This document shows, piece by piece, positions 1 through 64,000 of a stretch of DNA of 64,000 nt (positions within the stretch are counted from its first letter, which is position 1; each line of letters starts with the position of its first letter). Below the pieces are notes generated by a model, which saw only the letters and a program-made list of their open reading frames with translations, was not told the origin of the DNA and did no database searches. The DNA is taken from contig JAQQAL010000010.1 of NCBI GenBank assembly GCA_028532855.1, positions 1 through 64,000 on the forward strand, in the 5' to 3' direction. This DNA comes from Candidatus Thalassospirochaeta sargassi. Its GTDB lineage: Bacteria > Spirochaetota > Spirochaetia > UBA9216. Position numbers and translations under genes: made by a program.

Positions 1-45
1 TACAGGGTCTTTACTGTTTTTGATAAGTTGGTAGTATGTATACAT
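1..45 (-). CDS. 5' end of a leftward gene (partial, possibly transposase-like)
   Basis: On the minus strand an ATG at 45-43 opens a frame that stays open to the window edge (MYTYYQLIKNSKDPV). It follows a good Shine-Dalgarno sequence (AAGGAAGG, 5 bases before the ATG). Only 15 residues are visible. They loosely recall the start of helix-turn-helix transposases, but that is recollection and cannot be tested here. The flanking inverted repeat (43-51 against 117-125) would fit a mobile-element end. Confidence 0.4.
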   Translation of the reverse strand, partial: MYTYYQLIKNSKDPV

Positions 46-125
46 GGTTCCTTCCTTGGGTTGGTTTTTTGTGTAACCCTATGCTGCCCGATTTCGTTGA
101 TCTTGGGCAACAGGGGGGAACCATG
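43..125. repeat. 9-bp inverted repeat CATGGTTCC / GGAACCATG
   Basis: CATGGTTCC at 43-51 is matched by its exact reverse complement at 117-125. Between them is a second pair, TGCCC near 86 against GGGCA near 105. The outer repeat overlaps the start codon of the leftward gene. It could be a mobile-element end, an operator, or chance. Confidence 0.35.
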
Positions 126-142
126 TTTCTTCTCTGATCATT

Positions 143-1405
143 ATGTTGATAGATGATTTCATTTTGTCATTAATATCTCTGGCGGTTATACGTGGTTTCG
201 GATTTATTATATATGTACTCTTTCTGGTTAGAGAAAAAAGTCTTCGAAACGGCTTTTTTGCAATCGGGTGGTTTATTTATTTTCTAGGTCCGATAGTTCA
301 ACTGTTCTGGGGTAATAATTCGAACGAAGAGTTACTGACATTTTATCTTTTCTCTGCTGTTCTGGGGCTCTTTTTCCTATTATTCGGGCTTCTGCTTTAT
401 ATAAGAAAAATAAGCCCTGGAAAGACATTGCTGGTTACCGGCTCATTTATCCCTGTCCTTATTCTTTTAACTGTTTTTTTTACAGATAAGATTGGTATAA
501 TAGCTTCAGTTCTGCAGTCTTTTTATACCCTCTGTCTGCTTATTCTTGTAATCTTTAATAGAAATTTATTTATAGATAATCGCTCTAATATAAGTTTTTT
601 CTGGCTCTGTTTTTCTCTCTTCATTGCAATCATTCATGCCTTCGGATTTAATTTTTTTATGAAATCGATGCAGTTGTCTCTGAGGTTTACCGTAACAGGA
701 GGGCTGAATTTATCACTGCTGCTTTTTCAGCTTTTTCTCATCTGGGAACAGGTTCAGAAATCTTTTGAGCAATCTATTCACGATAAGGAAATCCTGCTGC
801 AGGAAGTACATCACAGGGTTAAGAACAACCTGATGATACTTTCGTCTATGTTGAGACTTCATTCATATAACACTGAGAATGAGGAAAGGCTTGCAATGGT
901 AGAGAGCATTGAAAACCGGATAAACAGTATGGCGCTTGTGCATGAGCATCTCTATCATTGCTCCGACTTCAAGCGGATAAATATGAATGATTACATTCAT
1001 GAACTAGTACAGAACATCGAGTCGAGTTTTGATGCGCCGTTACCATCTATCAGGTTGAATGTTGAAAGTGATGAGATATACATCGATTTCGAAAGACTGA
1101 TGCCTCTCGGGATGCTCTTAAATGAGGTTCTAACAAATTCTTATAAGCATGCCTTTGCTGATACAGAAGATCCGGAGATAAATGTCAGTATGAAAAAGGC
1201 TGATGAAGGCTTTTACGTTGTATTGGTATCAGATAACGGTTCTGGTTTTGAGTTTATGGAAGAAGGTTATGATGCAGGTTCAACAGGATTACTGATTATT
1301 AAAGCTCTAGCTGATCAGCTTGAAGCTGAGATATCCGTGAAAAACATCGTAGGCACTGAGTATATGATAATAATCCCGAAACTGGGAAAAAATAAAAAAA
1401 TTTGA
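143..1405 (+). CDS. Membrane sensor histidine kinase, HisKA_2 type
   Basis: A 420-residue membrane kinase. Residues 1-205 hold about seven hydrophobic segments and no recognisable extracytoplasmic domain. The H-box HHRVKNN lies near residue 223, which is the HisKA_2/HWE-like variant rather than classic HisKA. The ATPase domain follows, with an N-box (LLNEVLTNSYKHAF), a G1-like motif (DNGSGF) and a closing GSTGLLIIKALADQL. Such kinases usually phosphorylate stand-alone or output-domain receivers. No response regulator is adjacent, so the partner is unknown. No clear Shine-Dalgarno precedes the ATG. Transcription ends at the hairpin at 1493-1524. Confidence 0.85.
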   Translation: MLIDDFILSLISLAVIRGFGFIIYVLFLVREKSLRNGFFAIGWFIYFLGPIVQLFWGNNSNEELLTFYLFSAVLGLFFLLFGLLLYIRKISPGKTLLVTGSFIPVLILLTVFFTDKIGIIASVLQSFYTLCLLILVIFNRNLFIDNRSNISFFWLCFSLFIAIIHAFGFNFFMKSMQLSLRFTVTGGLNLSLLLFQLFLIWEQVQKSFEQSIHDKEILLQEVHHRVKNNLMILSSMLRLHSYNTENEERLAMVESIENRINSMALVHEHLYHCSDFKRINMNDYIHELVQNIESSFDAPLPSIRLNVESDEIYIDFERLMPLGMLLNEVLTNSYKHAFADTEDPEINVSMKKADEGFYVVLVSDNGSGFEFMEEGYDAGSTGLLIIKALADQLEAEISVKNIVGTEYMIIIPKLGKNKKI

Positions 1406-1492
1406 TTTTCCTATGCAGAATAACTATATTTATATATAGGAACGTAAGGACAACGGACCTCCTTTTTTTCTTCTTCTCCTTTAATTTTTAAA

Positions 1493-1524
1493 GGGGCATC
1501 TTTGTTAAAGATGCCCTTTTTTTT
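1493..1524. terminator. Bidirectional intrinsic terminator
   Basis: GGGCATCTTT-GTT-AAAGATGCCC followed by a run of eight T on the plus strand, with A-rich flanking on the other side. It sits between the convergent kinase and helicase genes and overlaps the helicase stop codon. Confidence 0.85.
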
Positions 1525-3529
1525 ATTTAGAATCAAATTTTGCCTTCATTGCCGCAAATTGAGCCAGGGCGGCTCCTGTATCAAGAATTTGATCCTCCTG
1601 ATGAGGAACAATCAGCTCTTCCGGAATCTCTTCAAGAAAGCGGGATGGAATAGTCTCTACAACATCGCGCATGACACGTCTGCTGCGGCATGAGGTAATA
1701 AACAGTTTCTCTCTGGCTCTGGTTATTGCAACATAAAACAGGCGCCGCTCTTCCTCAATATTATCCGGATTTTCATCGATAGCTCTAGCGTGAGGGACTA
1801 TATGATCCTCGATACCTGCAAGAAAAACTACCTGAAACTCAAGGCCCTTTGAAGCGTGAATTGTCATCAGGTTGATTTTTCCTTCCTCTTCCTCGTCTGC
1901 ATCGTCACTCGTGATAAGGGTAATCTTATTCAGATAATCATAAATGCTCGGTTTTAAATTATCCGGGTTTTTCTCCCAGTTTTCAAAAAACTCTATAAAC
2001 TTCTGCACATTACCGAATTTCCATCGTGCGAGTTTTTCATTTTTCGAGTTATCAGTTATCAGATATCCCCAGTAGTCAATCTCGTCGATGAGAGCCCGCA
2101 ATGAGACTGTCATCTTTTTGCCTGAAAGAAACCGTTCACGATATCCGTTAATAAGATCAAGAAACTCGGTTATATGCGCGCGAAGTGAATCTTTAAGTGA
2201 GGAATCTGCATCACGAACTACAAGGGTCATTGCTGAAAATATTGAACAGTCCTGTTGTTCAGCAAGCTCCCTGAGTTTCATAAGAGTTGTATTTCCAATA
2301 CCGCGTCTGGGCGTATTAATTATACGAAGTAGATTTACATCATCATCTGGATTAGAAATAACCCTGAGATAAGAAATGATATCTTTTATCTCCTTCCGCT
2401 GGAAAAAACTTTGTCCTCCGGAGACTTTATATGGTATATTGGCCGCAAGAAAAGCCTCTTCAAGGGTAGCTGTGAGGCTGTTGGTTCGAACAAGTACGCC
2501 TACATCATGAAATTTGATGTTTTCTTCATAATGAAAACGGTGAATCAGTTCGGCTATGAACTCAGCTTCGTTGATTTCGTTTTCAGGATGAAAAATTTCG
2601 ATAGATTTTCCGTCGGAGGTACCCGTCCAGAGTTCTTTTTCTTTCCGGTTTGTGTTGTTGGCGATTACCTTATTGGCCGCGGCCAGGATGTTTTTTGTAG
2701 AACGGTAATTCTGCTCGAGCTTTATTTCTTCACGCTCGGGAAAATCCTGCTCGAAATTGACTATATTCTGATAGTTTGCGCCGCGCCAGGAGTATATAGA
2801 CTGATCATCGTCGCCTACGACGCAGACGTTACGGTTTGTAATGCCTAGAAGCTTGACAAGGTTGTACTGTGCCATTGATGTGTCCTGAAACTCATCAACC
2901 ATGATGTATTTATATCTTTCCCGGTATGCGTCAAGGACCTCCGGATTTTTCTGGAAAAGCATCTGCGGCATGATAATAAGATCATCAAAGTCAACAGCAT
3001 TGTAGGCGGCAAGATGGCTGTGGTATCTGTCGAATATAGGTTTGTAAGATGTGTTTGTATGGTCCCATACGGCACGTCCTGTTTTAATCTCCGAGATGAG
3101 ATTGTTTACCATATAAAGATCAAGGTTATCACCGCCGAGTCCCGCATAACGGGCGGCTTCTTTCACCGCTGAGTTTTTATCAGCCTGGTCATAAATCGTG
3201 AAATTTTCTTTGTAACCCGGCAGATGATGAATTGATTCGCGCAGAATCTTTACACCGAAAGCATGAAATGTTGAAACGGTAAGGCTGCCGAGTTTCTGCC
3301 CTGTTAGCTCTTTAACACGTTCTTCCATTTCCCGGGCAGCCTTGTTGGTAAAAGTCAGCGCCAGGATAGACGACTGCGGAATACCTGATTCAAGCATGTG
3401 GGCAATCCGGAATGTAATCATCCTTGTTTTACCGCTGCCGGCACCGGCTATTATAAGTACGGGGCCTTCTATAATTGAGGCAGCTTTACATTGCATATCG
3501 TTGAGTTCTTTTTCAAGTTGTATTGCCAA
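1523..3529 (-). CDS. pcrA: ATP-dependent DNA helicase, UvrD/PcrA/Rep family
   Basis: A superfamily 1A 3'-5' DNA helicase of 668 residues, within the usual range for the family. Seen in order: Q-motif region LNDMQ; Walker A AGAGSGKT (28-35); motif II VDEFQDTS; motif III GDDDQSIYSWRGA; motif IV YRST; motif V TIHASKGLEF; motif VI RRLFYVAITRA. It should act in nucleotide-excision and replication-fork repair. The start is TTG, because the Q-motif lies only nine residues in and no upstream ATG exists. It follows the exporter gene by 10 bases on the same strand, so the two are probably co-transcribed. Assignment to PcrA rather than UvrD or Rep is by general resemblance only. Confidence 0.9.
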   Translation of the reverse strand: MAIQLEKELNDMQCKAASIIEGPVLIIAGAGSGKTRMITFRIAHMLESGIPQSSILALTFTNKAAREMEERVKELTGQKLGSLTVSTFHAFGVKILRESIHHLPGYKENFTIYDQADKNSAVKEAARYAGLGGDNLDLYMVNNLISEIKTGRAVWDHTNTSYKPIFDRYHSHLAAYNAVDFDDLIIMPQMLFQKNPEVLDAYRERYKYIMVDEFQDTSMAQYNLVKLLGITNRNVCVVGDDDQSIYSWRGANYQNIVNFEQDFPEREEIKLEQNYRSTKNILAAANKVIANNTNRKEKELWTGTSDGKSIEIFHPENEINEAEFIAELIHRFHYEENIKFHDVGVLVRTNSLTATLEEAFLAANIPYKVSGGQSFFQRKEIKDIISYLRVISNPDDDVNLLRIINTPRRGIGNTTLMKLRELAEQQDCSIFSAMTLVVRDADSSLKDSLRAHITEFLDLINGYRERFLSGKKMTVSLRALIDEIDYWGYLITDNSKNEKLARWKFGNVQKFIEFFENWEKNPDNLKPSIYDYLNKITLITSDDADEEEEGKINLMTIHASKGLEFQVVFLAGIEDHIVPHARAIDENPDNIEEERRLFYVAITRAREKLFITSCRSRRVMRDVVETIPSRFLEEIPEELIVPHQEDQILDTGAALAQFAAMKAKFDSK

Positions 3530-3539
3530 TTTTTACTCT

Positions 3540-4019
3540 CTACATCTGTTTTGTGAATATTGAAGCTGCTTCAGTGCCGAAATAGATCAGCAATGAGACA
3601 ATAATGCCGGAAATAACGGCTCCGGCCGCCACAGCAAGGCATGTTTTCCTGCGATCGAGACCGAGGATCCACGCCCCCAGGGTTCCGGTGTATGCTCCCG
3701 TTATCGGAAGCGGAATTCCTACGAAGAGCATAATCCCTAAATAGCCGTATTTATCTACCTGTGCAGAGACCTTATGCCGGGCTCTTGTTACAAGCCTGTC
3801 GAAGAGACCCCGGTACCATGCCATCTTGTAGAAAAGCTTGTGAAGCGAATCAAGAAAGAGGTAGACAAGGGGCCCTAGAGCTGCGTTGAGTATAACGCAG
3901 TAAAAGTATGCTGTAAGCGGATGAATTCCGTTGAAGACTGCATATGGTATAGCACCGCGAAGCTCGGAAATGGGTAACAGCGTAAAGGCCGCGGTAATCA
4001 GATAGGTTTTAATATCCAT
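3540..4019 (-). CDS. Small multidrug-export family membrane protein (COG2426)
   Basis: A 159-residue integral membrane protein with about four hydrophobic helices and the family's opening pattern (LLPISELRGAIPYA) and mid-protein GIPLPITGAYTG. This matches Sm_multidrug_ex (PF06695), whose transport function is poorly established. It precedes the helicase gene by 10 bases. There is no Shine-Dalgarno. A promoter lies so close to the ATG that the mRNA should be leaderless. Confidence 0.8.
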   Translation of the reverse strand: MDIKTYLITAAFTLLPISELRGAIPYAVFNGIHPLTAYFYCVILNAALGPLVYLFLDSLHKLFYKMAWYRGLFDRLVTRARHKVSAQVDKYGYLGIMLFVGIPLPITGAYTGTLGAWILGLDRRKTCLAVAAGAVISGIIVSLLIYFGTEAASIFTKQM

Positions 4020-4026
4020 AGCGCGT

Positions 4027-4055
4027 ATTTTAACAAAGAGGAGCGCACTAGTCCA
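4027..4055 (-). promoter_or_regulatory. Sigma-70 promoter, leaderless geometry
   Basis: On the minus strand: TGGACT, 17-base spacer, TAAAAT, then 7 bases to the ATG of the exporter gene. Transcription would start at or one base before the start codon. Confidence 0.5.
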
Positions 4056-4063
4056 TTAGATGC

Positions 4064-4090
4064 TTGACTAAAATACCATGTAGTGATAGT
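4064..4090 (+). promoter_or_regulatory. Probable promoter of the ABC importer operon
   Basis: TTGACT at 4064-4069, then a weak -10: TAGTGT with a 17-base spacer or GATAGT with 15. It lies 40 bases before the Shine-Dalgarno of the lipoprotein gene and back to back with the leftward promoter. Confidence 0.45.
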
Positions 4091-4129
4091 GTTTCTATGC
4101 ATAAGAACAATTACCCAGAGGAGAAGAAA

Positions 4130-5149
4130 ATGAAAAACAGATATTTTGCAGTATTAATGGTACTGCTTGTTATTAGCTCGGCTGCATTTATCAGCGGATG
4201 CAGCAAGGAAGAAGCTGCTCAGGAGACTGCAGCTGAAGAAGTAAAGGAAGCTGCTGTGGAACCGGTGAAAATCGGTATCTCAAAGATTGTTGCTCACCCG
4301 GCGCTTGATGCCCTTGAGCAGGGAATTGTTGAAGTTGTTTCGGAGAAATATCCTGATGCAGTTTTTGATCTGCAGAATGCAAATGGTGAAATGACCACAG
4401 CATCTTCAATCGCTCAGAAGTTTAAATCAGAAAAGGTAGATGTCGCCGTAGGTATTGCTACACCCACAGCCCAGGCCCTTGCCCAGGCTATTACTGATAC
4501 CCCTGTTATGTTCAGCGCTGTAACCGATCCTGTTGATGCAGGTCTTGTAACTTCTACCGCAATGGGAGAGGGTAATGTAACCGGTGTTTCTGATATGACT
4601 CCCGTAAAGGAACAGATTGAACTTCTTGCCAGTCTAATAGATTTGAAGACACTTGGTCATGTATACACAAACTCCGAGGCAAATGCTGTTCGTCTCGCAG
4701 AGATTACTGAAGAGGTTTGCGGTGAGCTTGGTATTACGTTCATAGGTACCGGCGTAAGCAACTCGGCTGAAGTTAAACAGGCTGCCCAGGCAATTGCCGG
4801 TAAGATTGATGCCTTCTATGTAAGTACTGACAACACGGTTGTTTCTGCAATAAGCGCCATGGTTGATGTAGCTGAAAAAGCAGGAATTCCTATTGTTTCA
4901 GCCGACCCGACTTCTTCAGAACCCGGCGGAGTACTGCTTTCATGGGGCTTTGATTACTACAAGATGGGAAAAGCCTCAGGAAGAATGGTTCTCCAGCTCC
5001 TTGAGGGTGCTGATCCTGCCAGTCTACCTACAATGTTCATGACCGATCCGTCAGATATCGACCTGCTTATCGATACCGAGAATGCCAAAGCGCTTGGAAT
5101 TGATATCCCTGCAGATCTGCTTGCCGCTGCCAGGACGGTACAGTATTAA
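4130..5149 (+). CDS. ABC importer substrate-binding lipoprotein (ABC_sub_bind family)
   Basis: A periplasmic binding protein of the ABC_sub_bind type (PF04392, COG2984). The mature lipoprotein starts at the Cys of the lipobox (FISGC, residue 24). ATG 4130 is preferred over the upstream in-frame ATG at 4064 because it follows a GGAG-type Shine-Dalgarno and opens directly into the signal peptide; the extra 22 residues would ruin the signal. The next gene begins immediately after the stop. In Streptococcus, homologous sets (TrpXYZ) sit under a tryptophan T-box. No T-box is visible here, so the substrate is unknown. Confidence 0.9.
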   Translation: MKNRYFAVLMVLLVISSAAFISGCSKEEAAQETAAEEVKEAAVEPVKIGISKIVAHPALDALEQGIVEVVSEKYPDAVFDLQNANGEMTTASSIAQKFKSEKVDVAVGIATPTAQALAQAITDTPVMFSAVTDPVDAGLVTSTAMGEGNVTGVSDMTPVKEQIELLASLIDLKTLGHVYTNSEANAVRLAEITEEVCGELGITFIGTGVSNSAEVKQAAQAIAGKIDAFYVSTDNTVVSAISAMVDVAEKAGIPIVSADPTSSEPGGVLLSWGFDYYKMGKASGRMVLQLLEGADPASLPTMFMTDPSDIDLLIDTENAKALGIDIPADLLAAARTVQY

Positions 5150-6052
5150 ATGATTGAGGGTATAATTGTTGAGGGCCTGATCTACGGGATCATGGCTCTC
5201 GGCGTTTTTTTATCGTTCAGAGTCCTTGATTTTCCTGATCTGTCTGTAGACGGTACATTCCCGCTCGGTGCGGCTGTGATGGCCATCTGCTTAACCGGCG
5301 GAATGAATATGGGCCTTGCCCTGCTTGTCTCTTTTACCGCGGGGTTTATAGCCGGAGGTATTACGGCTGTAATTCATAACAAGCTGGGTGTTCCCAGCCT
5401 TCTTGCCGGTATTCTTACAATGACAATGCTATGGTCGATTAATATCAGGGTGCTCGGCAGCCGTGCAAACCTGCCGCTTCTGCGTACAGAGACTATCCTT
5501 ACAAGTATAAGAACTCTGGGTGAAGCTACTATCGGAGAGACTGCAGCTCTGCTGATATTTTTTGTTATTGTAGTTTTGATTATCAAGCTGCTTCTGGATT
5601 TATTTTTTCACACGGACCTGGGGCTTACTATGGGTGCGATGGGCGATAATGAACAGATGATAATAAGTCAGGGTGTCAATCCTGAAATGGTAAAAATTAT
5701 CGGTGTGGGATTATCTAATGGGCTGGTAGCAATCAGCGGAGCCTTTGCTGCACAGTATCAGGGTTTTGCTGATGTAAACCTGGGCCAGGGTATCGTGGTT
5801 TCTGGGCTTGCCATGGTTATGCTCGGTGAATTTTTATTTTCGTCAAACCGGATTGGTCTTCTGACACTTCGGGTTATTCTCGGAGCAATACTGTACAAGG
5901 CAATAATGTTCTTTGGAAGGTATTACGGGTACTACATCAATCTTACCCCGAATGATCTGAAACTACTCACCGGACTGCTCATTATTCTGAGCCTTATTCT
6001 TACGAAGTACCGATCAAAATCACTGAAGTTCCGGAGGCCTGCGAATGATTAA
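5150..6052 (+). CDS. ABC importer permease (COG4120)
   Basis: A 300-residue inner-membrane permease with eight or more hydrophobic segments, of the branched-chain-amino-acid/COG4120 type. It opens with the family pattern EGLIYGIMALGVFLSFRVLDFPDLSVDG. ATG directly abuts the upstream TAA, and its end overlaps the ATPase gene by 8 bases. That is tight translational coupling, as expected for one transporter complex. It pairs with the lipoprotein and ATPase on either side. Confidence 0.92.
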   Translation: MIEGIIVEGLIYGIMALGVFLSFRVLDFPDLSVDGTFPLGAAVMAICLTGGMNMGLALLVSFTAGFIAGGITAVIHNKLGVPSLLAGILTMTMLWSINIRVLGSRANLPLLRTETILTSIRTLGEATIGETAALLIFFVIVVLIIKLLLDLFFHTDLGLTMGAMGDNEQMIISQGVNPEMVKIIGVGLSNGLVAISGAFAAQYQGFADVNLGQGIVVSGLAMVMLGEFLFSSNRIGLLTLRVILGAILYKAIMFFGRYYGYYINLTPNDLKLLTGLLIILSLILTKYRSKSLKFRRPAND

Positions 6053-6836
6053 ACTTGAAAAGATCAATATGATATTCGGAGAGGGGACTCCCGACCGGAA
6101 TCATGTACTGCGGGACGTTGATCTGCAGATTAACAAGGGTGATTTTATTACAATAATCGGTTCGAACGGTGCTGGAAAAACCACACTGTTTAATGTTGTT
6201 TCTGGAAATAAACGTCCGTCTTCAGGAAAGGTTATTGTGAACAACAAAGACGTAACAAACCATCCGGAATATAAGAGAGCAAAGTATATAGGACGCATTT
6301 TCCAGGATCCTCTGCTGGGTACAGCCGGAAATATGTCGATTTCAGATAATATGCTGGTTGCCGGAAACAAGGGCTTCAAGGGCCTGAAAATAAGCCTGAA
6401 CAGGAAAAAGCGTGAGTATTTTCGTGAGCAGCTTAAGTATCTTGATATCGAGCTTGAAAACAGGATGAGCGACAACGTGGGAATGCTTTCAGGGGGGCAG
6501 AGACAGGCGCTTACCCTGCTGATGATGTCTCTATCAAGACCCGAGCTTGTACTGCTTGATGAGCATACAGCCGCACTTGATCCGAGAAACGCCTCGAAGG
6601 TTATGGAGCTGACGGATAAGTTTATTGATGAATATGGTTTTACTGTAATGATGATTACTCATAACATGCAGCATGCGATTGACAATGGAAATCGCCTACT
6701 GATGATGGATGAGGGCAGAATAATACTTGATATCAGCGGTGAAGAGAAAAATTCCATGACAGTCGAAAGTCTTATAAAAAAGTTTCATGACATCAGAAAC
6801 AAGGATTTTGCCACGGATAAAACGCTGCTCTCTTAG
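6045..6836 (+). CDS. ABC importer ATP-binding protein (COG1101)
   Basis: The nucleotide-binding subunit of the importer, 263 residues. Walker A GSNGAGKTT is near residue 38, the signature is LSGGQRQAL, Walker B is LVLLDEHTAALD, and the switch His is in MITHNMQHA. The glutamate after the Walker B aspartate is present, so it should be active. It overlaps the permease gene by 8 bases. A terminator hairpin begins inside its last codons. Confidence 0.92.
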   Translation: MIKLEKINMIFGEGTPDRNHVLRDVDLQINKGDFITIIGSNGAGKTTLFNVVSGNKRPSSGKVIVNNKDVTNHPEYKRAKYIGRIFQDPLLGTAGNMSISDNMLVAGNKGFKGLKISLNRKKREYFREQLKYLDIELENRMSDNVGMLSGGQRQALTLLMMSLSRPELVLLDEHTAALDPRNASKVMELTDKFIDEYGFTVMMITHNMQHAIDNGNRLLMMDEGRIILDISGEEKNSMTVESLIKKFHDIRNKDFATDKTLLS

Positions 6837-6852
6837 AGAGCGGCGTTTTTTT
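6821..6852. terminator. Intrinsic terminator overlapping the ATPase stop
   Basis: AACGCTGCTCTC-TTAG-AGAGCGGCGTT followed by T7. The left arm encodes the last residues of the ATPase and the loop contains its TAG stop. It also lies just beyond the end of the convergent DUF362 gene. Confidence 0.85.
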
Positions 6853-6864
6853 CGAATGCTGGGG

Positions 6865-8007
6865 CTACCTGATAATCCCGCTGCTGTTTAACGTTCTTTT
6901 CACGGCAATTGCGTCTTCAGGACAGACCTCATGGCAGCAGAAACAGCGAATGCATTTATCGTAATTAATTTTTATCATATCATCACAGCTTAAGGCTTCG
7001 GCGGGACAAATACTGACACACTCCCGGCAGCGTATGCATCTCTTCTCGATGAATACAGGTTTGGGGTTCAGATTGTATAAAAACCTTTTGATAAATGCAG
7101 GAGACAGGAACTCCCTGAGCTGGTTATTTGAACCTGTCAGTTTGATTTTCTGAAAACGTTGAATTTTCGCATCTTCCAGTCTCATTCCGGCTGTTTCCAC
7201 ATCATGCGAATTCTCAAGCCATACTCTGCGATCCAGAGCCTCCCTGATTACAGGGATAATATCCGGATCATAACCGATTATGCGGCAGGCTGTAATATCC
7301 ATGGCCAGCAGGTTGGATGAGGCGAGAAGCAGATCGGTTTTTTTTGCAAAGCCGTTTCCGGGGCCCGGGCCCTCCATAGAAATAATTGCATCCATGAACG
7401 CGAAATCAGGCTTAAGGGCCTGATGAAGGTCCACTATCATTGCCGCAAAATCCGAGCGGGTCGGAAATTTCATGTGAAAAGAGCTTTTCAAAAGCCCCGG
7501 AATCATTCCAAACTGGTTTTTAACAGCTCCGGTAAAATACATCAGCTGATGGGTTTTCAGTTTTGGCAGACTGATTATCAAATCGATATTTTCAACTGCA
7601 TCTGTTACTGTAAAACTCTTAACCTTTCGACCTTCAGGGTTTTTAATAACTGTGCTTCTTTTAAGGAAGTCGTACCACCTGATGCCCTCGTCTTCGCATA
7701 CATCCCAGAGTCCACAGCCCTTCGCCTTGAAACCGGGTTTAGGAAAACCGGGGGAGTCGCCGGCAATAATTTCAGATGCGCCGAGTTCTTTCATTAGCCG
7801 GATAGCCGCTCTGAAAAATTCGGGATGAGTTGTGGCGGTTTTTTTTATATTCGAATCAAGCAGGACATTGGGTTTAAGAAGAACACGTTTCCCCTCTACA
7901 TCAAGGACATCCTTTCCTCCCGCAAGCATCCAGGATTCACGCAATTTATCAAGTATCAACTCAGGATTGTAGTCATCACATTCAAGTATAGCAACGGTAT
8001 TATTCAT
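6865..8007 (-). CDS. DUF362 domain protein with C-terminal 2[4Fe-4S] ferredoxin domain
   Basis: A 380-residue cytoplasmic protein. The DUF362 domain (about 1-300) has the hallmark RVLLKPNVL and SLPKLKTHQL patterns. The C-terminus holds two clusters (CIRCRECVSICP and CIRCFCCHEVCP) typical of bacterial-type 2[4Fe-4S] ferredoxins. Function is unknown; an electron-transfer or iron-sulfur role is plausible. It is a tandem paralogue of the next gene upstream (8054-9220), 46 bases apart. There is no Shine-Dalgarno; TATATT lies 6 bases before the ATG. Confidence 0.85.
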   Translation of the reverse strand: MNNTVAILECDDYNPELILDKLRESWMLAGGKDVLDVEGKRVLLKPNVLLDSNIKKTATTHPEFFRAAIRLMKELGASEIIAGDSPGFPKPGFKAKGCGLWDVCEDEGIRWYDFLKRSTVIKNPEGRKVKSFTVTDAVENIDLIISLPKLKTHQLMYFTGAVKNQFGMIPGLLKSSFHMKFPTRSDFAAMIVDLHQALKPDFAFMDAIISMEGPGPGNGFAKKTDLLLASSNLLAMDITACRIIGYDPDIIPVIREALDRRVWLENSHDVETAGMRLEDAKIQRFQKIKLTGSNNQLREFLSPAFIKRFLYNLNPKPVFIEKRCIRCRECVSICPAEALSCDDMIKINYDKCIRCFCCHEVCPEDAIAVKRTLNSSGIIR

Positions 8008-8053
8008 AAATAGAATATAGCAGAAAGAAGGTTTTGTTTATAGTAAGGAGCAA

Positions 8054-9220
8054 TTAAGGAATCAACCCTTTTTTGTTCCAGCTGCGTTTTATGGCAATGG
8101 CATCAAAGGGGCAGGCTTCATGGCAGCAGAAGCATCTGATACATTTATCATAATCAATATTTATAGCTGTATCCGCTATTTCAAGAGCTTCGGCTGGACA
8201 AATCCTGACACATTCACCGCATTGCGTACATTTACCTGACCTGAAAACCGGTTTAGGCGAAAGACGAGTCTGCAGACTTTTAATAATCTTAGGTGTCAGA
8301 AAATCAAGAAGCTGTATTCTGCTGCCGGTGAGTTTGATTTTGTTAAACTGGTGTATTCTTGCTTCATCAAATTTCATACCGCATATCTCAGTTTCAGACG
8401 ATGATTTTAGCCATCTGCCGCTATCAAGAGCGATTCTGTTGACCGGTATCCTGTCGGGGTCATAGCCGATGAGGCGGCTGGCGGTAATATCGAGTGCTAG
8501 AAGATTAGATGAAGCCAGGATCAGACCGGATTTGATGGGAATCCCGTTAGCGGGTCCTGGACCTTCCATTGAAATAATCCCATCCATAAACGCATATACC
8601 GGGTTTAGGGTGATGTGAAGATCTACCAGCATCTGCGCAAAGTTTTTCTGTGCCGGAAACAGCATATGGTAAGGAGTTTTAGACATCCCGGGAATTAAAC
8701 CGAACTGATTTTTAATTGCTCCTGTAAAAAGCATCAGCTGATGCGTTTTAAGTTTCGGGAGGCTGATTATCATGTCAATGCGATTTACAATATCTGAAAC
8801 CATGAACTGGTTTACCATTTTCCCCTCGGGACAATTAATGATTGTTGTGCCTGAGGAAAAATCATACCATTCAATGCCCTCTTCAATGCAAACATCTCCA
8901 AGTCCGCAGATTCTGCCACTGAAACCCGGTTTCTGGAAAAGGGGTGAATCCCCTGCAATTATTTCGGCTGCTCCAAGTTCCTTCATTAGACGGATGGCTG
9001 CACGAAGGAACTCCGGGTGAGTGCTAATCGCCTTATCAGGAGGGGCATCCTGAAGTACATTAGGTTTCAGCAATACTCTTTTATTTCTGACGTCGGGAAA
9101 ATTATCTTTACCCCCGGCAACTTGAGCCTCATGGGTTAGGCTCCAGGCTTCACGCATTTTTTCAAGGATTGTATCACAGCAGTATTCCTCACATCGGAGT
9201 ACCGCGACTTTTTTGTTCAT
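8054..9220 (-). CDS. DUF362/ferredoxin protein, tandem paralogue
   Basis: 388 residues with the same architecture as its neighbour: a DUF362 core (RVLLKPNVL, SLPKLKTHQL, SMEGPGPANG) and two C-terminal Cys clusters (CTQCGECVRICP, CIRCFCCHEACP). The two copies align along their whole length by eye and differ chiefly by an insert near residue 33 here. It starts 12 bases after the stop of the upstream methyltransferase gene. It has TATAAT exactly 6 bases before the ATG and no Shine-Dalgarno. Confidence 0.85.
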   Translation of the reverse strand: MNKKVAVLRCEEYCCDTILEKMREAWSLTHEAQVAGGKDNFPDVRNKRVLLKPNVLQDAPPDKAISTHPEFLRAAIRLMKELGAAEIIAGDSPLFQKPGFSGRICGLGDVCIEEGIEWYDFSSGTTIINCPEGKMVNQFMVSDIVNRIDMIISLPKLKTHQLMLFTGAIKNQFGLIPGMSKTPYHMLFPAQKNFAQMLVDLHITLNPVYAFMDGIISMEGPGPANGIPIKSGLILASSNLLALDITASRLIGYDPDRIPVNRIALDSGRWLKSSSETEICGMKFDEARIHQFNKIKLTGSRIQLLDFLTPKIIKSLQTRLSPKPVFRSGKCTQCGECVRICPAEALEIADTAINIDYDKCIRCFCCHEACPFDAIAIKRSWNKKGLIP

Positions 9221-9232
9221 AAGAATATTATA

Positions 9233-10036
9233 TCAAAACTTTTTAAGGCGCGCCATAAATATTGGACCGTAGCCGCTGTTGCGGTCGGGAAGGATGTGCA
9301 GCCCATAATCTGTTGTTTCGGCGTTTAGGCCGGAGAGGTTTTCGGAATCAGGTGAAATAGTTTCGATGCAGACTTTATCCGAGCGTTTTTTAAGCAGCTT
9401 CGCGATGACACCGTCATTTTCAAGCGGTGAGAGAGCGCAGGTGCTGTATAGTATAGTGCCTCCGGGCTTGACGGCATCAACCGCTGCGGCAAGCATTGCG
9501 TGAGCCTGTATGGAAAGCTGTTTCGTTCTTGAAGGCGACCAACGGTTAAGGTGGGCGGGAGATTTGAGGACATGTTCTTCGGAAGAGCAGGGCGCGTCCA
9601 GCAGAACCCTGTCATAACAGTCCTTTTCATGCAGACCCCAGCGTGTTGCATCGTGGCCTGTAACGCGGATATTTTCACGAACTTCCGTGGGCAGGTGGTT
9701 TTCAATTACATCCTTCAGTCTCCGTCTGCGGTCGGATGAACGGTCGTTTGAATTAAGGCTGCCGGAGCCTTTAAGGGCCAGAGCCAGCAGCAGGGTTTTT
9801 CCACCCGGGGCTGCGCACATATCAAGGACATCATCGCCGGGGTGTACATCAAGAGTGCGGGCTGCTGCTGCAGACGCCATGTCAAGATAATAGGGTTTAA
9901 GAAGTCCATCGCTTATACTGTAGCCGTCAGCATCGGCAAGCAGCCCTGATTTCAGCGCGTCCCATCTTTCTTTATATATTTCCGAATAATAATCTTCAAA
10001 GCCCGGCTTTTGTTTCTGCTTCTTTTTCTGCGCCAT
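9233..10036 (-). CDS. RNA (cytosine-5) methyltransferase, RsmB/RsmF/NSUN family
   Basis: An SAM-dependent m5C methyltransferase of 267 residues. Motif I DMCAAPGGKT binds SAM. The two catalytic cysteines are in LLDAPCSS and YSTCALSPLEND, the family's PC and TC motifs. It lacks the N-terminal NusB-like domain of RsmB, so it is a short form, closer in layout to RsmF or NSUN4 catalytic cores. The RNA substrate (rRNA or tRNA) cannot be told. The start codon is only 19 bases from that of the divergent glycosylase. Confidence 0.85.
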   Translation of the reverse strand: MAQKKKQKQKPGFEDYYSEIYKERWDALKSGLLADADGYSISDGLLKPYYLDMASAAAARTLDVHPGDDVLDMCAAPGGKTLLLALALKGSGSLNSNDRSSDRRRRLKDVIENHLPTEVRENIRVTGHDATRWGLHEKDCYDRVLLDAPCSSEEHVLKSPAHLNRWSPSRTKQLSIQAHAMLAAAVDAVKPGGTILYSTCALSPLENDGVIAKLLKKRSDKVCIETISPDSENLSGLNAETTDYGLHILPDRNSGYGPIFMARLKKF

Positions 10037-10055
10037 AACTGATATATTTTAGCAG

Positions 10056-10556
10056 ATGAAATTGAAAAAATCTCTAGCTCCAAGAATATTTTACGACTCG
10101 AGGGTGCTCATTCTGGGCTCAATGCCCGGGGAAGAATCATTGCACCGGCAGGAGTATTACGCATACCCGCAGAATCAGTTCTGGAGGCTGACTGCCGCTG
10201 TACTTGAGGTTCCCGTGCCGGATGATGATTACACTGAGCGGCTTACGATGCTGCAGTGCGGGAGGATTGCGCTCTGGGATGTGATTGCAAGCTGCAGGCG
10301 GGAGGGCAGCCTGGATACAAACATAAGAGAAGAGAATCCAAACACTATTCCCGAATTGCTTGCGGAGTACCCGGGCATAAAGGCGGTCTTTTTTAATGGG
10401 CAGAAGGCCGGGGAAAGCTTTCGCCGAAGTTTTGGAAAGGATTTTTTTGACCAGTGTGGATTATTTTCAGCTGTACTTCCGTCATCGAGCCCGGCGAATA
10501 CCTCAGGATTTGAACGAAAGCTTGAGAGCTGGATGCTTATAAGAGAGTATCTTTAG
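10056..10556 (+). CDS. Hypoxanthine/uracil DNA glycosylase, UDG superfamily
   Basis: A 166-residue base-excision repair enzyme. It has the GSMPG motif near residue 23 (in place of the GxDPG loop), then YYAYPQNQFWRL, LWDVIASCRREGSLD, and the terminal LPSSSPAN in the place of the minor-groove-intercalating loop. This matches the hypoxanthine-DNA glycosylase (family 6-like) branch, which removes deaminated bases. The ATG directly follows TATATT plus 7 bases with no Shine-Dalgarno. It is divergent from the methyltransferase. Confidence 0.8.
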   Translation: MKLKKSLAPRIFYDSRVLILGSMPGEESLHRQEYYAYPQNQFWRLTAAVLEVPVPDDDYTERLTMLQCGRIALWDVIASCRREGSLDTNIREENPNTIPELLAEYPGIKAVFFNGQKAGESFRRSFGKDFFDQCGLFSAVLPSSSPANTSGFERKLESWMLIREYL

Positions 10557-10636
10557 AGGTTGTTGTAATGCTGGTTCAAGACCCTCATACAAGACCGCAA
10601 CAGGACTACGAGTCTCCTGATAGTCCTCCGACCAGT

Positions 10637-11635
10637 TTATATCTGGTCAGCATGAGAGGCCTCACTGAACGAATTAAGGTTGTCTTCCTTTCCGAATACA
10701 ATCAGCATATCGTTTGTTTTGAGAGTAAAATCAGCAAGCTGTGAGGTATATATCTGTCCGGCGCGCTTTACGGCCATAACACTCAGATCATAGCGATTCC
10801 TGATTTCAGCATTCCTGATGGATACTCCTATAAGGTTTGAGCCTTCGGTAATTAGAAACTCATTAATCTTGAAGTTATCCTGGTCGGAAATAAACACCCT
10901 GTCGATATAATCCATTGCGGCGGGTTTGAGAATAGACAGCGCCATCCTCGTGCCGCCGAGTCTTTCGGGGTTTATAACCTTATCCGCACCTGCCCGAATC
11001 AGCTTTGATTCGCTTTCAAGCCGCTCGGCACAGGATGTTATTCTGATACCGGGGGCCATCTCCCGGGCCGACATAATTATTAATATGTTTTCAGCGTCGC
11101 TGAGGCTTGTAATAAGACCTTCCGCCTTTTCAATACCGGCCCGCCTCAGAACATCATCCTCACAGGGGTCGGCTATAACGATGTTGAATTTTTCAATGTA
11201 AGGTTCGCATTTTGCTTCATCCGGATCAACAAGAACAAAGTCTCTTTTTTCCTCCTGGATACGATCAATAATTGTCCGACTCATAGGATTAAAACCGCAT
11301 ACTATGATGTGTTTGTTCATGCGTTTGATTTTTCTTTCCATACTTTGACTCCGTCGCAGGGGCGATATGTTGAACTCGACTATAAATCCAATTATCAGTC
11401 CCATGAAATAGGTGAACAGGATTATGCATAGAGGTACAAGCAGTATTGCAAGAATTCTTCCTTCTGTTGTTACAGGAATAAGGTCCCCAAATCCTATTGT
11501 TAATACGGTTGTTACTGTCATCCATAGGGCTTCAAAACCGTCCAGGTTTTCAAAATGCGAAAAACCAAAGACTGCACCACTGAGGAGCAGGGCCAGGATT
11601 AACAGAGGAAGAACTGTTTTAATTATTCTTATCAC
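10637..11635 (-). CDS. Two-helix potassium channel with RCK/TrkA domains
   Basis: A 332-residue Kch/MthK-like ion channel. Two transmembrane helices (about 8-27 and 60-90) flank a pore loop with selectivity filter TIGFGD; the usual TVGYG is altered at two positions, a common bacterial variant. An RCK/TrkA-N domain follows (HIIVCGFNPMSRTII, a Rossmann GxxxxS form) and then a TrkA-C domain to the end. It probably passes K+ as a tetramer gated by ligand at the RCK ring. The start is GTG. No partner gene is adjacent. Confidence 0.88.
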   Translation of the reverse strand: MIRIIKTVLPLLILALLLSGAVFGFSHFENLDGFEALWMTVTTVLTIGFGDLIPVTTEGRILAILLVPLCIILFTYFMGLIIGFIVEFNISPLRRSQSMERKIKRMNKHIIVCGFNPMSRTIIDRIQEEKRDFVLVDPDEAKCEPYIEKFNIVIADPCEDDVLRRAGIEKAEGLITSLSDAENILIIMSAREMAPGIRITSCAERLESESKLIRAGADKVINPERLGGTRMALSILKPAAMDYIDRVFISDQDNFKINEFLITEGSNLIGVSIRNAEIRNRYDLSVMAVKRAGQIYTSQLADFTLKTNDMLIVFGKEDNLNSFSEASHADQI

Positions 11636-11661
11636 CTCATTATACTATGTTATTATTAAAT

Positions 11662-11724
11662 ATGAGTAAACAATTTAAGGTTATATTTCTTATCGGGCGG
11701 CTCTGTGCTGGTAAAGAGGCTTGA
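11662..11724 (+). pseudogene. Short ORF resembling the start of a P-loop kinase
   Basis: ATG 11662 encodes 20 residues, then TGA. The sequence (MSKQFKVIFLIGRLCAGKEA) looks like the N-terminus of an adenylate-kinase-type enzyme, hydrophobic strand followed by a near Walker A (GRLCAGKE, compare GRPGAGKG). No continuation is visible in any frame. It is read as a remnant and may equally be chance. Confidence 0.35.
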
Positions 11725-11773
11725 AGAGGTTTTATGCAGATTGATTAAATAGGAATAAATTGTCTTTAATAAT

Positions 11774-11806
11774 AATCGACCTCCCGTTTTACCGGGAGGT
11801 CGATTT
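11774..11806 (-). terminator. Terminator of the Gld-like ABC operon
   Basis: A perfect 13-bp stem (AATCGACCTCCCG with its complement) and 6-base loop, followed on the minus strand by an ATTATTATTAAAG tract. It lies 22 bases past the DUF4340 stop codon. The downstream tract is T-rich rather than an unbroken T-run. Confidence 0.75.
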
Positions 11807-11828
11807 GAAACTGTTAAAAACCTGATAA

Positions 11829-12722
11829 TCACTTTTCAGCAAATTCGACTCCAAATACTCCGAGAAGTTTTTCTGTCGCATAAGGAGTCATCTGTACCAT
11901 GTAACCGTTCTGTGAGCAGCGGGCAGGATAGATTTCATCATCGGTTTCAGCCCATATCTCAAGATTTACAATTCCATCTTCGGTGAGAATGTCTATTATC
12001 CATTCGGGGCTGTCTGCTGGGGCTTCATATATGAAATCCTTGCAGCGAAGCGGGTCAAGCATGTTAACTGCCGCCTTAACGGCTGCGTCATCAGGTTCTC
12101 CGGTTATGCTTCTCCATACGCCATCTGCATCTTTGAAAATTGCCTGCATAGGTGCCGAACCACCCCTGAGTGTCATTTTGAGGGTTGTGTTCCTGTCTAT
12201 CTGAACGAAACGCTTGTCACGCATTGAGTTTCTGTCCTTCACCCTGGACGGTAGATTCCCGCGAACGGAATAAATGTTTTCGTCGCCGGGAAACATAATA
12301 TAGGTATAAATACCGTTATTCGAAACCTTGCCTACATATATTTCACGTACGAGTGTATCGCCGTTGAATGCTTTCACCAGTACCCGCTGCTCCTCATCCA
12401 GCGCGTATATGCCGGGATTTCCGGATGTAGATATCAGGTCGACAAGTTTAAGCTCAGCGAGGGCCTTCGAGATTGCCGTAAGGTTGCTGTTTTCCGCGTG
12501 CCAGCCCTCAGGTTGAATAAACCACTGATCATCTGATTTTGAGAACTCTAGTGACATCGGCCCATCAATTGTTATTCTGCTGATGAGTTCCTGCTCAACA
12601 TCCGTCGTTTCGGGAAGAACATAGTTGATATTGCCTGCGCTTCTAAAAATTATATAAAGCAGAAGCAGGGCGGCAATCACCGCAAGAATCATGTATTCAG
12701 TATATTTTTTCAATTTATTCAT
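11829..12722 (-). CDS. DUF4340 membrane-anchored protein of the Gld-like operon
   Basis: A 297-residue protein with one N-terminal membrane anchor (about 12-30) and a large extracytoplasmic part rich in beta-strand-like segments, matching DUF4340. I place the start at ATG 12722, which overlaps the upstream gene's stop and begins right at the anchor (MNKLKKYTEY); the frame is open 84 bases further upstream only because it runs inside the preceding gene. DUF4340 genes commonly follow GldG-like genes, so it is likely a fourth component of the same complex. Its molecular role is unknown. Confidence 0.82.
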   Translation of the reverse strand: MNKLKKYTEYMILAVIAALLLLYIIFRSAGNINYVLPETTDVEQELISRITIDGPMSLEFSKSDDQWFIQPEGWHAENSNLTAISKALAELKLVDLISTSGNPGIYALDEEQRVLVKAFNGDTLVREIYVGKVSNNGIYTYIMFPGDENIYSVRGNLPSRVKDRNSMRDKRFVQIDRNTTLKMTLRGGSAPMQAIFKDADGVWRSITGEPDDAAVKAAVNMLDPLRCKDFIYEAPADSPEWIIDILTEDGIVNLEIWAETDDEIYPARCSQNGYMVQMTPYATEKLLGVFGVEFAEK

Positions 12723-14853
12723 CTTCAGCCTCCTGGAACATTGCCGCAATTTTACGCTTGCGACGGCTCCATCCAAGCCACACGAGTAATCCTGCAACAA
12801 TGACAAAAACAGGAATTATTACCATATTGAATGTTCTGATAAAGGTTTTCATTCCAGGCTCGGTATCATTGAGCGGACTGTAGTTCAGCCCCTTCTTTCT
12901 CATCAGGGCGAAATCTCCGTTGCCGTTCATTTCATCAAGTATATTGAGGATCATAATTGAGTTGGTCGCTGTTCCGCTCTGATCTACGAGGTTGTCCGAT
13001 ATGGCAAGCGAAGAGCCGAATACGAAAAGTCGACCTGAATCGGTGGCCTTGGTCATATTCTCAGTTTTTGACAGCCTGTCCATCTTTATCTGATATTCTT
13101 CACTGAGAGCTTCTCCTTCACCTTCCGCCGGAGCCGGTTTATCAGGAACTCCTTTGTCCGCAAAATATGAGGTAAAATTTCCTTCGAGTACAACTGCCAG
13201 CGGATAGTTTCCTCCGTCTTCATATGAGCCCGGGGGCATTATCATCATCGGGTTGTAAAGATTAATCTGCTGCGTATCTTCAACAAGCCAGGATTCGTCA
13301 GATGAGGAAAAAAGCACCTCAGCTGTTCGGCCTTCGGGCAGATTTTCGTTTATTTCAATCGGTGAACTGTTGAGCATAATCAGTCCTTTTATACCATCAA
13401 GATACGGCAGATTACTGTTGATATTGTCAGCTGCAATCTGCGGAGCGAAATAGATGGGCATGTCAATTATACCGCTCTCACCCTGCTGCTGCTGGTGAAA
13501 GCAGTTTTCGTCCATTACATATGACTGCCCAACTTTAGCTCCGTAGTGTTCAAGCAGTTTTTCAAGGCCCGTGTTGCGCGGGATGTAAATAGGCTGTTGC
13601 TGCTGCATTTGTCCCTGCTGCTGGGGGATGTATTCCATGAAGCCGTCCATAAAAACAGCAACATCGCCACCGTTCATAAGGAATTGGTCTATCTGGTAGA
13701 GATCCCATTCTGAATACGGCTGAAAAGGCTGAGGTCTCGCAATAATCATTGAGCCCGCATCGTCAGGAATAAGGTCGGTGCTGAGAGCGACAGGTTCAAG
13801 GCTGTAGCGGCTTGACGCGAGTGTCAAGAAGGACGCCACAGACGGTTCTCCGTACTGCTGCTGGCTGTTCCCGTAAAGCTGAATTGTGCCGTGATCAGAC
13901 AGCCACGCAACCTTATTGCCTACGCCTATCAGCCTTTCGACAACACCGTTAAGCTGGTCTTCGATAGCTGCGGGATCCTGAATGGTATATCCGCCGAAAA
14001 GCCCGCGGTTCAATACGTCAAACGAGGTGGAGTTCCCTCCGTATTCCATTACAGCGCTGCCGTATAATTCAATGATGGATCCGTCTGCATCCTGCAGCTG
14101 TAGCGGTGCAAACCCGTATTTTTCATAATCAGGTGCGCCTGAGGTATCAGGATCTATCCATTCATAGCTTATTCGGTTGTAATTGACTTTATTTAGTGAA
14201 TCAACCACATCCTGGAGCTGATCGGAATATGCTGCCAGTTCAGGTGACATTTCTATGAGTGATGAAGACAGGTAAAGCTTCATACTTATATCTTCATCAA
14301 GAGCAAGCAGGCGACTTGTTTTTTCCTGCATTTTCATCACAGTAGACGTAAGCACATATTCGATGTTTTCATTCGGATTGATCACAGGAATTGTTTCAAT
14401 CATATCAGCGTGAATGAAGGCTATGCCCATATATGCGGAGGTTAGATTAATTTCTGATTGATCAACCTGCTGAATCTGAATCGGGTTAATTCCGTAGCTT
14501 TTTGCTTCGTCCTCAATCTCACTTGAAGCTCCGGCGTTGTCCTCATCAAGGTTGGTGATTGGGTATATGTCGTAGTTGAAATTTCTGTTGCCAGATAGGG
14601 CATATTCTCCTAAAATATCCTGAAGGTTTTGTTCAAGATTATTATAAGGTGACGGCAGGTTTTCAGTTATGTAAACCTTTATTGTCAGTGGTTCTTCAAG
14701 CTCGCTTACCATTCTCCTGCTTATGTCAGTAAGCGAGTAAGTTCCGTTTTCAGTGAGATCAATACGGAAAAAAGCGGTCTGCATTGCAATATTAAGCAGC
14801 ACGATTACGAGCGCGTAGAGCGCGAATCTGATTATTTCTGTTTTCCTTTTCAT
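12715..14853 (-). CDS. GldG-like ABC transporter auxiliary protein
   Basis: 712 residues: an N-terminal membrane helix (about 9-28), a long extracytoplasmic region of the ABC_transp_aux type (PF09822, COG3225), and a C-terminal helix (about 680-702) followed by a basic tail RRKRK. A glutamine-rich patch (QQQGQMQQQQ) lies near residue 414. In Bacteroidetes the relative GldG works with GldA and GldF in gliding. In non-gliding bacteria the set is widespread with unknown cargo. It starts 6 bases after the permease gene and overlaps the DUF4340 gene. Confidence 0.85.
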   Translation of the reverse strand: MKRKTEIIRFALYALVIVLLNIAMQTAFFRIDLTENGTYSLTDISRRMVSELEEPLTIKVYITENLPSPYNNLEQNLQDILGEYALSGNRNFNYDIYPITNLDEDNAGASSEIEDEAKSYGINPIQIQQVDQSEINLTSAYMGIAFIHADMIETIPVINPNENIEYVLTSTVMKMQEKTSRLLALDEDISMKLYLSSSLIEMSPELAAYSDQLQDVVDSLNKVNYNRISYEWIDPDTSGAPDYEKYGFAPLQLQDADGSIIELYGSAVMEYGGNSTSFDVLNRGLFGGYTIQDPAAIEDQLNGVVERLIGVGNKVAWLSDHGTIQLYGNSQQQYGEPSVASFLTLASSRYSLEPVALSTDLIPDDAGSMIIARPQPFQPYSEWDLYQIDQFLMNGGDVAVFMDGFMEYIPQQQGQMQQQQPIYIPRNTGLEKLLEHYGAKVGQSYVMDENCFHQQQQGESGIIDMPIYFAPQIAADNINSNLPYLDGIKGLIMLNSSPIEINENLPEGRTAEVLFSSSDESWLVEDTQQINLYNPMMIMPPGSYEDGGNYPLAVVLEGNFTSYFADKGVPDKPAPAEGEGEALSEEYQIKMDRLSKTENMTKATDSGRLFVFGSSLAISDNLVDQSGTATNSIMILNILDEMNGNGDFALMRKKGLNYSPLNDTEPGMKTFIRTFNMVIIPVFVIVAGLLVWLGWSRRKRKIAAMFQEAEDE

Positions 14854-14859
14854 ATGTTC

Positions 14860-15570
14860 CTACTTTTTCTCCTGGTTCAACAGCCATGAGCCGTAGAGTG
14901 CAAGGAAGATGACTGATGCAAAATAAACCAAATCACGGGAGTCAATAATTCCCCGGGAAATGTTGGTGAAATGATAGCCCGTTCCCAGCGAGGCAAGCAG
15001 ATTGCCCAGTGCCGGAGGAAGCATCCAGGTAAGTTGATTGATAAGCGACAGCATCACGCATATTGCTGCACTTATAATGAAGGCTACAATCTGATTGCGT
15101 GTAAGCGATGATGCAAAAATCCCTATGGCGCTGTAGGCTCCGGCAAGCAGAACGGCTCCGATATAGCCGCCGAATACAGGCCCCCAGTCAAGCTCGCCTA
15201 CCGTCCCGACGCTGACGGCGTAGGCAAGAGTAGGTACTATCATTATAAGTATAAAAAGCAGCGAGGCCAGAAACTTGCCGCCGACAATATCAGCCATCGT
15301 AAGCGGTTGGGTTTTCAGCATTTCAAAAGATCCCGTGCTGTATTCCTCACTGAAGAGCCTCATTGTTATGGCAGGGATTGTAAATGAGAAGAGAATCGGC
15401 ATCATGCTGAAGAAGCTTCTCATATCAGCCCGGCCTGCGAGAAAGAAGGTCGAGAAGAAAAACCAGCCTGTAAGAGCCAGGTAGATTGTCATTACAATAT
15501 AGGCGACCGGTGACACAAAGAATGCCCGCAGTTCACGTTTGGTAATAGTTCCGAGTGCACGTGCTTTCAT
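14860..15570 (-). CDS. GldF-like ABC-2 permease
   Basis: A 236-residue ABC-2 type membrane subunit with six hydrophobic segments. The pattern TKRELRAFFVSPVAYIV and then MRLFSEEYSTGSFEMLKTQPLT is characteristic of this permease group. It shares its boundary base with the ATPase gene (start at 15570, the last base of the ATPase stop), so translation is coupled. Confidence 0.88.
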   Translation of the reverse strand: MKARALGTITKRELRAFFVSPVAYIVMTIYLALTGWFFFSTFFLAGRADMRSFFSMMPILFSFTIPAITMRLFSEEYSTGSFEMLKTQPLTMADIVGGKFLASLLFILIMIVPTLAYAVSVGTVGELDWGPVFGGYIGAVLLAGAYSAIGIFASSLTRNQIVAFIISAAICVMLSLINQLTWMLPPALGNLLASLGTGYHFTNISRGIIDSRDLVYFASVIFLALYGSWLLNQEKK

Positions 15571-16493
15571 TATTCTCCCTCCCTCGTGATTACGCGGAAG
15601 ATGTTTTCAAGACTCTGCTTTTTCTGAACCATTTCAAGCAGAATCCAGTCGGTATCTTTAAGTTTCAGATAGATTTCTTTTCGGATGTCATTTTTGCAGT
15701 TTATAACTGCCTTAAGCCCGTCGCCGTTTTGAAAGATATCATCTAAAGAAACATCGTCGAAAGCTCCGAAAAATGATTCCGCATCTTTTTCAGATGGACC
15801 CTCAATAAGTAGTTCAAGGCTGCGTCCGCCCTCTTCGGCGTTCTTAAGCATTTCTGTTGAGCCGTCGGCGGCAACTGAACCCTTGTTGATGATAACAACC
15901 CGGCTGCATGCTGCTTCGGCTTCGCTCAGGATGTGGGTAGAAAAAATTACTGTTTTTTCTTTTCCAATTTCCCTGATGATCGATCTGATTTCAACAATCT
16001 GGTTAGGATCAAGCCCCGATGTCGGTTCATCAAGGACCAGAATCTCCGGGTCAGCCATAAGCGCCTGAGCAAGTCCCACTCGCTGTTTGTAGCCCTTTGA
16101 TAGGTTGCGTACAGGGCGGTGCATCACGTTTGTGATGCCACAGAGCTCTGATAGCTCAATTATCCTATCGGCTTTTTGGCGAATTCCGCGAATATCGGCT
16201 ATATAGTTAAGATAATCGTATACCAGCATTTCGCTGTAAAGGGGTGCTGATTCCGGAAGGTATCCAATCATTTTTTTTACTTCGGTAGGGTGCTCTGTTA
16301 CATCGAGCCCTTTAACTCTTATGCTTCCTGAACTCGGTGGTATAAAGCCGGTCAGAATCCTGAGTGTGGTACTTTTCCCGGCGCCGTTGGGGCCTAAAAG
16401 CCCAATTACCTGACCGCGCGGAATTTCCACATTAATACCGTCAAGGGCACGGGTATCGCCATAATCCTTGACGAGATTTTCAATACTTATCAT
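15570..16493 (-). CDS. GldA-like ABC-2 ATPase
   Basis: The ATP-binding subunit, 307 residues. Walker A is GPNGAGKST, the signature is the degenerate LSKGYKQRVG common in ABC-2 exporters, Walker B is ILVLDEPTSGLD, and the switch is FSTHIL. The C-terminal 90 residues form a DUF4162-like tail. I choose ATG 16493 (MISIENLVKDYG) because a GAGG Shine-Dalgarno precedes it and the upstream in-frame extension to 16562 is Lys/Asn-rich and not homologous-looking. It is first gene of the four-gene operon. Confidence 0.9.
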   Translation of the reverse strand: MISIENLVKDYGDTRALDGINVEIPRGQVIGLLGPNGAGKSTTLRILTGFIPPSSGSIRVKGLDVTEHPTEVKKMIGYLPESAPLYSEMLVYDYLNYIADIRGIRQKADRIIELSELCGITNVMHRPVRNLSKGYKQRVGLAQALMADPEILVLDEPTSGLDPNQIVEIRSIIREIGKEKTVIFSTHILSEAEAACSRVVIINKGSVAADGSTEMLKNAEEGGRSLELLIEGPSEKDAESFFGAFDDVSLDDIFQNGDGLKAVINCKNDIRKEIYLKLKDTDWILLEMVQKKQSLENIFRVITREGE

Positions 16494-16533
16494 TCTCAGC
16501 CTCGTAAATGTGTGGTAATTTTTATTTTTAAAA

Positions 16534-16562
16534 AATTTACTTCTGTTTGGTTTTTTAATCAA
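16534..16562 (-). promoter_or_regulatory. Probable promoter of the Gld-like operon
   Basis: Minus strand: TTGATT, 17-base spacer, TAAATT, about 40 bases before the ATPase ATG. It is set in an A/T-rich tract, so chance matches are possible. Confidence 0.4.
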
Positions 16563-16647
16563 GGGAAAAATGTAAAATCTAAGCAGCTTGTTGAATCTTA
16601 ATATTTATAAGATTGACCGATAAAGTCCCTTAAAGTCCTTTATAGTG

Positions 16648-16676
16648 TTGACTAAAGGGTTCTAGACCACTATAGT
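16648..16676 (+). promoter_or_regulatory. Strong sigma-70 promoter abutting a start codon
   Basis: TTGACT, exact 17-base spacer, TATAGT, then 6 bases to ATG 16683, placing +1 on the A of the ATG. The -10 is embedded in a perfect 10-bp palindrome (CACTATAGTG, 16668-16677), and TATAGTG recurs at 16641, which suggests an operator. Confidence 0.7.
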
Positions 16677-16682
16677 GACACT

Positions 16683-17006
16683 ATGAAAAGATTTGTTTAC
16701 CAATTCTTACTCATTATCGTTTTCCTCTGTACACAGGAATCATTGGTTTATTCTGAAGAATCGGATTTTTATAATTCAAAAACAGTGTCACATACGGTCT
16801 TTTCTTATCAGGACCTGTCTCAGGATAATTCTGTGCAATCGGAAGAGGATGCGGATGAAGAATCGAACATTGATTTACATTTTACGTTAAATCCGCTCAA
16901 TAAAACTAATCAAAAAATTTTGACACGGTTTAAAATAAGAAATGAGTATATAAATTATTTACAGCTTGCTGCAGAAATCTCACCAAGGGCCCCACCCATC
17001 CATTAA
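16683..17006 (+). CDS. Small exported protein of unknown function
   Basis: 107 residues with a cleavable signal peptide (about 1-24, hydrophobic core FLLIIVFLC, cleavage near VYS-EE). The mature part is acidic, then basic near its end. I recognise no domain. The upstream promoter leaves no room for a 5' leader. Base composition is AT-rich, like the next three genes, which suggests an accessory stretch. Confidence 0.6.
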   Translation: MKRFVYQFLLIIVFLCTQESLVYSEESDFYNSKTVSHTVFSYQDLSQDNSVQSEEDADEESNIDLHFTLNPLNKTNQKILTRFKIRNEYINYLQLAAEISPRAPPIH

Positions 17007-17065
17007 GACTTATTGTAAACAGACAAAATAAATAATCATCTAATAACTCTTTAAGGAAATGAAAA

Positions 17066-17518
17066 ATGAAAAATATACATCTATCTGAAATAATTGAAAA
17101 TAGAGAAGTAATTAGTTTTACATGGGAGGCATCTGTTAAAGATCTGATTCTTTGTCAAATAAAAAACTGGAGAATAAATCAATTTTATATAATAAACGAC
17201 AATGCTGTCCTTATCGGAACAATTTCAAAAATAAAAATAATGGAGTATTTAGCTCCTTTGTACTGTGTGATGGAAAATAGCTATCAGGAGGAATTTGATA
17301 AAAGGTTGGCGGAGTTAAAAGCCTGTACACTCATGGATGAGGAGTTTCCATATCTGACAATGAAGCAGTATCTTACAGAAGCTCTTATACAGATGCTGAA
17401 TTCAGGTTCGAGTTATCTCCCGGTAATTTGTGAAGACGGCTGCCTGGTCGGAGAAGTTACAGTTGACGATCTTGTAAAAGTGATACCAGTGAGAGAAAAA
17501 GAGCTTCTCTATGCCTAG
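17066..17518 (+). CDS. CBS-domain pair protein
   Basis: 150 residues that read as two CBS motifs: the first ends at INDNAVLIGTISKIKIMEYL (40-65), the second at LPVICEDGCLVGEVTVDDLVKVIP. CBS pairs bind adenine nucleotides and regulate partner proteins. The Shine-Dalgarno is AAGGAA. The partner is not evident; the following ORF looks like a piece of a PTS EIIA domain. CBS plus EIIA fusions exist, so these two may derive from one regulatory protein (inference). Confidence 0.65.
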   Translation: MKNIHLSEIIENREVISFTWEASVKDLILCQIKNWRINQFYIINDNAVLIGTISKIKIMEYLAPLYCVMENSYQEEFDKRLAELKACTLMDEEFPYLTMKQYLTEALIQMLNSGSSYLPVICEDGCLVGEVTVDDLVKVIPVREKELLYA

Positions 17519-17526
17519 CCCAACAT

Positions 17527-17778
17527 GTGTTGGCAATTCTGACCTCCGGGAGCCAGGAGCAGGATTATTTGACTATTCTACAGGGTATCAGCCGCCTTAT
17601 GAAAAAATCATGTGGCGAACTTGATGCCTGTAAAACACCGGAAGAGTTTCTGGATTTACTGGATGAATCCGAACTTTTTAACGGAGTGGCTCTCGAGCTT
17701 TATATGGGATTATATAAGAGATTTCCGGCCTTACATAGTTCAAACCTACGCAGTTATCCCGAGATATTTTTTAATTAG
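17527..17778 (+). pseudogene. Apparent C-terminal remnant of a PTS EIIA (type 2) domain
   Basis: 83 codons from GTG 17527, only 8 bases after the CBS gene stop and without a Shine-Dalgarno. The first 48 residues (VLAILTSGSQEQDYLTILQG, then ISRLM, TPEEFLDLLDES) resemble the last third of PtsN/EIIA-fructose domains. The part that would carry the phosphorylated His is missing. The frame is open 60 bases upstream without ATG. It is either a decayed gene or a small protein of its own. Confidence 0.4.
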
Positions 17779-17891
17779 TTTATTACTCTAAAACAGGAAT
17801 AATAATTCGAAATGGGTATGCAGGGCTATCATTTTATGATTTAAAACTGTAGATTGCCTAATCACGTTTGAAAATCTCCCATGGAGTTTAC

Positions 17892-18635
17892 ATGTCTATT
17901 ATATTTTTTATTCTATCAATATTCAGCTGGTTAGAACTGGCCGTCTGCTTTATTATTTACATTTTTATACAGGCTGCACTGTTTATTGTAACAGCGCTCT
18001 TTGATAAGCATCGCAGAATCATGCATTATAACACTTCAATTTTATGTACAATAGTTTTGATGCTTTGCCCTTTACTCAAGGTTGAATTCAAGGGAATGGA
18101 TAATATTTCACGTTCAAAACCGGGAGTAATTGTAATGAATCATCAATCCATACTTGATATCCTTCTGGTTTTTACCCTTTATTACCCAGCAAAGATGATT
18201 GCTAAAAAGGTTCTGGCAAAGGTGCCTATTGTAGGCTGGAATCTTTTCTTGAGTGGCCATATTCTGATTGATCGGAAAAACAGAAAAAGTCAGATTGAAG
18301 CAATAAGAAGAATGGATCATCTTCTCATCGAAGGTGATTCATTAATGATTTATCCGGAAGGAACGCGAACCACTGATGGTGAAATAGGTGAGTTTAAGAA
18401 AGGCGCTTTCCGTTCTGCCTGCAATACTGCGACACCGGTTCTACCTGTAGTTATTGACGGGGCATATCAGGCTTTGCCAAAAAGCGGAATGAGGCTTATG
18501 GGCTTCAGTAAAATTAAAATATCGATATTACCCTATATCAGTGTTGAGAAAGGAACTCCAACTAATGTTCTTGCAGAAAAATGTCACACACTGATGAGTG
18601 AAGAACTCAAGCGAATGAGGATGGAAACCACGTAA
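17892..18635 (+). CDS. plsC: 1-acyl-sn-glycerol-3-phosphate acyltransferase (PlsC family)
   Basis: Makes phosphatidic acid by acylating lysophosphatidic acid at the membrane. 247 residues, a normal length. An N-terminal hydrophobic region (about 5-65) precedes the catalytic motif NHQSILD (NHxxxxD), the YPEGTRTTDG motif and the VLPVVIDGA motif, all in the right order. ATG 17892 is preferred over TTG 17868 because GGAG stands 6 bases before it. It lies in the AT-rich accessory stretch and may be a second plsC of the genome. Confidence 0.88.
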   Translation: MSIIFFILSIFSWLELAVCFIIYIFIQAALFIVTALFDKHRRIMHYNTSILCTIVLMLCPLLKVEFKGMDNISRSKPGVIVMNHQSILDILLVFTLYYPAKMIAKKVLAKVPIVGWNLFLSGHILIDRKNRKSQIEAIRRMDHLLIEGDSLMIYPEGTRTTDGEIGEFKKGAFRSACNTATPVLPVVIDGAYQALPKSGMRLMGFSKIKISILPYISVEKGTPTNVLAEKCHTLMSEELKRMRMETT

Positions 18636-18668
18636 TAAATATTATGACATTCAGGGGGAGAAATCCCG

Positions 18669-18776
18669 ATGCTCAGCACTGTATTGAAGGCTCATTATAT
18701 CGGAAATCCTCCTTTCAACCTTTTTACTTCTGCTACCGTCCTCATTGAGGATGGGGTGGGTGTCGATGTAATATAG
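18669..18776 (+). CDS. Possible 35-residue ORF
   Basis: ATG 18669 follows GGGGGAG by about 9 bases and encodes 35 residues ending in IEDGVGVDVI before TAG. There is no recognisable family. It may be a real microprotein, a gene remnant, or chance. Confidence 0.25.
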   Translation: MLSTVLKAHYIGNPPFNLFTSATVLIEDGVGVDVI

Positions 18777-18828
18777 CAGATTACTTTTTAATAATTCCTG
18801 TTTTTCTTTCTCCATTAGAATACTCATA

Positions 18829-19692
18829 TTAAAAACTACAAAGTTTTTTGTTTAAATTTATATTATGACTGAACATTTCAATATTAACAGGAGACCATGT
18901 ATTACCGGCCTTAAAGGTGCCGGACATGTTCATGCAACTGATTTTCCCATTCTCTAAATCAATTTTTAATGGAACAACCGTATACTCTCCGCCGCAATAG
19001 CTTGAGATAATGTATGGTGAGTATACTGCTTTTGATGACATACCTTTATTAACTATTACCCTATTACTGACAGTTGACACACAAGAGATTTCTCCCTCAT
19101 CGGTAAAGGCTAGTGTGCTGCTTTCTGCTTTAATTCCGTCAGGATCAGGGTCATATACAAAAATATCTCCAATCACTGTCTTTACAGATATCTCATCAGC
19201 TGGTTCACACGATGCTATGGTTCCGTTCTTATGGAAAGTAATTCCTTTTCTGACATTAATTAGACCAGCCGGAGTCTCAATCTCGATGGTTTCTCCCGGC
19301 CATAGAGCGACACTCTGAAGTTCTCCAGTTTCATAGAATTGAATATAGATAGGTTTAGTTTTTACTTCACCGGAAGGGCTTTGTATTTCAAGTGTTTCTG
19401 CCAGGGAGTATTCATCCTCCTCCGTCCAGTAGGCACTGATGCGTCCGTTAAGAGGAAATATCCTTTTTAGGTTTCCGCTTTTATAAAAGGTTACTAGTTC
19501 AGCTGGGAAAGTCCCGGCTGAAGTCATTATCTCAGCAGAGCCTTCTAGAGGGACAGATCGTAATTCTCCGGTAGAAAAATATCTGATTTCATCATTCTTT
19601 TTTCTACCGTCCTCTTCATGCGTAACCGTCGGAATCAGCATGCCGACGGATGTTGAGATTTCAGGTTTTTCTAATATAGCTGTATCATTCAT
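18829..19692 (-). CDS. MORN/YwqK-like repeat protein of unknown function
   Basis: 287 residues built of repeated units of about 40-55 residues, each with an aromatic-x-x-x-G-x-[IL] core (YFSTGELRS, FYKSGNLKR, FYETGELQS, FHKNGTIAS, FTDEGEISC), as in MORN and YwqK-antitoxin-like proteins. No signal peptide or membrane helix is visible. I prefer ATG 19692 (MNDTAILEKPE); the 39 codons upstream in the same frame are low-complexity and basic-aromatic, unlike the rest. No function can be assigned. Confidence 0.6.
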   Translation of the reverse strand: MNDTAILEKPEISTSVGMLIPTVTHEEDGRKKNDEIRYFSTGELRSVPLEGSAEIMTSAGTFPAELVTFYKSGNLKRIFPLNGRISAYWTEEDEYSLAETLEIQSPSGEVKTKPIYIQFYETGELQSVALWPGETIEIETPAGLINVRKGITFHKNGTIASCEPADEISVKTVIGDIFVYDPDPDGIKAESSTLAFTDEGEISCVSTVSNRVIVNKGMSSKAVYSPYIISSYCGGEYTVVPLKIDLENGKISCMNMSGTFKAGNTWSPVNIEMFSHNINLNKKLCSF

Positions 19693-20006
19693 AATATAAA
19701 TAATATTGCAATTACCATGCCAAATCGATTCAGAAAACCTTTGTTTTAATAAATGCCGATGCTGAAAAGATTTATATAAGAAGCACGAGAAATGCTTATT
19801 TGAAGACATACAATCATGCTACATAAATGTAGTCTTAGGATTGTTATTTTACAAATATGTAGAATAACCGGAATAAACTAAGAATAAAGCAAAGAATTTT
19901 GAATTGCATTGGGTAATTATTTGTGTTCAGAATAAAATATAAAAAACCCCGCCGGGCGGAGCGGGGTGAGGAAAAAATAAATAAACTGTCTATAACAGTT
20001 TAAAAA
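19693..20006. other. AT-rich intergenic stretch
   Basis: 314 bases without a supported gene. It contains the palindrome CTACAT-AA-ATGTAG at 19819-19832 and, at its right end, the terminator of the sugar ABC operon. Nothing else is recognised. Confidence 0.6.
19941..19967 (-). terminator. Terminator of the sugar ABC operon
   Basis: On the minus strand a GC-rich hairpin, CCCCGC ... GCGGGG, runs directly into TTTTTT, about 40 bases past the permease stop codon. Confidence 0.85.
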
Positions 20007-20951
20007 TTATCGATTGTTTTTCTTGTTCAGCTGATCAAATAGTACAGCGAATACAATCAGGCCTCCTACAAGAATGTCGAGAATAAAGGGGTTGATTCCA
20101 AGAAGGTTTCCTCCGTTTCTGATTGTTGCGATAATTATCGTGCCGAGAACCGTGCCTAGTATGGAGCCAACCGCCCCGCTTAATGATGCTCCACCGACAA
20201 CAACAGCTGCGATTACGTCGAGCTCATAGCCTGTACCTGATGTCGGTACTCCATTACCCAATCTTGTGGTCATAAGAATACCGGCAATCGATGAGGTAAA
20301 TGCACAGAAGGCATAGATGCCGTAGATGTTTGTGCCGATCTTAATACCTGAAAGCCTTGCAGCTTCTTCATTTGAACCGATTGCATAGACATTGCGGCCG
20401 AAGATTGTATATTTAGCAATCACAAATCCGATTATGATTACAAGAAACCAAACCCAGACCATACCCGGGATCCCGAGGAATTTCGCAACTGCAAAATGTT
20501 TGAACTCCGGGGGGAGTCCGGATATTTTTCTGGCGCCTGAAATAAGCATAACCGCACCGCGGACCATCGTCATTCCGCCCAGGGTTGCAATAAATGCCGG
20601 TACGCTTCCGTTGTGAATTAATATTCCCATAAGAACGCCCAAAGACGTACCTGCGAGTAAAGCTACGATAATGGACAGCGGAATCGGGACTCCGGCCTTC
20701 ATAAGCATTGCTACAATGATACTGCTGAATGCAAGCACCGAACCGACTGAAAGATCAATTCCGGCTGAAATAATAACGAAGGTCATACCTACCGCTATAA
20801 CACCGATAATTGATGTCTGTCTGAGAAGGTTCATTATGTTGTTATAAGATAAAAATCTATTTGATGCGATGCTGAGAACAACAATCAGCAGCACAAGTAT
20901 AATAACAAGGTTTCTCTCAGGGAACTGAGACTGTTTCAATTTTTTCAACAT
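20007..20951 (-). CDS. Ribose-type sugar ABC transporter permease (RbsC-like)
   Basis: A 314-residue inner-membrane permease of the BPD_transp_2/RbsC family with about nine hydrophobic helices. The family signature regions GMTFVIISAGIDLSVGS and AAVVVGGASLSGAVGS are present. It ends the operon lacI, binding protein, ATPase, permease, 16 bases after the ATPase gene. The sugar is not determined; ribose, xylose, allose and other monosaccharide importers share this sequence type. Confidence 0.93.
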   Translation of the reverse strand: MLKKLKQSQFPERNLVIILVLLIVVLSIASNRFLSYNNIMNLLRQTSIIGVIAVGMTFVIISAGIDLSVGSVLAFSSIIVAMLMKAGVPIPLSIIVALLAGTSLGVLMGILIHNGSVPAFIATLGGMTMVRGAVMLISGARKISGLPPEFKHFAVAKFLGIPGMVWVWFLVIIIGFVIAKYTIFGRNVYAIGSNEEAARLSGIKIGTNIYGIYAFCAFTSSIAGILMTTRLGNGVPTSGTGYELDVIAAVVVGGASLSGAVGSILGTVLGTIIIATIRNGGNLLGINPFILDILVGGLIVFAVLFDQLNKKNNR

Positions 20952-20967
20952 TGGACTGTTCTCCTTA

Positions 20968-22464
20968 TTAAAGCCCTGAGGCCAGTTTTAGTAGTTTTTC
21001 TTCGCTGTAATCGCCGCGTTCGACAATACCAGTCTGCTTACCCTCATGGATTACCATTATTCTATCGGCAATGCCTATGATCTCAGGCAGATAGGATGAA
21101 ATCATTATGATTGCGTTTCCTTCTGATAAGAGTTGTTCTAGCAGTCTGTAAATCTCTGACTTGGCTCCGACATCGATTCCAACGGTAGGTTCATCAAAAA
21201 TGAATATATTACTGTCACAGCATAGCCATTTACCAATAACAACCTTCTGCTGATTTCCACCGGACAGGTTGATAACCCTCTGTTTTTCAGAGGGAGTCTT
21301 GATTTTCATATCTTCAATCTGTTTTAAAGAGCGTTCTTTCTCTTTCTTAAGATTGATAAAACCAAGTTTTGAAATATCTTTATATGATGCCATGTTGATG
21401 TTATTTTCAACCGTTGTCTCGAGAGTAAGACCTTCATGTTTTCTGTCTTCAGGTAGAAGTCCAATGCCTTTTCTGATTGCTGATGACGGGTCAGAGATTT
21501 TAACCTTATTATCGTAAAGGTAGATCTCTCCTGAATCAAATTTATCGGCTCCAAAGATTGCACGTACGATTTCGGTTCGCCCTGAACCAACGAGTCCGAA
21601 TATGCCGAATACTTCACCTTGGTGAATACTGAAGTTGATATCTTCAAAATAGCCGTCGCGGGTAAGTCCTTCTACACGCATGGCCTCATCTCCGGCTTTG
21701 CAATGTTCTATGCTGTACATATCTTCTATTGTACGGCCTACCATCTTTGAAATAAGATCGTCTTCATTTGTATCAGCCACCATCATTGTGTCTATAAGAC
21801 AGCCGTCTTTCATTACCGATACCCTGTCACAAAGCTCAAATATCTCTTCCATCCGGTGAGAGATATAGATGCAGGCAACACCCTCGTTCTTAAGTCTTCT
21901 TATTATGGAAAACAGCTCTTCTACTTCTTCATTAGCCAAAAGGGCTGTAGGTTCGTCAAAAATAATTATTTTACTGTGTTCAAAGTATTTCTTTGCGATA
22001 ATTACCATTTCCTGCTGTGCAACTGACAGTTGTTTTACAGGGCTTTTTGCGTCAATATCCAGATTGAGCTCGTCGAGTACATCCTGCGCCTGATTATTCA
22101 TTTTTTTCCAGTTCACAAAACCGGCTTTGGTTAGCGGTGGTTTGCCAAGGAAAAAGTTCTCAGCAACAGTCAGATGTCTTGCTATTGTTACGTCCTGATA
22201 TACGGCGCTTAAACCGTAGTTCTGAGCGTCGATAGGATTGCGGATGTCAACCTTTTTTCCGGAAATATAGATATCACCGGCATTTTTCTGGTAAACACCC
22301 ATCATTACCTTTATGAGGGTTGATTTTCCTGCTCCGTTCTCACCGACAATTGCATGAACTTCCCCAGCATTGATGCTGATGCTGACATCTGTTAACGCTT
22401 TAACTCCTGGAAATTCTTTACTGATATTTTCCATTCGGATTATTTCATCGAAGTTCTGCTTCAA
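20968..22464 (-). CDS. Ribose-type sugar ABC transporter ATPase, double domain (RbsA-like)
   Basis: 498 residues with two fused nucleotide-binding domains. The first has Walker A GENGAGKST (41-49), LSVAQQEMV and IIFDEPTALL. The second has the degenerate Walker A GLVGSGRTE, LSGGNQQKV and FIFDEPTVGID. This catalytic/degenerate pairing is normal for RbsA/XylG/MglA. It energises uptake through the adjacent permease. A terminator-like hairpin separates it from the binding-protein gene, so it is probably expressed at a lower level. Confidence 0.94.
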   Translation of the reverse strand: MKQNFDEIIRMENISKEFPGVKALTDVSISINAGEVHAIVGENGAGKSTLIKVMMGVYQKNAGDIYISGKKVDIRNPIDAQNYGLSAVYQDVTIARHLTVAENFFLGKPPLTKAGFVNWKKMNNQAQDVLDELNLDIDAKSPVKQLSVAQQEMVIIAKKYFEHSKIIIFDEPTALLANEEVEELFSIIRRLKNEGVACIYISHRMEEIFELCDRVSVMKDGCLIDTMMVADTNEDDLISKMVGRTIEDMYSIEHCKAGDEAMRVEGLTRDGYFEDINFSIHQGEVFGIFGLVGSGRTEIVRAIFGADKFDSGEIYLYDNKVKISDPSSAIRKGIGLLPEDRKHEGLTLETTVENNINMASYKDISKLGFINLKKEKERSLKQIEDMKIKTPSEKQRVINLSGGNQQKVVIGKWLCCDSNIFIFDEPTVGIDVGAKSEIYRLLEQLLSEGNAIIMISSYLPEIIGIADRIMVIHEGKQTGIVERGDYSEEKLLKLASGL

Positions 22465-22503
22465 AAAATGCTCCTCTTTTCACGTTTGTTGTATACTCTA
22501 ACA

Positions 22504-22531
22504 GAAAAAACCGCGCCGATTGACGGCGCGG
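22504..22531 (-). terminator. Internal (leaky) terminator after the sugar-binding protein gene
   Basis: On the minus strand CCGCGCCG-TCAAT-CGGCGCGG runs straight into TTTTTT, 10 bases past the binding-protein stop and about 40 bases before the ATPase ATG. It looks like a full intrinsic terminator. Because the ATPase has no evident promoter of its own, partial read-through is inferred. Confidence 0.85.
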
Positions 22532-22540
22532 CAACATCTA

Positions 22541-23485
22541 TTAAAGATCTTCTTTCTTAGTAACCTTTACACCTGTATCAACAAATGAGGGGAGGTCTTC
22601 GCCTGCAAGTGCTTTCATTGCATATGCACAGCCTGAGTAACCCATGTTGAACTGGTCCTGGATGATGAGAGTCTTGATAACGCCGTTCTGAAGAGCGATG
22701 ATTTCGTCTTCATCGTCATCAAAAGCAACTACCATTACCTCGTCCTGAAGTTCTGCCTGCTCTATGGCAAGAGCAACACCGTCGCCTGTGTGGTTGTTAT
22801 CAGCGTAGATACCAATCAGATCATCATAAGTAGTAATAAGGTCTTCAGCAGTGGTCATTGACTTTGCAATGTCGTTGTCAACATAGCGGGGGTCAAGGAT
22901 TGTTACTTCAGGAGCAAGAACCTTGAGTTCATCGATAAAACCGCCGTCTCTTTCAATAATTGTATCAACTCCGGCTACTGCAGCTACGATTGCAACAGTA
23001 CCTTTTTTCTCAATACCGTATTCTTCGAAGAATTCTACCATTGCCTGTGCAGCTAGCTTACCGCCCAGGACATTATCGGTTGCAAGGTGGCTTGTGACGT
23101 CAGTAGGAATCTTAGTGTCTACTGTGATTACAGGAATTCCCTGGCTGAGAGCGTTCTCTACAGCGGGAACAGCACCTTCGCCTGCGTTTGTAGCAATAAC
23201 GATTGCATCTGGACCGCTTTCAACAACGTTCTCGAGGATTCCGATAGCTTCTTCGATGTCCGCTTCTGAAGCAGGACCGTATACAGTAACGTTTACATCA
23301 GCGTTGTCTGCATCGAATGCCTTTCCGCCTTCAATAACTTTCTGCCAGAAACCGGAATCGGTGGCTTTAATGATTAGTGCAATTTCAGTTGCACCGTCAG
23401 CTGCTGCAGCTTCCTGCTGTCCTCCTGCGAATACAGGAATTACCATCATAGCCAGAATGACTAATAACAAGGTAATCTTTTTCAT
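22541..23485 (-). CDS. Periplasmic sugar-binding protein (RbsB-like)
   Basis: A periplasmic-binding-protein-4 family protein of 314 residues, the receptor of the sugar importer. Signal peptide about 1-20 ending VFA-GGQQEAAA, the GGQQE style frequent in spirochaete binding proteins, and no lipobox Cys. The core shows two alternating alpha/beta lobes with IPVITVDTKIP and GIYADNN. The Shine-Dalgarno is AAGGAG. Hairpins lie on both sides, upstream at 23510-23562 and downstream at 22504-22531, which fits higher mRNA level than its partners. Confidence 0.92.
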   Translation of the reverse strand: MKKITLLLVILAMMVIPVFAGGQQEAAAADGATEIALIIKATDSGFWQKVIEGGKAFDADNADVNVTVYGPASEADIEEAIGILENVVESGPDAIVIATNAGEGAVPAVENALSQGIPVITVDTKIPTDVTSHLATDNVLGGKLAAQAMVEFFEEYGIEKKGTVAIVAAVAGVDTIIERDGGFIDELKVLAPEVTILDPRYVDNDIAKSMTTAEDLITTYDDLIGIYADNNHTGDGVALAIEQAELQDEVMVVAFDDDEDEIIALQNGVIKTLIIQDQFNMGYSGCAYAMKALAGEDLPSFVDTGVKVTKKEDL

Positions 23486-23509
23486 TTTTGTCTCCTTATT
23501 TATATCTAT

Positions 23510-23562
23510 AAGGTTTCTACGAAACCTTCGACTTCATACGAAGTCTATAAGCCCTATTAGGG
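23510..23562 (-). repeat. Three consecutive small palindromes between lacI and the binding-protein gene
   Basis: AAGGTTTC-TAC-GAAACCTT (23510-23528), GACTTC-ATAC-GAAGTC (23530-23545) and CCCT-ATT-AGGG (23552-23562, overlapping the lacI stop). In the minus-strand mRNA they would fold into adjacent stem-loops just before the Shine-Dalgarno of the binding-protein gene. They could block decay from the 5' side or serve as an internal regulator site. Confidence 0.6.
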
Positions 23563-24579
23563 ATTATTCAACTTCGCTATAGAACCGGTCATGTTGAACC
23601 TGGTTTTCAGCTCAATATTAACCGCTTCATATTTTCGATCCGGATTTTTAATTCGCTCAAGTAGAAGCTCAGCCGCATATTTTCCTATTTCAGTTAGCGG
23701 CTGAGAAATGTTGGCGAATTCCGGTTTGATGTATGAGATATAATCATGGTTAGGGAAGGTTGCAATATCATCAAAGACAAGAACAGATACGTCTTCAGGA
23801 ATATTCAGATTCCGTTGAAGACGGACTTTGAGAGCTCCTATCCCCATGTAGATATTTGAACAGAAGATAAGACTAGGTGCGTCCTTCATATCAAGAAGTT
23901 TTGCAAATGCTTCTTCAGGACTATCATCAGCTAAATGAACTTTAATAATTTTTTCAGGATCGGCTTTCAGTCCGTTGTCTTTTATAGCTTTCTGAAAACC
24001 GCGAAGCCTCTCCACATCTGTAAAATAATGCCCATAGACTGCGCCAAAATTTGTATGGCCCATTTTAATACATTCACTGATCGCATTATAAGTCGCGTTG
24101 AAATTATCGACTGTTATGCTGTCGCATTCAAGATCGGGAAGAAGTCGATCAAGCAGGATGATGGGCAGATTATCATCAAGACATTGCTGAATATGTTCGC
24201 TTATTGTGTTAGACGTCGCAATTACGAAACCGTCCAGTTTTTTATCAGAAAGAACTTCCAGCTGCTTTCTTTCTTTATCCGGATTGTTTCCGTAGTCTGA
24301 GAGGATGACGTTATATCCGTTTTCGCTCATACAACGTTCAAATTCTTTGATGATGGGAGGAAAAAATGAATCGGTGATATCAGGAAGCAAAGCGCCGACA
24401 GAAAAGGTTTTGCTTGATTTAAGACCGCTTGCTATGGGATTCATTTTATAGTTCAGTTTTTTAATTGCCTCTTCAATCTTTATCCGGTTTTCTTCATTTA
24501 CACTTCTTCCGTGAAGGAACCTTGATATTGTTGATTTTGAGACGCCTGATTCTTTTTCTACATCAAGTATGGTTGACAA
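23557..24579 (-). CDS. LacI-family transcriptional repressor of the sugar operon
   Basis: 340 residues: a LacI helix-turn-helix (SGVSKSTISRFLHGR, about 11-25), a hinge helix around NPIASGLKS, and a periplasmic-binding-type sensor domain. TTG start, preceded by AGGGGA. It is the first gene of the sugar ABC operon. The double-palindrome operator sits just before it, so it should autoregulate and control the whole operon, released by the transported sugar or a derivative. Confidence 0.93.
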   Translation of the reverse strand: MSTILDVEKESGVSKSTISRFLHGRSVNEENRIKIEEAIKKLNYKMNPIASGLKSSKTFSVGALLPDITDSFFPPIIKEFERCMSENGYNVILSDYGNNPDKERKQLEVLSDKKLDGFVIATSNTISEHIQQCLDDNLPIILLDRLLPDLECDSITVDNFNATYNAISECIKMGHTNFGAVYGHYFTDVERLRGFQKAIKDNGLKADPEKIIKVHLADDSPEEAFAKLLDMKDAPSLIFCSNIYMGIGALKVRLQRNLNIPEDVSVLVFDDIATFPNHDYISYIKPEFANISQPLTEIGKYAAELLLERIKNPDRKYEAVNIELKTRFNMTGSIAKLNNP

Positions 24580-24593
24580 TTTAATCCCCTGTT

Positions 24594-24628
24594 AATTGAG
24601 AACGTTCTCAGTGAGAACGTTCTCAATT
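24594..24628 (-). promoter_or_regulatory. Double LacI-type operator
   Basis: Two identical copies of the palindrome TGAGAACGTTCTCA (24597-24610 and 24612-24625) separated by one base, together forming a 35-bp perfect inverted repeat about G24611. The central CG with A/T flanks fits LacI-family operators. It begins at the predicted transcription start and ends 14 bases before the lacI start codon. Confidence 0.88.
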
Positions 24629-24634
24629 AAGCCC

Positions 24635-24663
24635 AGTATAATGCAGGATTTTTTAGCTGTAAA
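24635..24663 (-). promoter_or_regulatory. Promoter of the lacI-sugar ABC operon
   Basis: Minus strand: TTTACA, 17-base spacer, TATACT. The predicted +1 falls at about 24628, the first base of the operator, so a bound repressor would cover positions +1 to +35. Confidence 0.7.
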
Positions 24664-24812
24664 GAGAAAAGTTTAAAAATATGAGAAGAAATATAAAAAC
24701 AGGTAATATATGATATGAATACATAGTATGGAAATAATAATACTGTAATATATGGTAATGTATTTATTAAAATATTATTATCAAGTCGTGAAAAAATTAA
24801 ACCGACTGGATT

Positions 24813-25946
24813 TCAGCAGCTAATCATTCTGAAAAGCTCATCATACTCGGGGGCTTGTTCCTGCCAGCTGTAATGGGTAAAGGAGTCGGATAAACCGGTT
24901 GATTCTTCAAGACCAGCAATATTCCCGCATTCGTGTAACTGTTTCAATATAATTATCAATTTCTCAGTCAACTCGTTGTAGTCCGAATAAATCACACTGT
25001 CTGTGAACGCCTCCGGTATAAGTTCAGGATAACTGAGCCTGTCAGGGAGTAGCGGACGGGATCCATATCTGATTGCTTCGACTACCGATATTCCGAAATT
25101 TTCCTGAATTGCGGTACTGATCGTAATATCTGAGCGCTTCAGCCAGTTCAGATAATCATCTTTACTGTCACAGTAGCCGTATTGAAGAATCCTGTCTCCC
25201 CAGCGCTCTTTTGCCTTAATGAATGCTTTCGGCATTGCCTGAAAACTCTCACCCAGCAGGGCTATGTTGAACGGAGTATCAAATCCGACCGACTTGAGTT
25301 CTGTATCTGCGATTTCAAGGGTTTTAAAAAAAACATCGGGACATTTATCAAATTCCCACCTGTGGTTCCATAGAATGAGAGGCGGTTTGTTGGATTTTGA
25401 ATCTTTGCTGAAATTTAATTTGCCGGCCGGGAAGTTGCATCCCGGGTATAATACTGAGGATTTAACTCTTATTTTATCAACAACCCATAGCGGTTTATAT
25501 TCCGGCATTTTTTTTATAAAACCGGGCATATTGTCTAAAAAGCTGTTCAGGTGAAAGTAAGAATTAAAAAGCAGCTTATCAGCTGCAAGAGCGGTAGTTA
25601 TATCTGTAAATCCGAACTGATAGTCCATCTTCTCACCATCAGGTAATGGATATGAAAGCTGATTTTCATGAAAATAGACAACTGTCGGCGGGCAGTCGGT
25701 TCCCCACAGCATTTTAAGATCCGACAGACTCATCAAGTCTGATGTAAAAAGCAGGTCATATTCTGATGGATTTTCTATTATTTGTGAAAAATGCAGGGCA
25801 GCACCGCGCATTCTCCATTTCCAGTAGCGTGCAGGAAGGGTCACCAGGGTAATATCATGAAAGCTGTGTTTGATTAGTCCATCTGCGAAGTCCCTGTGTG
25901 ATCCGCCGTAAAAAGGCTCGATGAACAGTATTTTAAGTCTTTTCAT
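24813..25946 (-). CDS. Predicted tRNA-queuosine alpha-mannosyltransferase (QTMAN/GTDC1 family)
   Basis: 377 residues. The N-terminal 170 residues match the DUF3524 family (IEPFYGGSHRDFADGL, LPARYWKWRMRGAALHFSQ), the same signature as animal GTDC1/QTMAN, which mannosylates queuosine in tRNA-Asp. The C-terminal half is a GT-B/GT4 sugar-nucleotide domain (ILWNHRWEFDKCPDVF, IQENFGISVVEAI). The donor would be GDP-mannose. No queuosine-synthesis gene is in the window. The family call is firm; the exact substrate in this bacterium is inferred. Confidence 0.82.
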   Translation of the reverse strand: MKRLKILFIEPFYGGSHRDFADGLIKHSFHDITLVTLPARYWKWRMRGAALHFSQIIENPSEYDLLFTSDLMSLSDLKMLWGTDCPPTVVYFHENQLSYPLPDGEKMDYQFGFTDITTALAADKLLFNSYFHLNSFLDNMPGFIKKMPEYKPLWVVDKIRVKSSVLYPGCNFPAGKLNFSKDSKSNKPPLILWNHRWEFDKCPDVFFKTLEIADTELKSVGFDTPFNIALLGESFQAMPKAFIKAKERWGDRILQYGYCDSKDDYLNWLKRSDITISTAIQENFGISVVEAIRYGSRPLLPDRLSYPELIPEAFTDSVIYSDYNELTEKLIIILKQLHECGNIAGLEESTGLSDSFTHYSWQEQAPEYDELFRMISC

Positions 25947-26054
25947 ATATAAGAATAAACGATATTTTACGCAATCTGATCAAGTAGGAGCTTGCCAGCT
26001 GGCTGACTCTTTTCTATAATCAAGATAGTAAGAAATTTGAAGGAGCTACCGGCT

Positions 26055-27794
26055 ATGGATAATAAGGAATTGGAACTCAAGGCTGAGGAGTATCTTGGAC
26101 TTGAAGAAAACGAATACTTCAGAAATGAAATGCAGCAGGTGCTTGATAAGAAGGACTGGGAAAATCTTAACGACAGGTTTTACACTGAATTGAGTTTCGG
26201 AACCGGCGGTCTGCGCGGGGTTATTGGCGGCGGCTATAACCGCATGAACGCTTTTACGGTTAGAAAAGCTACCCAGGGCCTTGCCGATTATATAAACAGG
26301 GCTGTTGAAAACGGGAGTGTCGTAATTGCCTATGATTCAAGAAATTTCTCAGATGTATTTGCCAAAGAAGCAGCACTTACTCTCTGTGCCAACGGGATAA
26401 AAACATCAGTTTTCAGCTCCTTGAGGCCGACACCCGAGCTGTCCTATGCCGTACGGGAATTGAATGCTACAGCTGGAATTGTAGTAACAGCCAGTCATAA
26501 TCCTCCGGAATACAATGGTTATAAGGTTTATTGGTCGGACGGATGTCAGGTTACTCCTCCGCATGACACAGGTATAATTGATATGGTTAGAGCTGTTGAG
26601 AAACCGAAAGCGTCTCTCCCTGAAAATGAAGCGCTTGAAAGCGGGATGCTGAAATATATCGACAGTGAAATAGATGATAAATACGTTAATATGGTAAAAA
26701 GTTATTTCTTCAACGCAGAGCTTGTAAAAGAGAAGGGGGGTGAACTTAACGTCGTGTATACACCGCTTCACGGCACAGGCACAATGCTTGTGGAACGGAT
26801 TCTCGGCGAATGCGGAATCGAAGTAAATACGGTCCCCGAACAGAGAGAACCTGACGGCGACTTCCCTACAGTCGATTACCCTAACCCCGAAGAGGCTTCT
26901 GCAATGAAGCTTGCCCTGGAGCTCGGTGAAAAAACCCGGGCCGACCTTGTCCTCGGAACTGACCCTGATGCTGACCGTCTGGGGATTGCCGTTCCCGGAG
27001 AGGATGGAAAATTCAGGCTTGTAACCGGTAACCAGCTCGGCTGTCTGCTAGGTGACTATATTTTCTCGGTTCTGAAATCAAATGGTAAGATGCCTCCTAA
27101 TCCAAGGCTTGTAAAAACAATAGTAACTACCGACCTTCAGAAATTGATTGCTGAAAGCTACGGTGTTGAAACGTATGATGTTCTCACGGGATTCAAGTAC
27201 ATTGGTGAAAAAATTAAAGAGTTTGAAACTTCCGGAGAGAGTTATGTCTTTGGTGGTGAGGAAAGCTACGGATATCTGCTGGAAACAGAGGTCCGTGACA
27301 AAGATGCTGTGTCGGCCGCAGTAATAACTGCTGAGATGGCATTGTATGACAGAAGCCGCGGTATGAGCCTGCTCGATCATCTTAACGATATCTATGAAAG
27401 GTTCGGGTTCTTTAAAGAAATACAAATAGCGAAGACCTTCAAGGGACAGGCCGGCGTTGAAAAAATAAAGGGCCTGATGAACAGTCTGCGCGAGAACAAT
27501 CCTGAAAAACTCGGTGGAAGCCCTGTAATGATCGTAAAAGATTACAAGCTGAGGGTTGAATCTGATAAAACAAACGGCAGTGAGAAGAAAATTGAATTGC
27601 CGGAATCGAACGTTCTGCAGTTTATCCTTGAAGACGGGACTATTGTCACGGCAAGACCGTCAGGAACCGAGCCTAAAATTAAATTCTATGCCTCATGCCG
27701 TGCGGATAAGGGTCTTGCGCTTAAAGACGCAGAAGCCGAGGTAGAAGCAAAGCTTGAGAAGCTTTCAAACGACATTGAGTCGCTCTGCAAATAG
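26055..27794 (+). CDS. pgm: Phosphoglucomutase/phosphomannomutase
   Basis: An alpha-D-phosphohexomutase of 579 residues that interconverts hexose 1- and 6-phosphates. All four loops are visible: phosphoserine TASHNPP near residue 146, metal-binding GTDPDADR, sugar-binding GGEESYGYL and phosphate-binding RPSGTEPKIKFY. Length and the N-terminal FGTGGLRG place it in the PgcA-like group. ATG 26055 is chosen because GGAG stands about 9 bases before it; TTG 26037 is an alternative. It is followed by a terminator and stands alone. Confidence 0.93.
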   Translation: MDNKELELKAEEYLGLEENEYFRNEMQQVLDKKDWENLNDRFYTELSFGTGGLRGVIGGGYNRMNAFTVRKATQGLADYINRAVENGSVVIAYDSRNFSDVFAKEAALTLCANGIKTSVFSSLRPTPELSYAVRELNATAGIVVTASHNPPEYNGYKVYWSDGCQVTPPHDTGIIDMVRAVEKPKASLPENEALESGMLKYIDSEIDDKYVNMVKSYFFNAELVKEKGGELNVVYTPLHGTGTMLVERILGECGIEVNTVPEQREPDGDFPTVDYPNPEEASAMKLALELGEKTRADLVLGTDPDADRLGIAVPGEDGKFRLVTGNQLGCLLGDYIFSVLKSNGKMPPNPRLVKTIVTTDLQKLIAESYGVETYDVLTGFKYIGEKIKEFETSGESYVFGGEESYGYLLETEVRDKDAVSAAVITAEMALYDRSRGMSLLDHLNDIYERFGFFKEIQIAKTFKGQAGVEKIKGLMNSLRENNPEKLGGSPVMIVKDYKLRVESDKTNGSEKKIELPESNVLQFILEDGTIVTARPSGTEPKIKFYASCRADKGLALKDAEAEVEAKLEKLSNDIESLCK

Positions 27795-27814
27795 ACCGCC
27801 GTATAGAAAGTTGC

Positions 27815-27842
27815 GGGGATCGGCTATGCTGATCCCTTTTTT
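27815..27842 (+). terminator. Terminator of the phosphohexomutase gene
   Basis: GGGATCGGC-TAT-GCTGATCCC followed by T6. Confidence 0.8.
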
Positions 27843-27856
27843 GATCAGGACAGGAC

Positions 27857-28153
27857 TCATCTGTTCCAACTGCGCTTATTCTTCAAGGCATAGGCGTCAG
27901 CTAGAATTTCACGGATTCCGGTCTCATCAATAACACCCCTGTTAATCTGATCCTGAAGCTCTTCTGCGTATGCTTCTTCCATATTGTAAAGGCGGGAAGC
28001 AAGTTTGCCGCTCCATATCAGCTGCACAAGGTCATCTACGTTTTCGGAATAGCTAAGAAGTTCCTGGGATGTTATAAAAGACTTGTACCATCGGATGTCG
28101 TCAATTTCGAGATCGTATTCATCCATTAATTTTTCAAGACTGAAACTGCTCAT
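27857..28153 (-). CDS. Small acidic protein of unknown function
   Basis: 98 residues, mostly helical by composition, with no signal peptide or membrane segment and no known motif. It is convergent with pgm. There is no Shine-Dalgarno; a promoter abuts the ATG. Confidence 0.6.
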   Translation of the reverse strand: MSSFSLEKLMDEYDLEIDDIRWYKSFITSQELLSYSENVDDLVQLIWSGKLASRLYNMEEAYAEELQDQINRGVIDETGIREILADAYALKNKRSWNR

Positions 28154-28160
28154 ACCTATA

Positions 28161-28189
28161 ATATTATTGAATCTGAGTACAAAGGTAAA
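28161..28189 (-). promoter_or_regulatory. Promoter abutting the start codon, leaderless geometry
   Basis: Minus strand: TTTACC, 17-base spacer, TAATAT, then 7 bases to ATG 28153. Confidence 0.45.
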
Positions 28190-28266
28190 GAAAAAGCAAG
28201 AAAAACCTAATGAACTGTTAAAAAAAAACCGATCTTAATAAATAGAATACCTGAAGGAGGGGCTGT

Positions 28267-28482
28267 ATGGTTCAGTATAGAATAAAGAGCAGCAAAGAGA
28301 TTAATAACTATCTCAATATCCTTGGTGAGAGAAATGACGGCTTTGATGTCCTTATTATCAATGAACATGATGAGTACAGAAGAGAGGTTAAGGATTTTTT
28401 GAGTAAAGAACTCTTTGAGACCTGTCTGCGAACAGGATATTTAATAAAGCTGGATGCAGATCAATCACTGATGACTGCATAG
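28267..28482 (+). CDS. Small protein of unknown function
   Basis: 71 residues, soluble, with a strong Shine-Dalgarno (AGGAGGGG) 6 bases before the ATG. No recognised domain. It is followed by a strong terminator, so it is a single-gene transcript. Confidence 0.65.
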   Translation: MVQYRIKSSKEINNYLNILGERNDGFDVLIINEHDEYRREVKDFLSKELFETCLRTGYLIKLDADQSLMTA

Positions 28483-28508
28483 TTATACCTAACTACCCGC
28501 CGGGATAA

Positions 28509-28540
28509 AAAACCGGATTGAAAAATCCGGTTTTTTTTTA
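28509..28540 (+). terminator. Intrinsic terminator
   Basis: AAACCGGATT-GAAA-AATCCGGTTT followed by a T-run. Confidence 0.9.
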
Positions 28541-28615
28541 CCCGTAAATGAACTTGTCTTATTAATTAATTTATACTATTTTGTAAATACATAATTACAA
28601 TTTACGGGGGAGTCT

Positions 28616-29923
28616 ATGCTTCTTGATCCGGAATGTACCGAAGAAAAGGGAAGGATCAAAATAAATATCTCAGTACCAGCCGATGTTGCTTCAAGATATG
28701 GTTTTCGTGAGAACGAGCAATACAATATCCGTGAATACACAGACGGAATCTTTTTGCGACAGTCTCCTGATGTTCTGAAGCGGATTTACATTGAAGCAAC
28801 CAATAAATGTAATCTGAACTGTAAAACATGCATACGGAATGTCTGGGGAGAAGATATGGGGCTGATGGACTTCAGTCTTTTTGAAAAAATCGTAGCTGAT
28901 GCAGAACGATTATCTGAAATCCATAATGAAAACTATGATAATACCCTTATGGATTATCTTAATCCTGAAAGAATAAAACAGCGATTTACATTCTTTTTTG
29001 GAGGATGGGGAGAACCTCTGATGCATCCGGATATCATCAGGATGATAAAAAAAGTGAAGAAGCGGGGCTGGAGGGCTGAGCTTATTACTAGCGGAACACT
29101 TCTTAGTGAAGAAATGTCGCGAAACCTTATTGATGCGGGGCTTGATTTTATCTGGGTATCACTTGATGGAGCAACTCCCGAGAGCTATAAGAATGTAAGA
29201 CTCGGTAACATGCTTCCAGGAATATTGGAGAACCTCAAAGGACTCAGGAAGTTAAAGGCTTTCAACCTTGCACCGGGGCCGCAGATTGGGATTGCATTTG
29301 TAGCCATGCAGAATAATATAAATGAATTACCAGGCCTAATAGATATATGTCGCCGAATTGACGCCAAAAACTTATCGGTAAGCAATGTGCTGCCGTTCAC
29401 TGAAGATCTCCTGCCTGAGCGTCTGTATAAGCTGTCTTCAGGGAACTGGGGAAAGGGTGATTTGAGAATAGATTTTCCCCGGATGGACGCAACACCTGAG
29501 ATTGCTGATCTGGTACAGAAGGCTGCTTCGGCAGGAGGCTGGTATTCCATCGCCGGTAATGAGCTGGATCACCGCATAGGAGTCTGTCCGTTTATAAAAA
29601 AAGCGAGTCTTTCGATACGGTGGGATGGGAAAATCAGTCCATGCACTCCGCTGTTTTATGATAGCGAATCTTATCTTGAAAACACGCTTAGAAAAAGCAA
29701 AGCCTGTCACTTCGGTGATGTCAATCATGATAGTCTGGCAGCTGTATGGTTGAAAGATGAGTACCGAGCCCTAAGGCGAAAGCTGCAGTTTGAAGAGTTT
29801 TCTCCCTGCACCGTATGTAATTCGTGCGAAATGGCGGAATCGAACGAAGAAGATTGCTTCGGAGACACACACCCTGCCTGCGGCGGATGTTTGTGGCAGC
29901 AGGGTTTTATACAATGTCCTTGA
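28616..29923 (+). CDS. Radical SAM/SPASM protein resembling tungsten-oxidoreductase maturases
   Basis: 435 residues. An N-terminal beta-rich AbrB-like segment (1-55) precedes the radical SAM cluster CNLNCKTC (CxxxCxxC, near residue 63), then FFGGWGEPL, and a Cys-rich SPASM-like C-terminus (CPF, CTPLF, CTVCNSC, CFGDTHPACGGCLW). That layout and ending resemble the tungsten-cofactor oxidoreductase maturase group (TIGR04317-like), recalled, not searched. No aldehyde oxidoreductase gene is near. A 45-codon interrupted ORF follows by 28 bases. The Shine-Dalgarno is GGGGGAG. Confidence 0.8.
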   Translation: MLLDPECTEEKGRIKINISVPADVASRYGFRENEQYNIREYTDGIFLRQSPDVLKRIYIEATNKCNLNCKTCIRNVWGEDMGLMDFSLFEKIVADAERLSEIHNENYDNTLMDYLNPERIKQRFTFFFGGWGEPLMHPDIIRMIKKVKKRGWRAELITSGTLLSEEMSRNLIDAGLDFIWVSLDGATPESYKNVRLGNMLPGILENLKGLRKLKAFNLAPGPQIGIAFVAMQNNINELPGLIDICRRIDAKNLSVSNVLPFTEDLLPERLYKLSSGNWGKGDLRIDFPRMDATPEIADLVQKAASAGGWYSIAGNELDHRIGVCPFIKKASLSIRWDGKISPCTPLFYDSESYLENTLRKSKACHFGDVNHDSLAAVWLKDEYRALRRKLQFEEFSPCTVCNSCEMAESNEEDCFGDTHPACGGCLWQQGFIQCP

Positions 29924-29951
29924 TGATATAATAAAAAGAAAGAGGTTTGTT

Positions 29952-30086
29952 ATGGCAAATACTTTCCGCCTGGATTAGGCTGAAATAGGGATGATCCTTG
30001 AAAAAGGCTGCGACTATCAGGATGCATTAAAAATTGCTGCTGAAATTAACGGAATAATGATGGGATTATCCATAACCGGTTTCTGA
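29952..30086 (+). pseudogene. Small ORF with in-frame TAG downstream of the radical SAM gene
   Basis: ATG 29952, preceded by AGAGG, reads MANTFRLD, then TAG (29976-29978), then continues in the same frame for 35 more codons to TGA (AEIGMILEKGCDYQDALKIAAEI ... in short: an amphipathic helix with one Cys). A single GAG-to-TAG change would explain it. Alternatively translation restarts at ATG 29991 (31 residues). No family is recognised. Confidence 0.45.
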
Positions 30087-30191
30087 GCTGATCCTTAACC
30101 TGAAGCTCTACAGCATAATCTGGGGACGGGGCATCTTTGAAGAATCAAAGAAACTGCTGTTCTCAAAATCAAAATAATTAATCGCTTCTGC

Positions 30192-30220
30192 TTGACAATA
30201 GATAGTGATTTTGTTATAAA
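30192..30220 (+). promoter_or_regulatory. Consensus sigma-70 promoter of tRNA-Gly
   Basis: TTGACA, 17-base spacer, TATAAA, 33 bases before the tRNA. A short hairpin, GAAACG/CGTTTC, lies between promoter and tRNA. Confidence 0.85.
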
Positions 30221-30253
30221 TCTGAACATCCGAAACGCATAACGCGTTTCTAT

Positions 30254-30325
30254 GCGCCTGTCGTATAACGGCTATTACCTCCGCCTTCCAAGCTGATGAT
30301 GTCGGTTCGATTCCGATCGGGCGCT
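30254..30325 (+). tRNA. tRNA-Gly (TCC anticodon)
   Basis: The acceptor arms GCGCCTG and CGGGCGC pair (one G-T). The T-arm contains TTCGATT. The anticodon loop CTTCCAA gives TCC, reading GGA/GGG. CCA is not encoded. The anticodon stem TCCGC/GCTGA has a C-T mismatch at its middle pair. It is followed by an AACCGC/GCGGTT hairpin and a terminator. Confidence 0.93.
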
Positions 30326-30359
30326 TAAGCAACCGCACGAGCGGTTCTATATATAGAGC

Positions 30360-30386
30360 GGCATCCTTGATGGATGCCTTTTTTTT
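30360..30386 (+). terminator. Terminator after tRNA-Gly
   Basis: GGCATCC-TTGA-TGGATGCC followed by T8. Confidence 0.88.
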
Positions 30387-30409
30387 AATATTCAAGAGAA
30401 GGGGCGCAT

Positions 30410-30652
30410 ATGGGACTCAGGGGCGAAGTATTTTCGTGTAAAGCGACTACAGAAAACGGAAAAAGAACTTATTTTTTCAATGTTAAGGAAAATCGCCAGG
30501 GAGATCTCTTTCTTAATGTCGTAGAGAGTAAACCTCACGGTGGAACAGGGTATGAGCGTCATTCAATTGTGGTTTTTGAAGAGGACATGGAAATGTTCAC
30601 CAAAGAACTTCAGAAATCACTCGATTATATCAAGAACCATAAGGAACATTAA
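30410..30652 (+). CDS. bpuR: PUR-domain nucleic-acid-binding protein (BpuR/DUF3276 family)
   Basis: 80 residues forming one PUR-alpha-type domain: GLRGEVFSCK, RTYFFNVKENRQGDLFLN, ERHSIVVFEEDM. The Borrelia relative BpuR binds DNA and RNA and regulates gene expression as a dimer. The gene order bpuR, rnhB, smc is the same as in Borrelia as I recall it. Strong Shine-Dalgarno (GAAGGGG). Its last 23 bases overlap the end of rnhB on the other strand. Confidence 0.88.
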   Translation: MGLRGEVFSCKATTENGKRTYFFNVKENRQGDLFLNVVESKPHGGTGYERHSIVVFEEDMEMFTKELQKSLDYIKNHKEH

Positions 30653-31208
30653 AACTCCTCCGGTGAATAGCCGACCACCCGTGTTGTCGTATAAGTTCAG
30701 CATGTTTTTTTGTCGGGTAGCCTTTATGGCGGTCAAACTCCCAATCAGGTTCAATCCAGGAATACCTTATCATCCATAAATCTCTGGCTGTTTTTGCAAG
30801 AATTGATGCGGCCATAATCGGATATTCTTTCGCGTCACCCTTTATGATAGTCCGAACCTTACCCGGGATATCCGGCGGGTACTTTCCGTCGGCAAGATAA
30901 AGATCAGCCCTGGTGTTGAGTTCGGAAACTGCACGCTTCATGGCGAGAAGGCTTGCATTGTGAATATTAATCTCATCTATTTCCGACGCCCATACCCATC
31001 CGACACCGAAGCTGACGGCTTTTTCAAGTATTACAGACGTCGCAGCAAGTCTTCTTTTCTCACTGAGCTTTTTAGAGTCATTAAGAATTGATGTGTCAAA
31101 ATCAGAGGGAAGTATTACTGCAGCTGCCGTAACCGGGCCTGCAAGAGGACCCCGACCGGCTTCGTCAATTCCCGCAATTGTTTTATATGATACATGCATC
31201 ACATCCAT
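30630..31208 (-). CDS. rnhB: Ribonuclease HII
   Basis: Removes RNA from RNA-DNA hybrids and single ribonucleotides from DNA. 192 residues. The diagnostic GIDEAGRGPLAGPV (Asp-Glu pair of the active site) is at about 13-26, followed by LNDSKKLSEKRR, the ADG motif with the third acidic residue, and HKGYPTKKH near the end. It is divergent from smc and convergent with bpuR. TATCAT lies 6 bases before the ATG and there is no Shine-Dalgarno. Confidence 0.94.
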   Translation of the reverse strand: MDVMHVSYKTIAGIDEAGRGPLAGPVTAAAVILPSDFDTSILNDSKKLSEKRRLAATSVILEKAVSFGVGWVWASEIDEINIHNASLLAMKRAVSELNTRADLYLADGKYPPDIPGKVRTIIKGDAKEYPIMAASILAKTARDLWMIRYSWIEPDWEFDRHKGYPTKKHAELIRQHGWSAIHRRSFNVPYGS

Positions 31209-31285
31209 ATTAGCATGATAATGCTGTTCATTTAAGCCCGTTTTATGATAGACTGTTCTCTAATAACAACGAGTATGGAGCGCCT

Positions 31286-34105
31286 GTGTTTTTAAAAAGC
31301 GTTGAGATTTTCGGTTTCAAGTCATTCGCCGACAGAACAGTAATAGAATTCTCTGAAGGGATATCAGCCCTCCTTGGCCCCAACGGCTGTGGAAAAAGTA
31401 ATGTAGTAGATTCAATAAAATGGGTGCTCGGAGAACAGTCGTCCAAAACGCTTCGTGCTGAAAAGATGGAAGATGTAATCTTTAATGGTACGGAAAACCG
31501 GAAAGCATTGAATGTTGCCGAGGTGACACTGCTTATTTCCAATGAAGCCGGAATTTTAGAACTTGATATTCCCGAGATATCTGTAAAGCGCCGACTCTAC
31601 AGATCGGGAGATAGTGAATACTTTATCAATAATACGCAGGTCAGGCTTAAAGAGCTGCGGGAGCTGTTTTTTGATACAGGAATAGGAAAAACCTCATACT
31701 CGATAATGGAACAGGGCAAGATAGATCAGATTCTCTCTAACAAGCCGGAAGAACGTCGGTATCTTTTTGAAGAAGCAGCCGGGATAACAAAGTATAAAAT
31801 GCGCGGTGCTGAAGCTGAGAGAAAACTTGCGCGCACTGAAGAGAATATGCGTCAGGTCGAGAGTATACTGAGTGAGGTGAAAAGATCGCATGACAGCCTC
31901 AAGATACAGGCTGATAAAACAATAAAGTATCGTGAGCTTAAAAACCTCGTCTTTGATGCAGAGCTGGATCTGCAGTTGTTGAAGCTCAGGGGAATACTTG
32001 AATCTTCCAACAAGGCTGATGAAAAGCTTAAGACCCGCGAAGAAGATAAAAAGAAGCTCACGGACGAAATAGATAATATAAACGAATCGCTTGAAGAAAA
32101 TCTTGATCTTGTTAACAATATGGAATCGGATCTTATTGAAAGCCAGAAGGAACTCTATGGTATTGATCTTGAGAAGACAGGGAAAGAAAGTCAGGAGCGG
32201 ATGCTTTCAGAACGCAGGGTTGAAATAACCAAGCAGGCTGAAAGCTGCATTGCCCGTGAGAAAAATCTTAATGCAAGAATTGAAGCGGTTAATAACCAGA
32301 TAAAAGAACGTAATAATGAGCTTAAGGAATCTGCGAAGCGGGTTAAAGAAACTGAAATAAATATTGAAGGCTTTGAAAAAAGCATAGAAACTGCCGCTGC
32401 AAGGATTTCAGAGAATGAAAAATCCATTACAGATGCCGAGCGTAGAGCTGATGACGGTGAAAACACTCAGGTTGAACTTCAGGATGAGTTGCGACAGATA
32501 ACGGATGACATAGTTAACCAGCTTGATACCAGACTGAAAGAAACCGGGTATTCTCTGAGCGAGCGAAAGCAGGCCGAAGAGAGATTTAATTCACTGCTTG
32601 AGAAACTTCGTATTCACCTGGAGGGTAAGAAAAACTTCTTTGATGATGCAGCTAAGACATCTGTTTACAGTGAGGAACCTGCCAGGCTGGTTGAGGCTGC
32701 TCTGTCATCGGTTTCTGAGGGGGTTTCGAGGATAGAGGATATCAGGACAGCGTTTAATGAATATAAGGAAACTATTCCCGCCTTTATTGATGAATTTCTT
32801 GCACCTGAGGGCATTATTGTAAAGAAACGTGATATTGACAACAGGCTTGAAGAAAACCGTAGTATGATTCAGTCCATGCGTGAAAAAGCCAGGGAACTCC
32901 GGGAGGAAAACAAGGCCCTCAATAAGAAGATTGATGAGTACCGGAAAACCCTTGAAGATTTAAAGATGACAAAGGTCAGAATGGAATCCAAGCTTAATAC
33001 AGTTAGGGATGCGATAAAGCGTAATGAACGTGAATTAAGTGAGCAGCAGGGGCTTCTTGTAGAAAACCGAAACGATCTTGAGTCATGTAATTCAAGGCTT
33101 GAGAATATCGGTAAACAGCTTAAACAGATAGAAAAGGAAAAAGCTGAACTTCAAAAGAAGGAGCAGAAACTCCGGAAGGAACTCGAACGCCTTGAAAACG
33201 GTATATCAAAACGTAATGTTGATATGAAGAGCCGCGAGAAAAAACTTAAGACAAAAATGGAGAACCTCGGTAAAATTCAACAGCAGATAGAAATGCTGCG
33301 TATAGAAATATCAAACTTCAAGGTTGAGATTAAAAACGTATATGATAATTTCAGAGACAGACATTCACGGGATCTGTCTGATTACGATTCAAAGATGTAT
33401 GAGCTTCCCGGTGAAATAAAAGAATACAGGGAGAGACTGTCCAAAAAGAAGGATGAACTCAAGTCTCTCGGTTCGGTTAATCTTATGGCTCCCGAAGAAT
33501 ATGAAGAGGTCCGTGAGCGATATGAATTTCTTAATAATCAGATAACAGACCTTAATCAGGCTCGTGATGATCTGAAACAGATTACGGATCAGATTAGAAC
33601 TGAATCAACCGAACTCTTTATTGAGACTTATAATAATATAAGAAAGAATTTTCACATCATGTTCAGGCGGATGTTCGGCGGCGGACGGGCAGAGTTGAAG
33701 TTGATAGAGCCCGAACATGTACTCACATCAGGAATTGAAATTTATGCTCAGCCTCCTGGGAAGAAGCTTGAAAACATAGCGCTTCTATCAGGTGGTGAGC
33801 GATCATTGACTGCAGTTGCCATGCTATTCGCTACATACATGGTTAAGCCGTCGCCTTTCTGTATCCTTGATGAGATTGATGCGGCCCTGGACGAGGCTAA
33901 CGTCGGCCGGTTTGTAAATACTCTTGTTGAGTTCGGGAAAAAATCACAGTTTATTGTTATTACACATAATAAAAAAACCGTTACAGGTGCTGGTGCGATG
34001 CTGGGTGTAACGATGGAAGAATCGGGCGTTTCAAAGGCTGTTTCGATACGTCTTGATAATACAAATGAAAAATCTCCTGACCAGGAGGAGGCCGGCGTAA
34101 GATGA
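31286..34105 (+). CDS. smc: Chromosome segregation protein SMC, short form
   Basis: 939 residues, shorter than the usual 1150-1190. The N-terminal ATPase half has FGFKSFADRTVIEF and Walker A GPNGCGKS (31-38). Long coiled coils follow (about 165-440 and 520-770). The C-terminal half has the signature LSGGERS (near 835), Walker B CILDEIDAALD and FIVITHNKKT. The middle (440-520) does not show the conserved glycines and GRxTFLPL of the standard hinge. GTG start behind GGAG. It begins the long rightward run; ScpA/ScpB are not in the window. Confidence 0.93.
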   Translation: MFLKSVEIFGFKSFADRTVIEFSEGISALLGPNGCGKSNVVDSIKWVLGEQSSKTLRAEKMEDVIFNGTENRKALNVAEVTLLISNEAGILELDIPEISVKRRLYRSGDSEYFINNTQVRLKELRELFFDTGIGKTSYSIMEQGKIDQILSNKPEERRYLFEEAAGITKYKMRGAEAERKLARTEENMRQVESILSEVKRSHDSLKIQADKTIKYRELKNLVFDAELDLQLLKLRGILESSNKADEKLKTREEDKKKLTDEIDNINESLEENLDLVNNMESDLIESQKELYGIDLEKTGKESQERMLSERRVEITKQAESCIAREKNLNARIEAVNNQIKERNNELKESAKRVKETEINIEGFEKSIETAAARISENEKSITDAERRADDGENTQVELQDELRQITDDIVNQLDTRLKETGYSLSERKQAEERFNSLLEKLRIHLEGKKNFFDDAAKTSVYSEEPARLVEAALSSVSEGVSRIEDIRTAFNEYKETIPAFIDEFLAPEGIIVKKRDIDNRLEENRSMIQSMREKARELREENKALNKKIDEYRKTLEDLKMTKVRMESKLNTVRDAIKRNERELSEQQGLLVENRNDLESCNSRLENIGKQLKQIEKEKAELQKKEQKLRKELERLENGISKRNVDMKSREKKLKTKMENLGKIQQQIEMLRIEISNFKVEIKNVYDNFRDRHSRDLSDYDSKMYELPGEIKEYRERLSKKKDELKSLGSVNLMAPEEYEEVRERYEFLNNQITDLNQARDDLKQITDQIRTESTELFIETYNNIRKNFHIMFRRMFGGGRAELKLIEPEHVLTSGIEIYAQPPGKKLENIALLSGGERSLTAVAMLFATYMVKPSPFCILDEIDAALDEANVGRFVNTLVEFGKKSQFIVITHNKKTVTGAGAMLGVTMEESGVSKAVSIRLDNTNEKSPDQEEAGVR

Positions 34106-34536
34106 AATTACCGAACCTGAAGGAGTTGTTTTCATCTCTCGGCGAGAGCCTTGCCAGAGTGTTCAGTTTCAGCAGGAAAGAAGTAGTTGTAATCATATCG
34201 GTAATATCCGCTGTTCTGATCGTATCCATGGTTTTTGCCGTAATTGTAGCCGGGGCAGGAAAAAGAAATAATGTTGCAGATACAAATAACTATTCAGGCT
34301 TTGACAGTTCGATAAGCTCTGCCGGCGGGGAACTTCCATTTTTATCTGATTTTATGATCGATGAGGACAGGCTGCAGGAGAGTTTTACCGGGCCTGTTTT
34401 TTCACGCGAAGGAAGGACTGTGTGGTCAGCTGAGGACATTGAAAAATACTGGATAGATCCTGCCGCTATAGCTGCAGAACACCTTAAAATAGAAAGTGAG
34501 AAAATTATACGGGATCTTTTTGCAGATGTTCCCTAA
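34102..34536 (+). CDS. Single-pass membrane protein of unknown function
   Basis: 144 residues overlapping the smc stop by 4 bases (ATGA). A basic, amphipathic first 30 residues precede one hydrophobic helix (about 29-51, EVVVIISVISAVLIVSMVFA), then a 90-residue acidic extracytoplasmic tail. No domain is recognised. Position between smc and an exported TPR-like protein suggests an envelope or division role, by context only. Confidence 0.7.
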   Translation: MKLPNLKELFSSLGESLARVFSFSRKEVVVIISVISAVLIVSMVFAVIVAGAGKRNNVADTNNYSGFDSSISSAGGELPFLSDFMIDEDRLQESFTGPVFSREGRTVWSAEDIEKYWIDPAAIAAEHLKIESEKIIRDLFADVP

Positions 34537-35473
34537 GCTTATTTTTGCGGTCGCTGCAGTTTTTATTTTAACAGTTCCGACGGTATGGGCTGATGCAACC
34601 GGTTCTACCGGAAAATCCTTTCTGGAGATATTATTCAATCAGGATGATGAAGATCCTGAAGTTATTGAATCTAAATCCGGAATTGGAATTGAAGCAGCTG
34701 ATATTTTTGAAGACCACGATGTGGAGCTTGAGACAGCTATAGATATGAAACAGGCTGCTGATGAAATTATTCACCCGGTACTTCATAAAACTGCTATACC
34801 CCGTGAATCATTTATTTTCTTTGTTGAGGGTGAGGGCTGGACTATAGAAGACTACAGCGATGCAGAAGGTTCACCTGCCATCGATTTGAGATATTCGGGG
34901 CGGGAATATATTGGTGGAAATACCTTTTTTACCTTCTACCCGTTTTCAGAAGGTCGTTATCTGATAAAATTAAGAAAAAACAATTACACATCAGGGGTAA
35001 CAGAGCGACAGGTTATAGAGGTTGATGTTAAGACATCTTCTCTTGTTGAAGATGTTTTTAATGATGCAACAGGGGATAACCCAGAGAGTGAAATTGAGGT
35101 TGAATTTGAGGCCGCTTCTGATGTTAAGGCCGGACCGGAGATGATTATTGAAGCGCCTGAGGCTGCTGAAGCTGCGGAGCCGATTGAAACGGCAATTGAT
35201 ATCGCGGTTGCAGCTGACGCTGAAGAAACGGCAAGCTGTATGGATAAGGTTGAGCAGCTTGAAGAACTGCTGGAAGCGGGCAGCGGAAATGCTGCAGATG
35301 AACTGCTGTTCGAGTTAGCGGGCATCTATGAAACCTGTCCTGAAATACGTGATGAGCGCAAGGCTGTAGAATATTACAAAATCATTGTAGATAATTATCC
35401 AATAAGCAATTACTGGGCAGAGGCAAAAGCTAAAATTATCTACCTTGAAAGAACTTACATCTATATTCGTTGA
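34526..35473 (+). CDS. Exported protein with C-terminal TPR-like helices
   Basis: 315 residues. Signal peptide about 1-22 (FAVAAVFILTVPTVWA). The middle contains a beta-rich domain (YIGGNTFFTFYPFSEGRYLIKL), then an Ala/Glu-rich linker, then TPR-like helices ending the protein (ERKAVEYYKIIVDNYPISNYW), as in BamD/YbgF-type lipoproteins. I use ATG 34526 because it starts the signal peptide directly and overlaps the preceding stop; GTG 34496 is possible. Function unknown. Confidence 0.7.
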   Translation: MFPKLIFAVAAVFILTVPTVWADATGSTGKSFLEILFNQDDEDPEVIESKSGIGIEAADIFEDHDVELETAIDMKQAADEIIHPVLHKTAIPRESFIFFVEGEGWTIEDYSDAEGSPAIDLRYSGREYIGGNTFFTFYPFSEGRYLIKLRKNNYTSGVTERQVIEVDVKTSSLVEDVFNDATGDNPESEIEVEFEAASDVKAGPEMIIEAPEAAEAAEPIETAIDIAVAADAEETASCMDKVEQLEELLEAGSGNAADELLFELAGIYETCPEIRDERKAVEYYKIIVDNYPISNYWAEAKAKIIYLERTYIYIR

Positions 35474-35483
35474 TGTTTCATTG

Positions 35484-35513
35484 TTGACATTTGATCCCGT
35501 TTCGGGGTATAAC
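35484..35513 (+). promoter_or_regulatory. Promoter of the ffh-rplS operon
   Basis: TTGACA, 18-base spacer, TATAAC, with a 25-base leader to the Shine-Dalgarno of ffh. Confidence 0.7.
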
Positions 35514-35544
35514 TGTTTGAAAATTTACCAAGGAGATAATGGAT

Positions 35545-36876
35545 ATGCTGGACAAAATTTCTACTACATTTAGCGACATCTTCAGACAGATTTCCGGCAA
35601 CGCCTCAATCTCTGAAAAAAATATAGATGAGGCAGTTGAACAGATAAAGCTGGCTCTGCTTGATGCTGATGTAAACCTGAGGGTTGTCAGGCGTTTTGTA
35701 AACCGAACCATCAGTGAGGCCAAGGGCGAAAAGGTACTGAAGGCTGTTAATCCCGGTCAGCAGTTTATAAAAATCGTTCACGACAGGATGGTACAGCTGC
35801 TTGGAGATGAACGCCAGGAGCTTAAACTGAAAGGACCTGATGTGCCGTCGGTCATTCTGATGATGGGGCTTCAGGGATCGGGTAAGACCACAAGTTCCGC
35901 CAAACTGGCTCTGAAACTGAAAAACGAAGGTCGAAAGCCTCTGCTTGTTGCAGCAGACCTTGTTCGACCAGCGGCCGTACAACAGCTGCATGTTCTTGGA
36001 GAACAGACAGGTGTTGACGTTTACAGTGAAGAAACAAAAGACCCTGTAAAGGTAGTTAAAAACGCCCTTAAAAAAGCGAAAAAGGAACAGTATAATGCTG
36101 TGATCCTTGATACGGCCGGACGAATGCATGTAGATGCTGAACTGATGGCTGAGATAAAGGCTGTTGCTGCTGCGGCGAAGCCCGATGAGACCCTCCTTGT
36201 CGCGGATTCAATGACCGGACAGCACGCTGTTGATATAGCGAAAGAGTTTGAAGAAACCGTAGGCATAAGCGGTGTAATTCTGAGTAAATTCGACTCAGAT
36301 GCCAGAGGCGGTGCTGCGCTTTCGCTTAAAACAATTACCGGAAAACCTATAAAGTTTATCGGAACCGGCGAAAAACTCGAAGATCTGGACGATTTTCATC
36401 CTGACAGGATTGCCAACCGGATACTCGGTATGGGCGATGTTGTCAGTTTGGTGGAAAAAGCCCAGGAAACCATCGAGGAAGAGGACGCAAAGAAGCTAGA
36501 GGAAAAGATGGCGAAAGCCACATTCACCCTCGAGGATTATCTTGATCAGTTTCAGCGTGTTAAAAAAATGGGCAGTATTAAGTCGCTTATTGACATGGTT
36601 CCCGGTGCTGCCGGGCAGATAAGCGAAGATGATATCGACGAGAATGAGATGAAGCGCGAAGAGGCGATAATCCTTTCGATGACTATACAGGAACGACGAA
36701 ATCATCGTATAATAGGCCCTTCCAGACGGAAGCGTATCGCTAAGGGGAGCGGTACAAATGTGTATGAAGTCAATCGTCTTTTGAAGAAGTTCGATAAAAT
36801 GCGTCTTATGATGAAGAAGATGACTAAGAACAAGAAATACCAGGCCAAACTCATGAGTCAGTTTGGCGGTGCATGA
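35545..36876 (+). CDS. ffh: Signal recognition particle protein Ffh
   Basis: The SRP54 GTPase that delivers nascent membrane proteins to FtsY. 443 residues: N domain (1-95), G domain with P-loop GLQGSGKTT near 107, DTAGRMH, LSKFDSDARGGAALS and the closing GTGEKLEDLDDFHPDR, then a Met-rich M domain (from about 325) with the SRP-RNA-binding SMTIQERR and GSGTNVYEVNRLLKKF. ATG 35545 is chosen because AGGAG lies 9 bases before it; ATG 35539 would be only 3 bases from it. It is first gene of a ribosome/tRNA operon. The SRP RNA gene is not in the window. Confidence 0.96.
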   Translation: MLDKISTTFSDIFRQISGNASISEKNIDEAVEQIKLALLDADVNLRVVRRFVNRTISEAKGEKVLKAVNPGQQFIKIVHDRMVQLLGDERQELKLKGPDVPSVILMMGLQGSGKTTSSAKLALKLKNEGRKPLLVAADLVRPAAVQQLHVLGEQTGVDVYSEETKDPVKVVKNALKKAKKEQYNAVILDTAGRMHVDAELMAEIKAVAAAAKPDETLLVADSMTGQHAVDIAKEFEETVGISGVILSKFDSDARGGAALSLKTITGKPIKFIGTGEKLEDLDDFHPDRIANRILGMGDVVSLVEKAQETIEEEDAKKLEEKMAKATFTLEDYLDQFQRVKKMGSIKSLIDMVPGAAGQISEDDIDENEMKREEAIILSMTIQERRNHRIIGPSRRKRIAKGSGTNVYEVNRLLKKFDKMRLMMKKMTKNKKYQAKLMSQFGGA

Positions 36877-36897
36877 TAAATCACACAGGAGGCTCGA

Positions 36898-37149
36898 GTG
36901 AGCACTAAAATCAGACTGAAAAGATTCGGTACAAAAAAGAGACCGTATTACAGAATTGTTGTAATGGATTCACGAACTGCACGCGACGGTAGAACTATTG
37001 AAGAAGTAGGATTCTATCATCCGATTGAGATTGAAGAAAAACAGCTTAACCTTAAGGAAGATAGAATTAAAGACTGGCTTGAGAAGGGCGCAAGACCATC
37101 CGACACAGTTAAAAAGCTTCTTAATAAAAGCAATATCTTCATCAAATAA
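36898..37149 (+). CDS. rpsP: 30S ribosomal protein bS16
   Basis: 83 residues with the classic opening [22 protein letters not shown], binding 16S rRNA in the 30S body. GTG start preceded by AGGAGG. It follows ffh by 21 bases in the widely conserved order ffh-rpsP-khpA-rimM-trmD-rplS. Confidence 0.97.
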
Positions 37150-37172
37150 CACAACCGATCAAGGAGAATAAG

Positions 37173-37406
37173 GTGGAAAAAGACCTTGTTGAATATATAG
37201 CAAAATCTTTGGTTGATGATCCTGCAGGTGTTGAAGTAAACATGATTGAGGGTGAAAAATCGACCATACTTGAGCTTAAGGTTGCCCCTGACGATATCGG
37301 AAAGGTTATTGGAAAACACGGCAGAATTGCAAAAGCCGTGAGGACTATTTTAAGCGCCTCGGCTACAAAAACCGGGAAGAGGATTGTACTGGAAATTCTC
37401 GACTAG
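37173..37406 (+). CDS. khpA: KH-domain RNA-binding protein KhpA
   Basis: 77 residues, one KH domain with the GXXG loop in [13 protein letters not shown]. In Gram-positives KhpA pairs with KhpB (Jag) to bind RNA and affect cell division; no khpB is in this window. GTG start behind AAGGAG. It abuts rimM directly. Confidence 0.95.
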
Positions 37407-37910
37407 ATGAATAAGTTAGCTATAGGTAAGGTCCGGACATCAGTTGGTGTTCGAGGTTACTTTAAAGTGCTTAGTTTCTCCGGTGAGGCTGCGCACTTCA
37501 AGAAATTGAAGGGGCAGGTTGTCGAGATAAGGCTTAACAGCCGGACAAGACATCTCGCTGTTGAAGATGTCAAAATGAGCGGTTCCAATATAACCATGAA
37601 GGTTGCCGGGATCGACAGTCCTGAAGAAGCTAAAAAGCTTTCCGGTTGGGAACTTTTTGTCGAAAGAAACAAGGCGGCTGAACTTAAGAAGGATGAGTTT
37701 TATCTCGCCGACTTATGTAAATGTAAACTTGTTTTCAACGGTGAAACAGTCGGAAACGTAAAAGGTGTAAGCGGAAATGCCGTATCAGATCTGCTTGAGG
37801 TTGATCTGGACGGAAAGATCAGGTTGATACCCTTTCTAAACAGATATATCGGTGATGTGGATATTAAGAATGGAACAATCGAACTTTTGGAAGGATGGCT
37901 TCTTGAATGA
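37407..37910 (+). CDS. rimM: 16S rRNA processing protein RimM
   Basis: 167 residues. N-terminal RimM beta-barrel (IGKVRTSVGVRGYFKV, 5-20; then ELFVERNKAAELKKDEFYLADL) and a PRC-barrel C-terminus (GNVKGVSGNAVSDLLEV ... PFLNRYIGDVDI). It binds ribosomal protein uS19 during 30S head assembly. It starts at the base after the khpA stop and overlaps trmD by 4 bases. Confidence 0.95.
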   Translation: MNKLAIGKVRTSVGVRGYFKVLSFSGEAAHFKKLKGQVVEIRLNSRTRHLAVEDVKMSGSNITMKVAGIDSPEEAKKLSGWELFVERNKAAELKKDEFYLADLCKCKLVFNGETVGNVKGVSGNAVSDLLEVDLDGKIRLIPFLNRYIGDVDIKNGTIELLEGWLLE

Positions 37911-38620
37911 AGTTCACTGTACTAAGCCTGTTTCCGGAGATACTGCAGGGCTTCTTTGACAGTTCAATTATGGCTAAAGCGGTAGAACGTGGAACCATCG
38001 ATTATGAACTGATTAATATCAGAGATTTTGCTTTCGATAAACATAGAACTTGTGATGATGCCCCTTATGGCGGCGGTGCAGGTATGGTAATGAAGGCAGA
38101 ACCTGTTGCGATGGCTCTTGAGTCGGTGAAATCAGCGGGAAAAAAGACGGTGTATATGTCGCCGTCGGGGAAATTGTTCAATCAGAAAGCCGCTGCTGAG
38201 CTGGCTGATGAACAGGAAATTGTTATTCTCTGCGGTCGCTATGAAGGGGTTGATCAGAGGATAATTGATACGTATATTGATACGGAGATTTCTATAGGCG
38301 ATTATGTTTTGTCATCAGGCGAAACTGCGGCGCTTGTAGTGATTGATGCGGTATATCGTCTGGTTGACGGTGTAATAAACAGCGAATCACTGGAAGAGGA
38401 AAGTTTTTCCGGCGGTCTGCTTGAATATCCGCATTATACAAGACCTGAAGTATTTCAGGGATTGAAGGTCCCGGACATACTGTTGTCCGGCCATCATGCC
38501 AGAATCCAGGAATGGAGGCATGAGAAAAGCCTGGAAAAAACCAGGAAAAACAGACCTGACCTCTTGTCGCGTGAGACAACGTCTGGATATGAAACGGAGG
38601 ATCAAGATGGACTTGATTAA
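37907..38620 (+). CDS. trmD: tRNA (guanine-37-N1) methyltransferase TrmD
   Basis: A SPOUT methyltransferase that makes m1G37 next to the anticodon and prevents frameshifts. 237 residues. Family motifs: [37 protein letters not shown], and the trefoil-knot stretch [17 protein letters not shown]. The usual order within the operon is kept. Its last 14 bases overlap the rplS start. Confidence 0.96.
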
Positions 38621-38963
38621 AGCAATTGAAGCTGAACAGATTAAAGAAGAAATCGCTGATTTCAATGTTGGTGATACTGTAAAGGTACACTACAAGATAG
38701 TTGAAGGACAGACCGAGCGTGTGCAGGTTTACGAAGGTCTTGTTATTGCAATCAATAACGCTAGCTCGAGAAAAACTGTTACGGTTAGAAAGATTTCTTA
38801 CGGTGTTGGTGTAGAAAGAATTTTCCCTATTCACTCACCCAAGATTGATAAGATCGAGGTTATGAGACGCGGTAGGGTAAGACGTGCAAAACTTTACTAC
38901 ATCAGAGACAGAGTAGGAAAGGCCGCAAAGGTTAAAGAACTTATCAGAAAAAAAGCAAAATAA
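38607..38963 (+). CDS. rplS: 50S ribosomal protein bL19
   Basis: 118 residues, normal length (start [11 protein letters not shown]; core [33 protein letters not shown]). The open frame extends 111 bases upstream, but GGAGG stands 6 bases before ATG 38607 and homologous sequence begins there, so the start lies inside trmD's end. Confidence 0.96.
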
Positions 38964-38966
38964 AAA

Positions 38967-39929
38967 TTGAGAACTGCCTTTTTAGGAGTTAACAATACAA
39001 TTCTTCATAAAGCCGGATTGGGAAATATCCGATCCGGTGATATACTTACTGTTAAAATCATAGAAAATAATAACGGACTCATTAAAGCCTCATTATTGGG
39101 AAAAACAATGTTGTTGAAGGGACCGGACAATCTCCAGGTCGATTCTGTACACAGGGTAAAAGCATTGTGGAATACAGAAATTCTCCAGTTGAACCTTCTG
39201 GACAGTAAAAGCCGCGTATCTGAACTGTTTGACATGTCAGCTAGTCTAAAAGGTGCATCAGACCATTTTGCTAGTATGCTTTTTGCTGCTGCAAAAAGAG
39301 CCGGCCTGCATTTGAAAGATGAAAATGTAAACATCCTTAAACGCTTGATTAGGAAAAAGACTAATCTTGATGTTGAAAAATCACGTATTGCTTCAGAAGC
39401 GGTAAAAAAGGGACTTTCACCGGATGAGCTGCTTATGATTTTTGAGGGAACAGATTCTGAAAGTGAAAACAGGCAAAATAAGGAAAAAACCCTTCTTTTC
39501 AATCATTTAAAAAGTAATGATGAACTATGGTTTGTTGTACCGTACAATTTCAGTGGAGGCTTCTCAGAGACGGAGTCTTCGGATCAGGATTTATCCTTGA
39601 ATGGAAGTATAAGAATCAGAAAAGAAATGAAAACAGGGAAAATATCGCTTGCGGTTATAGAAACCAGGATAGAAAACAAACGTATATATTTTATGATAAA
39701 GGATTTTAATAACAAACACGCCGCTATGAAAATTTTCAGTGACGGCATACTTGATAAAAGTACTAAAAAAGCAATAAGAGAGGAGCTTCCGAAAATTCTC
39801 GGTAACCTCCCGATCAAATTTGACGATAATATAATTGAGGACTGCTTTGAAGATAGAGCTGATGGTTCAGGATTTGACGGCTTCTCATACAGTGACTTCT
39901 CCGCCGAAGGCGTAGAGGAGATTGTATGA
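38967..39929 (+). CDS. YlqG/FliK-like protein
   Basis: 320 residues with a C-terminal third (about 195-285) reading like the FliK hook-length C-terminal fold (WFVVPYNFSG ... GSIRIRKEMKTGKISLAVIETRIENKRIYFMI). In Bacillus the gene ylqG, encoding a FliK-like protein, sits beside ylqH (FlhB-tail protein) near rnhB and rplS, as here. TTG start 3 bases after the rplS stop, no Shine-Dalgarno, so it is probably coupled. The FliK link is by fold pattern and context. Confidence 0.6.
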   Translation: MRTAFLGVNNTILHKAGLGNIRSGDILTVKIIENNNGLIKASLLGKTMLLKGPDNLQVDSVHRVKALWNTEILQLNLLDSKSRVSELFDMSASLKGASDHFASMLFAAAKRAGLHLKDENVNILKRLIRKKTNLDVEKSRIASEAVKKGLSPDELLMIFEGTDSESENRQNKEKTLLFNHLKSNDELWFVVPYNFSGGFSETESSDQDLSLNGSIRIRKEMKTGKISLAVIETRIENKRIYFMIKDFNNKHAAMKIFSDGILDKSTKKAIREELPKILGNLPIKFDDNIIEDCFEDRADGSGFDGFSYSDFSAEGVEEIV

Positions 39930-40195
39930 CAGGCGCAGAAAAATCTGTTAGCAAGGCTGTTGTTTTAAAATATCTAAAAGCTTTGCCTGCCCCCTTTATT
40001 GTTTGTAAAGGACGGAATAAACTGGCTGAAAGGATAAAACGAATTGCAGAGGAGAATGATGTAGAGATAGTTCGTAAGGATGAACTTGCTGATAACCTTT
40101 ATGAGTTTGAAGAGGGGGATTATATTCCTGAAGAACTCTACGAGGTTACTGCCGGTATTCTTGCGTTTGTTTATAATCTGCAGAAGAAAAAATGA
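39926..40195 (+). CDS. FlhB cytoplasmic-tail homologue (YlqH-like)
   Basis: 89 residues matching the cytoplasmic domain of FlhB/YscU export-switch proteins (SKAVVLKYLKALPAPFIVCKGRNKLAERI ... DELADNLYEFEEGDYIPEELYEVTAGILAFVY). The NPTH autocleavage site of full FlhB is missing, as is the membrane domain. Such stand-alone tails can substitute for the cleaved part of FlhB in some bacteria. It overlaps the FliK-like gene and the HD-GYP gene by 4 bases each. Confidence 0.82.
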   Translation: MTGAEKSVSKAVVLKYLKALPAPFIVCKGRNKLAERIKRIAEENDVEIVRKDELADNLYEFEEGDYIPEELYEVTAGILAFVYNLQKKK

Positions 40196-41310
40196 TGAAA
40201 ATACCGGTTGTAGAACTTGAAGCAGGATTAAAATACACTAAACCAGTTTTTGTAGATGAAGAAAATCTACTTGTGCCCGAGGGAGTTGAGGTTAGACAGA
40301 AAGATATTGATAGACTTATAAGATGGGGTGTTGAAGAAGTTTCAACTGATGGTGAAATCCTGACTGGTGATTCAGGCGGGGGTGAGGAAATAGAGAACGT
40401 TGACAGTGTATCTAAACAGCTTCTCAAGCAATATGATAAAGCAATTGAAGCCATGGATTCTTTTTTCGGTGACTGCCGCAAGGGTCTGAACGCTAATAAG
40501 GAAGATATTGATACTGTCATGGGCGGATTCTATCCGCTTATATTAGAGAATATAGAAGAGGCTCTTGTTCTAACAACTATCAAAAAAGAAGGTTCTGACA
40601 GACTGTCGCAGGCTGCTGTTAATAATCTGATTCTTTCTACTGTGCTTGGTGCAACAGTAAAAATTCCGCTACACAGGCTCGCTAACATAGCCTCAGCGGC
40701 TTTAATACATGATCTGGGCATGACACGCATCCCGCAGGATATCATTAAAAAACGCGGAAAACTCACCCCTGCTGAACTTGAAACTATAAAAACACATACA
40801 GTATATGCATACCGAATGGCGATAAAGGATCTTGGTCTTCCTGAAGAAGTTGGTAGGATAGCGATGAGCCATCATGAAAGATGGGACGGTAAGGGATATC
40901 CTCGAGGACTCGAGGGTAATAAAATACCAGTAGGAGCCAGGATACTTTCAGTTACTGATGCATTTGTTGCTATGAGTAAGGATCGTCCTGATAGGGACTC
41001 TCTTCTCGGTTATACAGCAATTCGGCAGATTCTGAATGATAACTCTAGACGATTTGATCCTGCTATATTAAAAGTATTTATTAAAAGTATAGGTATATAT
41101 CCTCGCGGCAGTATTGTGATACTCAATAACGGCGCGATAGGAAGAATTAACAGGATTCGCTCTGCTGCACCGCTTAGACCGGGGCTGCAGATCCTGGTTG
41201 ATGAAAGGGGTAGAAAACCGAAGAAGGAAAAAGAGTTTGTCGATCTTTTTATTGAAAAAGACCTCTTTATAACTAAACCGGTAGATCCTAAGGAGTTGGT
41301 AAAAAGCTGA
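40192..41310 (+). CDS. HD-GYP domain protein, probable cyclic-di-GMP phosphodiesterase
   Basis: 372 residues. An N-terminal beta-rich region (1-110) precedes the HD-GYP domain: HDLGMTRIP (near 173), KTHTVYAYRM, MSHHERWDGKGYPRGL with the GYP motif, and ILSVTDAFVAM. Intact metal ligands suggest hydrolysis of c-di-GMP. Overlap with the FlhB-tail gene hints at coupling of second-messenger turnover with flagellar export, by context. Confidence 0.9.
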   Translation: MMKIPVVELEAGLKYTKPVFVDEENLLVPEGVEVRQKDIDRLIRWGVEEVSTDGEILTGDSGGGEEIENVDSVSKQLLKQYDKAIEAMDSFFGDCRKGLNANKEDIDTVMGGFYPLILENIEEALVLTTIKKEGSDRLSQAAVNNLILSTVLGATVKIPLHRLANIASAALIHDLGMTRIPQDIIKKRGKLTPAELETIKTHTVYAYRMAIKDLGLPEEVGRIAMSHHERWDGKGYPRGLEGNKIPVGARILSVTDAFVAMSKDRPDRDSLLGYTAIRQILNDNSRRFDPAILKVFIKSIGIYPRGSIVILNNGAIGRINRIRSAAPLRPGLQILVDERGRKPKKEKEFVDLFIEKDLFITKPVDPKELVKS

Positions 41311-41666
41311 ACAAGGGGCGTGATGGCGAGGATCTGGTCTGCGAATATCTTAAAAACATGGGCTGGAAGATTATCGGGCGTAATTACAGAACGCGTAGAT
41401 CGGAGATTGACATCATTGCTCTTGACAGCAGCGAAATTGTATTTGTTGAGGTTAAGCGTTGGGATACGCTGGATTTTACCTCAATGGAATATGGTATTGA
41501 CAGGAATAAACGGAAACGTATTATTACCTGTTCTAAATACTATCTTGCCGAGAATGAGTGGTATCAGGATAAAACGGTAAGATATGATGTGGTTTTTCAT
41601 AAAGGGTGCTTGTCTGGACTGGAACACATAAGGAATGCCTTTACGGAGACAGGAATTTATGATTAG
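41307..41666 (+). CDS. yraN: YraN/UPF0102 family nuclease-like protein, CTG start
   Basis: 119 residues of a small restriction-endonuclease-fold family (RSEIDIIALDSSEIVFVEVK, the E-[I]D...E-VK nuclease core). The family's N-terminal motif (GRDGEDLVCEYLKNMGW) lies upstream of the first ATG (41358), so translation must begin earlier. The only possible codon in the open stretch is CTG 41307, which overlaps the HD-GYP stop as CTGA and has AAGGAG 11 bases before it. A rare, coupled CTG start is inferred. Confidence 0.82.
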   Translation: MNKGRDGEDLVCEYLKNMGWKIIGRNYRTRRSEIDIIALDSSEIVFVEVKRWDTLDFTSMEYGIDRNKRKRIITCSKYYLAENEWYQDKTVRYDVVFHKGCLSGLEHIRNAFTETGIYD

Positions 41667-41802
41667 AATAGCTAAACAGACAGACCCTAAGAAGCTAAAA
41701 GAGCTGAAAGACAAAATCAATGATCCTGCTTATCTCGATGTTGCGATAAACAGGATCGCGCATACTTTAACGAAGGAGCTGATCAACCAGAGGGAAACTT
41801 AA
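41659..41802 (+). CDS. 47-residue protein of unknown function
   Basis: ATG 41659 overlaps the yraN stop by 8 bases, has AGGA just before it, and encodes a charged helical peptide (KKLKELKDKINDPAYLDVAINRIAHTL) of 47 residues. Its TAA overlaps the next ATG (TAATG). Coupling on both sides argues that it is real. Confidence 0.7.
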   Translation: MIRIAKQTDPKKLKELKDKINDPAYLDVAINRIAHTLTKELINQRET

Positions 41803-42191
41803 TGAGTGAAGAAAACCGGGACAACAGTACAGAACAGCCAAAGAAGAACGGCGGTAAACGCAGACGCTACAGGAACAACAGAAGATACCAGAAAAAGGAT
41901 TATCCGGTATGTCCATACTGCGGTAATTCCGTTAAGGATATCTACACCGCGATAGCATCCGAGGAAGATGAAGCACCTGCGCATTTCGACTGTATAATAA
42001 AACAGCTTGAGAAACGCGAAACGCTCGAAAAGGATGAGAAAATTGTATATCTCGGTAGGGGCAGTTTCGGGATTGTAAAAACCAGAAACGGCGGCTCAAT
42101 GAAGTTTTTTGTAAGGAAAAGGATCCAATACGAGAAGGAAGAAAAAAAATTCGAGTGGCGGAAAAAGATCAGTAACAGAATTAAAAAGTGA
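41802..42191 (+). CDS. Small basic protein with a zinc-ribbon-like motif
   Basis: 129 residues: a Lys/Arg-rich start (KRRRYRNNRRYQKK), then CPYCG and a later HFDC, which together could bind one zinc, then a beta segment (KIVYLGRGSFGIVKTRNGG) and a very basic tail. It looks like an RNA- or ribosome-binding protein, but I do not recognise the family. It is the last gene before a terminator. Confidence 0.65.
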   Translation: MSEENRDNSTEQPKKNGGKRRRYRNNRRYQKKDYPVCPYCGNSVKDIYTAIASEEDEAPAHFDCIIKQLEKRETLEKDEKIVYLGRGSFGIVKTRNGGSMKFFVRKRIQYEKEEKKFEWRKKISNRIKK

Positions 42192-42251
42192 TGAAGTCCA
42201 AAGACTTCGCTTTCAGTTATCGGATTTATCCGGTGCTTTAAGGCGAACCGC

Positions 42252-42297
42252 AAAAAAAAGGGGTTGTACAGCATATGCCGTGCAACCCCGTTTTATT
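42252..42297. terminator. Bidirectional terminator
   Basis: A 14-bp stem (GGGGTTG ... CAACCCC, near-palindromic through CATATG) with A8 on the left and TTTTATTT on the right. It serves the rightward run and the leftward HEAT-like gene. Confidence 0.85.
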
Positions 42298-42311
42298 TCA
42301 AAATAATGATA

Positions 42312-43004
42312 TCAGTATTTTCTAAGATCGTTTAAAAGTTCGTTCGCTTTCATTTTTACAGGTCTGATATAACTTCCCTGTGCAATGGCAATTATCGCCT
42401 GAAATGCAAGAGGGTCTGACAGACCGGAATTTGCTTCCGCAATCTTCTCAAGTGAGAGAAGAGCTGAATATGCAAGATTATCATCAGGTCCGAGAACGTT
42501 TTGTGAAAGAATTATACTTGCAACGGCCTGAGAAACCTGGTTGTTATCATTCATGCCCAGTTTGCCAAGAGCATAGACTGCTTCAGATAGAACCATAGTT
42601 TCGTTATCTTTAAGCGCGATGTCGACAAGAGTATTCTTTGCGTCTTCGCCTCCGAGTTCTCCAAGCAGGGTGCAGGCCTCCTTACGTACAATAGGCATGT
42701 TGTTAACCATTCGTCCGGCCTCGTTGATTTCACGGCCAAGACCTTCCTGGGCAAGATAATCGAGGATGTAATGAACTTCGGTGTCGCCCTCTGAAACCTT
42801 TCCTTCGTCAATCATCTCCTCGATGTTTTTCAGTGCCATCAGTTTAGAGTCCCTGTCGAGTGTAGATGCCTGTTCTTTTATAATAACCATTTCAATATTC
42901 TGCAGATAGAATTCCTCAACAGTAATCTCATCATCTGACTGAGAGAATACCGCCGGTGCGAAAGCAAGCAGTGAAACGATAACTGCTATCATTATGTTTT
43001 TCAT
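42312..43004 (-). CDS. Exported HEAT-repeat protein
   Basis: 230 residues. Signal peptide about 1-21 (LLAFAPAVFS-QS). The body contains HEAT-like helical pairs (IVRKEACTLLGELGGEDAKNTL, VLSEAVYALGKLGM). Probably a periplasmic scaffold; partner unknown. A Shine-Dalgarno (AGGGAG) precedes the ATG. It follows the lipoprotein gene on the same strand. Confidence 0.7.
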   Translation of the reverse strand: MKNIMIAVIVSLLAFAPAVFSQSDDEITVEEFYLQNIEMVIIKEQASTLDRDSKLMALKNIEEMIDEGKVSEGDTEVHYILDYLAQEGLGREINEAGRMVNNMPIVRKEACTLLGELGGEDAKNTLVDIALKDNETMVLSEAVYALGKLGMNDNNQVSQAVASIILSQNVLGPDDNLAYSALLSLEKIAEANSGLSDPLAFQAIIAIAQGSYIRPVKMKANELLNDLRKY

Positions 43005-43053
43005 TTTTACTCCCTGTATTAATGGTTCGGTAACCTGTGCTATTAAGTATACA

Positions 43054-43623
43054 CTAATTTTCAGATTTTAGCCCGATTTTCCATTCATTTTCATGTTTTT
43101 CAAGATAGTATAAAACTGATAGTTTTCCTTTAATTTCAGTATATGCGGTAATATGTGTTGAATCTGTAAAATTGATTTCATCAAGTACAGCATTCTGTCG
43201 GGACAGAACAACAACGTATTCGAAGTAGTCATTTAAATCATTGATCCTCTGATTATATCCTCTCTGTTTATAAAGTTCTGACCAGTATGAGAGCTGTTCA
43301 GGATCACTGTAGTACTCGATATAATCATCGGTTAAATATGTCAGCCAGAGATCATACTCTTTGGATGCAATAATACCGTTAAGGTTATCAATAATACCCT
43401 GAATATCTTCAAAAGTTTCAACATAGAGTTCTTCAGTTACTATAAACTCTTCAGGCTCCGGTTCCGGCTCAGGTGCTGCAACCGGTTCCGGTTCGGGTTG
43501 TGGGTGAGTCGTCTCTGTGACTGCTTTGTCTTCAGTCTCCGACTCGGGTTTGACGGTCGTACACATTGTAAGACTGAAGAATATGATAATAAAGCAAATA
43601 ATTGCGGTAATTCTCTTTTTCAT
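43054..43623 (-). CDS. Lipoprotein of unknown function
   Basis: 189 residues. Signal peptide with lipobox LTMC (Cys 21), then a Pro-Glu repeat linker (PEPEPVAAPEPEPEPEE) and a 120-residue domain resembling NTF2/SnoaL-like folds in its strand pattern (TDSTHITAYTEIKGKLSVLYYLEKHENEWKI). No signature is certain. The start has no Shine-Dalgarno and lies 6 bases from a promoter. Confidence 0.65.
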   Translation of the reverse strand: MKKRITAIICFIIIFFSLTMCTTVKPESETEDKAVTETTHPQPEPEPVAAPEPEPEPEEFIVTEELYVETFEDIQGIIDNLNGIIASKEYDLWLTYLTDDYIEYYSDPEQLSYWSELYKQRGYNQRINDLNDYFEYVVVLSRQNAVLDEINFTDSTHITAYTEIKGKLSVLYYLEKHENEWKIGLKSEN

Positions 43624-43629
43624 AGAACA

Positions 43630-43658
43630 AGTTTATAATTTTAGGCGTCGTTTGTCAA
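43630..43658 (-). promoter_or_regulatory. Promoter of the lipoprotein gene, leaderless geometry
   Basis: Minus strand: TTGACA, 17-base spacer, TAAACT, then exactly 6 bases to the ATG at 43623. Divergent from the coaD promoter. Confidence 0.6.
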
Positions 43659-43689
43659 AAATATTTTTAAAAAAGAACGAAAGTGAATA

Positions 43690-43718
43690 TTGATTTAAAG
43701 CGATACAGCGATTACACT
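43690..43718 (+). promoter_or_regulatory. Promoter of coaD, leaderless geometry
   Basis: TTGATT, 17-base spacer, TACACT, then exactly 6 bases to ATG 43725. It lies inside the apparent 5' extension of the coaD frame, which supports the shorter start. Confidence 0.55.
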
Positions 43719-43724
43719 TCTGTG

Positions 43725-44198
43725 ATGAAAGCAGTATTTCCGGGATCCTTTGATCCTCCGACAAATGGTCACCTGAATCTGATTGAGAGGGCTTCCAGAG
43801 TTTTTGATGTTGTTGAAGTGGTTATCGGCGACAATAGTGATAAAAGAAACCTGTTCTCTGTAGAGGATAGAATTACACTTTTGAAAGAAATAACCTATGA
43901 TATTGATAATGTCAGGGTAGGTGTAACCGACAAACTTATTGTTGAATATGCGAAAGAAGTCGGAGCAAGCGTTATGTTAAGAGGAGTCAGGGCACTGACC
44001 GACTTCGGTTATGAATTTGAACTGGCTATGATTAATAAGAGTCTTGATCCTAATATTGAAATTATGTTTATGCCTACAGATCCTAAGTATTTTGTTGTAA
44101 GATCATCTAATGTGAATGAACTTGCCAGGATGAAGGGAAAGATTACAGGACTGGTTCCTGAATGTGTAGAGAAAGCTTTAAGAGAAAAATTCGGGTGA
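43725..44198 (+). CDS. coaD: Phosphopantetheine adenylyltransferase
   Basis: Makes dephospho-CoA from ATP and phosphopantetheine. 157 residues, the normal length, from ATG 43725: AVFPGSFDPPTNGHLNLIERA with the T/HxGH nucleotidyl-transferase motif, then MLRGVRALTDFGYEFELA and VVRSSNVNELARMKG. The in-frame GTG at 43683 adds 14 residues not seen in the family. No Shine-Dalgarno; the promoter abuts the ATG. Confidence 0.93.
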   Translation: MKAVFPGSFDPPTNGHLNLIERASRVFDVVEVVIGDNSDKRNLFSVEDRITLLKEITYDIDNVRVGVTDKLIVEYAKEVGASVMLRGVRALTDFGYEFELAMINKSLDPNIEIMFMPTDPKYFVVRSSNVNELARMKGKITGLVPECVEKALREKFG

Positions 44199-44253
44199 CC
44201 TGATTGACATATCGGCCGCTGACTGATAATCTGAATTTGAGTTTACAGAGAGC

Positions 44254-44282
44254 TTGACAATCGTAATTCTATACTGTATTGT
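44254..44282 (+). promoter_or_regulatory. Promoter of rpmF-acpP-rnc
   Basis: TTGACA, 17-base spacer, TATTGT, giving a leader of about 27 bases before the rpmF start. Confidence 0.75.
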
Positions 44283-44315
44283 CTCTTAACTAATAGTAAT
44301 TGAGAGGCAAAGAAG

Positions 44316-44504
44316 ATGGCAGTACCTAAATATAAGACTTCCAAGGCTAAAAGCCGCAGAAGAAGAGCGATTAATAACAAGCTAACTGCCGGTAATCTCG
44401 TTGAATGCGGTAGCTGCGGCAACCTCGTATTACCCCATAGGGTATGTCCGAAGTGCGGTTTCTATCGTGGAAAGCAGATTATCGAGCTTGAAGAAATGGC
44501 GTAG
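44316..44504 (+). CDS. rpmF: 50S ribosomal protein bL32
   Basis: 62 residues: MAVPKYKTSKAKSRRRRA and a four-Cys zinc ribbon (CGSCGN, CPKCG). It heads a short operon with acpP and rnc, like the rpmF-fatty-acid gene links seen in many bacteria. Confidence 0.96.
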   Translation: MAVPKYKTSKAKSRRRRAINNKLTAGNLVECGSCGNLVLPHRVCPKCGFYRGKQIIELEEMA

Positions 44505-44530
44505 AACGCCGGTAAAGTAAGGAGAGAAAA

Positions 44531-44764
44531 ATGGACGAGCTTTTTGAAAAAATAAAGAAGCTTATAGCTGAAAAGCTTGAGGTTGAAGAAGACAAAATCA
44601 CCCTGGAGGCGTCTTTCAGGCAGGATCTCGGAGCAGACAGTCTCGATACTTACGAGCTTGTTTATGCGATCGAAGAAGAAATGGGAATCACTATTCCTGA
44701 TGAAAAGGCTAACGAGTTCGAAACAGTTGGCGATGCTGTAGAATTTATTAAATCAGCACAGTAA
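44531..44764 (+). CDS. acpP: Acyl carrier protein
   Basis: 77 residues, acidic, with the phosphopantetheine attachment Ser 37 in GADSLDTYEL. It carries growing acyl chains in fatty-acid synthesis. Shine-Dalgarno AGGAGAG. It lies between rpmF and rnc. Confidence 0.96.
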   Translation: MDELFEKIKKLIAEKLEVEEDKITLEASFRQDLGADSLDTYELVYAIEEEMGITIPDEKANEFETVGDAVEFIKSAQ

Positions 44765-44776
44765 GATTCGCATATC

Positions 44777-45541
44777 GTGGTTCTATTACCGAAAGTACCG
44801 GTTCTAAAAACTCCTTCGGTTGACGGAGAGAGGAAGAAAGAACTGCAGCTTTTTGAGAAGCACGCAGGTATAAGGTTCAGGAAACTTGATTTCCTGAACC
44901 TTGCTTTTTCCCACCGTTCCTATTCAAACGAAACAATCGGCAACATTGATAATAATGAAAAACTCGAATTTCTTGGAGACAGTGTTCTCGGTATAGTCGT
45001 CAGCGATTATTTGTTCAGGATAATGCCGGAGCGTCCGGAAGGGGAGCTCGCAAGGATAAAGTCTTTTGTAGTAAGCGAAGAGAGTCTTGCGGGGATTGCA
45101 AAGTCAATAAAGGTTGATAATTATATTTTAATCGGAAAAGGTGAAGAGTATTCCGGGGGACGTTCAAAGAAAGCAATCCTTGCTGACTGTATGGAGGCTA
45201 TTTTCGGAGCATATTACCTTGATTCAGGTTTTAAGAATGCTCAGAATTTCATTCTTAAATATCTTATCCCCGAAATTAATAAGGTCCTTGAAAACAAGCA
45301 TCGAAAGGATTATAAAACACTTCTTCAGGAACTTGTTCAGAAAAAGTATAAGAGCTATCCCAGATACAATATGGTTAAGAAAACTGGACCTGACCACGAC
45401 AGAACATTCTGGATTGAGGTAAAGGTTAAGAATGAAACATATGGTCCAGGGAAGGGTAAAAATAAAAAAGAGGCAGAGCAGCGCGCAGCTGGTCTTGCTT
45501 TTGAAAGCCTTACCGGAGAAAAAGTAGATCACGATGATTAA
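44777..45541 (+). CDS. rnc: Ribonuclease III
   Basis: Cleaves double-stranded RNA in rRNA maturation. 254 residues. Catalytic domain with NNEKLEFLGDSVLGIVVSDYLF and the second acidic motif ADCMEAIFGAYYLD; dsRNA-binding domain at about 178-245 (YKTLLQELVQKKYKSYPRY ... KNKKEAEQRAAGLAF). GTG 44777 is the only plausible start. It has no good Shine-Dalgarno, and acpP ends 12 bases upstream. Confidence 0.95.
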   Translation: MVLLPKVPVLKTPSVDGERKKELQLFEKHAGIRFRKLDFLNLAFSHRSYSNETIGNIDNNEKLEFLGDSVLGIVVSDYLFRIMPERPEGELARIKSFVVSEESLAGIAKSIKVDNYILIGKGEEYSGGRSKKAILADCMEAIFGAYYLDSGFKNAQNFILKYLIPEINKVLENKHRKDYKTLLQELVQKKYKSYPRYNMVKKTGPDHDRTFWIEVKVKNETYGPGKGKNKKEAEQRAAGLAFESLTGEKVDHDD

Positions 45542-45553
45542 AAACAATCTGTT

Positions 45554-46912
45554 CTAGTCTGCCTTAATCCTTTCATTGTAGAAATTAACTGCAAGTTCAA
45601 GTAGCTTCTCTTCATTATTCTGTGACGGATCATCAAGGACCGTTTCAAGAAGAAATTCAAGAACAATTCCTATCATAGGTCCTCTTGGGACTCCAGCCCG
45701 GTCGATGAGAATATTACCATTTATTTTTAAATCTCTTATACTCAGGGCGTGTTCAGCCTCAAGAAAACTCGTTATTCGTTTCTGCATATCATTGAGGTTT
45801 GTTGAATCGATACGCTGCGCACTCATGCCATACTGATCTGCTCTGCGTAATGAGAAAAGGTTTTCGAGGTTTTCAACGCCCGTTCGGGCTATAAATCTTC
45901 TTACAGCGCTGTCGGTCCACTCAGGCTGGTAGTTAAACATATGGTTTTCAATCAGCAGCAGGACGTGCGCCTCGAAAGCTTTGGGGAATTTGAAACGCTG
46001 AATTATTTTTCGGCTGATTTCAACAGAATATCTTTCATGCCCGTAGAAGGTCGGAATGCCGGATTCGTCATGTCCGAGTGACGCCGGTTTGCCGATGTCG
46101 TGGAGAAGGGCGGCAAGCCTGACCTCCGGGTTTGAGGACGGCGCGCCGTCGCAGGCGTAAAGACTGTGCTCAAAAACATCGTAGCTGTGAAACCCCTTCT
46201 GTTTGACACCGCGGCAGGCGGCAAGTTCGGGCAGAACGACTTCCAGAACGCCGGTTTCCGCCATTACGTGAAACGCAATTGATGGTTTGCCGGCGCGAAG
46301 TATCTTTTCCAGTTCATCACGAATTCTCTCGGCTGAAACCGCGGATAGGTTGGCTGCCTTTTCCTTCATTCCGCCAAGGGTTGACTCTTCGATATCAAAC
46401 TCCAGCTGACAGGCAAATCTGCAGCCGCGCATGATGCGCAGTGCATCTTCCTGGAAGCGCTCCGAAGGATTACCAATGGCCCTGATTATTTTCTTTTTAA
46501 TGTCGGTTTTGCCGTTGTGCGGGTCAAGCCATTCGCCTGTTACAAGATCGTAGGCCATTGAGTTGATTGTGAAATCGCGTCGTTTGAGATCCTCATAAAC
46601 AGACGGGGTAAAATGAACCTTGTCGGGGCGCCTTAAATCGGTGTAATCACCGTCGGTTCGAAAGGTCGTAACCTCAAGTTTATGCGTGCCGAAAAGGACT
46701 GTTACAGTACCGTGTTTAATGCCTGTCGGAATAACCTTTCTGAAGAGGCTTATAACGTCTTCAGGGCGCGCGTCGGTGGCGAAGTCATAGTCAGACACCT
46801 TTAACCCCATTGAGAGGTTTCTGACGGCTCCTCCTACGAGATAGCAGGAAAATCCAGCATCTCTGAATATCTTCGAGAATTTTATAAGTGCTTTATCCAC
46901 CTTGTAACGCAT
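45554..46912 (-). CDS. cca: CCA-adding enzyme / tRNA nucleotidyltransferase with HD domain
   Basis: 452 residues. Class II nucleotidyltransferase head: YLVGGAVRNL, DYDFATDARPEDV (catalytic Asp pair), RRDFTINSMAYD, DPHNGKTDI, RIMRGCRFACQL. An HD domain follows (LLHDIGKPASLGHDESG). It adds or repairs tRNA 3' CCA, needed here since none of the three tRNAs encodes CCA. ATG 46912 is chosen: the extra 104 codons upstream cross the flaB terminator and are not protein-like. The start is promoter-abutting. Confidence 0.93.
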   Translation of the reverse strand: MRYKVDKALIKFSKIFRDAGFSCYLVGGAVRNLSMGLKVSDYDFATDARPEDVISLFRKVIPTGIKHGTVTVLFGTHKLEVTTFRTDGDYTDLRRPDKVHFTPSVYEDLKRRDFTINSMAYDLVTGEWLDPHNGKTDIKKKIIRAIGNPSERFQEDALRIMRGCRFACQLEFDIEESTLGGMKEKAANLSAVSAERIRDELEKILRAGKPSIAFHVMAETGVLEVVLPELAACRGVKQKGFHSYDVFEHSLYACDGAPSSNPEVRLAALLHDIGKPASLGHDESGIPTFYGHERYSVEISRKIIQRFKFPKAFEAHVLLLIENHMFNYQPEWTDSAVRRFIARTGVENLENLFSLRRADQYGMSAQRIDSTNLNDMQKRITSFLEAEHALSIRDLKINGNILIDRAGVPRGPMIGIVLEFLLETVLDDPSQNNEEKLLELAVNFYNERIKAD

Positions 46913-46919
46913 CAGGATA

Positions 46920-46947
46920 ATAATAAAGATCAGCGTGGGGTTGTCAA
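46920..46947 (-). promoter_or_regulatory. Promoter of cca, leaderless geometry
   Basis: Minus strand: perfect TTGACA, 16-base spacer, TATTAT, then 7 bases to the ATG at 46912. Confidence 0.65.
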
Positions 46948-46985
46948 CAGGAAAAGGGCTGAAATCTGTATGTAAAAAAACAGTA

Positions 46986-47016
46986 CAAAAACGGACATCC
47001 CGAAAAAGGATGTCCG
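46986..47016 (-). terminator. Terminator of flaB
   Basis: On the minus strand CGGACATCC-TTTTTC-GGGATGTCCG followed by T5, about 50 bases past the flaB stop. Confidence 0.9.
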
Positions 47017-47063
47017 CTGTGGTATCAGATGCTTTGCTGGACTGGAACTGGAATGCTGTCAGT

Positions 47064-47936
47064 TTACTGTAAAAGCTGAAGTACTGACTGGCCCTTCTGG
47101 TTGGCCTGTGCCAGCATTGCTGTAGATGCCTGTACAAGAATCTGATCCTTGACGAATGTGACCATTTCTTCGGCCATGTCAGCGTCCCTGATCCTTGATT
47201 CGGCAGCCTGAAGGTTTTCAGCACCTACAGAAAGTCCCTGTGCAGCATACTCGAGCCTGTTCTGGTATGCACCAAGGTCTGCCCGCTGCTTATTTACTCT
47301 CATAATGGCGGAGTCAATCATTGCAATAGAAATGTTCGCCTTATCGGGAGTAGAAATAGAGATGAATGATGCTGCATGAGCCATAGCACCCTTACCCTGA
47401 AGACCAAGCCCCTGTGCTGTCATCGTTCCGATAAACACTCTCTCGCGCTGATCTACATTTGCACCCATGTGGAGCCACATACTTGCTGTAACAACATTTT
47501 CGCCGGTTTCTGATGCAAAGCGGCCGGTAAGCATATTCATACCGTTGAACTGTGCGTGTGAGGCGATTCGGTTGATTTCATCAATAAGCTGAGAAACTTC
47601 TACCTGGATCTGCATTCGGTCTTCACTTGAATAGATCCCGTTTGCAGACTGAACTGATAGTTCTCTCAGTCTCTGAAGAACTGAGTTTGTTTCGGCGAGA
47701 TAGCCTTCTGTAGCCTGAATGAAAGAAATACCGTCTTCGGTGTTCTTCTCAGCTCTCTTAAGACCTCTAATCTGAGATCTCATCTTTTCAGAAACTGCAA
47801 GACCGGAAGCATCATCACCGGCTTTGTTGATTCTAAGTCCCGACGACAGTTTATTCATACTGTTGTCCATAGAGAGTGCGTTGAACTTGTTGCTTCGCTG
47901 TGCAAACATTGCACTAAGGTTGTGATTGATTATCAT
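47064..47936 (-). CDS. flaB: FlaB-type core flagellin of the periplasmic flagellum
   Basis: 290 residues, the typical length of spirochaete core flagellins. N-terminal D0/D1: [39 protein letters not shown]-terminal D1/D0: [33 protein letters not shown] ending SVLQLLQ. The variable D2/D3 region is minimal. Exported by the flagellar type III system, so no signal peptide. The start is ATG 47936, 5 bases after AGGAGG; the open frame reaches 24 bases further. It has its own sigma-28 promoter and a leader hairpin with a CsrA-like site. Confidence 0.96.
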
Positions 47937-47960
47937 ACAATCCTCCTTGATTGTTTTCAT

Positions 47961-47976
47961 GGGACATCCTTGTCCC
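47961..47976 (-). promoter_or_regulatory. Stem-loop with CsrA-site consensus in the flaB leader
   Basis: In the mRNA: GGGACA-AGGA-TGTCCC, a 6-bp stem with AGGA exposed in the loop. Read as GGACAAGGATGT it matches 11 of 12 positions of the known CsrA SELEX consensus RUACARGGAUGU. It lies about 25 bases before the start codon; a second GGA-containing site is the Shine-Dalgarno itself (CAAGGAGG). Confidence 0.7.
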
Positions 47977-47984
47977 TGTATAAA

Positions 47985-48011
47985 ATTTCGGAATATAAAA
48001 AAAGCCCTTTA
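47985..48011 (-). promoter_or_regulatory. Sigma-28 (FliA) promoter of flaB
   Basis: Minus strand: TAAA (48008-48011), 15-base spacer, TCCGAAAT (47985-47992), close to the TAAA-N15-GCCGATAA consensus. The transcript would have a leader of about 40 bases with the CsrA-like stem-loop. Confidence 0.75.
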
Positions 48012-48027
48012 GTGAAATCGGTCCTGC

Positions 48028-48056
48028 TTGAAAAAAAAGATAAAAAAGCGGATATT
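48028..48056 (+). promoter_or_regulatory. Promoter of thiN, leaderless geometry
   Basis: TTGAAA, 17-base spacer, GATATT, then exactly 6 bases to ATG 48063. Confidence 0.5.
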
Positions 48057-48062
48057 GTTTCA

Positions 48063-48698
48063 ATGAAAAACGGTAAAGCTGTAATTTTTACGGGAGGCGC
48101 CGGCCCAACATATGAGAAGGTTAGCGATTTAATAGAATCTGCAGAAATTATTGTAGCTGCTGATTCCGGATGGGATTTGGCAACATCATTGGGAGTAAGT
48201 GTAGATTACTGCATTGGGGATATGGATTCCGTTGTTGATAAAGAGGGTATGGAAAAGCTTCCTCCGGAAAGAAGAAAAATATTTCCGGTTGAGAAAGATT
48301 TTTCAGATACTGAATTATCTATAATTTTTTTGGAAGAAAAGAATTATCGTGATATAGTCTTAATTGGAGGCGGCGGCGGCAGAATTGATCACACCCTGGC
48401 ACTTAAGGCTCTTTTCGCTGGAAGGCATAAACCTGCCATGTGGTTTACTGCTGATGAAAGCATTCTTTATCTTGAGGGCAACCGGGATTTTCCCTGTGCA
48501 ATCGGCAGGACTGTATCCATTTTCTCCTGTGATGAATCCGGCGCGTATGTAACTACCAAAGGGTTGAAGTGGGAATTGAATAACTTCGAAATGAATTCAA
48601 CAAGCTTCAGCCTGAGTAACAAGGCTGTTTCAGAAAGTGTTACAATTACGGTTCATTCCGGTGCAGTTCTGGTAATGTTCAACTATCAATCATCCTGA
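48063..48698 (+). CDS. thiN: Thiamine pyrophosphokinase
   Basis: Makes thiamine diphosphate from thiamine and ATP. 211 residues from ATG 48063. Motifs: AADSGWDLATSLGV, the metal-binding GDMDSV, KDFSDTELSI and GGGGGRIDHTLA. The open frame extends 47 codons upstream through the flaB promoter, but that part is not homologous-looking. No TPP riboswitch is visible. It is 7 bases from the next gene. Confidence 0.9.
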   Translation: MKNGKAVIFTGGAGPTYEKVSDLIESAEIIVAADSGWDLATSLGVSVDYCIGDMDSVVDKEGMEKLPPERRKIFPVEKDFSDTELSIIFLEEKNYRDIVLIGGGGGRIDHTLALKALFAGRHKPAMWFTADESILYLEGNRDFPCAIGRTVSIFSCDESGAYVTTKGLKWELNNFEMNSTSFSLSNKAVSESVTITVHSGAVLVMFNYQSS

Positions 48699-48705
48699 GG
48701 TTTAG

Positions 48706-50442
48706 ATGGAAAAAAAAGATGTACTTGAAGAATTGTCATATTCACTTTCCGAAAAAGAACGAATTACACTGCTCGAAAGAATAAGTAAAAGTGCTGGAAT
48801 TGCTGTAAACGAGGAAAATGAAGATACTCCTGAACACAAACAGCAGGAAAAAAATACTTACGTCGAAAATGAACTGAGAAATCTGAGCTGGTTTCGACGG
48901 TTTATTTTGATGATTCGGTGCAGAATTAGCAGCCGGGAAATGGCTGATATAGTCATTTCTCAGCGCATGAAACAGCTTAAAAAAAGTATATCGAGGAAGC
49001 AGCAGGGGGTAACCGGTTTTGAAAGCCGGAACCTTACTCCAGAATTCGGCGAAAAGGTTTTCAATCTGTATTCGCGAACACTGGCATTCAGGGATATCTA
49101 CAGAAAGCTATGGCTTGAACCGGGCGTATATGAGTCAGGATGTCTTTTTGTAATAAGATCAATGTATGAAGATACTAAAAACCGTCTTGATGAGTTTATT
49201 TCAATGGATGAATTAGTGGAGCTTTATGCAGATAGCGGAAAAAAGGAGGATCTGGTAAAAGAAGTTGATTCACGGATAAAAGAATACAGCGATTTAGTCC
49301 CGGAGATTCTGTACAGTGAAATAGAGAAGAGTATTGCTCCGATGTATAAGCTAAAGGATCTTGTTTTGTTCCCTTACACAGCTTTTTTTCAGAAATTCAG
49401 TTTTACTCCTAACAGGACTGACGGCAAACATTTCTTTAAAAATGCTTCAGCTATGCTCTGCCTTGATCATCTTAAAAGTCTGTACATTGCTGTTATGTCA
49501 GCTTCTGAGTTAGATGAACATGTCCCATTAAACAAGTTTCTGATAGAATTTATAAAATCGCTTGATGACAGCTCTGCAATGCCGGAAGGCTTTAATGATG
49601 AGTTGAGAAAGCTGATTAACAGTGCAAAGCTTTTTGCGCGCAGCATGCCTATTCTTGAAATTATTCAGTATTTCAGGAAGGAGCCTTATCTCAGGATAAA
49701 TTATTCTACAAGAAAATTAAGCTTTAAGGAGTTTTATACCAGCGTTCTTCACAGGAAACTGAAGGATGAAATAATCAAACTTTATCCTGAAGTACAGAAA
49801 CAGTACATTGAACGGGAAATTGAAAGAATTTTTGAAGGAAAGAATTTTCAGGAATTCAGAAACTATCGAATGTACGCCAGCATCGATCATCAGAAGATGG
49901 GGCTTCCTTTTTTTACACATACTAAATCTCTGAATGTTCTGTATAACTATATAAAATCTTTCTATCAGTCCAATTTAAGTGATGTTATAGCCATTCTTGA
50001 GAAGGGTATATTATCGCAGAACAGGATAACCCGGGACAGGATGATAGGTTATTCGGTCGCTCTGCAGGAACTTGAAGATAAGATAAGTTCTTCTGATAAA
50101 TCTCTAGCCCCCGACGAAGAAGATGGAAAGGTTTTTCACAAATTGAGGATGACCCTTGTCTCTGATACTGCGCAGCAGAGGATGTACCGATCTCTTGTCG
50201 TAAAGAAAAACCGTGAGGTGAAGTCGTTGATAGACTGGGGAGATGAGGCTCTGGGCGGACTTGAAAAGATCTTTGACGAACTTATTGCCAGCGAAGCAAA
50301 TGCAATTAAGGTTCAGCTGAACAAGCATTATCTGATGCGCGGTAAATCCATCACCCTTGTAAGCCTGCTGAAGCGACGCTCAAATGAGCTGAGGGATTTC
50401 AGAAGGCTGATGGCGCAGATTACCAAGATGGAACTTGATTGA
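48706..50442 (+). CDS. Large soluble protein of unknown function (spirochaete type)
   Basis: 578 residues, charged and largely helical, no signal peptide and no clear membrane helix. It resembles long cytosolic proteins restricted to Treponema-like spirochaetes (possibly the DUF5312 group; recalled, not verified). It starts 7 bases after thiN with the ATG preceded by GAGG. It is convergent with the SPFH-like gene. Confidence 0.6.
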   Translation: MEKKDVLEELSYSLSEKERITLLERISKSAGIAVNEENEDTPEHKQQEKNTYVENELRNLSWFRRFILMIRCRISSREMADIVISQRMKQLKKSISRKQQGVTGFESRNLTPEFGEKVFNLYSRTLAFRDIYRKLWLEPGVYESGCLFVIRSMYEDTKNRLDEFISMDELVELYADSGKKEDLVKEVDSRIKEYSDLVPEILYSEIEKSIAPMYKLKDLVLFPYTAFFQKFSFTPNRTDGKHFFKNASAMLCLDHLKSLYIAVMSASELDEHVPLNKFLIEFIKSLDDSSAMPEGFNDELRKLINSAKLFARSMPILEIIQYFRKEPYLRINYSTRKLSFKEFYTSVLHRKLKDEIIKLYPEVQKQYIEREIERIFEGKNFQEFRNYRMYASIDHQKMGLPFFTHTKSLNVLYNYIKSFYQSNLSDVIAILEKGILSQNRITRDRMIGYSVALQELEDKISSSDKSLAPDEEDGKVFHKLRMTLVSDTAQQRMYRSLVVKKNREVKSLIDWGDEALGGLEKIFDELIASEANAIKVQLNKHYLMRGKSITLVSLLKRRSNELRDFRRLMAQITKMELD

Positions 50443-50452
50443 TCATCCCTGA

Positions 50453-51376
50453 TTAATTGCTTCCACGCATCAGCTGTTGTAGTTCTGCTTCGGAGTCATC
50501 GGATGCGGGCGATGATAAATCGATAGCCGGTAATAATCCCTTTGCGTCGTCAGGAAAAATTGCATAATAATCTATTAACGCAGGATATTTGGAAAAAAGT
50601 GCGCCATACTTTTCAAGGATTTCCAGTTTGGCGGATTCTTCAACAAGCCTGCTGGTAGTTTTTTCAAGCGACATCTTTTCTATATCACTGTGAAACTTCT
50701 CCATCTCGAAATACTGTCTCCTGCCTTCGGCATAAAGTGCAAGATCAGGAAAATTGATATTTACCGGAACGAATGAAACAAAATCGAGGTAGGGATAGGC
50801 TTCGCCTAGCTTATTCTTTAAGTCATCCTCCATAAGAGAGTAGTTGTAGGAAATCCTGTTCATATAATCGTAATCCTCAGCCATCGTTCTGATAAAGCCT
50901 GATGCGTCGGATGCAAGCCCTGTTTCAATCTCATCAATCCAGCTTTCAAAATTTATTTCACGAAGAAATTCATCAGAAGCAAGCTTGTTGAGAGTTTCTG
51001 CTTTTACGGTGTAGACAATATCAAAGCTGTATGAGTATTCAAATGAGGGATTACCTTCAAGGTACATGCCGTAGAGTTCGGCTGAGGGCAGTTCGCCTTC
51101 GAGGCTCACCCTTTCTGATTTAGGAAACAATAGAAATTTTTCCATAGAAAGGTTCATCGGTATCAGCCCCTGCCACTCAAAACGGAATTCACCGGGTTTC
51201 ACAACATCGTGATCCCAGCCGTTACCGGTGTATTTTGTGAAAATCACCCCGTATGTGTCAGCAGGAAGCTGAAACTGGTAATATCCGAAGTAAAAAACAG
51301 CCCCGACAGCGGCAAGAATAAGTAGAAGAATAATACTGCGTTTAATGCGTTTGCCGATTTTAGAGCGCTTTTTCAT
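50453..51376 (-). CDS. Membrane-anchored SPFH/band-7-like protein
   Basis: 307 residues. One N-terminal helix (about 14-32) followed by a region that reads like the start of a band-7 domain (YGVIFTKYTGNGWDHDVVKPGEFRF), then helices rich in Glu/Leu. No strict signature, so the family is tentative. It starts 1 base after the HAD gene's end on the same strand. Confidence 0.55.
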   Translation of the reverse strand: MKKRSKIGKRIKRSIILLLILAAVGAVFYFGYYQFQLPADTYGVIFTKYTGNGWDHDVVKPGEFRFEWQGLIPMNLSMEKFLLFPKSERVSLEGELPSAELYGMYLEGNPSFEYSYSFDIVYTVKAETLNKLASDEFLREINFESWIDEIETGLASDASGFIRTMAEDYDYMNRISYNYSLMEDDLKNKLGEAYPYLDFVSFVPVNINFPDLALYAEGRRQYFEMEKFHSDIEKMSLEKTTSRLVEESAKLEILEKYGALFSKYPALIDYYAIFPDDAKGLLPAIDLSSPASDDSEAELQQLMRGSN

Positions 51377-51377
51377 T

Positions 51378-52283
51378 TCAACCTTCCTGAATGTAATCCA
51401 ATAAATTTAACAGATTATCTACTATAACATCGGGTTTAATATTCCTGCAAGCATCATCATTCTCACGGAGCCTCAGTGAGCGCTTATCCCCGGAAAAAAG
51501 TGCAGTCCTGTAGCCGGTGACTGAAGAAGGCATGATGTCCTTAAGCATATCGTTTCCTACGAAGACCGATTCAGCGGGAGCGATGTTGAGTGAAGCAAGC
51601 CTTCCGGATAATTTATCGAAAAGGGCTGTGTCTGGCTTAGAGCGCTTCTCTTTGTATGAGAAAAGACAGAGCTCGGGTTCAAACTCAAAACCGGATAGAC
51701 CGTCTTCAAAAAGAATGTCGAAGATAAGCGGTGTGTAAAACTGAGCATTGGAAACAATGCCCAGCTTATATCCGCGATAGCGCAGACTCTTAAGCAGTTC
51801 GGCCGCACCAGGCATCGGATAGACCGGATTGACGATAGATTCATAGGAAGCAGCTGCGACAGCAGGATTAATTAGGCTTATTGCAGGGACGAAAGATACT
51901 ATTTCCGGTGTCTCGATGATACCACGCCAGATTTCTATTATATCCACCTCTGGGTGAGGGTACCCCTCGAGTCTGAGGCGACTGTGTGTTTCGTCTATCA
52001 GCTCGAAAAATCTTGCTCTGATTAGATTTGCAGCCTCAAAAGATATGCCGGCTACACTTTCTTTCCCTAACCCTGCGGTTTCGAGCGCATTGCAGAAAGC
52101 GGCAGCTGAACCTGATTCCATGGCGGTGCCGACATCTCCCGAGCCTGATATAAGCAGGGTGCCGTAGATGTCAAATATAACAGCTTTGATATCGTGGAGC
52201 GTGTCGCCACAGGAGGGAACATCGGTCGGAATCGGTTTAAGTTGATGTAAAGGGCGAAGTATTTGCCTTAAATCTTTTTCCAT
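51378..52283 (-). CDS. HAD-superfamily hydrolase
   Basis: 301 residues. HAD motif I is FDIYGTL (Asp nucleophile; the second Asp is Tyr, as in haloacid-dehalogenase-type members), motif II LGIVSNAQ, motif III KPDTALF, motif IV FVGNDMLKDI. Substrate unknown. I choose ATG 52283 (MEKDLRQIL); the 31 codons upstream overlap the divergent gene and its promoter. No Shine-Dalgarno. Confidence 0.82.
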   Translation of the reverse strand: MEKDLRQILRPLHQLKPIPTDVPSCGDTLHDIKAVIFDIYGTLLISGSGDVGTAMESGSAAAFCNALETAGLGKESVAGISFEAANLIRARFFELIDETHSRLRLEGYPHPEVDIIEIWRGIIETPEIVSFVPAISLINPAVAAASYESIVNPVYPMPGAAELLKSLRYRGYKLGIVSNAQFYTPLIFDILFEDGLSGFEFEPELCLFSYKEKRSKPDTALFDKLSGRLASLNIAPAESVFVGNDMLKDIMPSSVTGYRTALFSGDKRSLRLRENDDACRNIKPDVIVDNLLNLLDYIQEG

Positions 52284-52289
52284 AGGTAT

Positions 52290-52318
52290 ATTGTAAATAC
52301 AGGACTCCTCTGGTGCAA
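52290..52318 (-). promoter_or_regulatory. Promoter of the HAD gene, leaderless geometry
   Basis: Minus strand: TTGCAC, 17-base spacer, TACAAT, then 6 bases to the ATG at 52283. Confidence 0.45.
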
Positions 52319-52345
52319 GAGAAAATATGCTGTTATTATTAAAGA

Positions 52346-52681
52346 ATGAAAGACCGTGCACGTCCCATAGTATCAATAGCCGGAAGGATCACAATACTCC
52401 TGTTTCTTTTTTCGGTGATGGTGCTTCTTTTATATATTCAGGGGAATTTCCAGGATTTTGTAGATGATTCGCTGATTATGCTGCTGAATCTGTATCGATA
52501 CAGTGCATTGATTTTCATAGCTTTCGCATTTTCATACATCCTGATACTTATCATAGCCGGCAAAAATACCGGTAGGAGGATTTTAAGAAGAATAATATTT
52601 TCAGTTGCTGCAATAATATTTTCGTTTGTGTTTTTCATTGCAGCAGAAATAATAATAACCGGGCTCCAGCCTGTTGTATAA
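52346..52681 (+). CDS. Small membrane protein of unknown function
   Basis: 111 residues with three hydrophobic segments (about 12-31, 50-67, 80-105). No family recognised. TATTAT (52334-52339) lies exactly 6 bases before the ATG and no Shine-Dalgarno is present. It precedes aroH by 17 bases. Confidence 0.6.
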   Translation: MKDRARPIVSIAGRITILLFLFSVMVLLLYIQGNFQDFVDDSLIMLLNLYRYSALIFIAFAFSYILILIIAGKNTGRRILRRIIFSVAAIIFSFVFFIAAEIIITGLQPVV

Positions 52682-52698
52682 AGGGACGATATTAAAAT

Positions 52699-53058
52699 AT
52701 GACAAAGGCAATTCGAGGTGCAGTACAGTTTAAGTCTGACGACAAAGAAATTATTAAAGAAAGAGTACAGTTTCTGCTGAGCAGGATAATGAGTGAAAAT
52801 GAGTTGGACGAGGAAAATATCATCAGCGTTTTTTTCAGTATCACTTCTGATTTGAGATCAATTAATCCGGCGGCAGCTCTTAGAGCGGGGGGCGGTTTTT
52901 CAGAAACTCCGCTTTTCTGTGCTCAGGAACCGGATACTGAAGGCGCAATGCCGCGGGCTGTTCGTGTGATGATAACCTGTGAGCTTGAGCGTGAAAAAAA
53001 GGATCTTGTTCACATCTATATAGACGGTGCCGAGAAACTGAGACCGGATTTGAACTGA
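52699..53058 (+). CDS. aroH: Chorismate mutase, AroH type
   Basis: 119 residues, the size and pattern of the trimeric Bacillus AroH fold: IRGAVQFKSDDKE, ISVFFSITSDLRSINPA, PLFCAQEPDTEGAMPRAVRVMI. Converts chorismate to prephenate for Phe/Tyr. The conserved active-site Arg in IRGA and the CAQE-type stretch are present. It is followed 2 bases later by map. Confidence 0.92.
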   Translation: MTKAIRGAVQFKSDDKEIIKERVQFLLSRIMSENELDEENIISVFFSITSDLRSINPAAALRAGGGFSETPLFCAQEPDTEGAMPRAVRVMITCELEREKKDLVHIYIDGAEKLRPDLN

Positions 53059-53060
53059 TA

Positions 53061-53819
53061 ATGGGATACAGCTACGTTCCTCTAAAGCTTAAAAATGAAG
53101 TAATGAGGATAAAAACAGCATGCAGGCTGACAAGGGGAATACTTGATGAACTTGTAGCGATGACAGCTCCAGGAATTACTACCCGAGAGATTGACCTCAA
53201 ATGCCGGAAATTAATTATAAAACGCGGTGCCGAGGCCGGTTTACTCGGTTTTAAGGGCTTTCCAGCCGTAATTTGCGCGTCTGTTAATCATGTTGCCGCC
53301 CACGGGGTACCAAACAAATATACCCTGCAGTCCGGCGACATCATCACACTAGATCTTACCGCGGGCGTTGACGGATGGTACGGTGATACAGCAGTAACCT
53401 TCGGCCTGGGTGAGATTTCACGGGAAAAAGCTGATTTAATTGAGGCTGCAAGGCAGGCTACTGCCGCCGGGATAAACGCTGCCGTCGCCGGCGCCAGAAT
53501 GGGCGATATCGGTGAGGCTGTTAGCCGTAGTGCACGCGAACATGGATATAATGTCCTCAGGAATTTTATTGGACATGGGATAGGGCGTGAGATACATGAG
53601 GAACCAGCCGTACTTTACTGCGGAGAATCAGGTGAGGGGCGCCCGATAGTACCCGGAATGGTTTTTACGGTTGAACCGATACTGACACCCGGTAAAGACG
53701 AAGTTGAAACACTCATTGACGGCTGGTCGGTTGTAACCTGCGACCGAATGCCCTGCGCCCAATTTGAACATACAATAGCGGTCTTTGGTGATCATACCGA
53801 AATACTTACGGAATTATAA
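53061..53819 (+). CDS. map: Methionine aminopeptidase, type I
   Basis: 252 residues. Removes the initiator Met. Metal ligands appear in LDLTAG, YGDTAV, GHGIGREIHEEP, TVEPIL and FEHTIAVF, with the catalytic-site His in NHVAAHGVP. No N-terminal zinc-finger extension. It is translationally close to aroH and ends before a bidirectional terminator shared with tRNA-Thr. Confidence 0.94.
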   Translation: MGYSYVPLKLKNEVMRIKTACRLTRGILDELVAMTAPGITTREIDLKCRKLIIKRGAEAGLLGFKGFPAVICASVNHVAAHGVPNKYTLQSGDIITLDLTAGVDGWYGDTAVTFGLGEISREKADLIEAARQATAAGINAAVAGARMGDIGEAVSRSAREHGYNVLRNFIGHGIGREIHEEPAVLYCGESGEGRPIVPGMVFTVEPILTPGKDEVETLIDGWSVVTCDRMPCAQFEHTIAVFGDHTEILTEL

Positions 53820-53837
53820 TATTCTTCAGTTTATGGT

Positions 53838-53870
53838 AAAAAAAAAACAGACTGCGATAACAGTCTGTTT
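53838..53870. terminator. Bidirectional terminator between map and tRNA-Thr
   Basis: ACAGACTG-CGATAA-CAGTCTGT with A-run on the left and TTTT on the right. Confidence 0.88.
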
Positions 53871-53872
53871 TC

Positions 53873-53946
53873 AGCCGCCTGTCAGATTCGAACTGACGAC
53901 CCCGAGATTACAAGTCACGTGCTCTGGCCAGCTGAGCTAAGGCGGC
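53873..53946 (-). tRNA. tRNA-Thr (TGT anticodon)
   Basis: Acceptor arms GCCGCCT and AGGCGGC pair fully; D-arm GCTC/GAGC; T-arm GTCAG-TTCGAAT-CTGAC; anticodon loop CTTGTAA gives TGT, reading ACA/ACG. The middle pair of the anticodon stem (CGTGA/TCTCG) is a T-T mismatch. CCA is not encoded. Confidence 0.93.
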
Positions 53947-53993
53947 ACAAGTTCAATAAATATCTGAACTTACGATAACTAAATCGTGGTCGT

Positions 53994-54022
53994 AAATTAC
54001 ACATTTTTATTTATTTTGTCAA
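53994..54022 (-). promoter_or_regulatory. Probable promoter of tRNA-Thr
   Basis: Minus strand: TTGACA, 17-base spacer, TAATTT (or TGTAAT with a 15-base spacer), about 50 bases before the tRNA. Confidence 0.5.
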
Positions 54023-54077
54023 TAATTATAGGAGAAATAAATGATAAATGAATTTACAGGAATTTATCGAAAAAGGG

Positions 54078-54106
54078 TTGTCAAAAGAAACTATTTATAA
54101 TATAAA
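54078..54106 (+). promoter_or_regulatory. Promoter of tRNA-Tyr
   Basis: TTGTCA, 17-base spacer, TATAAA, 59 bases before the tRNA. Confidence 0.65.
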
Positions 54107-54165
54107 GTTCAAGAATCGAGCCAAACGTTATTATTCTGTTAGTCAGGCATCAGGCTGGTTCGACC

Positions 54166-54247
54166 GGGGAGGTTCCCGAGTGGTCAAAGGGGGCAGACTG
54201 TAAATCTGTTGGCTATGCCTTCGAAGGTTCAAATCCTTCTCTCCCCA
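54166..54247 (+). tRNA. tRNA-Tyr (GTA anticodon)
   Basis: Class II tRNA with a long variable arm. Acceptor arms GGGGAGG and TCTCCCC; anticodon loop CTGTAAA gives GTA; T-arm AAGG-TTCAAAT-CCTT. No encoded CCA. Followed by a strong terminator. Confidence 0.93.
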
Positions 54248-54266
54248 GAAAAACCAAGGGTTTTTT

Positions 54267-54298
54267 AGAGGTTCACGCTGTGAACCTCTTTTTTTTTA
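54267..54298 (+). terminator. Terminator after tRNA-Tyr
   Basis: AGAGGTTCAC-GCT-GTGAACCTCT followed by T8. Confidence 0.92.
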
Positions 54299-54343
54299 GA
54301 CTTTTTTTGTTTTTATTTGTAGCTTATAATGAGTGGTAATTTG

Positions 54344-54784
54344 ATGAGTGAAAAAAAATTCTACGAGAACGGATTACAGTTTGAATGCCAGAGATGTTCT
54401 GCCTGTTGCAGGCATGAACCAGGCTATGTTTTCCTTTCGAAAAATGATCTTGATGCTCTGGTCGATGAAACAGGCCTCAGTGAGCAGGACTTCCTGCTTA
54501 AATACTGTCGTACCGTTGATTTAGGCGGGATTAAACGCATCAGTCTGATTGAAAAGAAGAATTATGACTGTATTTTCTGGACAGAAGAAGGCTGCCGGGT
54601 TTATAAAGCCAGACCTGTTCAGTGCAGAACATATCCGTTCTGGATATCCTATTTAGAGGAAGAAAAAGACTGGAAAGATCTGGCAAAAAGCTGCCCCGGC
54701 GTGGGAAAAGGACCGATTGTCTCAAAAGAAGAAATCGAAAAAAGAATCGCCGAAAGGCAGGATGAACAGATGTTAACGGTATAA
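54344..54784 (+). CDS. YkgJ-family cysteine-cluster protein
   Basis: 146 residues with the Cys cluster CQRCSACCRHEPG and later CIFW, CRVYKARPVQCRTYPFW, CPG, typical of the YkgJ/CxxCxxCC family thought to bind Fe-S or zinc. Function unknown. ATG 54344 is chosen because the upstream ATG (54329) overlaps a TATAAT that is the best local -10; from that -10 the leader would be about 7 bases. Confidence 0.82.
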   Translation: MSEKKFYENGLQFECQRCSACCRHEPGYVFLSKNDLDALVDETGLSEQDFLLKYCRTVDLGGIKRISLIEKKNYDCIFWTEEGCRVYKARPVQCRTYPFWISYLEEEKDWKDLAKSCPGVGKGPIVSKEEIEKRIAERQDEQMLTV

Positions 54785-54808
54785 TATTTAATACCGGAGA
54801 GTGTAGTC

Positions 54809-55750
54809 ATGAAAGTAAAATTCTGGGGAGTGAGAGGATCGATTCCTACTCCGATTAAGCCCTCACAGCTTCAAAGCAGAATAGCTGCAATTGTGCAGAG
54901 AATTCAGCCGTCCGATCTCGTTTCGCAGGAAAGCAGAGACGCTTTTCTTGCAGGAATCCCACCTTATCTGATTGAAACAGTAGGCGGCAATACAACATGT
55001 ATAGAAATCCGATTAAAGGATAACTCCTGTATTATTATTGATGCAGGTTCAGGTATCAGGGAACTTGGTATAAACATTCTAAAAAAAAGGGAAAACATCA
55101 AAAAATTTCATATATTCTTCACACATTTTCATTGGGATCATATATTGGGGCTTCCCTTTTTTGATCCTGCCTATATACCGGGTTATGAACTGCATTTCTA
55201 CAGCCCAGTCAAACATATGGAAAGTGCATTGCGATCACAGATGGAATTACCGTATTTCCCGGTAACGATGGATGCGTTCGGTGCTGACCTTCATTTTCAT
55301 ACAATAAATGATGAAATAATGAATATAAGCGGGGCAGAAATTAGCTGGAGAAGGGTAAAGCATCCCGGCGGATGTTTTTCATACAAAATAAGCGAAGGCG
55401 GAAAAGATTTTATATTTTCAACCGATACTGAGCTTACCGAGAGAGATTTCAGGAGAAGCCCTGAAAACACTGAATTCTATGAAGGTACTGATTTGATAGT
55501 AATGGATTCACAGTATACCCTTGGAGAAGCAATTGAAAAATATGACTGGGGACATTCTTCATACAGTCTTGCCGTAGATTTTGCTTCAGAATGGAAAATA
55601 CCGAAGGTTGTACTGTTTCATCACGAACCTAAATATGAAGATAAGAAGATTTATAAAATACTCAATTCCGCCAAATGGTACGAAAAGCATATCGAGAATA
55701 GTAATCTTGAAATATATCTGGCTAAAGAGGAGCTGGAGTTTACACTTTGA
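54809..55750 (+). CDS. MBL-fold metallo-hydrolase
   Basis: 313 residues with KFWGVRGSIPTP at the start, the metal motif THFHWDH (HxHxDH), VKHPGGCFSYKI and FSTDTEL. This group (PhnP/RNase-Z-like, often near cyclic-nucleotide signalling) hydrolyses phosphodiester-type bonds; the substrate is not known. Shine-Dalgarno GGAGAG. It overlaps the following small gene by 4 bases. Confidence 0.85.
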   Translation: MKVKFWGVRGSIPTPIKPSQLQSRIAAIVQRIQPSDLVSQESRDAFLAGIPPYLIETVGGNTTCIEIRLKDNSCIIIDAGSGIRELGINILKKRENIKKFHIFFTHFHWDHILGLPFFDPAYIPGYELHFYSPVKHMESALRSQMELPYFPVTMDAFGADLHFHTINDEIMNISGAEISWRRVKHPGGCFSYKISEGGKDFIFSTDTELTERDFRRSPENTEFYEGTDLIVMDSQYTLGEAIEKYDWGHSSYSLAVDFASEWKIPKVVLFHHEPKYEDKKIYKILNSAKWYEKHIENSNLEIYLAKEELEFTL

Positions 55751-55944
55751 TTAAGCTTGAAGGACTTAGGATTGCCGGACTCTATCTTTTTCTAAAAGAA
55801 CGGGAGTCGGAGCTTGATGAAAAAATGTGTGAACTTGGAGAAGAGATAGAGGCTTATCTATACGAAAGGTTATCTATTGAAGAAATGGAAGAGCTTCGAA
55901 GACTTTATGAAGATTCGGATGCAGATCTTGGGAGTAAAATCTGA
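55747..55944 (+). CDS. Small helical protein of unknown function
   Basis: 65 residues, TTG start overlapping the MBL gene stop (TTGA), rich in Glu/Leu and likely a short coiled coil. No known domain. Probably co-translated with the MBL protein. Confidence 0.6.
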   Translation: MIKLEGLRIAGLYLFLKERESELDEKMCELGEEIEAYLYERLSIEEMEELRRLYEDSDADLGSKI

Positions 55945-55984
55945 GATTCCTTAATTCAAACATTTAAGAAGAGGGAAAAGAAAG

Positions 55985-58900
55985 ATGAAAAGAAAGATTT
56001 TTATTATAATATTAGCGGTTTTATCTGCTTTTGCTGTATCAGCGGACGGAGACGAAACAGTAGATTTACTGAAGTCTCCTGATATTATGGCTTCCGGCGG
56101 TAGCTATACTTCAACATTATCGCCAATGTCGGATATATACAATCCGGCTGCATCGGCGCTGCAGCAGAGGCTCGCATTTAATATTAATTATATAGCGCTT
56201 TTCGGCGATAATACCCTGAGCGGCTATAACGGTACAGCGTTGAACCTGGGCGCCGCAATACCGCTTCGTATCGGAGTTATAACTGCCGGCGGGTATTTCC
56301 TGGGGACCGACTCACTCGACGAGATTGACGCCGGTGTTCAGGGAGGTTTCAGAACCGGATTCGCAAAAGAACTTTATCCGGGATTGCTTACAGGAATTGG
56401 TATTAACCTTGGGTTCGGAGAAAGCTGGGCCTTATCAGCTGATCTTGGTTTTATAAAAGAAGAAGGCGACCTCGGTTTTATAAAGGATATGAAGTGGGGG
56501 GTTGTGCTTGGTGAACTCGGATACTCAGGATTCAATACCACTGATTATTCCTCCGTTTTTACTCCGGGCGGCGGAATCAGTTTTGACCTGCTGGATAAGG
56601 AGAAGATTAATTTCGGTGTTAATGCTGATCTTTCATTTCCGGGTTTTATCGAAAGTATGAACCTGAACCTCGGGGGCGATCTGGAGCTGTTTGATGTAAT
56701 TGGACTTCAGTTTTCATCCAGGATGGATCTTTCTGAACTCATTGAAGGGGACCCCTCGGGACTGGTTCCTTCATTAGGAGTTTATGTTAATCTGAAAACA
56801 AATTTTGAAGATGACGACCTTTCAAAGCGGGGTTGGTCGCAGAACGATGTAAGAACCTCTGTTTCCGCCGCTCCCATGCGGAACGGTTTATGGGCTGTTG
56901 GAGCCGGCATCAACGCAGAACTTGGGGTAATAGATGAATCTGCACCGGAGATAATGCTTGATCTGTCGGAATTTTTCGGAGAGGTCAAAACGGACGGCAT
57001 TGAATCAGATGATCAAGAAGCTGATGACGACGGCACTGATGACGACGGCACTGATGATGACGGCACTGATGACGACGGTGTAAAAGAAGTTTCTTTGAAA
57101 AGTGGAAAATCTCTGAAGACTATTAGAAATGTCGCCGAGGGGAATAAAAAAAATAACGATAAAAAATACATATCCTACAGTGAATATAATCCAGGAAATA
57201 TGGATGAAGGGCCTGATGGAGAAAGAATCGTTACTTATATATCACCTAATAATGACGGTATTAAAGACTTCGTTGAAATCCCGGTAAGTATCACAGATAC
57301 GAGGTACATAAAGGGTTTTTCTTTCATCATTGAAGACGAAGAAGGAAATGAGATAAAAAAGATTGAAAACAAGGAAAAAAGACCTGAAAATGCAGGTTTT
57401 TTGAATTTCTTTAAAAGAATTTTTTATGTCGAAAAAGGTGTAGATATTCCTGAAACAATAAGATGGGAAGGCATAGGCGATGACGGCGAGGTTGCTGAAG
57501 ACGGTTTTTACCGGTTTTATATGCAGGCCTGGGATGATAATGGGAATATTTCTGAAACAGAAAAATACGGCTTAGTTGTAGATAATACTGCTCCTGCTGC
57601 AGAACTTGTGGGACTTGACGCTGAAGAAAAGATATTCAGCCCCAATAACGACGGTCTAAAAGATCAATTACCGATAGAACAGTACGGTAGTTTAGAAGAT
57701 AAATGGGTCGCAGTAATAAAAAGTGCAGATGGGAGAGTATACAAAAATTACAGCTGGCAGAACGGTTCTCCCGATAGTTTTGTCTGGGACGGCAAAGATG
57801 ACAGAAAGCTGCTTGTGCCGGACGGAGTTTATTTTTACTATCTGGAGTCTTCGGATAGGGCCGGTAATTCCTTTGAGACCGAGATTGCGAATATAATAAT
57901 TAATACCCAGACAACGCCGATAGCACTCGATGTTGACGCATCATATTTTGCTCCGGGTGCTTCAGAGGGTACAACATCGGTAAGCTTCAGGCCTGATGTT
58001 CCTGTTAAGACCGGCATACGATCCTGGTCGCTGAGTGTGGTAGATAGTTCAGGTTCAACAGTGAAAAAGTATGAAGACGGTGAAATACCTGATAGTATTG
58101 TTTATCGAGGAGAGAAAGGCAATGGATATATCAGTGAAGGAAGATACAAAGGAATTCTTGATATAAAATACATCAACGGTAATAATCCTGTTGTAGAATC
58201 GCCTGTCATTGTAGCAGATACAACCCCACCGGAGGCCTCAGCAAAGGTATCTTTAAGAGTGTTCAGTCCCAACGGAGATGGTAAAAAAGATGTAATAAAC
58301 ATTTATCAGGAAACATCGACTGAAGATGTCTGGTATGCTGAGATTACAGGTTCTGGCGGTAATGTAGTTCGCAGCTACAAATGGGTACAGAATGCAGAAT
58401 CATCTTTCAGTTGGGATGGATACGCTGAAGACGGAAGTCTTGCAGAAGACGGAAGCTACTACTACCGGTTGTATACTGAGGACAGGGCCGGAAACAGTGT
58501 GATATCAGAACCTGTCAGTTTTGAACTGGATACGGAAGAGACGCCGGTAATTCTTACAGCTGCTCCGGAAGCGTTTTCACCGAATGGAGACAGGGTGAAC
58601 GACGTATTAAATCTCACACCGATTTTGAATGTCAAAGACGGTATTCAATCGTACAAGCTGGTTATCAGCAGTACAGATGGAAAAGTTGTCAAGACTATTG
58701 CAAGTGAAGGCAGAATTAAAAATAAATTCGTTTGGGATGGAGTTACCGAAGCTGGACGGAAGGCTGATGACGGAACCTACCGTGCTGCAATAGAGGTAGT
58801 CTATGAAAAGGGTAATATATCCAATGCAGTAACCAGGGATTTTATTCTTGATACCTCTTTTCCTGTTATTGACGCAGATATAGATTTAACACTGTTTTCA

Positions 58901-60214
58901 CCCGATGAGGACGGCTTGAAGGATCAAATAGTTATCTCACAGAAAACAAGCGAAGAGGAGCTTATTTCCGCCCTGATTAAAGATGAAACGGGGAAGGTTG
59001 TAAGGGCGTATAACTGGGAAGGTTCAGCCGGCAATATAATCTGGGATGGAACAGACGAAAACGGTAATAAGGTCGACGATGGAATATACAGTTATTTGGT
59101 TTCTGCAGAAGACAAGTCCGGTAACAGGACTGAAAAGACAATAGACAGAATTGAGGTAGATAACAGGCAGACTACCGTATTTATTACGGCAAGCAGCAAG
59201 GGCTTTACCCCGGACGGTGACGGAAGCAACGACAGAATGGAATTTGCTACTATGGCTACCCTGAAAGAAGGCGTTGAAAGCTGGAAGGTTGTAATAAAGA
59301 AAAATGGCAGCCAGACGGTAAAAACATTCTCCGGAGATATACTGCCTGAAAAAATTATATGGGATGGAAAGTCGGATGAAGGTATTGTAATTGAGGGTGA
59401 GTTCAGTGCTGAATACAGTGTGAAATACCTGAAGGGAAATGAGCCGGAATCTATTACCAAGGAATTCAGCATAGATATTTCTGCCCCGACAGCGGTTGTA
59501 ACAGCTGCTCCCAGGCCTTTTTCTCCGGATAACGACGGTGTTGATGATGAAATCGCTATATCAATTGATGTAAGCGATGCAAGTAAAATAAGTGATTGGA
59601 AATTCGATATAGTTGATCGACAAGGTAATGAATTTACTTCCTTTGGTGGAAAGGGGGAGCCGGCACAAGAAATTATATGGGATGGAATTGGAAAGTCGGG
59701 TGCACTGGTAATTGCAGCTGAGGACTATCCTTACAGACTTACTGTGACTGACGAGTTTGGTAATACAGCAACTGAATACGGAATTATTCCTGTTGATGTT
59801 CTTGTTGTTAAAGAAGGTAATCAACTGAAAATCCGTATAGCTAGTATAACCTTCGCTCCGGACAGCGCAGAATTACGAAGGGATGATGCGGAGATCAAAG
59901 CCAAAAATGAATATGTGCTAGGGCGCCTCGCAGAGATCCTTGAGAAATATGATAGCTATAACATTCTTATAGAGGGGCATGCTGTGAGTGTATACTGGAG
60001 TGATGCCGAGAGAGCAGAGAGGGAACAGCAGGAAGAACTTCTTCCCCTATCGAAGGCAAGGGCTGAGACTGTAAAGAACTATCTTGAACAGCTCGGCGTA
60101 GCAGGAAGAAGGATGTCCACCGAGGGTATCGGGGGAGAGAATCCGGTTGTTCCGCATAGCGATCTTGAGAACCGCTGGAAAAACAGAAGAGTAGAGTTCA
60201 TTCTACTTAAATAG
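55985..60214 (+). CDS. Giant surface protein: barrel-like N-terminus, FlgD-Ig-like repeats, OmpA C-terminus
   Basis: 1409 residues. Signal peptide about 1-20 (LAVLSAFAVSA-DG). Residues 25-330 read as outer-membrane beta-barrel strands. An Asp-rich linker (345-366) is made of DDDGT repeats. Eight Ig/FlgD-like units follow with a period near 104 residues, each opening with F-[ST]-P-[ND]-x-DG (near 419, 551, 656 degenerate, 760, 864, 972, 1075, 1179) and ending W-DG-x-x-DG-Y. The C-terminal 120 residues are OmpA-like (FAPDSAELR, ILIEGHAVS, RAETVKNYLEQLGV, NRRVEFILL), binding peptidoglycan. It should tether the outer membrane to the wall. Confidence 0.82.
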   Translation: MKRKIFIIILAVLSAFAVSADGDETVDLLKSPDIMASGGSYTSTLSPMSDIYNPAASALQQRLAFNINYIALFGDNTLSGYNGTALNLGAAIPLRIGVITAGGYFLGTDSLDEIDAGVQGGFRTGFAKELYPGLLTGIGINLGFGESWALSADLGFIKEEGDLGFIKDMKWGVVLGELGYSGFNTTDYSSVFTPGGGISFDLLDKEKINFGVNADLSFPGFIESMNLNLGGDLELFDVIGLQFSSRMDLSELIEGDPSGLVPSLGVYVNLKTNFEDDDLSKRGWSQNDVRTSVSAAPMRNGLWAVGAGINAELGVIDESAPEIMLDLSEFFGEVKTDGIESDDQEADDDGTDDDGTDDDGTDDDGVKEVSLKSGKSLKTIRNVAEGNKKNNDKKYISYSEYNPGNMDEGPDGERIVTYISPNNDGIKDFVEIPVSITDTRYIKGFSFIIEDEEGNEIKKIENKEKRPENAGFLNFFKRIFYVEKGVDIPETIRWEGIGDDGEVAEDGFYRFYMQAWDDNGNISETEKYGLVVDNTAPAAELVGLDAEEKIFSPNNDGLKDQLPIEQYGSLEDKWVAVIKSADGRVYKNYSWQNGSPDSFVWDGKDDRKLLVPDGVYFYYLESSDRAGNSFETEIANIIINTQTTPIALDVDASYFAPGASEGTTSVSFRPDVPVKTGIRSWSLSVVDSSGSTVKKYEDGEIPDSIVYRGEKGNGYISEGRYKGILDIKYINGNNPVVESPVIVADTTPPEASAKVSLRVFSPNGDGKKDVINIYQETSTEDVWYAEITGSGGNVVRSYKWVQNAESSFSWDGYAEDGSLAEDGSYYYRLYTEDRAGNSVISEPVSFELDTEETPVILTAAPEAFSPNGDRVNDVLNLTPILNVKDGIQSYKLVISSTDGKVVKTIASEGRIKNKFVWDGVTEAGRKADDGTYRAAIEVVYEKGNISNAVTRDFILDTSFPVIDADIDLTLFSPDEDGLKDQIVISQKTSEEELISALIKDETGKVVRAYNWEGSAGNIIWDGTDENGNKVDDGIYSYLVSAEDKSGNRTEKTIDRIEVDNRQTTVFITASSKGFTPDGDGSNDRMEFATMATLKEGVESWKVVIKKNGSQTVKTFSGDILPEKIIWDGKSDEGIVIEGEFSAEYSVKYLKGNEPESITKEFSIDISAPTAVVTAAPRPFSPDNDGVDDEIAISIDVSDASKISDWKFDIVDRQGNEFTSFGGKGEPAQEIIWDGIGKSGALVIAAEDYPYRLTVTDEFGNTATEYGIIPVDVLVVKEGNQLKIRIASITFAPDSAELRRDDAEIKAKNEYVLGRLAEILEKYDSYNILIEGHAVSVYWSDAERAEREQQEELLPLSKARAETVKNYLEQLGVAGRRMSTEGIGGENPVVPHSDLENRWKNRRVEFILLK
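57023..57082 (+). repeat. 15-bp tandem repeat, four copies, coding DDDGT
   Basis: GATGACGACGGCACT twice, then GATGATGACGGCACT and a diverged fourth copy. It stays in frame and encodes the Asp-rich linker of the surface protein. The near-identity at DNA level makes copy-number variation likely. Confidence 0.9.
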
Positions 60215-60229
60215 ATTTGGAAATAATCA

Positions 60230-61219
60230 TTGAAGAAGATAATTGTTTTATTAATTGTATTACTTGTAATAGTAATAATTGCTGCAGGTGGATTGTTATT
60301 TGCAGCAGTAAAAATAAATTCCGCACCTGATAATATGCCCGACCAGACCTTTTTTCGTGTTAACAAGGGAGATAATGCCGGACTGATAGCGGAAAACCTT
60401 TTTTATCAGGGAATGATAAGAAGCAGTACATTTTTTAATCTTTATGTAAGGATTATGAATACGGGCGGGGATATGAAGTCCGGACTGTACAGGATAAAAG
60501 CCGGAGCATCTACAGCAGAAATACATGATATTCTTCTGCAGGGCAGCGAAGAGCTGTTCAAGGTGGCTGTACCTCCGGGGCTTACCTCAACTGAAATTGC
60601 ACTGATTCTTGAGGATTCAGGCGTCACTGATGCTGAGACATTCTTATCTGAAGTTGAGAAGCAGGAGGCTGAAGGTTTTCTTTTCCCGGATACATATTAT
60701 TTCCCGCTGGAGTACCCGGCTGATAAGGTTGTAGCATATATGGTTGAGGTGTTCTTCAATGAGGCGGAATCAGTGTATCCGGCCATACATGAAATGAGTA
60801 AAGAAGTACTCATGGAAAAGGTAATAATGGCTTCGGTTGTAGAACGAGAATATCGGCGGGATGACGAAGCAGCAAGGATTGCATCGGTGTTTTATAACCG
60901 GATAGACGAGAATATGTATCTTGGATCATGTGCGACAGTCGTATATATAATTACGGAAATTGAGGGCAGGGAGCATCCTGAAAGGCTGCTTTATCGTGAT
61001 TTGGATATAGAATCGTCTTATAATACATATAGACATAAGGGGCTGCCGCCGGGACCGATATGCAATCCGGGGCTGACTGCTTTGAATGCAGCATTTAATC
61101 CTGATGATACTGACTATCTTTATTTTTTACTTGAGGATCCGGCTCAAGGAAATCACACATTTTCAAGAAGTCTTGCTGAGCATAACAGATCATATGAATT
61201 GTATATAAAAGGGAAATGA
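60230..61219 (+). CDS. mltG: Endolytic murein transglycosylase MltG
   Basis: 329 residues: an N-terminal membrane helix (4-24), a LysM-like region (VNKGDNAGLIAENLFYQ), and the YceG catalytic domain with the conserved Glu in ASVVEREYR and HKGLPPGPICNPGLTAL. It cuts nascent glycan strands and limits their length. TTG start; overlaps dnaG by 4 bases (ATGA). Confidence 0.92.
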   Translation: MKKIIVLLIVLLVIVIIAAGGLLFAAVKINSAPDNMPDQTFFRVNKGDNAGLIAENLFYQGMIRSSTFFNLYVRIMNTGGDMKSGLYRIKAGASTAEIHDILLQGSEELFKVAVPPGLTSTEIALILEDSGVTDAETFLSEVEKQEAEGFLFPDTYYFPLEYPADKVVAYMVEVFFNEAESVYPAIHEMSKEVLMEKVIMASVVEREYRRDDEAARIASVFYNRIDENMYLGSCATVVYIITEIEGREHPERLLYRDLDIESSYNTYRHKGLPPGPICNPGLTALNAAFNPDDTDYLYFLLEDPAQGNHTFSRSLAEHNRSYELYIKGK

Positions 61220-62973
61220 GTAGAAACGTAAGAGACGAAATAAACAGTAAATTAAATATTGTAGATGTTGTCGGGAAATATCTTACTCTGAAGAGAGCCG
61301 GCAACAGGTACATAGGTCTCTGTCCATTTCATAACGAGAAAACCCCTTCGTTTTCAGTAACCCCGGACAGTAATCTTTTTTATTGTTTCGGCTGCCATAA
61401 GGGTGGAACAATATTCGATTTCATTATGGAAATTGAGAATATGGATTTCCCGGAGTCGCTGAAGTTTCTTGCAGAGAAGGCCGGGGTTGAGCTTGACGAC
61501 CGAAGCGGTATCAGCAGTCCCGACAGAAAAAAAAGAGATGCTCTTAAAGAGCTGTACGGCAGGGTTGCTGGCAGTCTTGAATTTATTCTTGAAAACAGGA
61601 ATGAAGCTGCTGTTGCGCGTGATTATCTGAAGGCTCGCGGGCTGACTGATGAAATCATAAAAGAATTCAGGATAGGCTGGGCTCCGGATGACAGGACCTG
61701 GCTGTTAAAATTTCTGAAGACTAAAGGCTATTCAGAGAAATTTCTTGCAGAAAGCGGTTTGTTTTCACAGCGCGGCCTTGAATATCCTTTGTTTTCAGGG
61801 AGAATTATGTTTCCTCTAACTAATACCGCCGGTGATGTGATTGGATTCAGCGGCAGAACTCTGAAAGATTTCGGACCTAAATATATAAATTCTCCCGAAA
61901 CACCAATTTTTTACAAGAAAAAAAATCTTTATGGTTTAAGTAATTCTATAAAGGCTATCAGGCAGGCTGGTTACTTCATACTCTGTGAGGGGCAGATGGA
62001 TGTAATTGCATACCATCAGGCCGGTATTAAAAATACAATTGCACCTTTGGGGACTGCCTATACATCTGACCAGGCAATGCTGTTGAAGAGATATGCTGAT
62101 AAGGCTGTACTTTCTTTTGATGGTGATGCCGCAGGGCAGAAAGCGATAAAGAAGGCGATAATAATAAATGAAGGCCGAGATATTAAAACGAAAGTAGCTG
62201 TTTTTGGCGATAAGGAAGACCCTGCGGATTTACTGCTAAATAAGGGTGAAAAGGCATTGCATAAAGTATTAAAATCTACTATAAATAGCTTTGATTATAT
62301 TCTGGAAAATGCAATAAATGTATCCAATATAAGAAGCCCGGAAGGTAAAGAGCAGATTATCCGCCTGATGGAGGACTATCTAAACAGTTTAAGCTCAGAG
62401 GTTAGAAGAGCCGGCTGTATAAATGAGATAGCTGAAAGACTTGGCGTAGATAGCAGTTCGGTCCAGAAGGACCTGAGGCGCGGGCCTGGAGCACCGGAAC
62501 GTAATCAACCTGCGGGACAAAGAAGCAACCGGCAGAATCGTCTAAGCTCAGAATTATTTCTGATGATTGCTGTCGTAGTAAGCAGGGAAGAATTTACATG
62601 GGTTCGAGGCAGGATAGACATCGACGATCTTGAAGATGAAAGAGCAAGAAAGATTTTTATCGCCCTTGAAGAATGTTACAGAAACGAGGAAAACGGAATA
62701 GATTCAGTTCTTAACAGATTAGCGGATGAAGAACTAACCTCTCTGATAGCTGAGAAAGTGACGTCCGAAGAATACAGTATAAACACTGAAGAACTGATAA
62801 AAGATTCGGTCAGGAAGATAAAGAAAAATAGTCTGTTGAATAAGAGAGAGGAAATCGTTAGAAAGTTGAAGAACATCTCATCAAATACCGAAAGCGGTGT
62901 TAATGAAAAAGATCTTCTCTCCGAAAAGATCTATATAGATCAGGAAATTGAAAAACTGAGGGTAGGGATATAA
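61216..62973 (+). CDS. dnaG: DNA primase
   Basis: 585 residues. CHC2 zinc finger with Cys36, His39, Cys57, Cys60 (CPFH, CFGC); Toprim core with LCEGQMDV (acidic Glu) and SFDGDAAG; C-terminal helicase-interaction region (from about 440) is divergent. Synthesises replication primers. It lies in the conserved macromolecular-synthesis order, directly before rpoD with a TAATG overlap. Confidence 0.96.
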   Translation: MSRNVRDEINSKLNIVDVVGKYLTLKRAGNRYIGLCPFHNEKTPSFSVTPDSNLFYCFGCHKGGTIFDFIMEIENMDFPESLKFLAEKAGVELDDRSGISSPDRKKRDALKELYGRVAGSLEFILENRNEAAVARDYLKARGLTDEIIKEFRIGWAPDDRTWLLKFLKTKGYSEKFLAESGLFSQRGLEYPLFSGRIMFPLTNTAGDVIGFSGRTLKDFGPKYINSPETPIFYKKKNLYGLSNSIKAIRQAGYFILCEGQMDVIAYHQAGIKNTIAPLGTAYTSDQAMLLKRYADKAVLSFDGDAAGQKAIKKAIIINEGRDIKTKVAVFGDKEDPADLLLNKGEKALHKVLKSTINSFDYILENAINVSNIRSPEGKEQIIRLMEDYLNSLSSEVRRAGCINEIAERLGVDSSSVQKDLRRGPGAPERNQPAGQRSNRQNRLSSELFLMIAVVVSREEFTWVRGRIDIDDLEDERARKIFIALEECYRNEENGIDSVLNRLADEELTSLIAEKVTSEEYSINTEELIKDSVRKIKKNSLLNKREEIVRKLKNISSNTESGVNEKDLLSEKIYIDQEIEKLRVGI

Positions 62974-64000
62974 TGTCAGATTTGCAGACAGAACCTGCTG
63001 TAGAAAAACTGCTGGAATATGCAAAGAATAAGAAGAGCGTCACTTATGATGAAATAAATGATATGCTCCCCGATGAGGTCGTAAACTCCGACAAGATCGA
63101 GGAAATAATTGCCCTTCTTGAGAAAAATAAAGTAAGTATCGTAGAGGAATCTACTCTGCCGGGTGGGCCGCCGGAAGATCTGGATGAGATACTTGAAGAG
63201 AACGATGACGAAGATCTCCCGGATGATGAAATTGAAGAAGAGAGTGATGAGCCTGTAGCGGCGGAGGTTGAAGCCCCCGTAGAAAAAAAGAGAATTGTAT
63301 ACAGTGAAAAGGAAACATCTATTGATGATCCTATTCGTCTCTATCTTCGCGAGATAGGTAAAGAAAATCTTCTGACTGCAGAACAGGAAGTTGAGCTTTC
63401 GAAACAGATGGAAGAAGGCGAAAACATCATCAAGGAAGTTATAAAGAATTCGGGTATGGTTATACCTGAGTTCAATAACCTGATGCTGAAAACCTTCTCA
63501 AAGGTTGATCCTCGCGAACTTGATCTAAGCAAGAAGGAAATTTCTGAATTTCTTGCTGAGCGAAGAAGACTCACACAGTTTTATCGTGAAAAACTGAAAG
63601 AAATAAGACCTCAGCTGAAAAACTATATCGAACTTAAAAACGGTATTGTAGAAAAGGGCGGTAATGTAATAAACGATGAGGAGCTGTTGAAGAAGAGGAA
63701 AACTCTGCTTAAAAAGATAGATGATATTGATATTCATCAGGAGGAGATTCTATATTTCTCCGACAGGTTCACCATTGCAGCGGAAAAAATCAACAAATAT
63801 CAGAAAAAGCAGCAGAAAATTGAGCGGAGACTCAAGGTTAACAGTATGCGTGAGCTTCGAACCCTTGGAAGAGGACTTGCTCAGACAGCCAAAAGACGGG
63901 ATATTGAAGAAGAACTGGGGCTTAATTCCGAAGAAATAAAAGAAAAAATCAGACAGGTGCAGGTTGCTGATAAAAAGCTGAATCAGCTTGAAATCGAATT
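62973..64000 (+). CDS. rpoD: RNA polymerase primary sigma factor RpoD (3' truncated by window)
   Basis: About 342 codons are visible, open to the window edge. Region 1.1 (AVEKLLEYAKNKKSVTYDEIND), an acidic linker, region 1.2 (DDPIRLYLREIGKENLLTAEQE), then the long non-conserved region. Regions 2-4 lie beyond the window. It overlaps the dnaG stop by TAATG, so primase and sigma factor are co-translated. This factor should recognise the sigma-70 promoters listed here. Confidence 0.95.
   Translation, partial: MSDLQTEPAVEKLLEYAKNKKSVTYDEINDMLPDEVVNSDKIEEIIALLEKNKVSIVEESTLPGGPPEDLDEILEENDDEDLPDDEIEEESDEPVAAEVEAPVEKKRIVYSEKETSIDDPIRLYLREIGKENLLTAEQEVELSKQMEEGENIIKEVIKNSGMVIPEFNNLMLKTFSKVDPRELDLSKKEISEFLAERRRLTQFYREKLKEIRPQLKNYIELKNGIVEKGGNVINDEELLKKRKTLLKKIDDIDIHQEEILYFSDRFTIAAEKINKYQKKQQKIERRLKVNSMRELRTLGRGLAQTAKRRDIEEELGLNSEEIKEKIRQVQVADKKLNQLEIE

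Follow-up and report, generated by a model that had tools for sequence, protein, structure and literature searches.

The window analyzed here is a stretch of 64,000 nucleotides from Candidatus Thalassospirochaeta sargassi (contig JAQQAL010000010.1, positions 1 to 64,000 of the forward strand). An intact open reading frame at 55985–60214 (+) encodes a single chain of 1409 residues composed of a signal peptide, a FadL/PorV-like barrel, eight Ig-like units of the FlgD/CHU_C type and a C-terminal OmpA domain. A first-pass annotation of the sequence had claimed a barrel, eight FlgD-like repeats and an OmpA anchor in one chain, and this description is upheld by Pfam, by an HMM of the units and by the barrel model. 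The next genes in the same run encode an MltG/YceG-like lytic transglycosylase and DNA primase; in 37 of 197 loci the gene immediately downstream is of the MltG type. The features of the locus are as follows:

55985–60214, +, gene for the barrel, eight-unit rod and OmpA domain (candidate tether); ATG start, stop within the span
55985–56044, +, putative N-terminal signal peptide, about residues 1–20 (AVSA, then D), read from the sequence
56045–56944, +, FadL/PorV-like 14-stranded outer-membrane barrel (predicted) with hatch helices at the N-terminus and an NPA motif, residues 53–55 (model, fold match, alignments)
56945–57232, +, acidic linker with DDGTDDDG repeats (alignment A1)
57233–57613, +, rod unit 1, first cap, with a conserved insertion (unit HMM start 417; first-position profile)
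57614–57925, +, rod unit 2, A type (unit HMM, position profiles)
57926–58243, +, rod unit 3, B type, degenerate motifs (motif positions, unit HMM, position profiles)
58244–58552, +, rod unit 4, A type (unit HMM, position profiles)
58553–58876, +, rod unit 5, B type (unit HMM, position profiles)
58877–59182, +, rod unit 6, A type (unit HMM, position profiles)
59183–59497, +, rod unit 7, B type (unit HMM, position profiles)
59498–59794, +, rod unit 8, last cap, highly conserved (alignment A1, unit HMM, position profiles)
59795–60211, +, OmpA-like domain with an altered pocket, predicted peptidoglycan anchor (Pfam OmpA, pocket alignment)
60230–61219, +, MltG/YceG-like lytic transglycosylase gene, 15 bases downstream of the candidate tether gene
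61216–62973, +, DNA primase gene dnaG

The signal peptide region is modeled by AlphaFold as a helix (residues 2–15) followed by a stretch with pLDDT below 50 (residues 18–22), and no lipobox was seen in it when the sequence was read. The acidic linker is a long insertion and is missing from most of the 21 sequences in alignment A1. Across the phylum the barrel profile matches 138 of 392 genomes and the whole-chain profile 261 of 392. No paper describing the combination of barrel, rod and OmpA domain was recognized in the open-access part of the literature, which was searched non-exhaustively.

The structure prediction that the first-pass annotation had proposed as a check returned a confident N-terminal β-barrel of 14 strands (AlphaFold; pLDDT 90.1, pTM 0.84). 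The best fold matches (VIA-align) were FadL (Z 28.4, rmsd 2.8, 256 residues) and chain 8gl6_F (Z 27.8), which we take to be PorV; FadL/TodX/PorV-type barrels scored Z 23–28, against at most 18.5 for OmpG-type barrels, and a search of a viral structure library was uninformative. NPA at residues 53–55 is invariant in all 21 rows of alignment A1, and among the 61 rows of alignment A2 N53 and P54 are invariant and A55 is kept in at least 90%. This motif is described as essential to the conformational change of FadL (PMC8407342). On the model, the window protein is thus predicted to have the trait of the FadL superfamily, a 14-stranded barrel with an N-terminal hatch. Sequence families in Pfam and the PDB give the barrel no support: PF03349 does not match the window protein, and the barrel profile found nothing credible among the sequences of solved structures (one chain, E 0.57). 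The shared fold and NPA hatch would also suit a protein whose main role is FadL-type transport of hydrophobic molecules, with the rod and OmpA domain fixing the channel over the wall or passing on substrate or partners. We regard this as improbable, given that none of 61 members has a convincing match to the FadL family (one at E 0.011) and that the near-constant rod length and the association with flagellin (see below) would be left unexplained. A further difference from FadL, TodX and PorV is that the barrel here is joined to a long rod and an OmpA domain, either by fusion or within an operon.

Over the rod repeats Pfam reports CHU_C (117.7 bits) and FlgD_ig (110.9 bits), and the unit HMM, trained without the window's own units, recovers eight units, each at E 4e-21 or better, with zero matches at E up to 10 on 200 shuffles of the window chain. 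F-[STA]-P occurs at residues 551, 655, 760, 864, 971, 1074 and 1179, with ISPNNDG at 418 in the first unit (by eye), and W-[DE]-G at 494, 601, 810, 917, 1020, 1126 and 1232; units are spaced 103–107 residues apart, except for the 133 residues from unit 1 to unit 2. The first-pass annotation had assigned F-P-x-x-DG and W-DG to every repeat except a degenerate one near residue 656; the degenerate repeat is indeed there, as unit 3 (FAPGASEG, YRG), and the motifs mostly hold, although in unit 1 the F is replaced by I and WDG by WEG, and unit 5 reads GDR in place of GDG. The sequences show a grammar of cap 1, three A–B pairs and cap 8: in 102 eight-unit rows the own-position profile is the best match for 777 of 816 units, the first-position profile is best for unit 1 in all 102, and A/B parity is broken by none of the 816. 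AlphaFold models the rod as β domains with an OmpA-like end (pLDDT 87.4, pTM 0.65), and among the best 50 matches listed in a PDB fold search were generic Ig-rich chains (complement, alpha-2-macroglobulin, mastigoneme) at TM about 0.1–0.26 and rmsd 34–69 Å, an uninformative outcome.

Although the units share their family and the F-S-P-N-x-D-G motif with the FlgD hook-cap protein and CHU_C, here they would form a tandem spacer rather than a cap or a secretion signal. Identity with FlgD itself was rejected, as the equivalog scores 84.2 bits against a cut-off of 230 and the Ig part alone matches. A relationship to T9SS secretion, which the CHU_C score and the PorV-type chains among the best fold matches might evoke, is hardly tenable: a T9SS cargo should carry CHU_C at its very C-terminus, whereas the best stretch (residues 549–625) is internal to the rod and the OmpA domain follows. 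A search of the organism's own genome for SprA_N gave no match, with control genomes equally silent.

The OmpA domain (PF00691, 50.4 bits against a cut-off of 27.2, residues 1299–1401) places the protein beside OmpA and OprF, in which an outer-membrane barrel is likewise followed by a C-terminal OmpA domain directed towards peptidoglycan. Their barrel is, however, eight-stranded rather than 14-stranded and FadL-like (as predicted here), and the present protein has eight Ig units in between and an altered diaminopimelate (DAP) pocket. The canonical DAP pocket is TD(x)7NxxLSxxRA (PMC5104382); the window protein reads GHAV...LLPLSKARA against GHTD...NxxLSxxRA, so that two of the three canonical residues, Asp and Asn, are lost and Arg is kept. 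To judge from the sequence, a pocket lacking the DAP-binding Asp and Asn is in line with an ornithine-type wall. DAP epimerase scores over the cut-off in 9 of 11 genomes with a canonical TD pocket and in 10 of 55 others, which suggests that pocket type goes with the expected wall chemistry, ancestry confounding both pocket and epimerase. The nearest studied divergent OmpA domain is that of Treponema pallidum Tp0624, which has also lost the canonical Asp and did not bind DAP; Tp0624 differs in having three domains, two of them other N-terminal ones (PMC5104382), and, according to PMC8407342, no barrel.

The best NCBIfam match is Lsa66 of Leptospira (LIC10258, NF053608), covering residues 982–1407, that is, the last rod units and the OmpA domain. 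Lsa66 is a protein of about 580 residues (model length 581) for which binding to plasminogen and to matrix molecules has been reported (PMC3130794). The window protein might by analogy be a surface adhesin whose Ig rod lies outside and whose OmpA domain merely retains it. Ig rods are common among adhesins, which gives this reading some appeal, yet we consider it very improbable. The Lsa66 score (283.4 bits) is far under the cut-off of 700, and the sample sources of relatives include gut, sediment or lake. Adhesin arrays usually vary, in contrast to the near-constant array here. Even-stranded outer-membrane barrels have their C-terminus in the periplasm, so the rod should run towards the peptidoglycan and not outward.

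The number of units was surveyed as raw unit-HMM match counts, covering all but 38 of the barrel-positive genomes and some of the others with a whole-chain match. Within the class, 84 of 91 complete barrel-linked rods have exactly eight units and the remainder 4, 12 or 16; rods cut by a contig end were left out of this count (L054 of genome G376, one unit; L073; L083, 12 matches; L238; L239). The distance between units 1 and 8 is 772 ± 13 residues in the 102 eight-unit rows. Two lineages carry barrel and rod as distinct neighboring genes (49 loci, gap −59 to 139 bases), and 33 of 34 complete split rods have eight units. Anchoring of split rods as lipoproteins was rejected, a lipobox pattern occurring in 1 of 49, probably by chance. 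A spacer would be expected to keep a near-constant number of units, and the survey proposed in the first-pass annotation fits that expectation. Nine changes of repeat number were counted on the tree (with the three matches of L089 as their own state), and in clear cases rod lengths, read from sequence, differ between species by whole A–B pairs.

A more speculative reading, less likely than not, is that the rod is a phylum-specific envelope ruler whose length is quantized in Ig pairs (4, 6, 8, 12, 16 units) and sets the flagellar gap, lineages altering the gap by whole pairs. A somewhat less likely alternative overlaps with the tether reading and denies this ruler step alone: the units have diverged too far to recombine, and eight is a frozen ancestral state. 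The units of the window protein are only 20–39% identical pairwise, and eight units are found on each side of the deepest split of the midpoint-rooted tree; a constant eight could result from infrequent recombination among such dissimilar units instead of selection for length. The nine changes, by whole pairs in clear cases, and the eight units of nearly all complete split rods speak against it.

The barrel tracks flagellin across the class: 127 of the 172 flagellin-positive genomes have a barrel match, compared with 2 of the 42 flagellin-negative ones; two flagellin-free genomes keep longer rods, of at least 12 and of 16 units. The flagellar link drawn by the first-pass annotation stands to this extent, but 41 of the 172 flagellin-positive genomes have no whole-chain match (threshold E 1e-20), namely 36 of the Borrelia-like family f5, G056 (a 1.1-Mb genome), G221, G278, G364 and G374, and four more (G307, G351, G363, G365) have a partial whole-chain match and no barrel match. 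It follows from the 41 that neither flagella nor the spirochete envelope needs the tether. Ancestry confounds every one of these distributions, whether of flagellin, tether, pocket or epimerase.

Taken together, the window protein is probably a tether and spacer between the outer membrane and the peptidoglycan. The first-pass annotation had read it as reaching from one to the other through a periodic rod, and the barrel, rod and OmpA domain in one chain favor that reading, while the OmpA pocket departs from the canonical form. The predicted FadL/PorV-like barrel would be seated in the outer membrane, its C-terminus opening to the periplasm and continuing as the rod of eight Ig-like domains. 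If each Ig-like domain adds about 4 nm, the rod would be roughly 30 nm long. The terminal OmpA domain would grip the ornithine-type peptidoglycan of the protoplasmic cylinder, beyond the flagella; in split-gene lineages unit 1 is probably where the rod attaches to the barrel. The likely job of such a tether would be to hold the outer membrane at a set distance from the protoplasmic cylinder, leaving a gap for the flagella, and since most class relatives examined keep exactly eight units it may set the width of this space.

The candidate tether bears on the problem of how spirochetes keep their outer membrane in place over flagella that move inside it. In spirochetes the peptidoglycan lies a long way from the outer membrane, with flagella between the two layers (PMC5104382). 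Neither OmpA-domain protein of T. pallidum has a barrel (PMC8407342), and Borrelia appears to lack the usual wall-associated proteins (PMC8118282). The family described here supplies a candidate tether of countable length that occurs widely across the class, which would open a possible determinant of periplasm width to direct genetic test, with natural 4-, 8-, 12- and 16-unit forms available for comparison.

At the level of sequence, a protein architecture and a family that shares it can be described, together with a near-constant, paired number of rod units, gene splitting and a change in the OmpA pocket; a literature search of an open-access library recognised no published description of this architecture. 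The putative tether gene (55985-60214, forward strand) is an intact open reading frame of 1409 residues encoding a signal peptide, a FadL/PorV-like barrel, a rod of eight Ig-type units and an OmpA domain. Pfam CHU_C, FlgD_ig and OmpA each match the protein above their cut-offs, and a unit profile built without the window's own units finds all eight units, none with an E-value above 4e-21, and has no hit in 200 shuffled versions of the chain. By these measures the first-pass annotation, which had placed eight FlgD-like repeats and an OmpA anchor in one chain, was right in outline, with small motif exceptions.

The barrel, Ig and OmpA folds of the tether protein are predicted. AlphaFold, given 61 aligned sequences, models the N-terminal part as 14 strands following short helices (pLDDT 90.1, pTM 0.84), a prediction that bears out the N-terminal beta-barrel proposed earlier. 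Foldseek ranks FadL first and the T9SS chain 8gl6_F fourth for this model; by VIA-align the barrel superposes on FadL with Z 28.4 (rmsd 2.8, 256 residues) and on 8gl6_F with Z 27.8, the FadL-, TodX- and PorV-type rows extend from Z 28.4 to 23.2, and OmpG, the next kind, starts at 18.5. We take chains 8gl6_F and 6h3i_F to be PorV. Searched by sequence, the window barrel has no match to the FadL family (one of the 61 aligned members reaches E 0.011) and nothing credible among PDB sequences; all 61 rows have N53 and P54, and nearly all have A55. The rod and OmpA model (1002 residues; pLDDT 87.4, pTM 0.65) is a succession of beta domains with an OmpA-like end.

Of 392 genomes from the phylum, 138 have a match to the barrel alone, 129 of which belong to the same class as the window, and the whole-chain profile A1 matches in 261 at E 1e-20, some matches being partial; four class genomes (G307, G351, G363 and G365) have a partial A1 match without a barrel match. 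Two contigs of G307 (C18 and C28) also hold open frames of about 3900-5000 residues with weak rod-unit matches, perhaps giant adhesins. A scan of named genomes yielded 80 loci, including Treponema lecithinolyticum, T. parvum, T. ruminis and Breznakiella homolactica; these names identify the phylum as Spirochaetota and the class as Spirochaetia.

We retrieved 100 loci, one per genome for 100 of the 138 barrel-positive genomes, and 20 further places matched by A1. The survey of repeat number in relatives that had been suggested at first pass found eight units in 84 of 91 complete barrel-linked class rods (window gene left out, five cut rods dropped). Ninety of these divide into 57 fused rods, with barrel and rod in one chain (51 of eight units, including a second copy in G305, one of four, four of twelve and one of sixteen), and 33 split rods, encoded apart from an adjoining barrel gene and all of eight units; an additional split rod, in G356, has four. 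Twenty complete rods from other classes, a biased sample chosen partly by score, gave eight hits in 11 cases, nine in four, four in three, and six and three in one each, the nine-hit rows having two hits close together, as if an insertion splits one unit. Among the 80 named loci, which are best matches to the window and overlap in species with the other sample, 78 have exactly eight hits, one has nine (two in the first unit) and one, a fragment, has eleven.

In 102 eight-unit rows, which count the window gene twice (as window and as L220), 777 of 816 units best match their own position, using position-specific profiles built from relatives partly overlapping the tested species, and each of the remaining 39 is assigned to another position of the same parity; the array is thus cap 1, A-B pairs (A at even positions, B at odd ones) and cap 8. 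The same rule holds with other pair numbers in the 12- and 16-hit proteins, in the four-unit proteins L088 and L092 (other classes) and L065, and in the six-unit paralogue L219. Exceptions are L091, in which each of the final three units is called as cap 8, L089 and L090, with weak or missing position calls, and the nine-hit rows, with two consecutive same-parity hits where a unit looks split. L219 (5360-7843, contig C11 of the window's own genome) is a second rod of 827 residues, without a barrel, in which six units and an OmpA domain follow what looks like a plain signal peptide; eight-unit rods without a barrel in the locus occur in G329 (L234), G203 (L236) and G253 (L237).

The most useful rival explanation is that eight units are simply a frozen state: the window's units are mutually 20-39% identical, so recombination between them would be rare. 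A midpoint-rooted tree of 110 rows, computed from barrel and caps by a quick method with nine-hit rows entered as eight, shows nine changes of unit number and two of the split arrangement, and eight-unit rows occur on either side of its deepest split. Barrel genes lie just 5' of rod genes at 49 split loci, some being one gene present in two collections, with gaps of -59 to 139 bases. The split rods begin with an apparent plain signal peptide, soon followed by unit 1, and none of the 49 has a convincing lipobox. Since the genes adjoin, the two parts probably still act together, and they seem to do so without a covalent bond.

One study gives the canonical OmpA pocket as TD(x)7NxxLSxxRA and reports ornithine in place of DAP in most spirochaete walls, with exceptions such as Leptospira (PMC5104382). 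The window pocket reads GHAV, with Leu replacing Asn and Arg retained. Of 201 rod rows, which include some genes twice, 190 match the pocket pattern (128 AN, 41 AV, 12 TD and nine others, some of these pattern slips) and 11 do not; each of the 12 TD rows comes from a genome of another class. In the window's own genome, seven of eight OmpA-domain proteins, namely the tether and L001, L002, L004, L006, L007 and L008, lack the canonical Asp (GHTA, GHSA, GHCA, GHAV, AHAL), and only L003, MotB-like by our reading, keeps it (GHTD).

Because most spirochaete walls are reported with ornithine rather than DAP, we examined DAP epimerase in 66 chosen genomes: it exceeds the cut-off in nine of 11 TD genomes versus 10 of 55 others (the rod of G362 is cut and its pocket unseen). 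The two TD exceptions are G047 (weak match) and G061 (none; 71% complete). With G002, which has an odd pocket, left out, 9/11 versus 9/54 gives p = 6e-5 (Fisher test), and other classes only, 9/11 versus 2/8, give p = 0.02, both ignoring kinship. DAP epimerase also serves lysine synthesis; still, the association is the pattern that would be expected of a wall-contacting pocket. DAP epimerase domains also occur in open frames of 1245-1436 residues (G070:C21, G111:C2, G177:C16 and G081:C19), which suggests fusions with other domains.

Across 197 loci, some species counted twice, the tether gene is followed immediately on its 3' side by an MltG-cluster gene in 37, a DnaG-like gene is among the next two in 41, and a third gene, a putative sigma factor, comes after in 36. 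The MltG adjacency hints at a wall role, but these genes together resemble a housekeeping operon. Elsewhere in the window, 48706-50442 encodes a DUF5312 protein (578 residues) adjoining a thiamin pyrophosphokinase gene, and 50453-51376 (reverse strand) a 307-residue protein that has no Pfam match and, judged by eye, a single hydrophobic stretch near its N terminus.

Flagellin is found in 350 of the 392 genomes. Within the class (214 genomes), A1 matches in 131 of 172 flagellin-positive versus two of 42 flagellin-negative genomes, the unlisted ones among the latter being counted by subtraction, and the barrel is present in 127 of the 172, four partial A1 cases being left out. The 41 flagellin-positive genomes without an A1 match comprise 36 of family f5 plus G056, G221, G278, G364 and G374; the two flagellin-negative genomes with one, G362 and G371, both belong to family f13, G362 with 12 or more units and G371 with 16. 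In family f9, flagellin-positive G298 has an eight-unit gene, and flagellin-negative G149, G238, G266 and G317 (genus g13) are not among the barrel or A1 positives. Because the genomes are related by descent, these counts are not independent of one another. In G006, G049, G130, G142, G203, G253 and G360, from several families, the tether gene shares its contig with a flagellin gene about 6-11 kb away.

Unit 1 to unit 8 spans 772 +/- 13 residues in the 102 eight-unit rows. Ig-type domains measure roughly 4 nm each, an assumption under which the modelled rod would be about 30 nm long. We infer that the rod would be periplasmic, that the protein would bind the wall and that it may have a spacing role.
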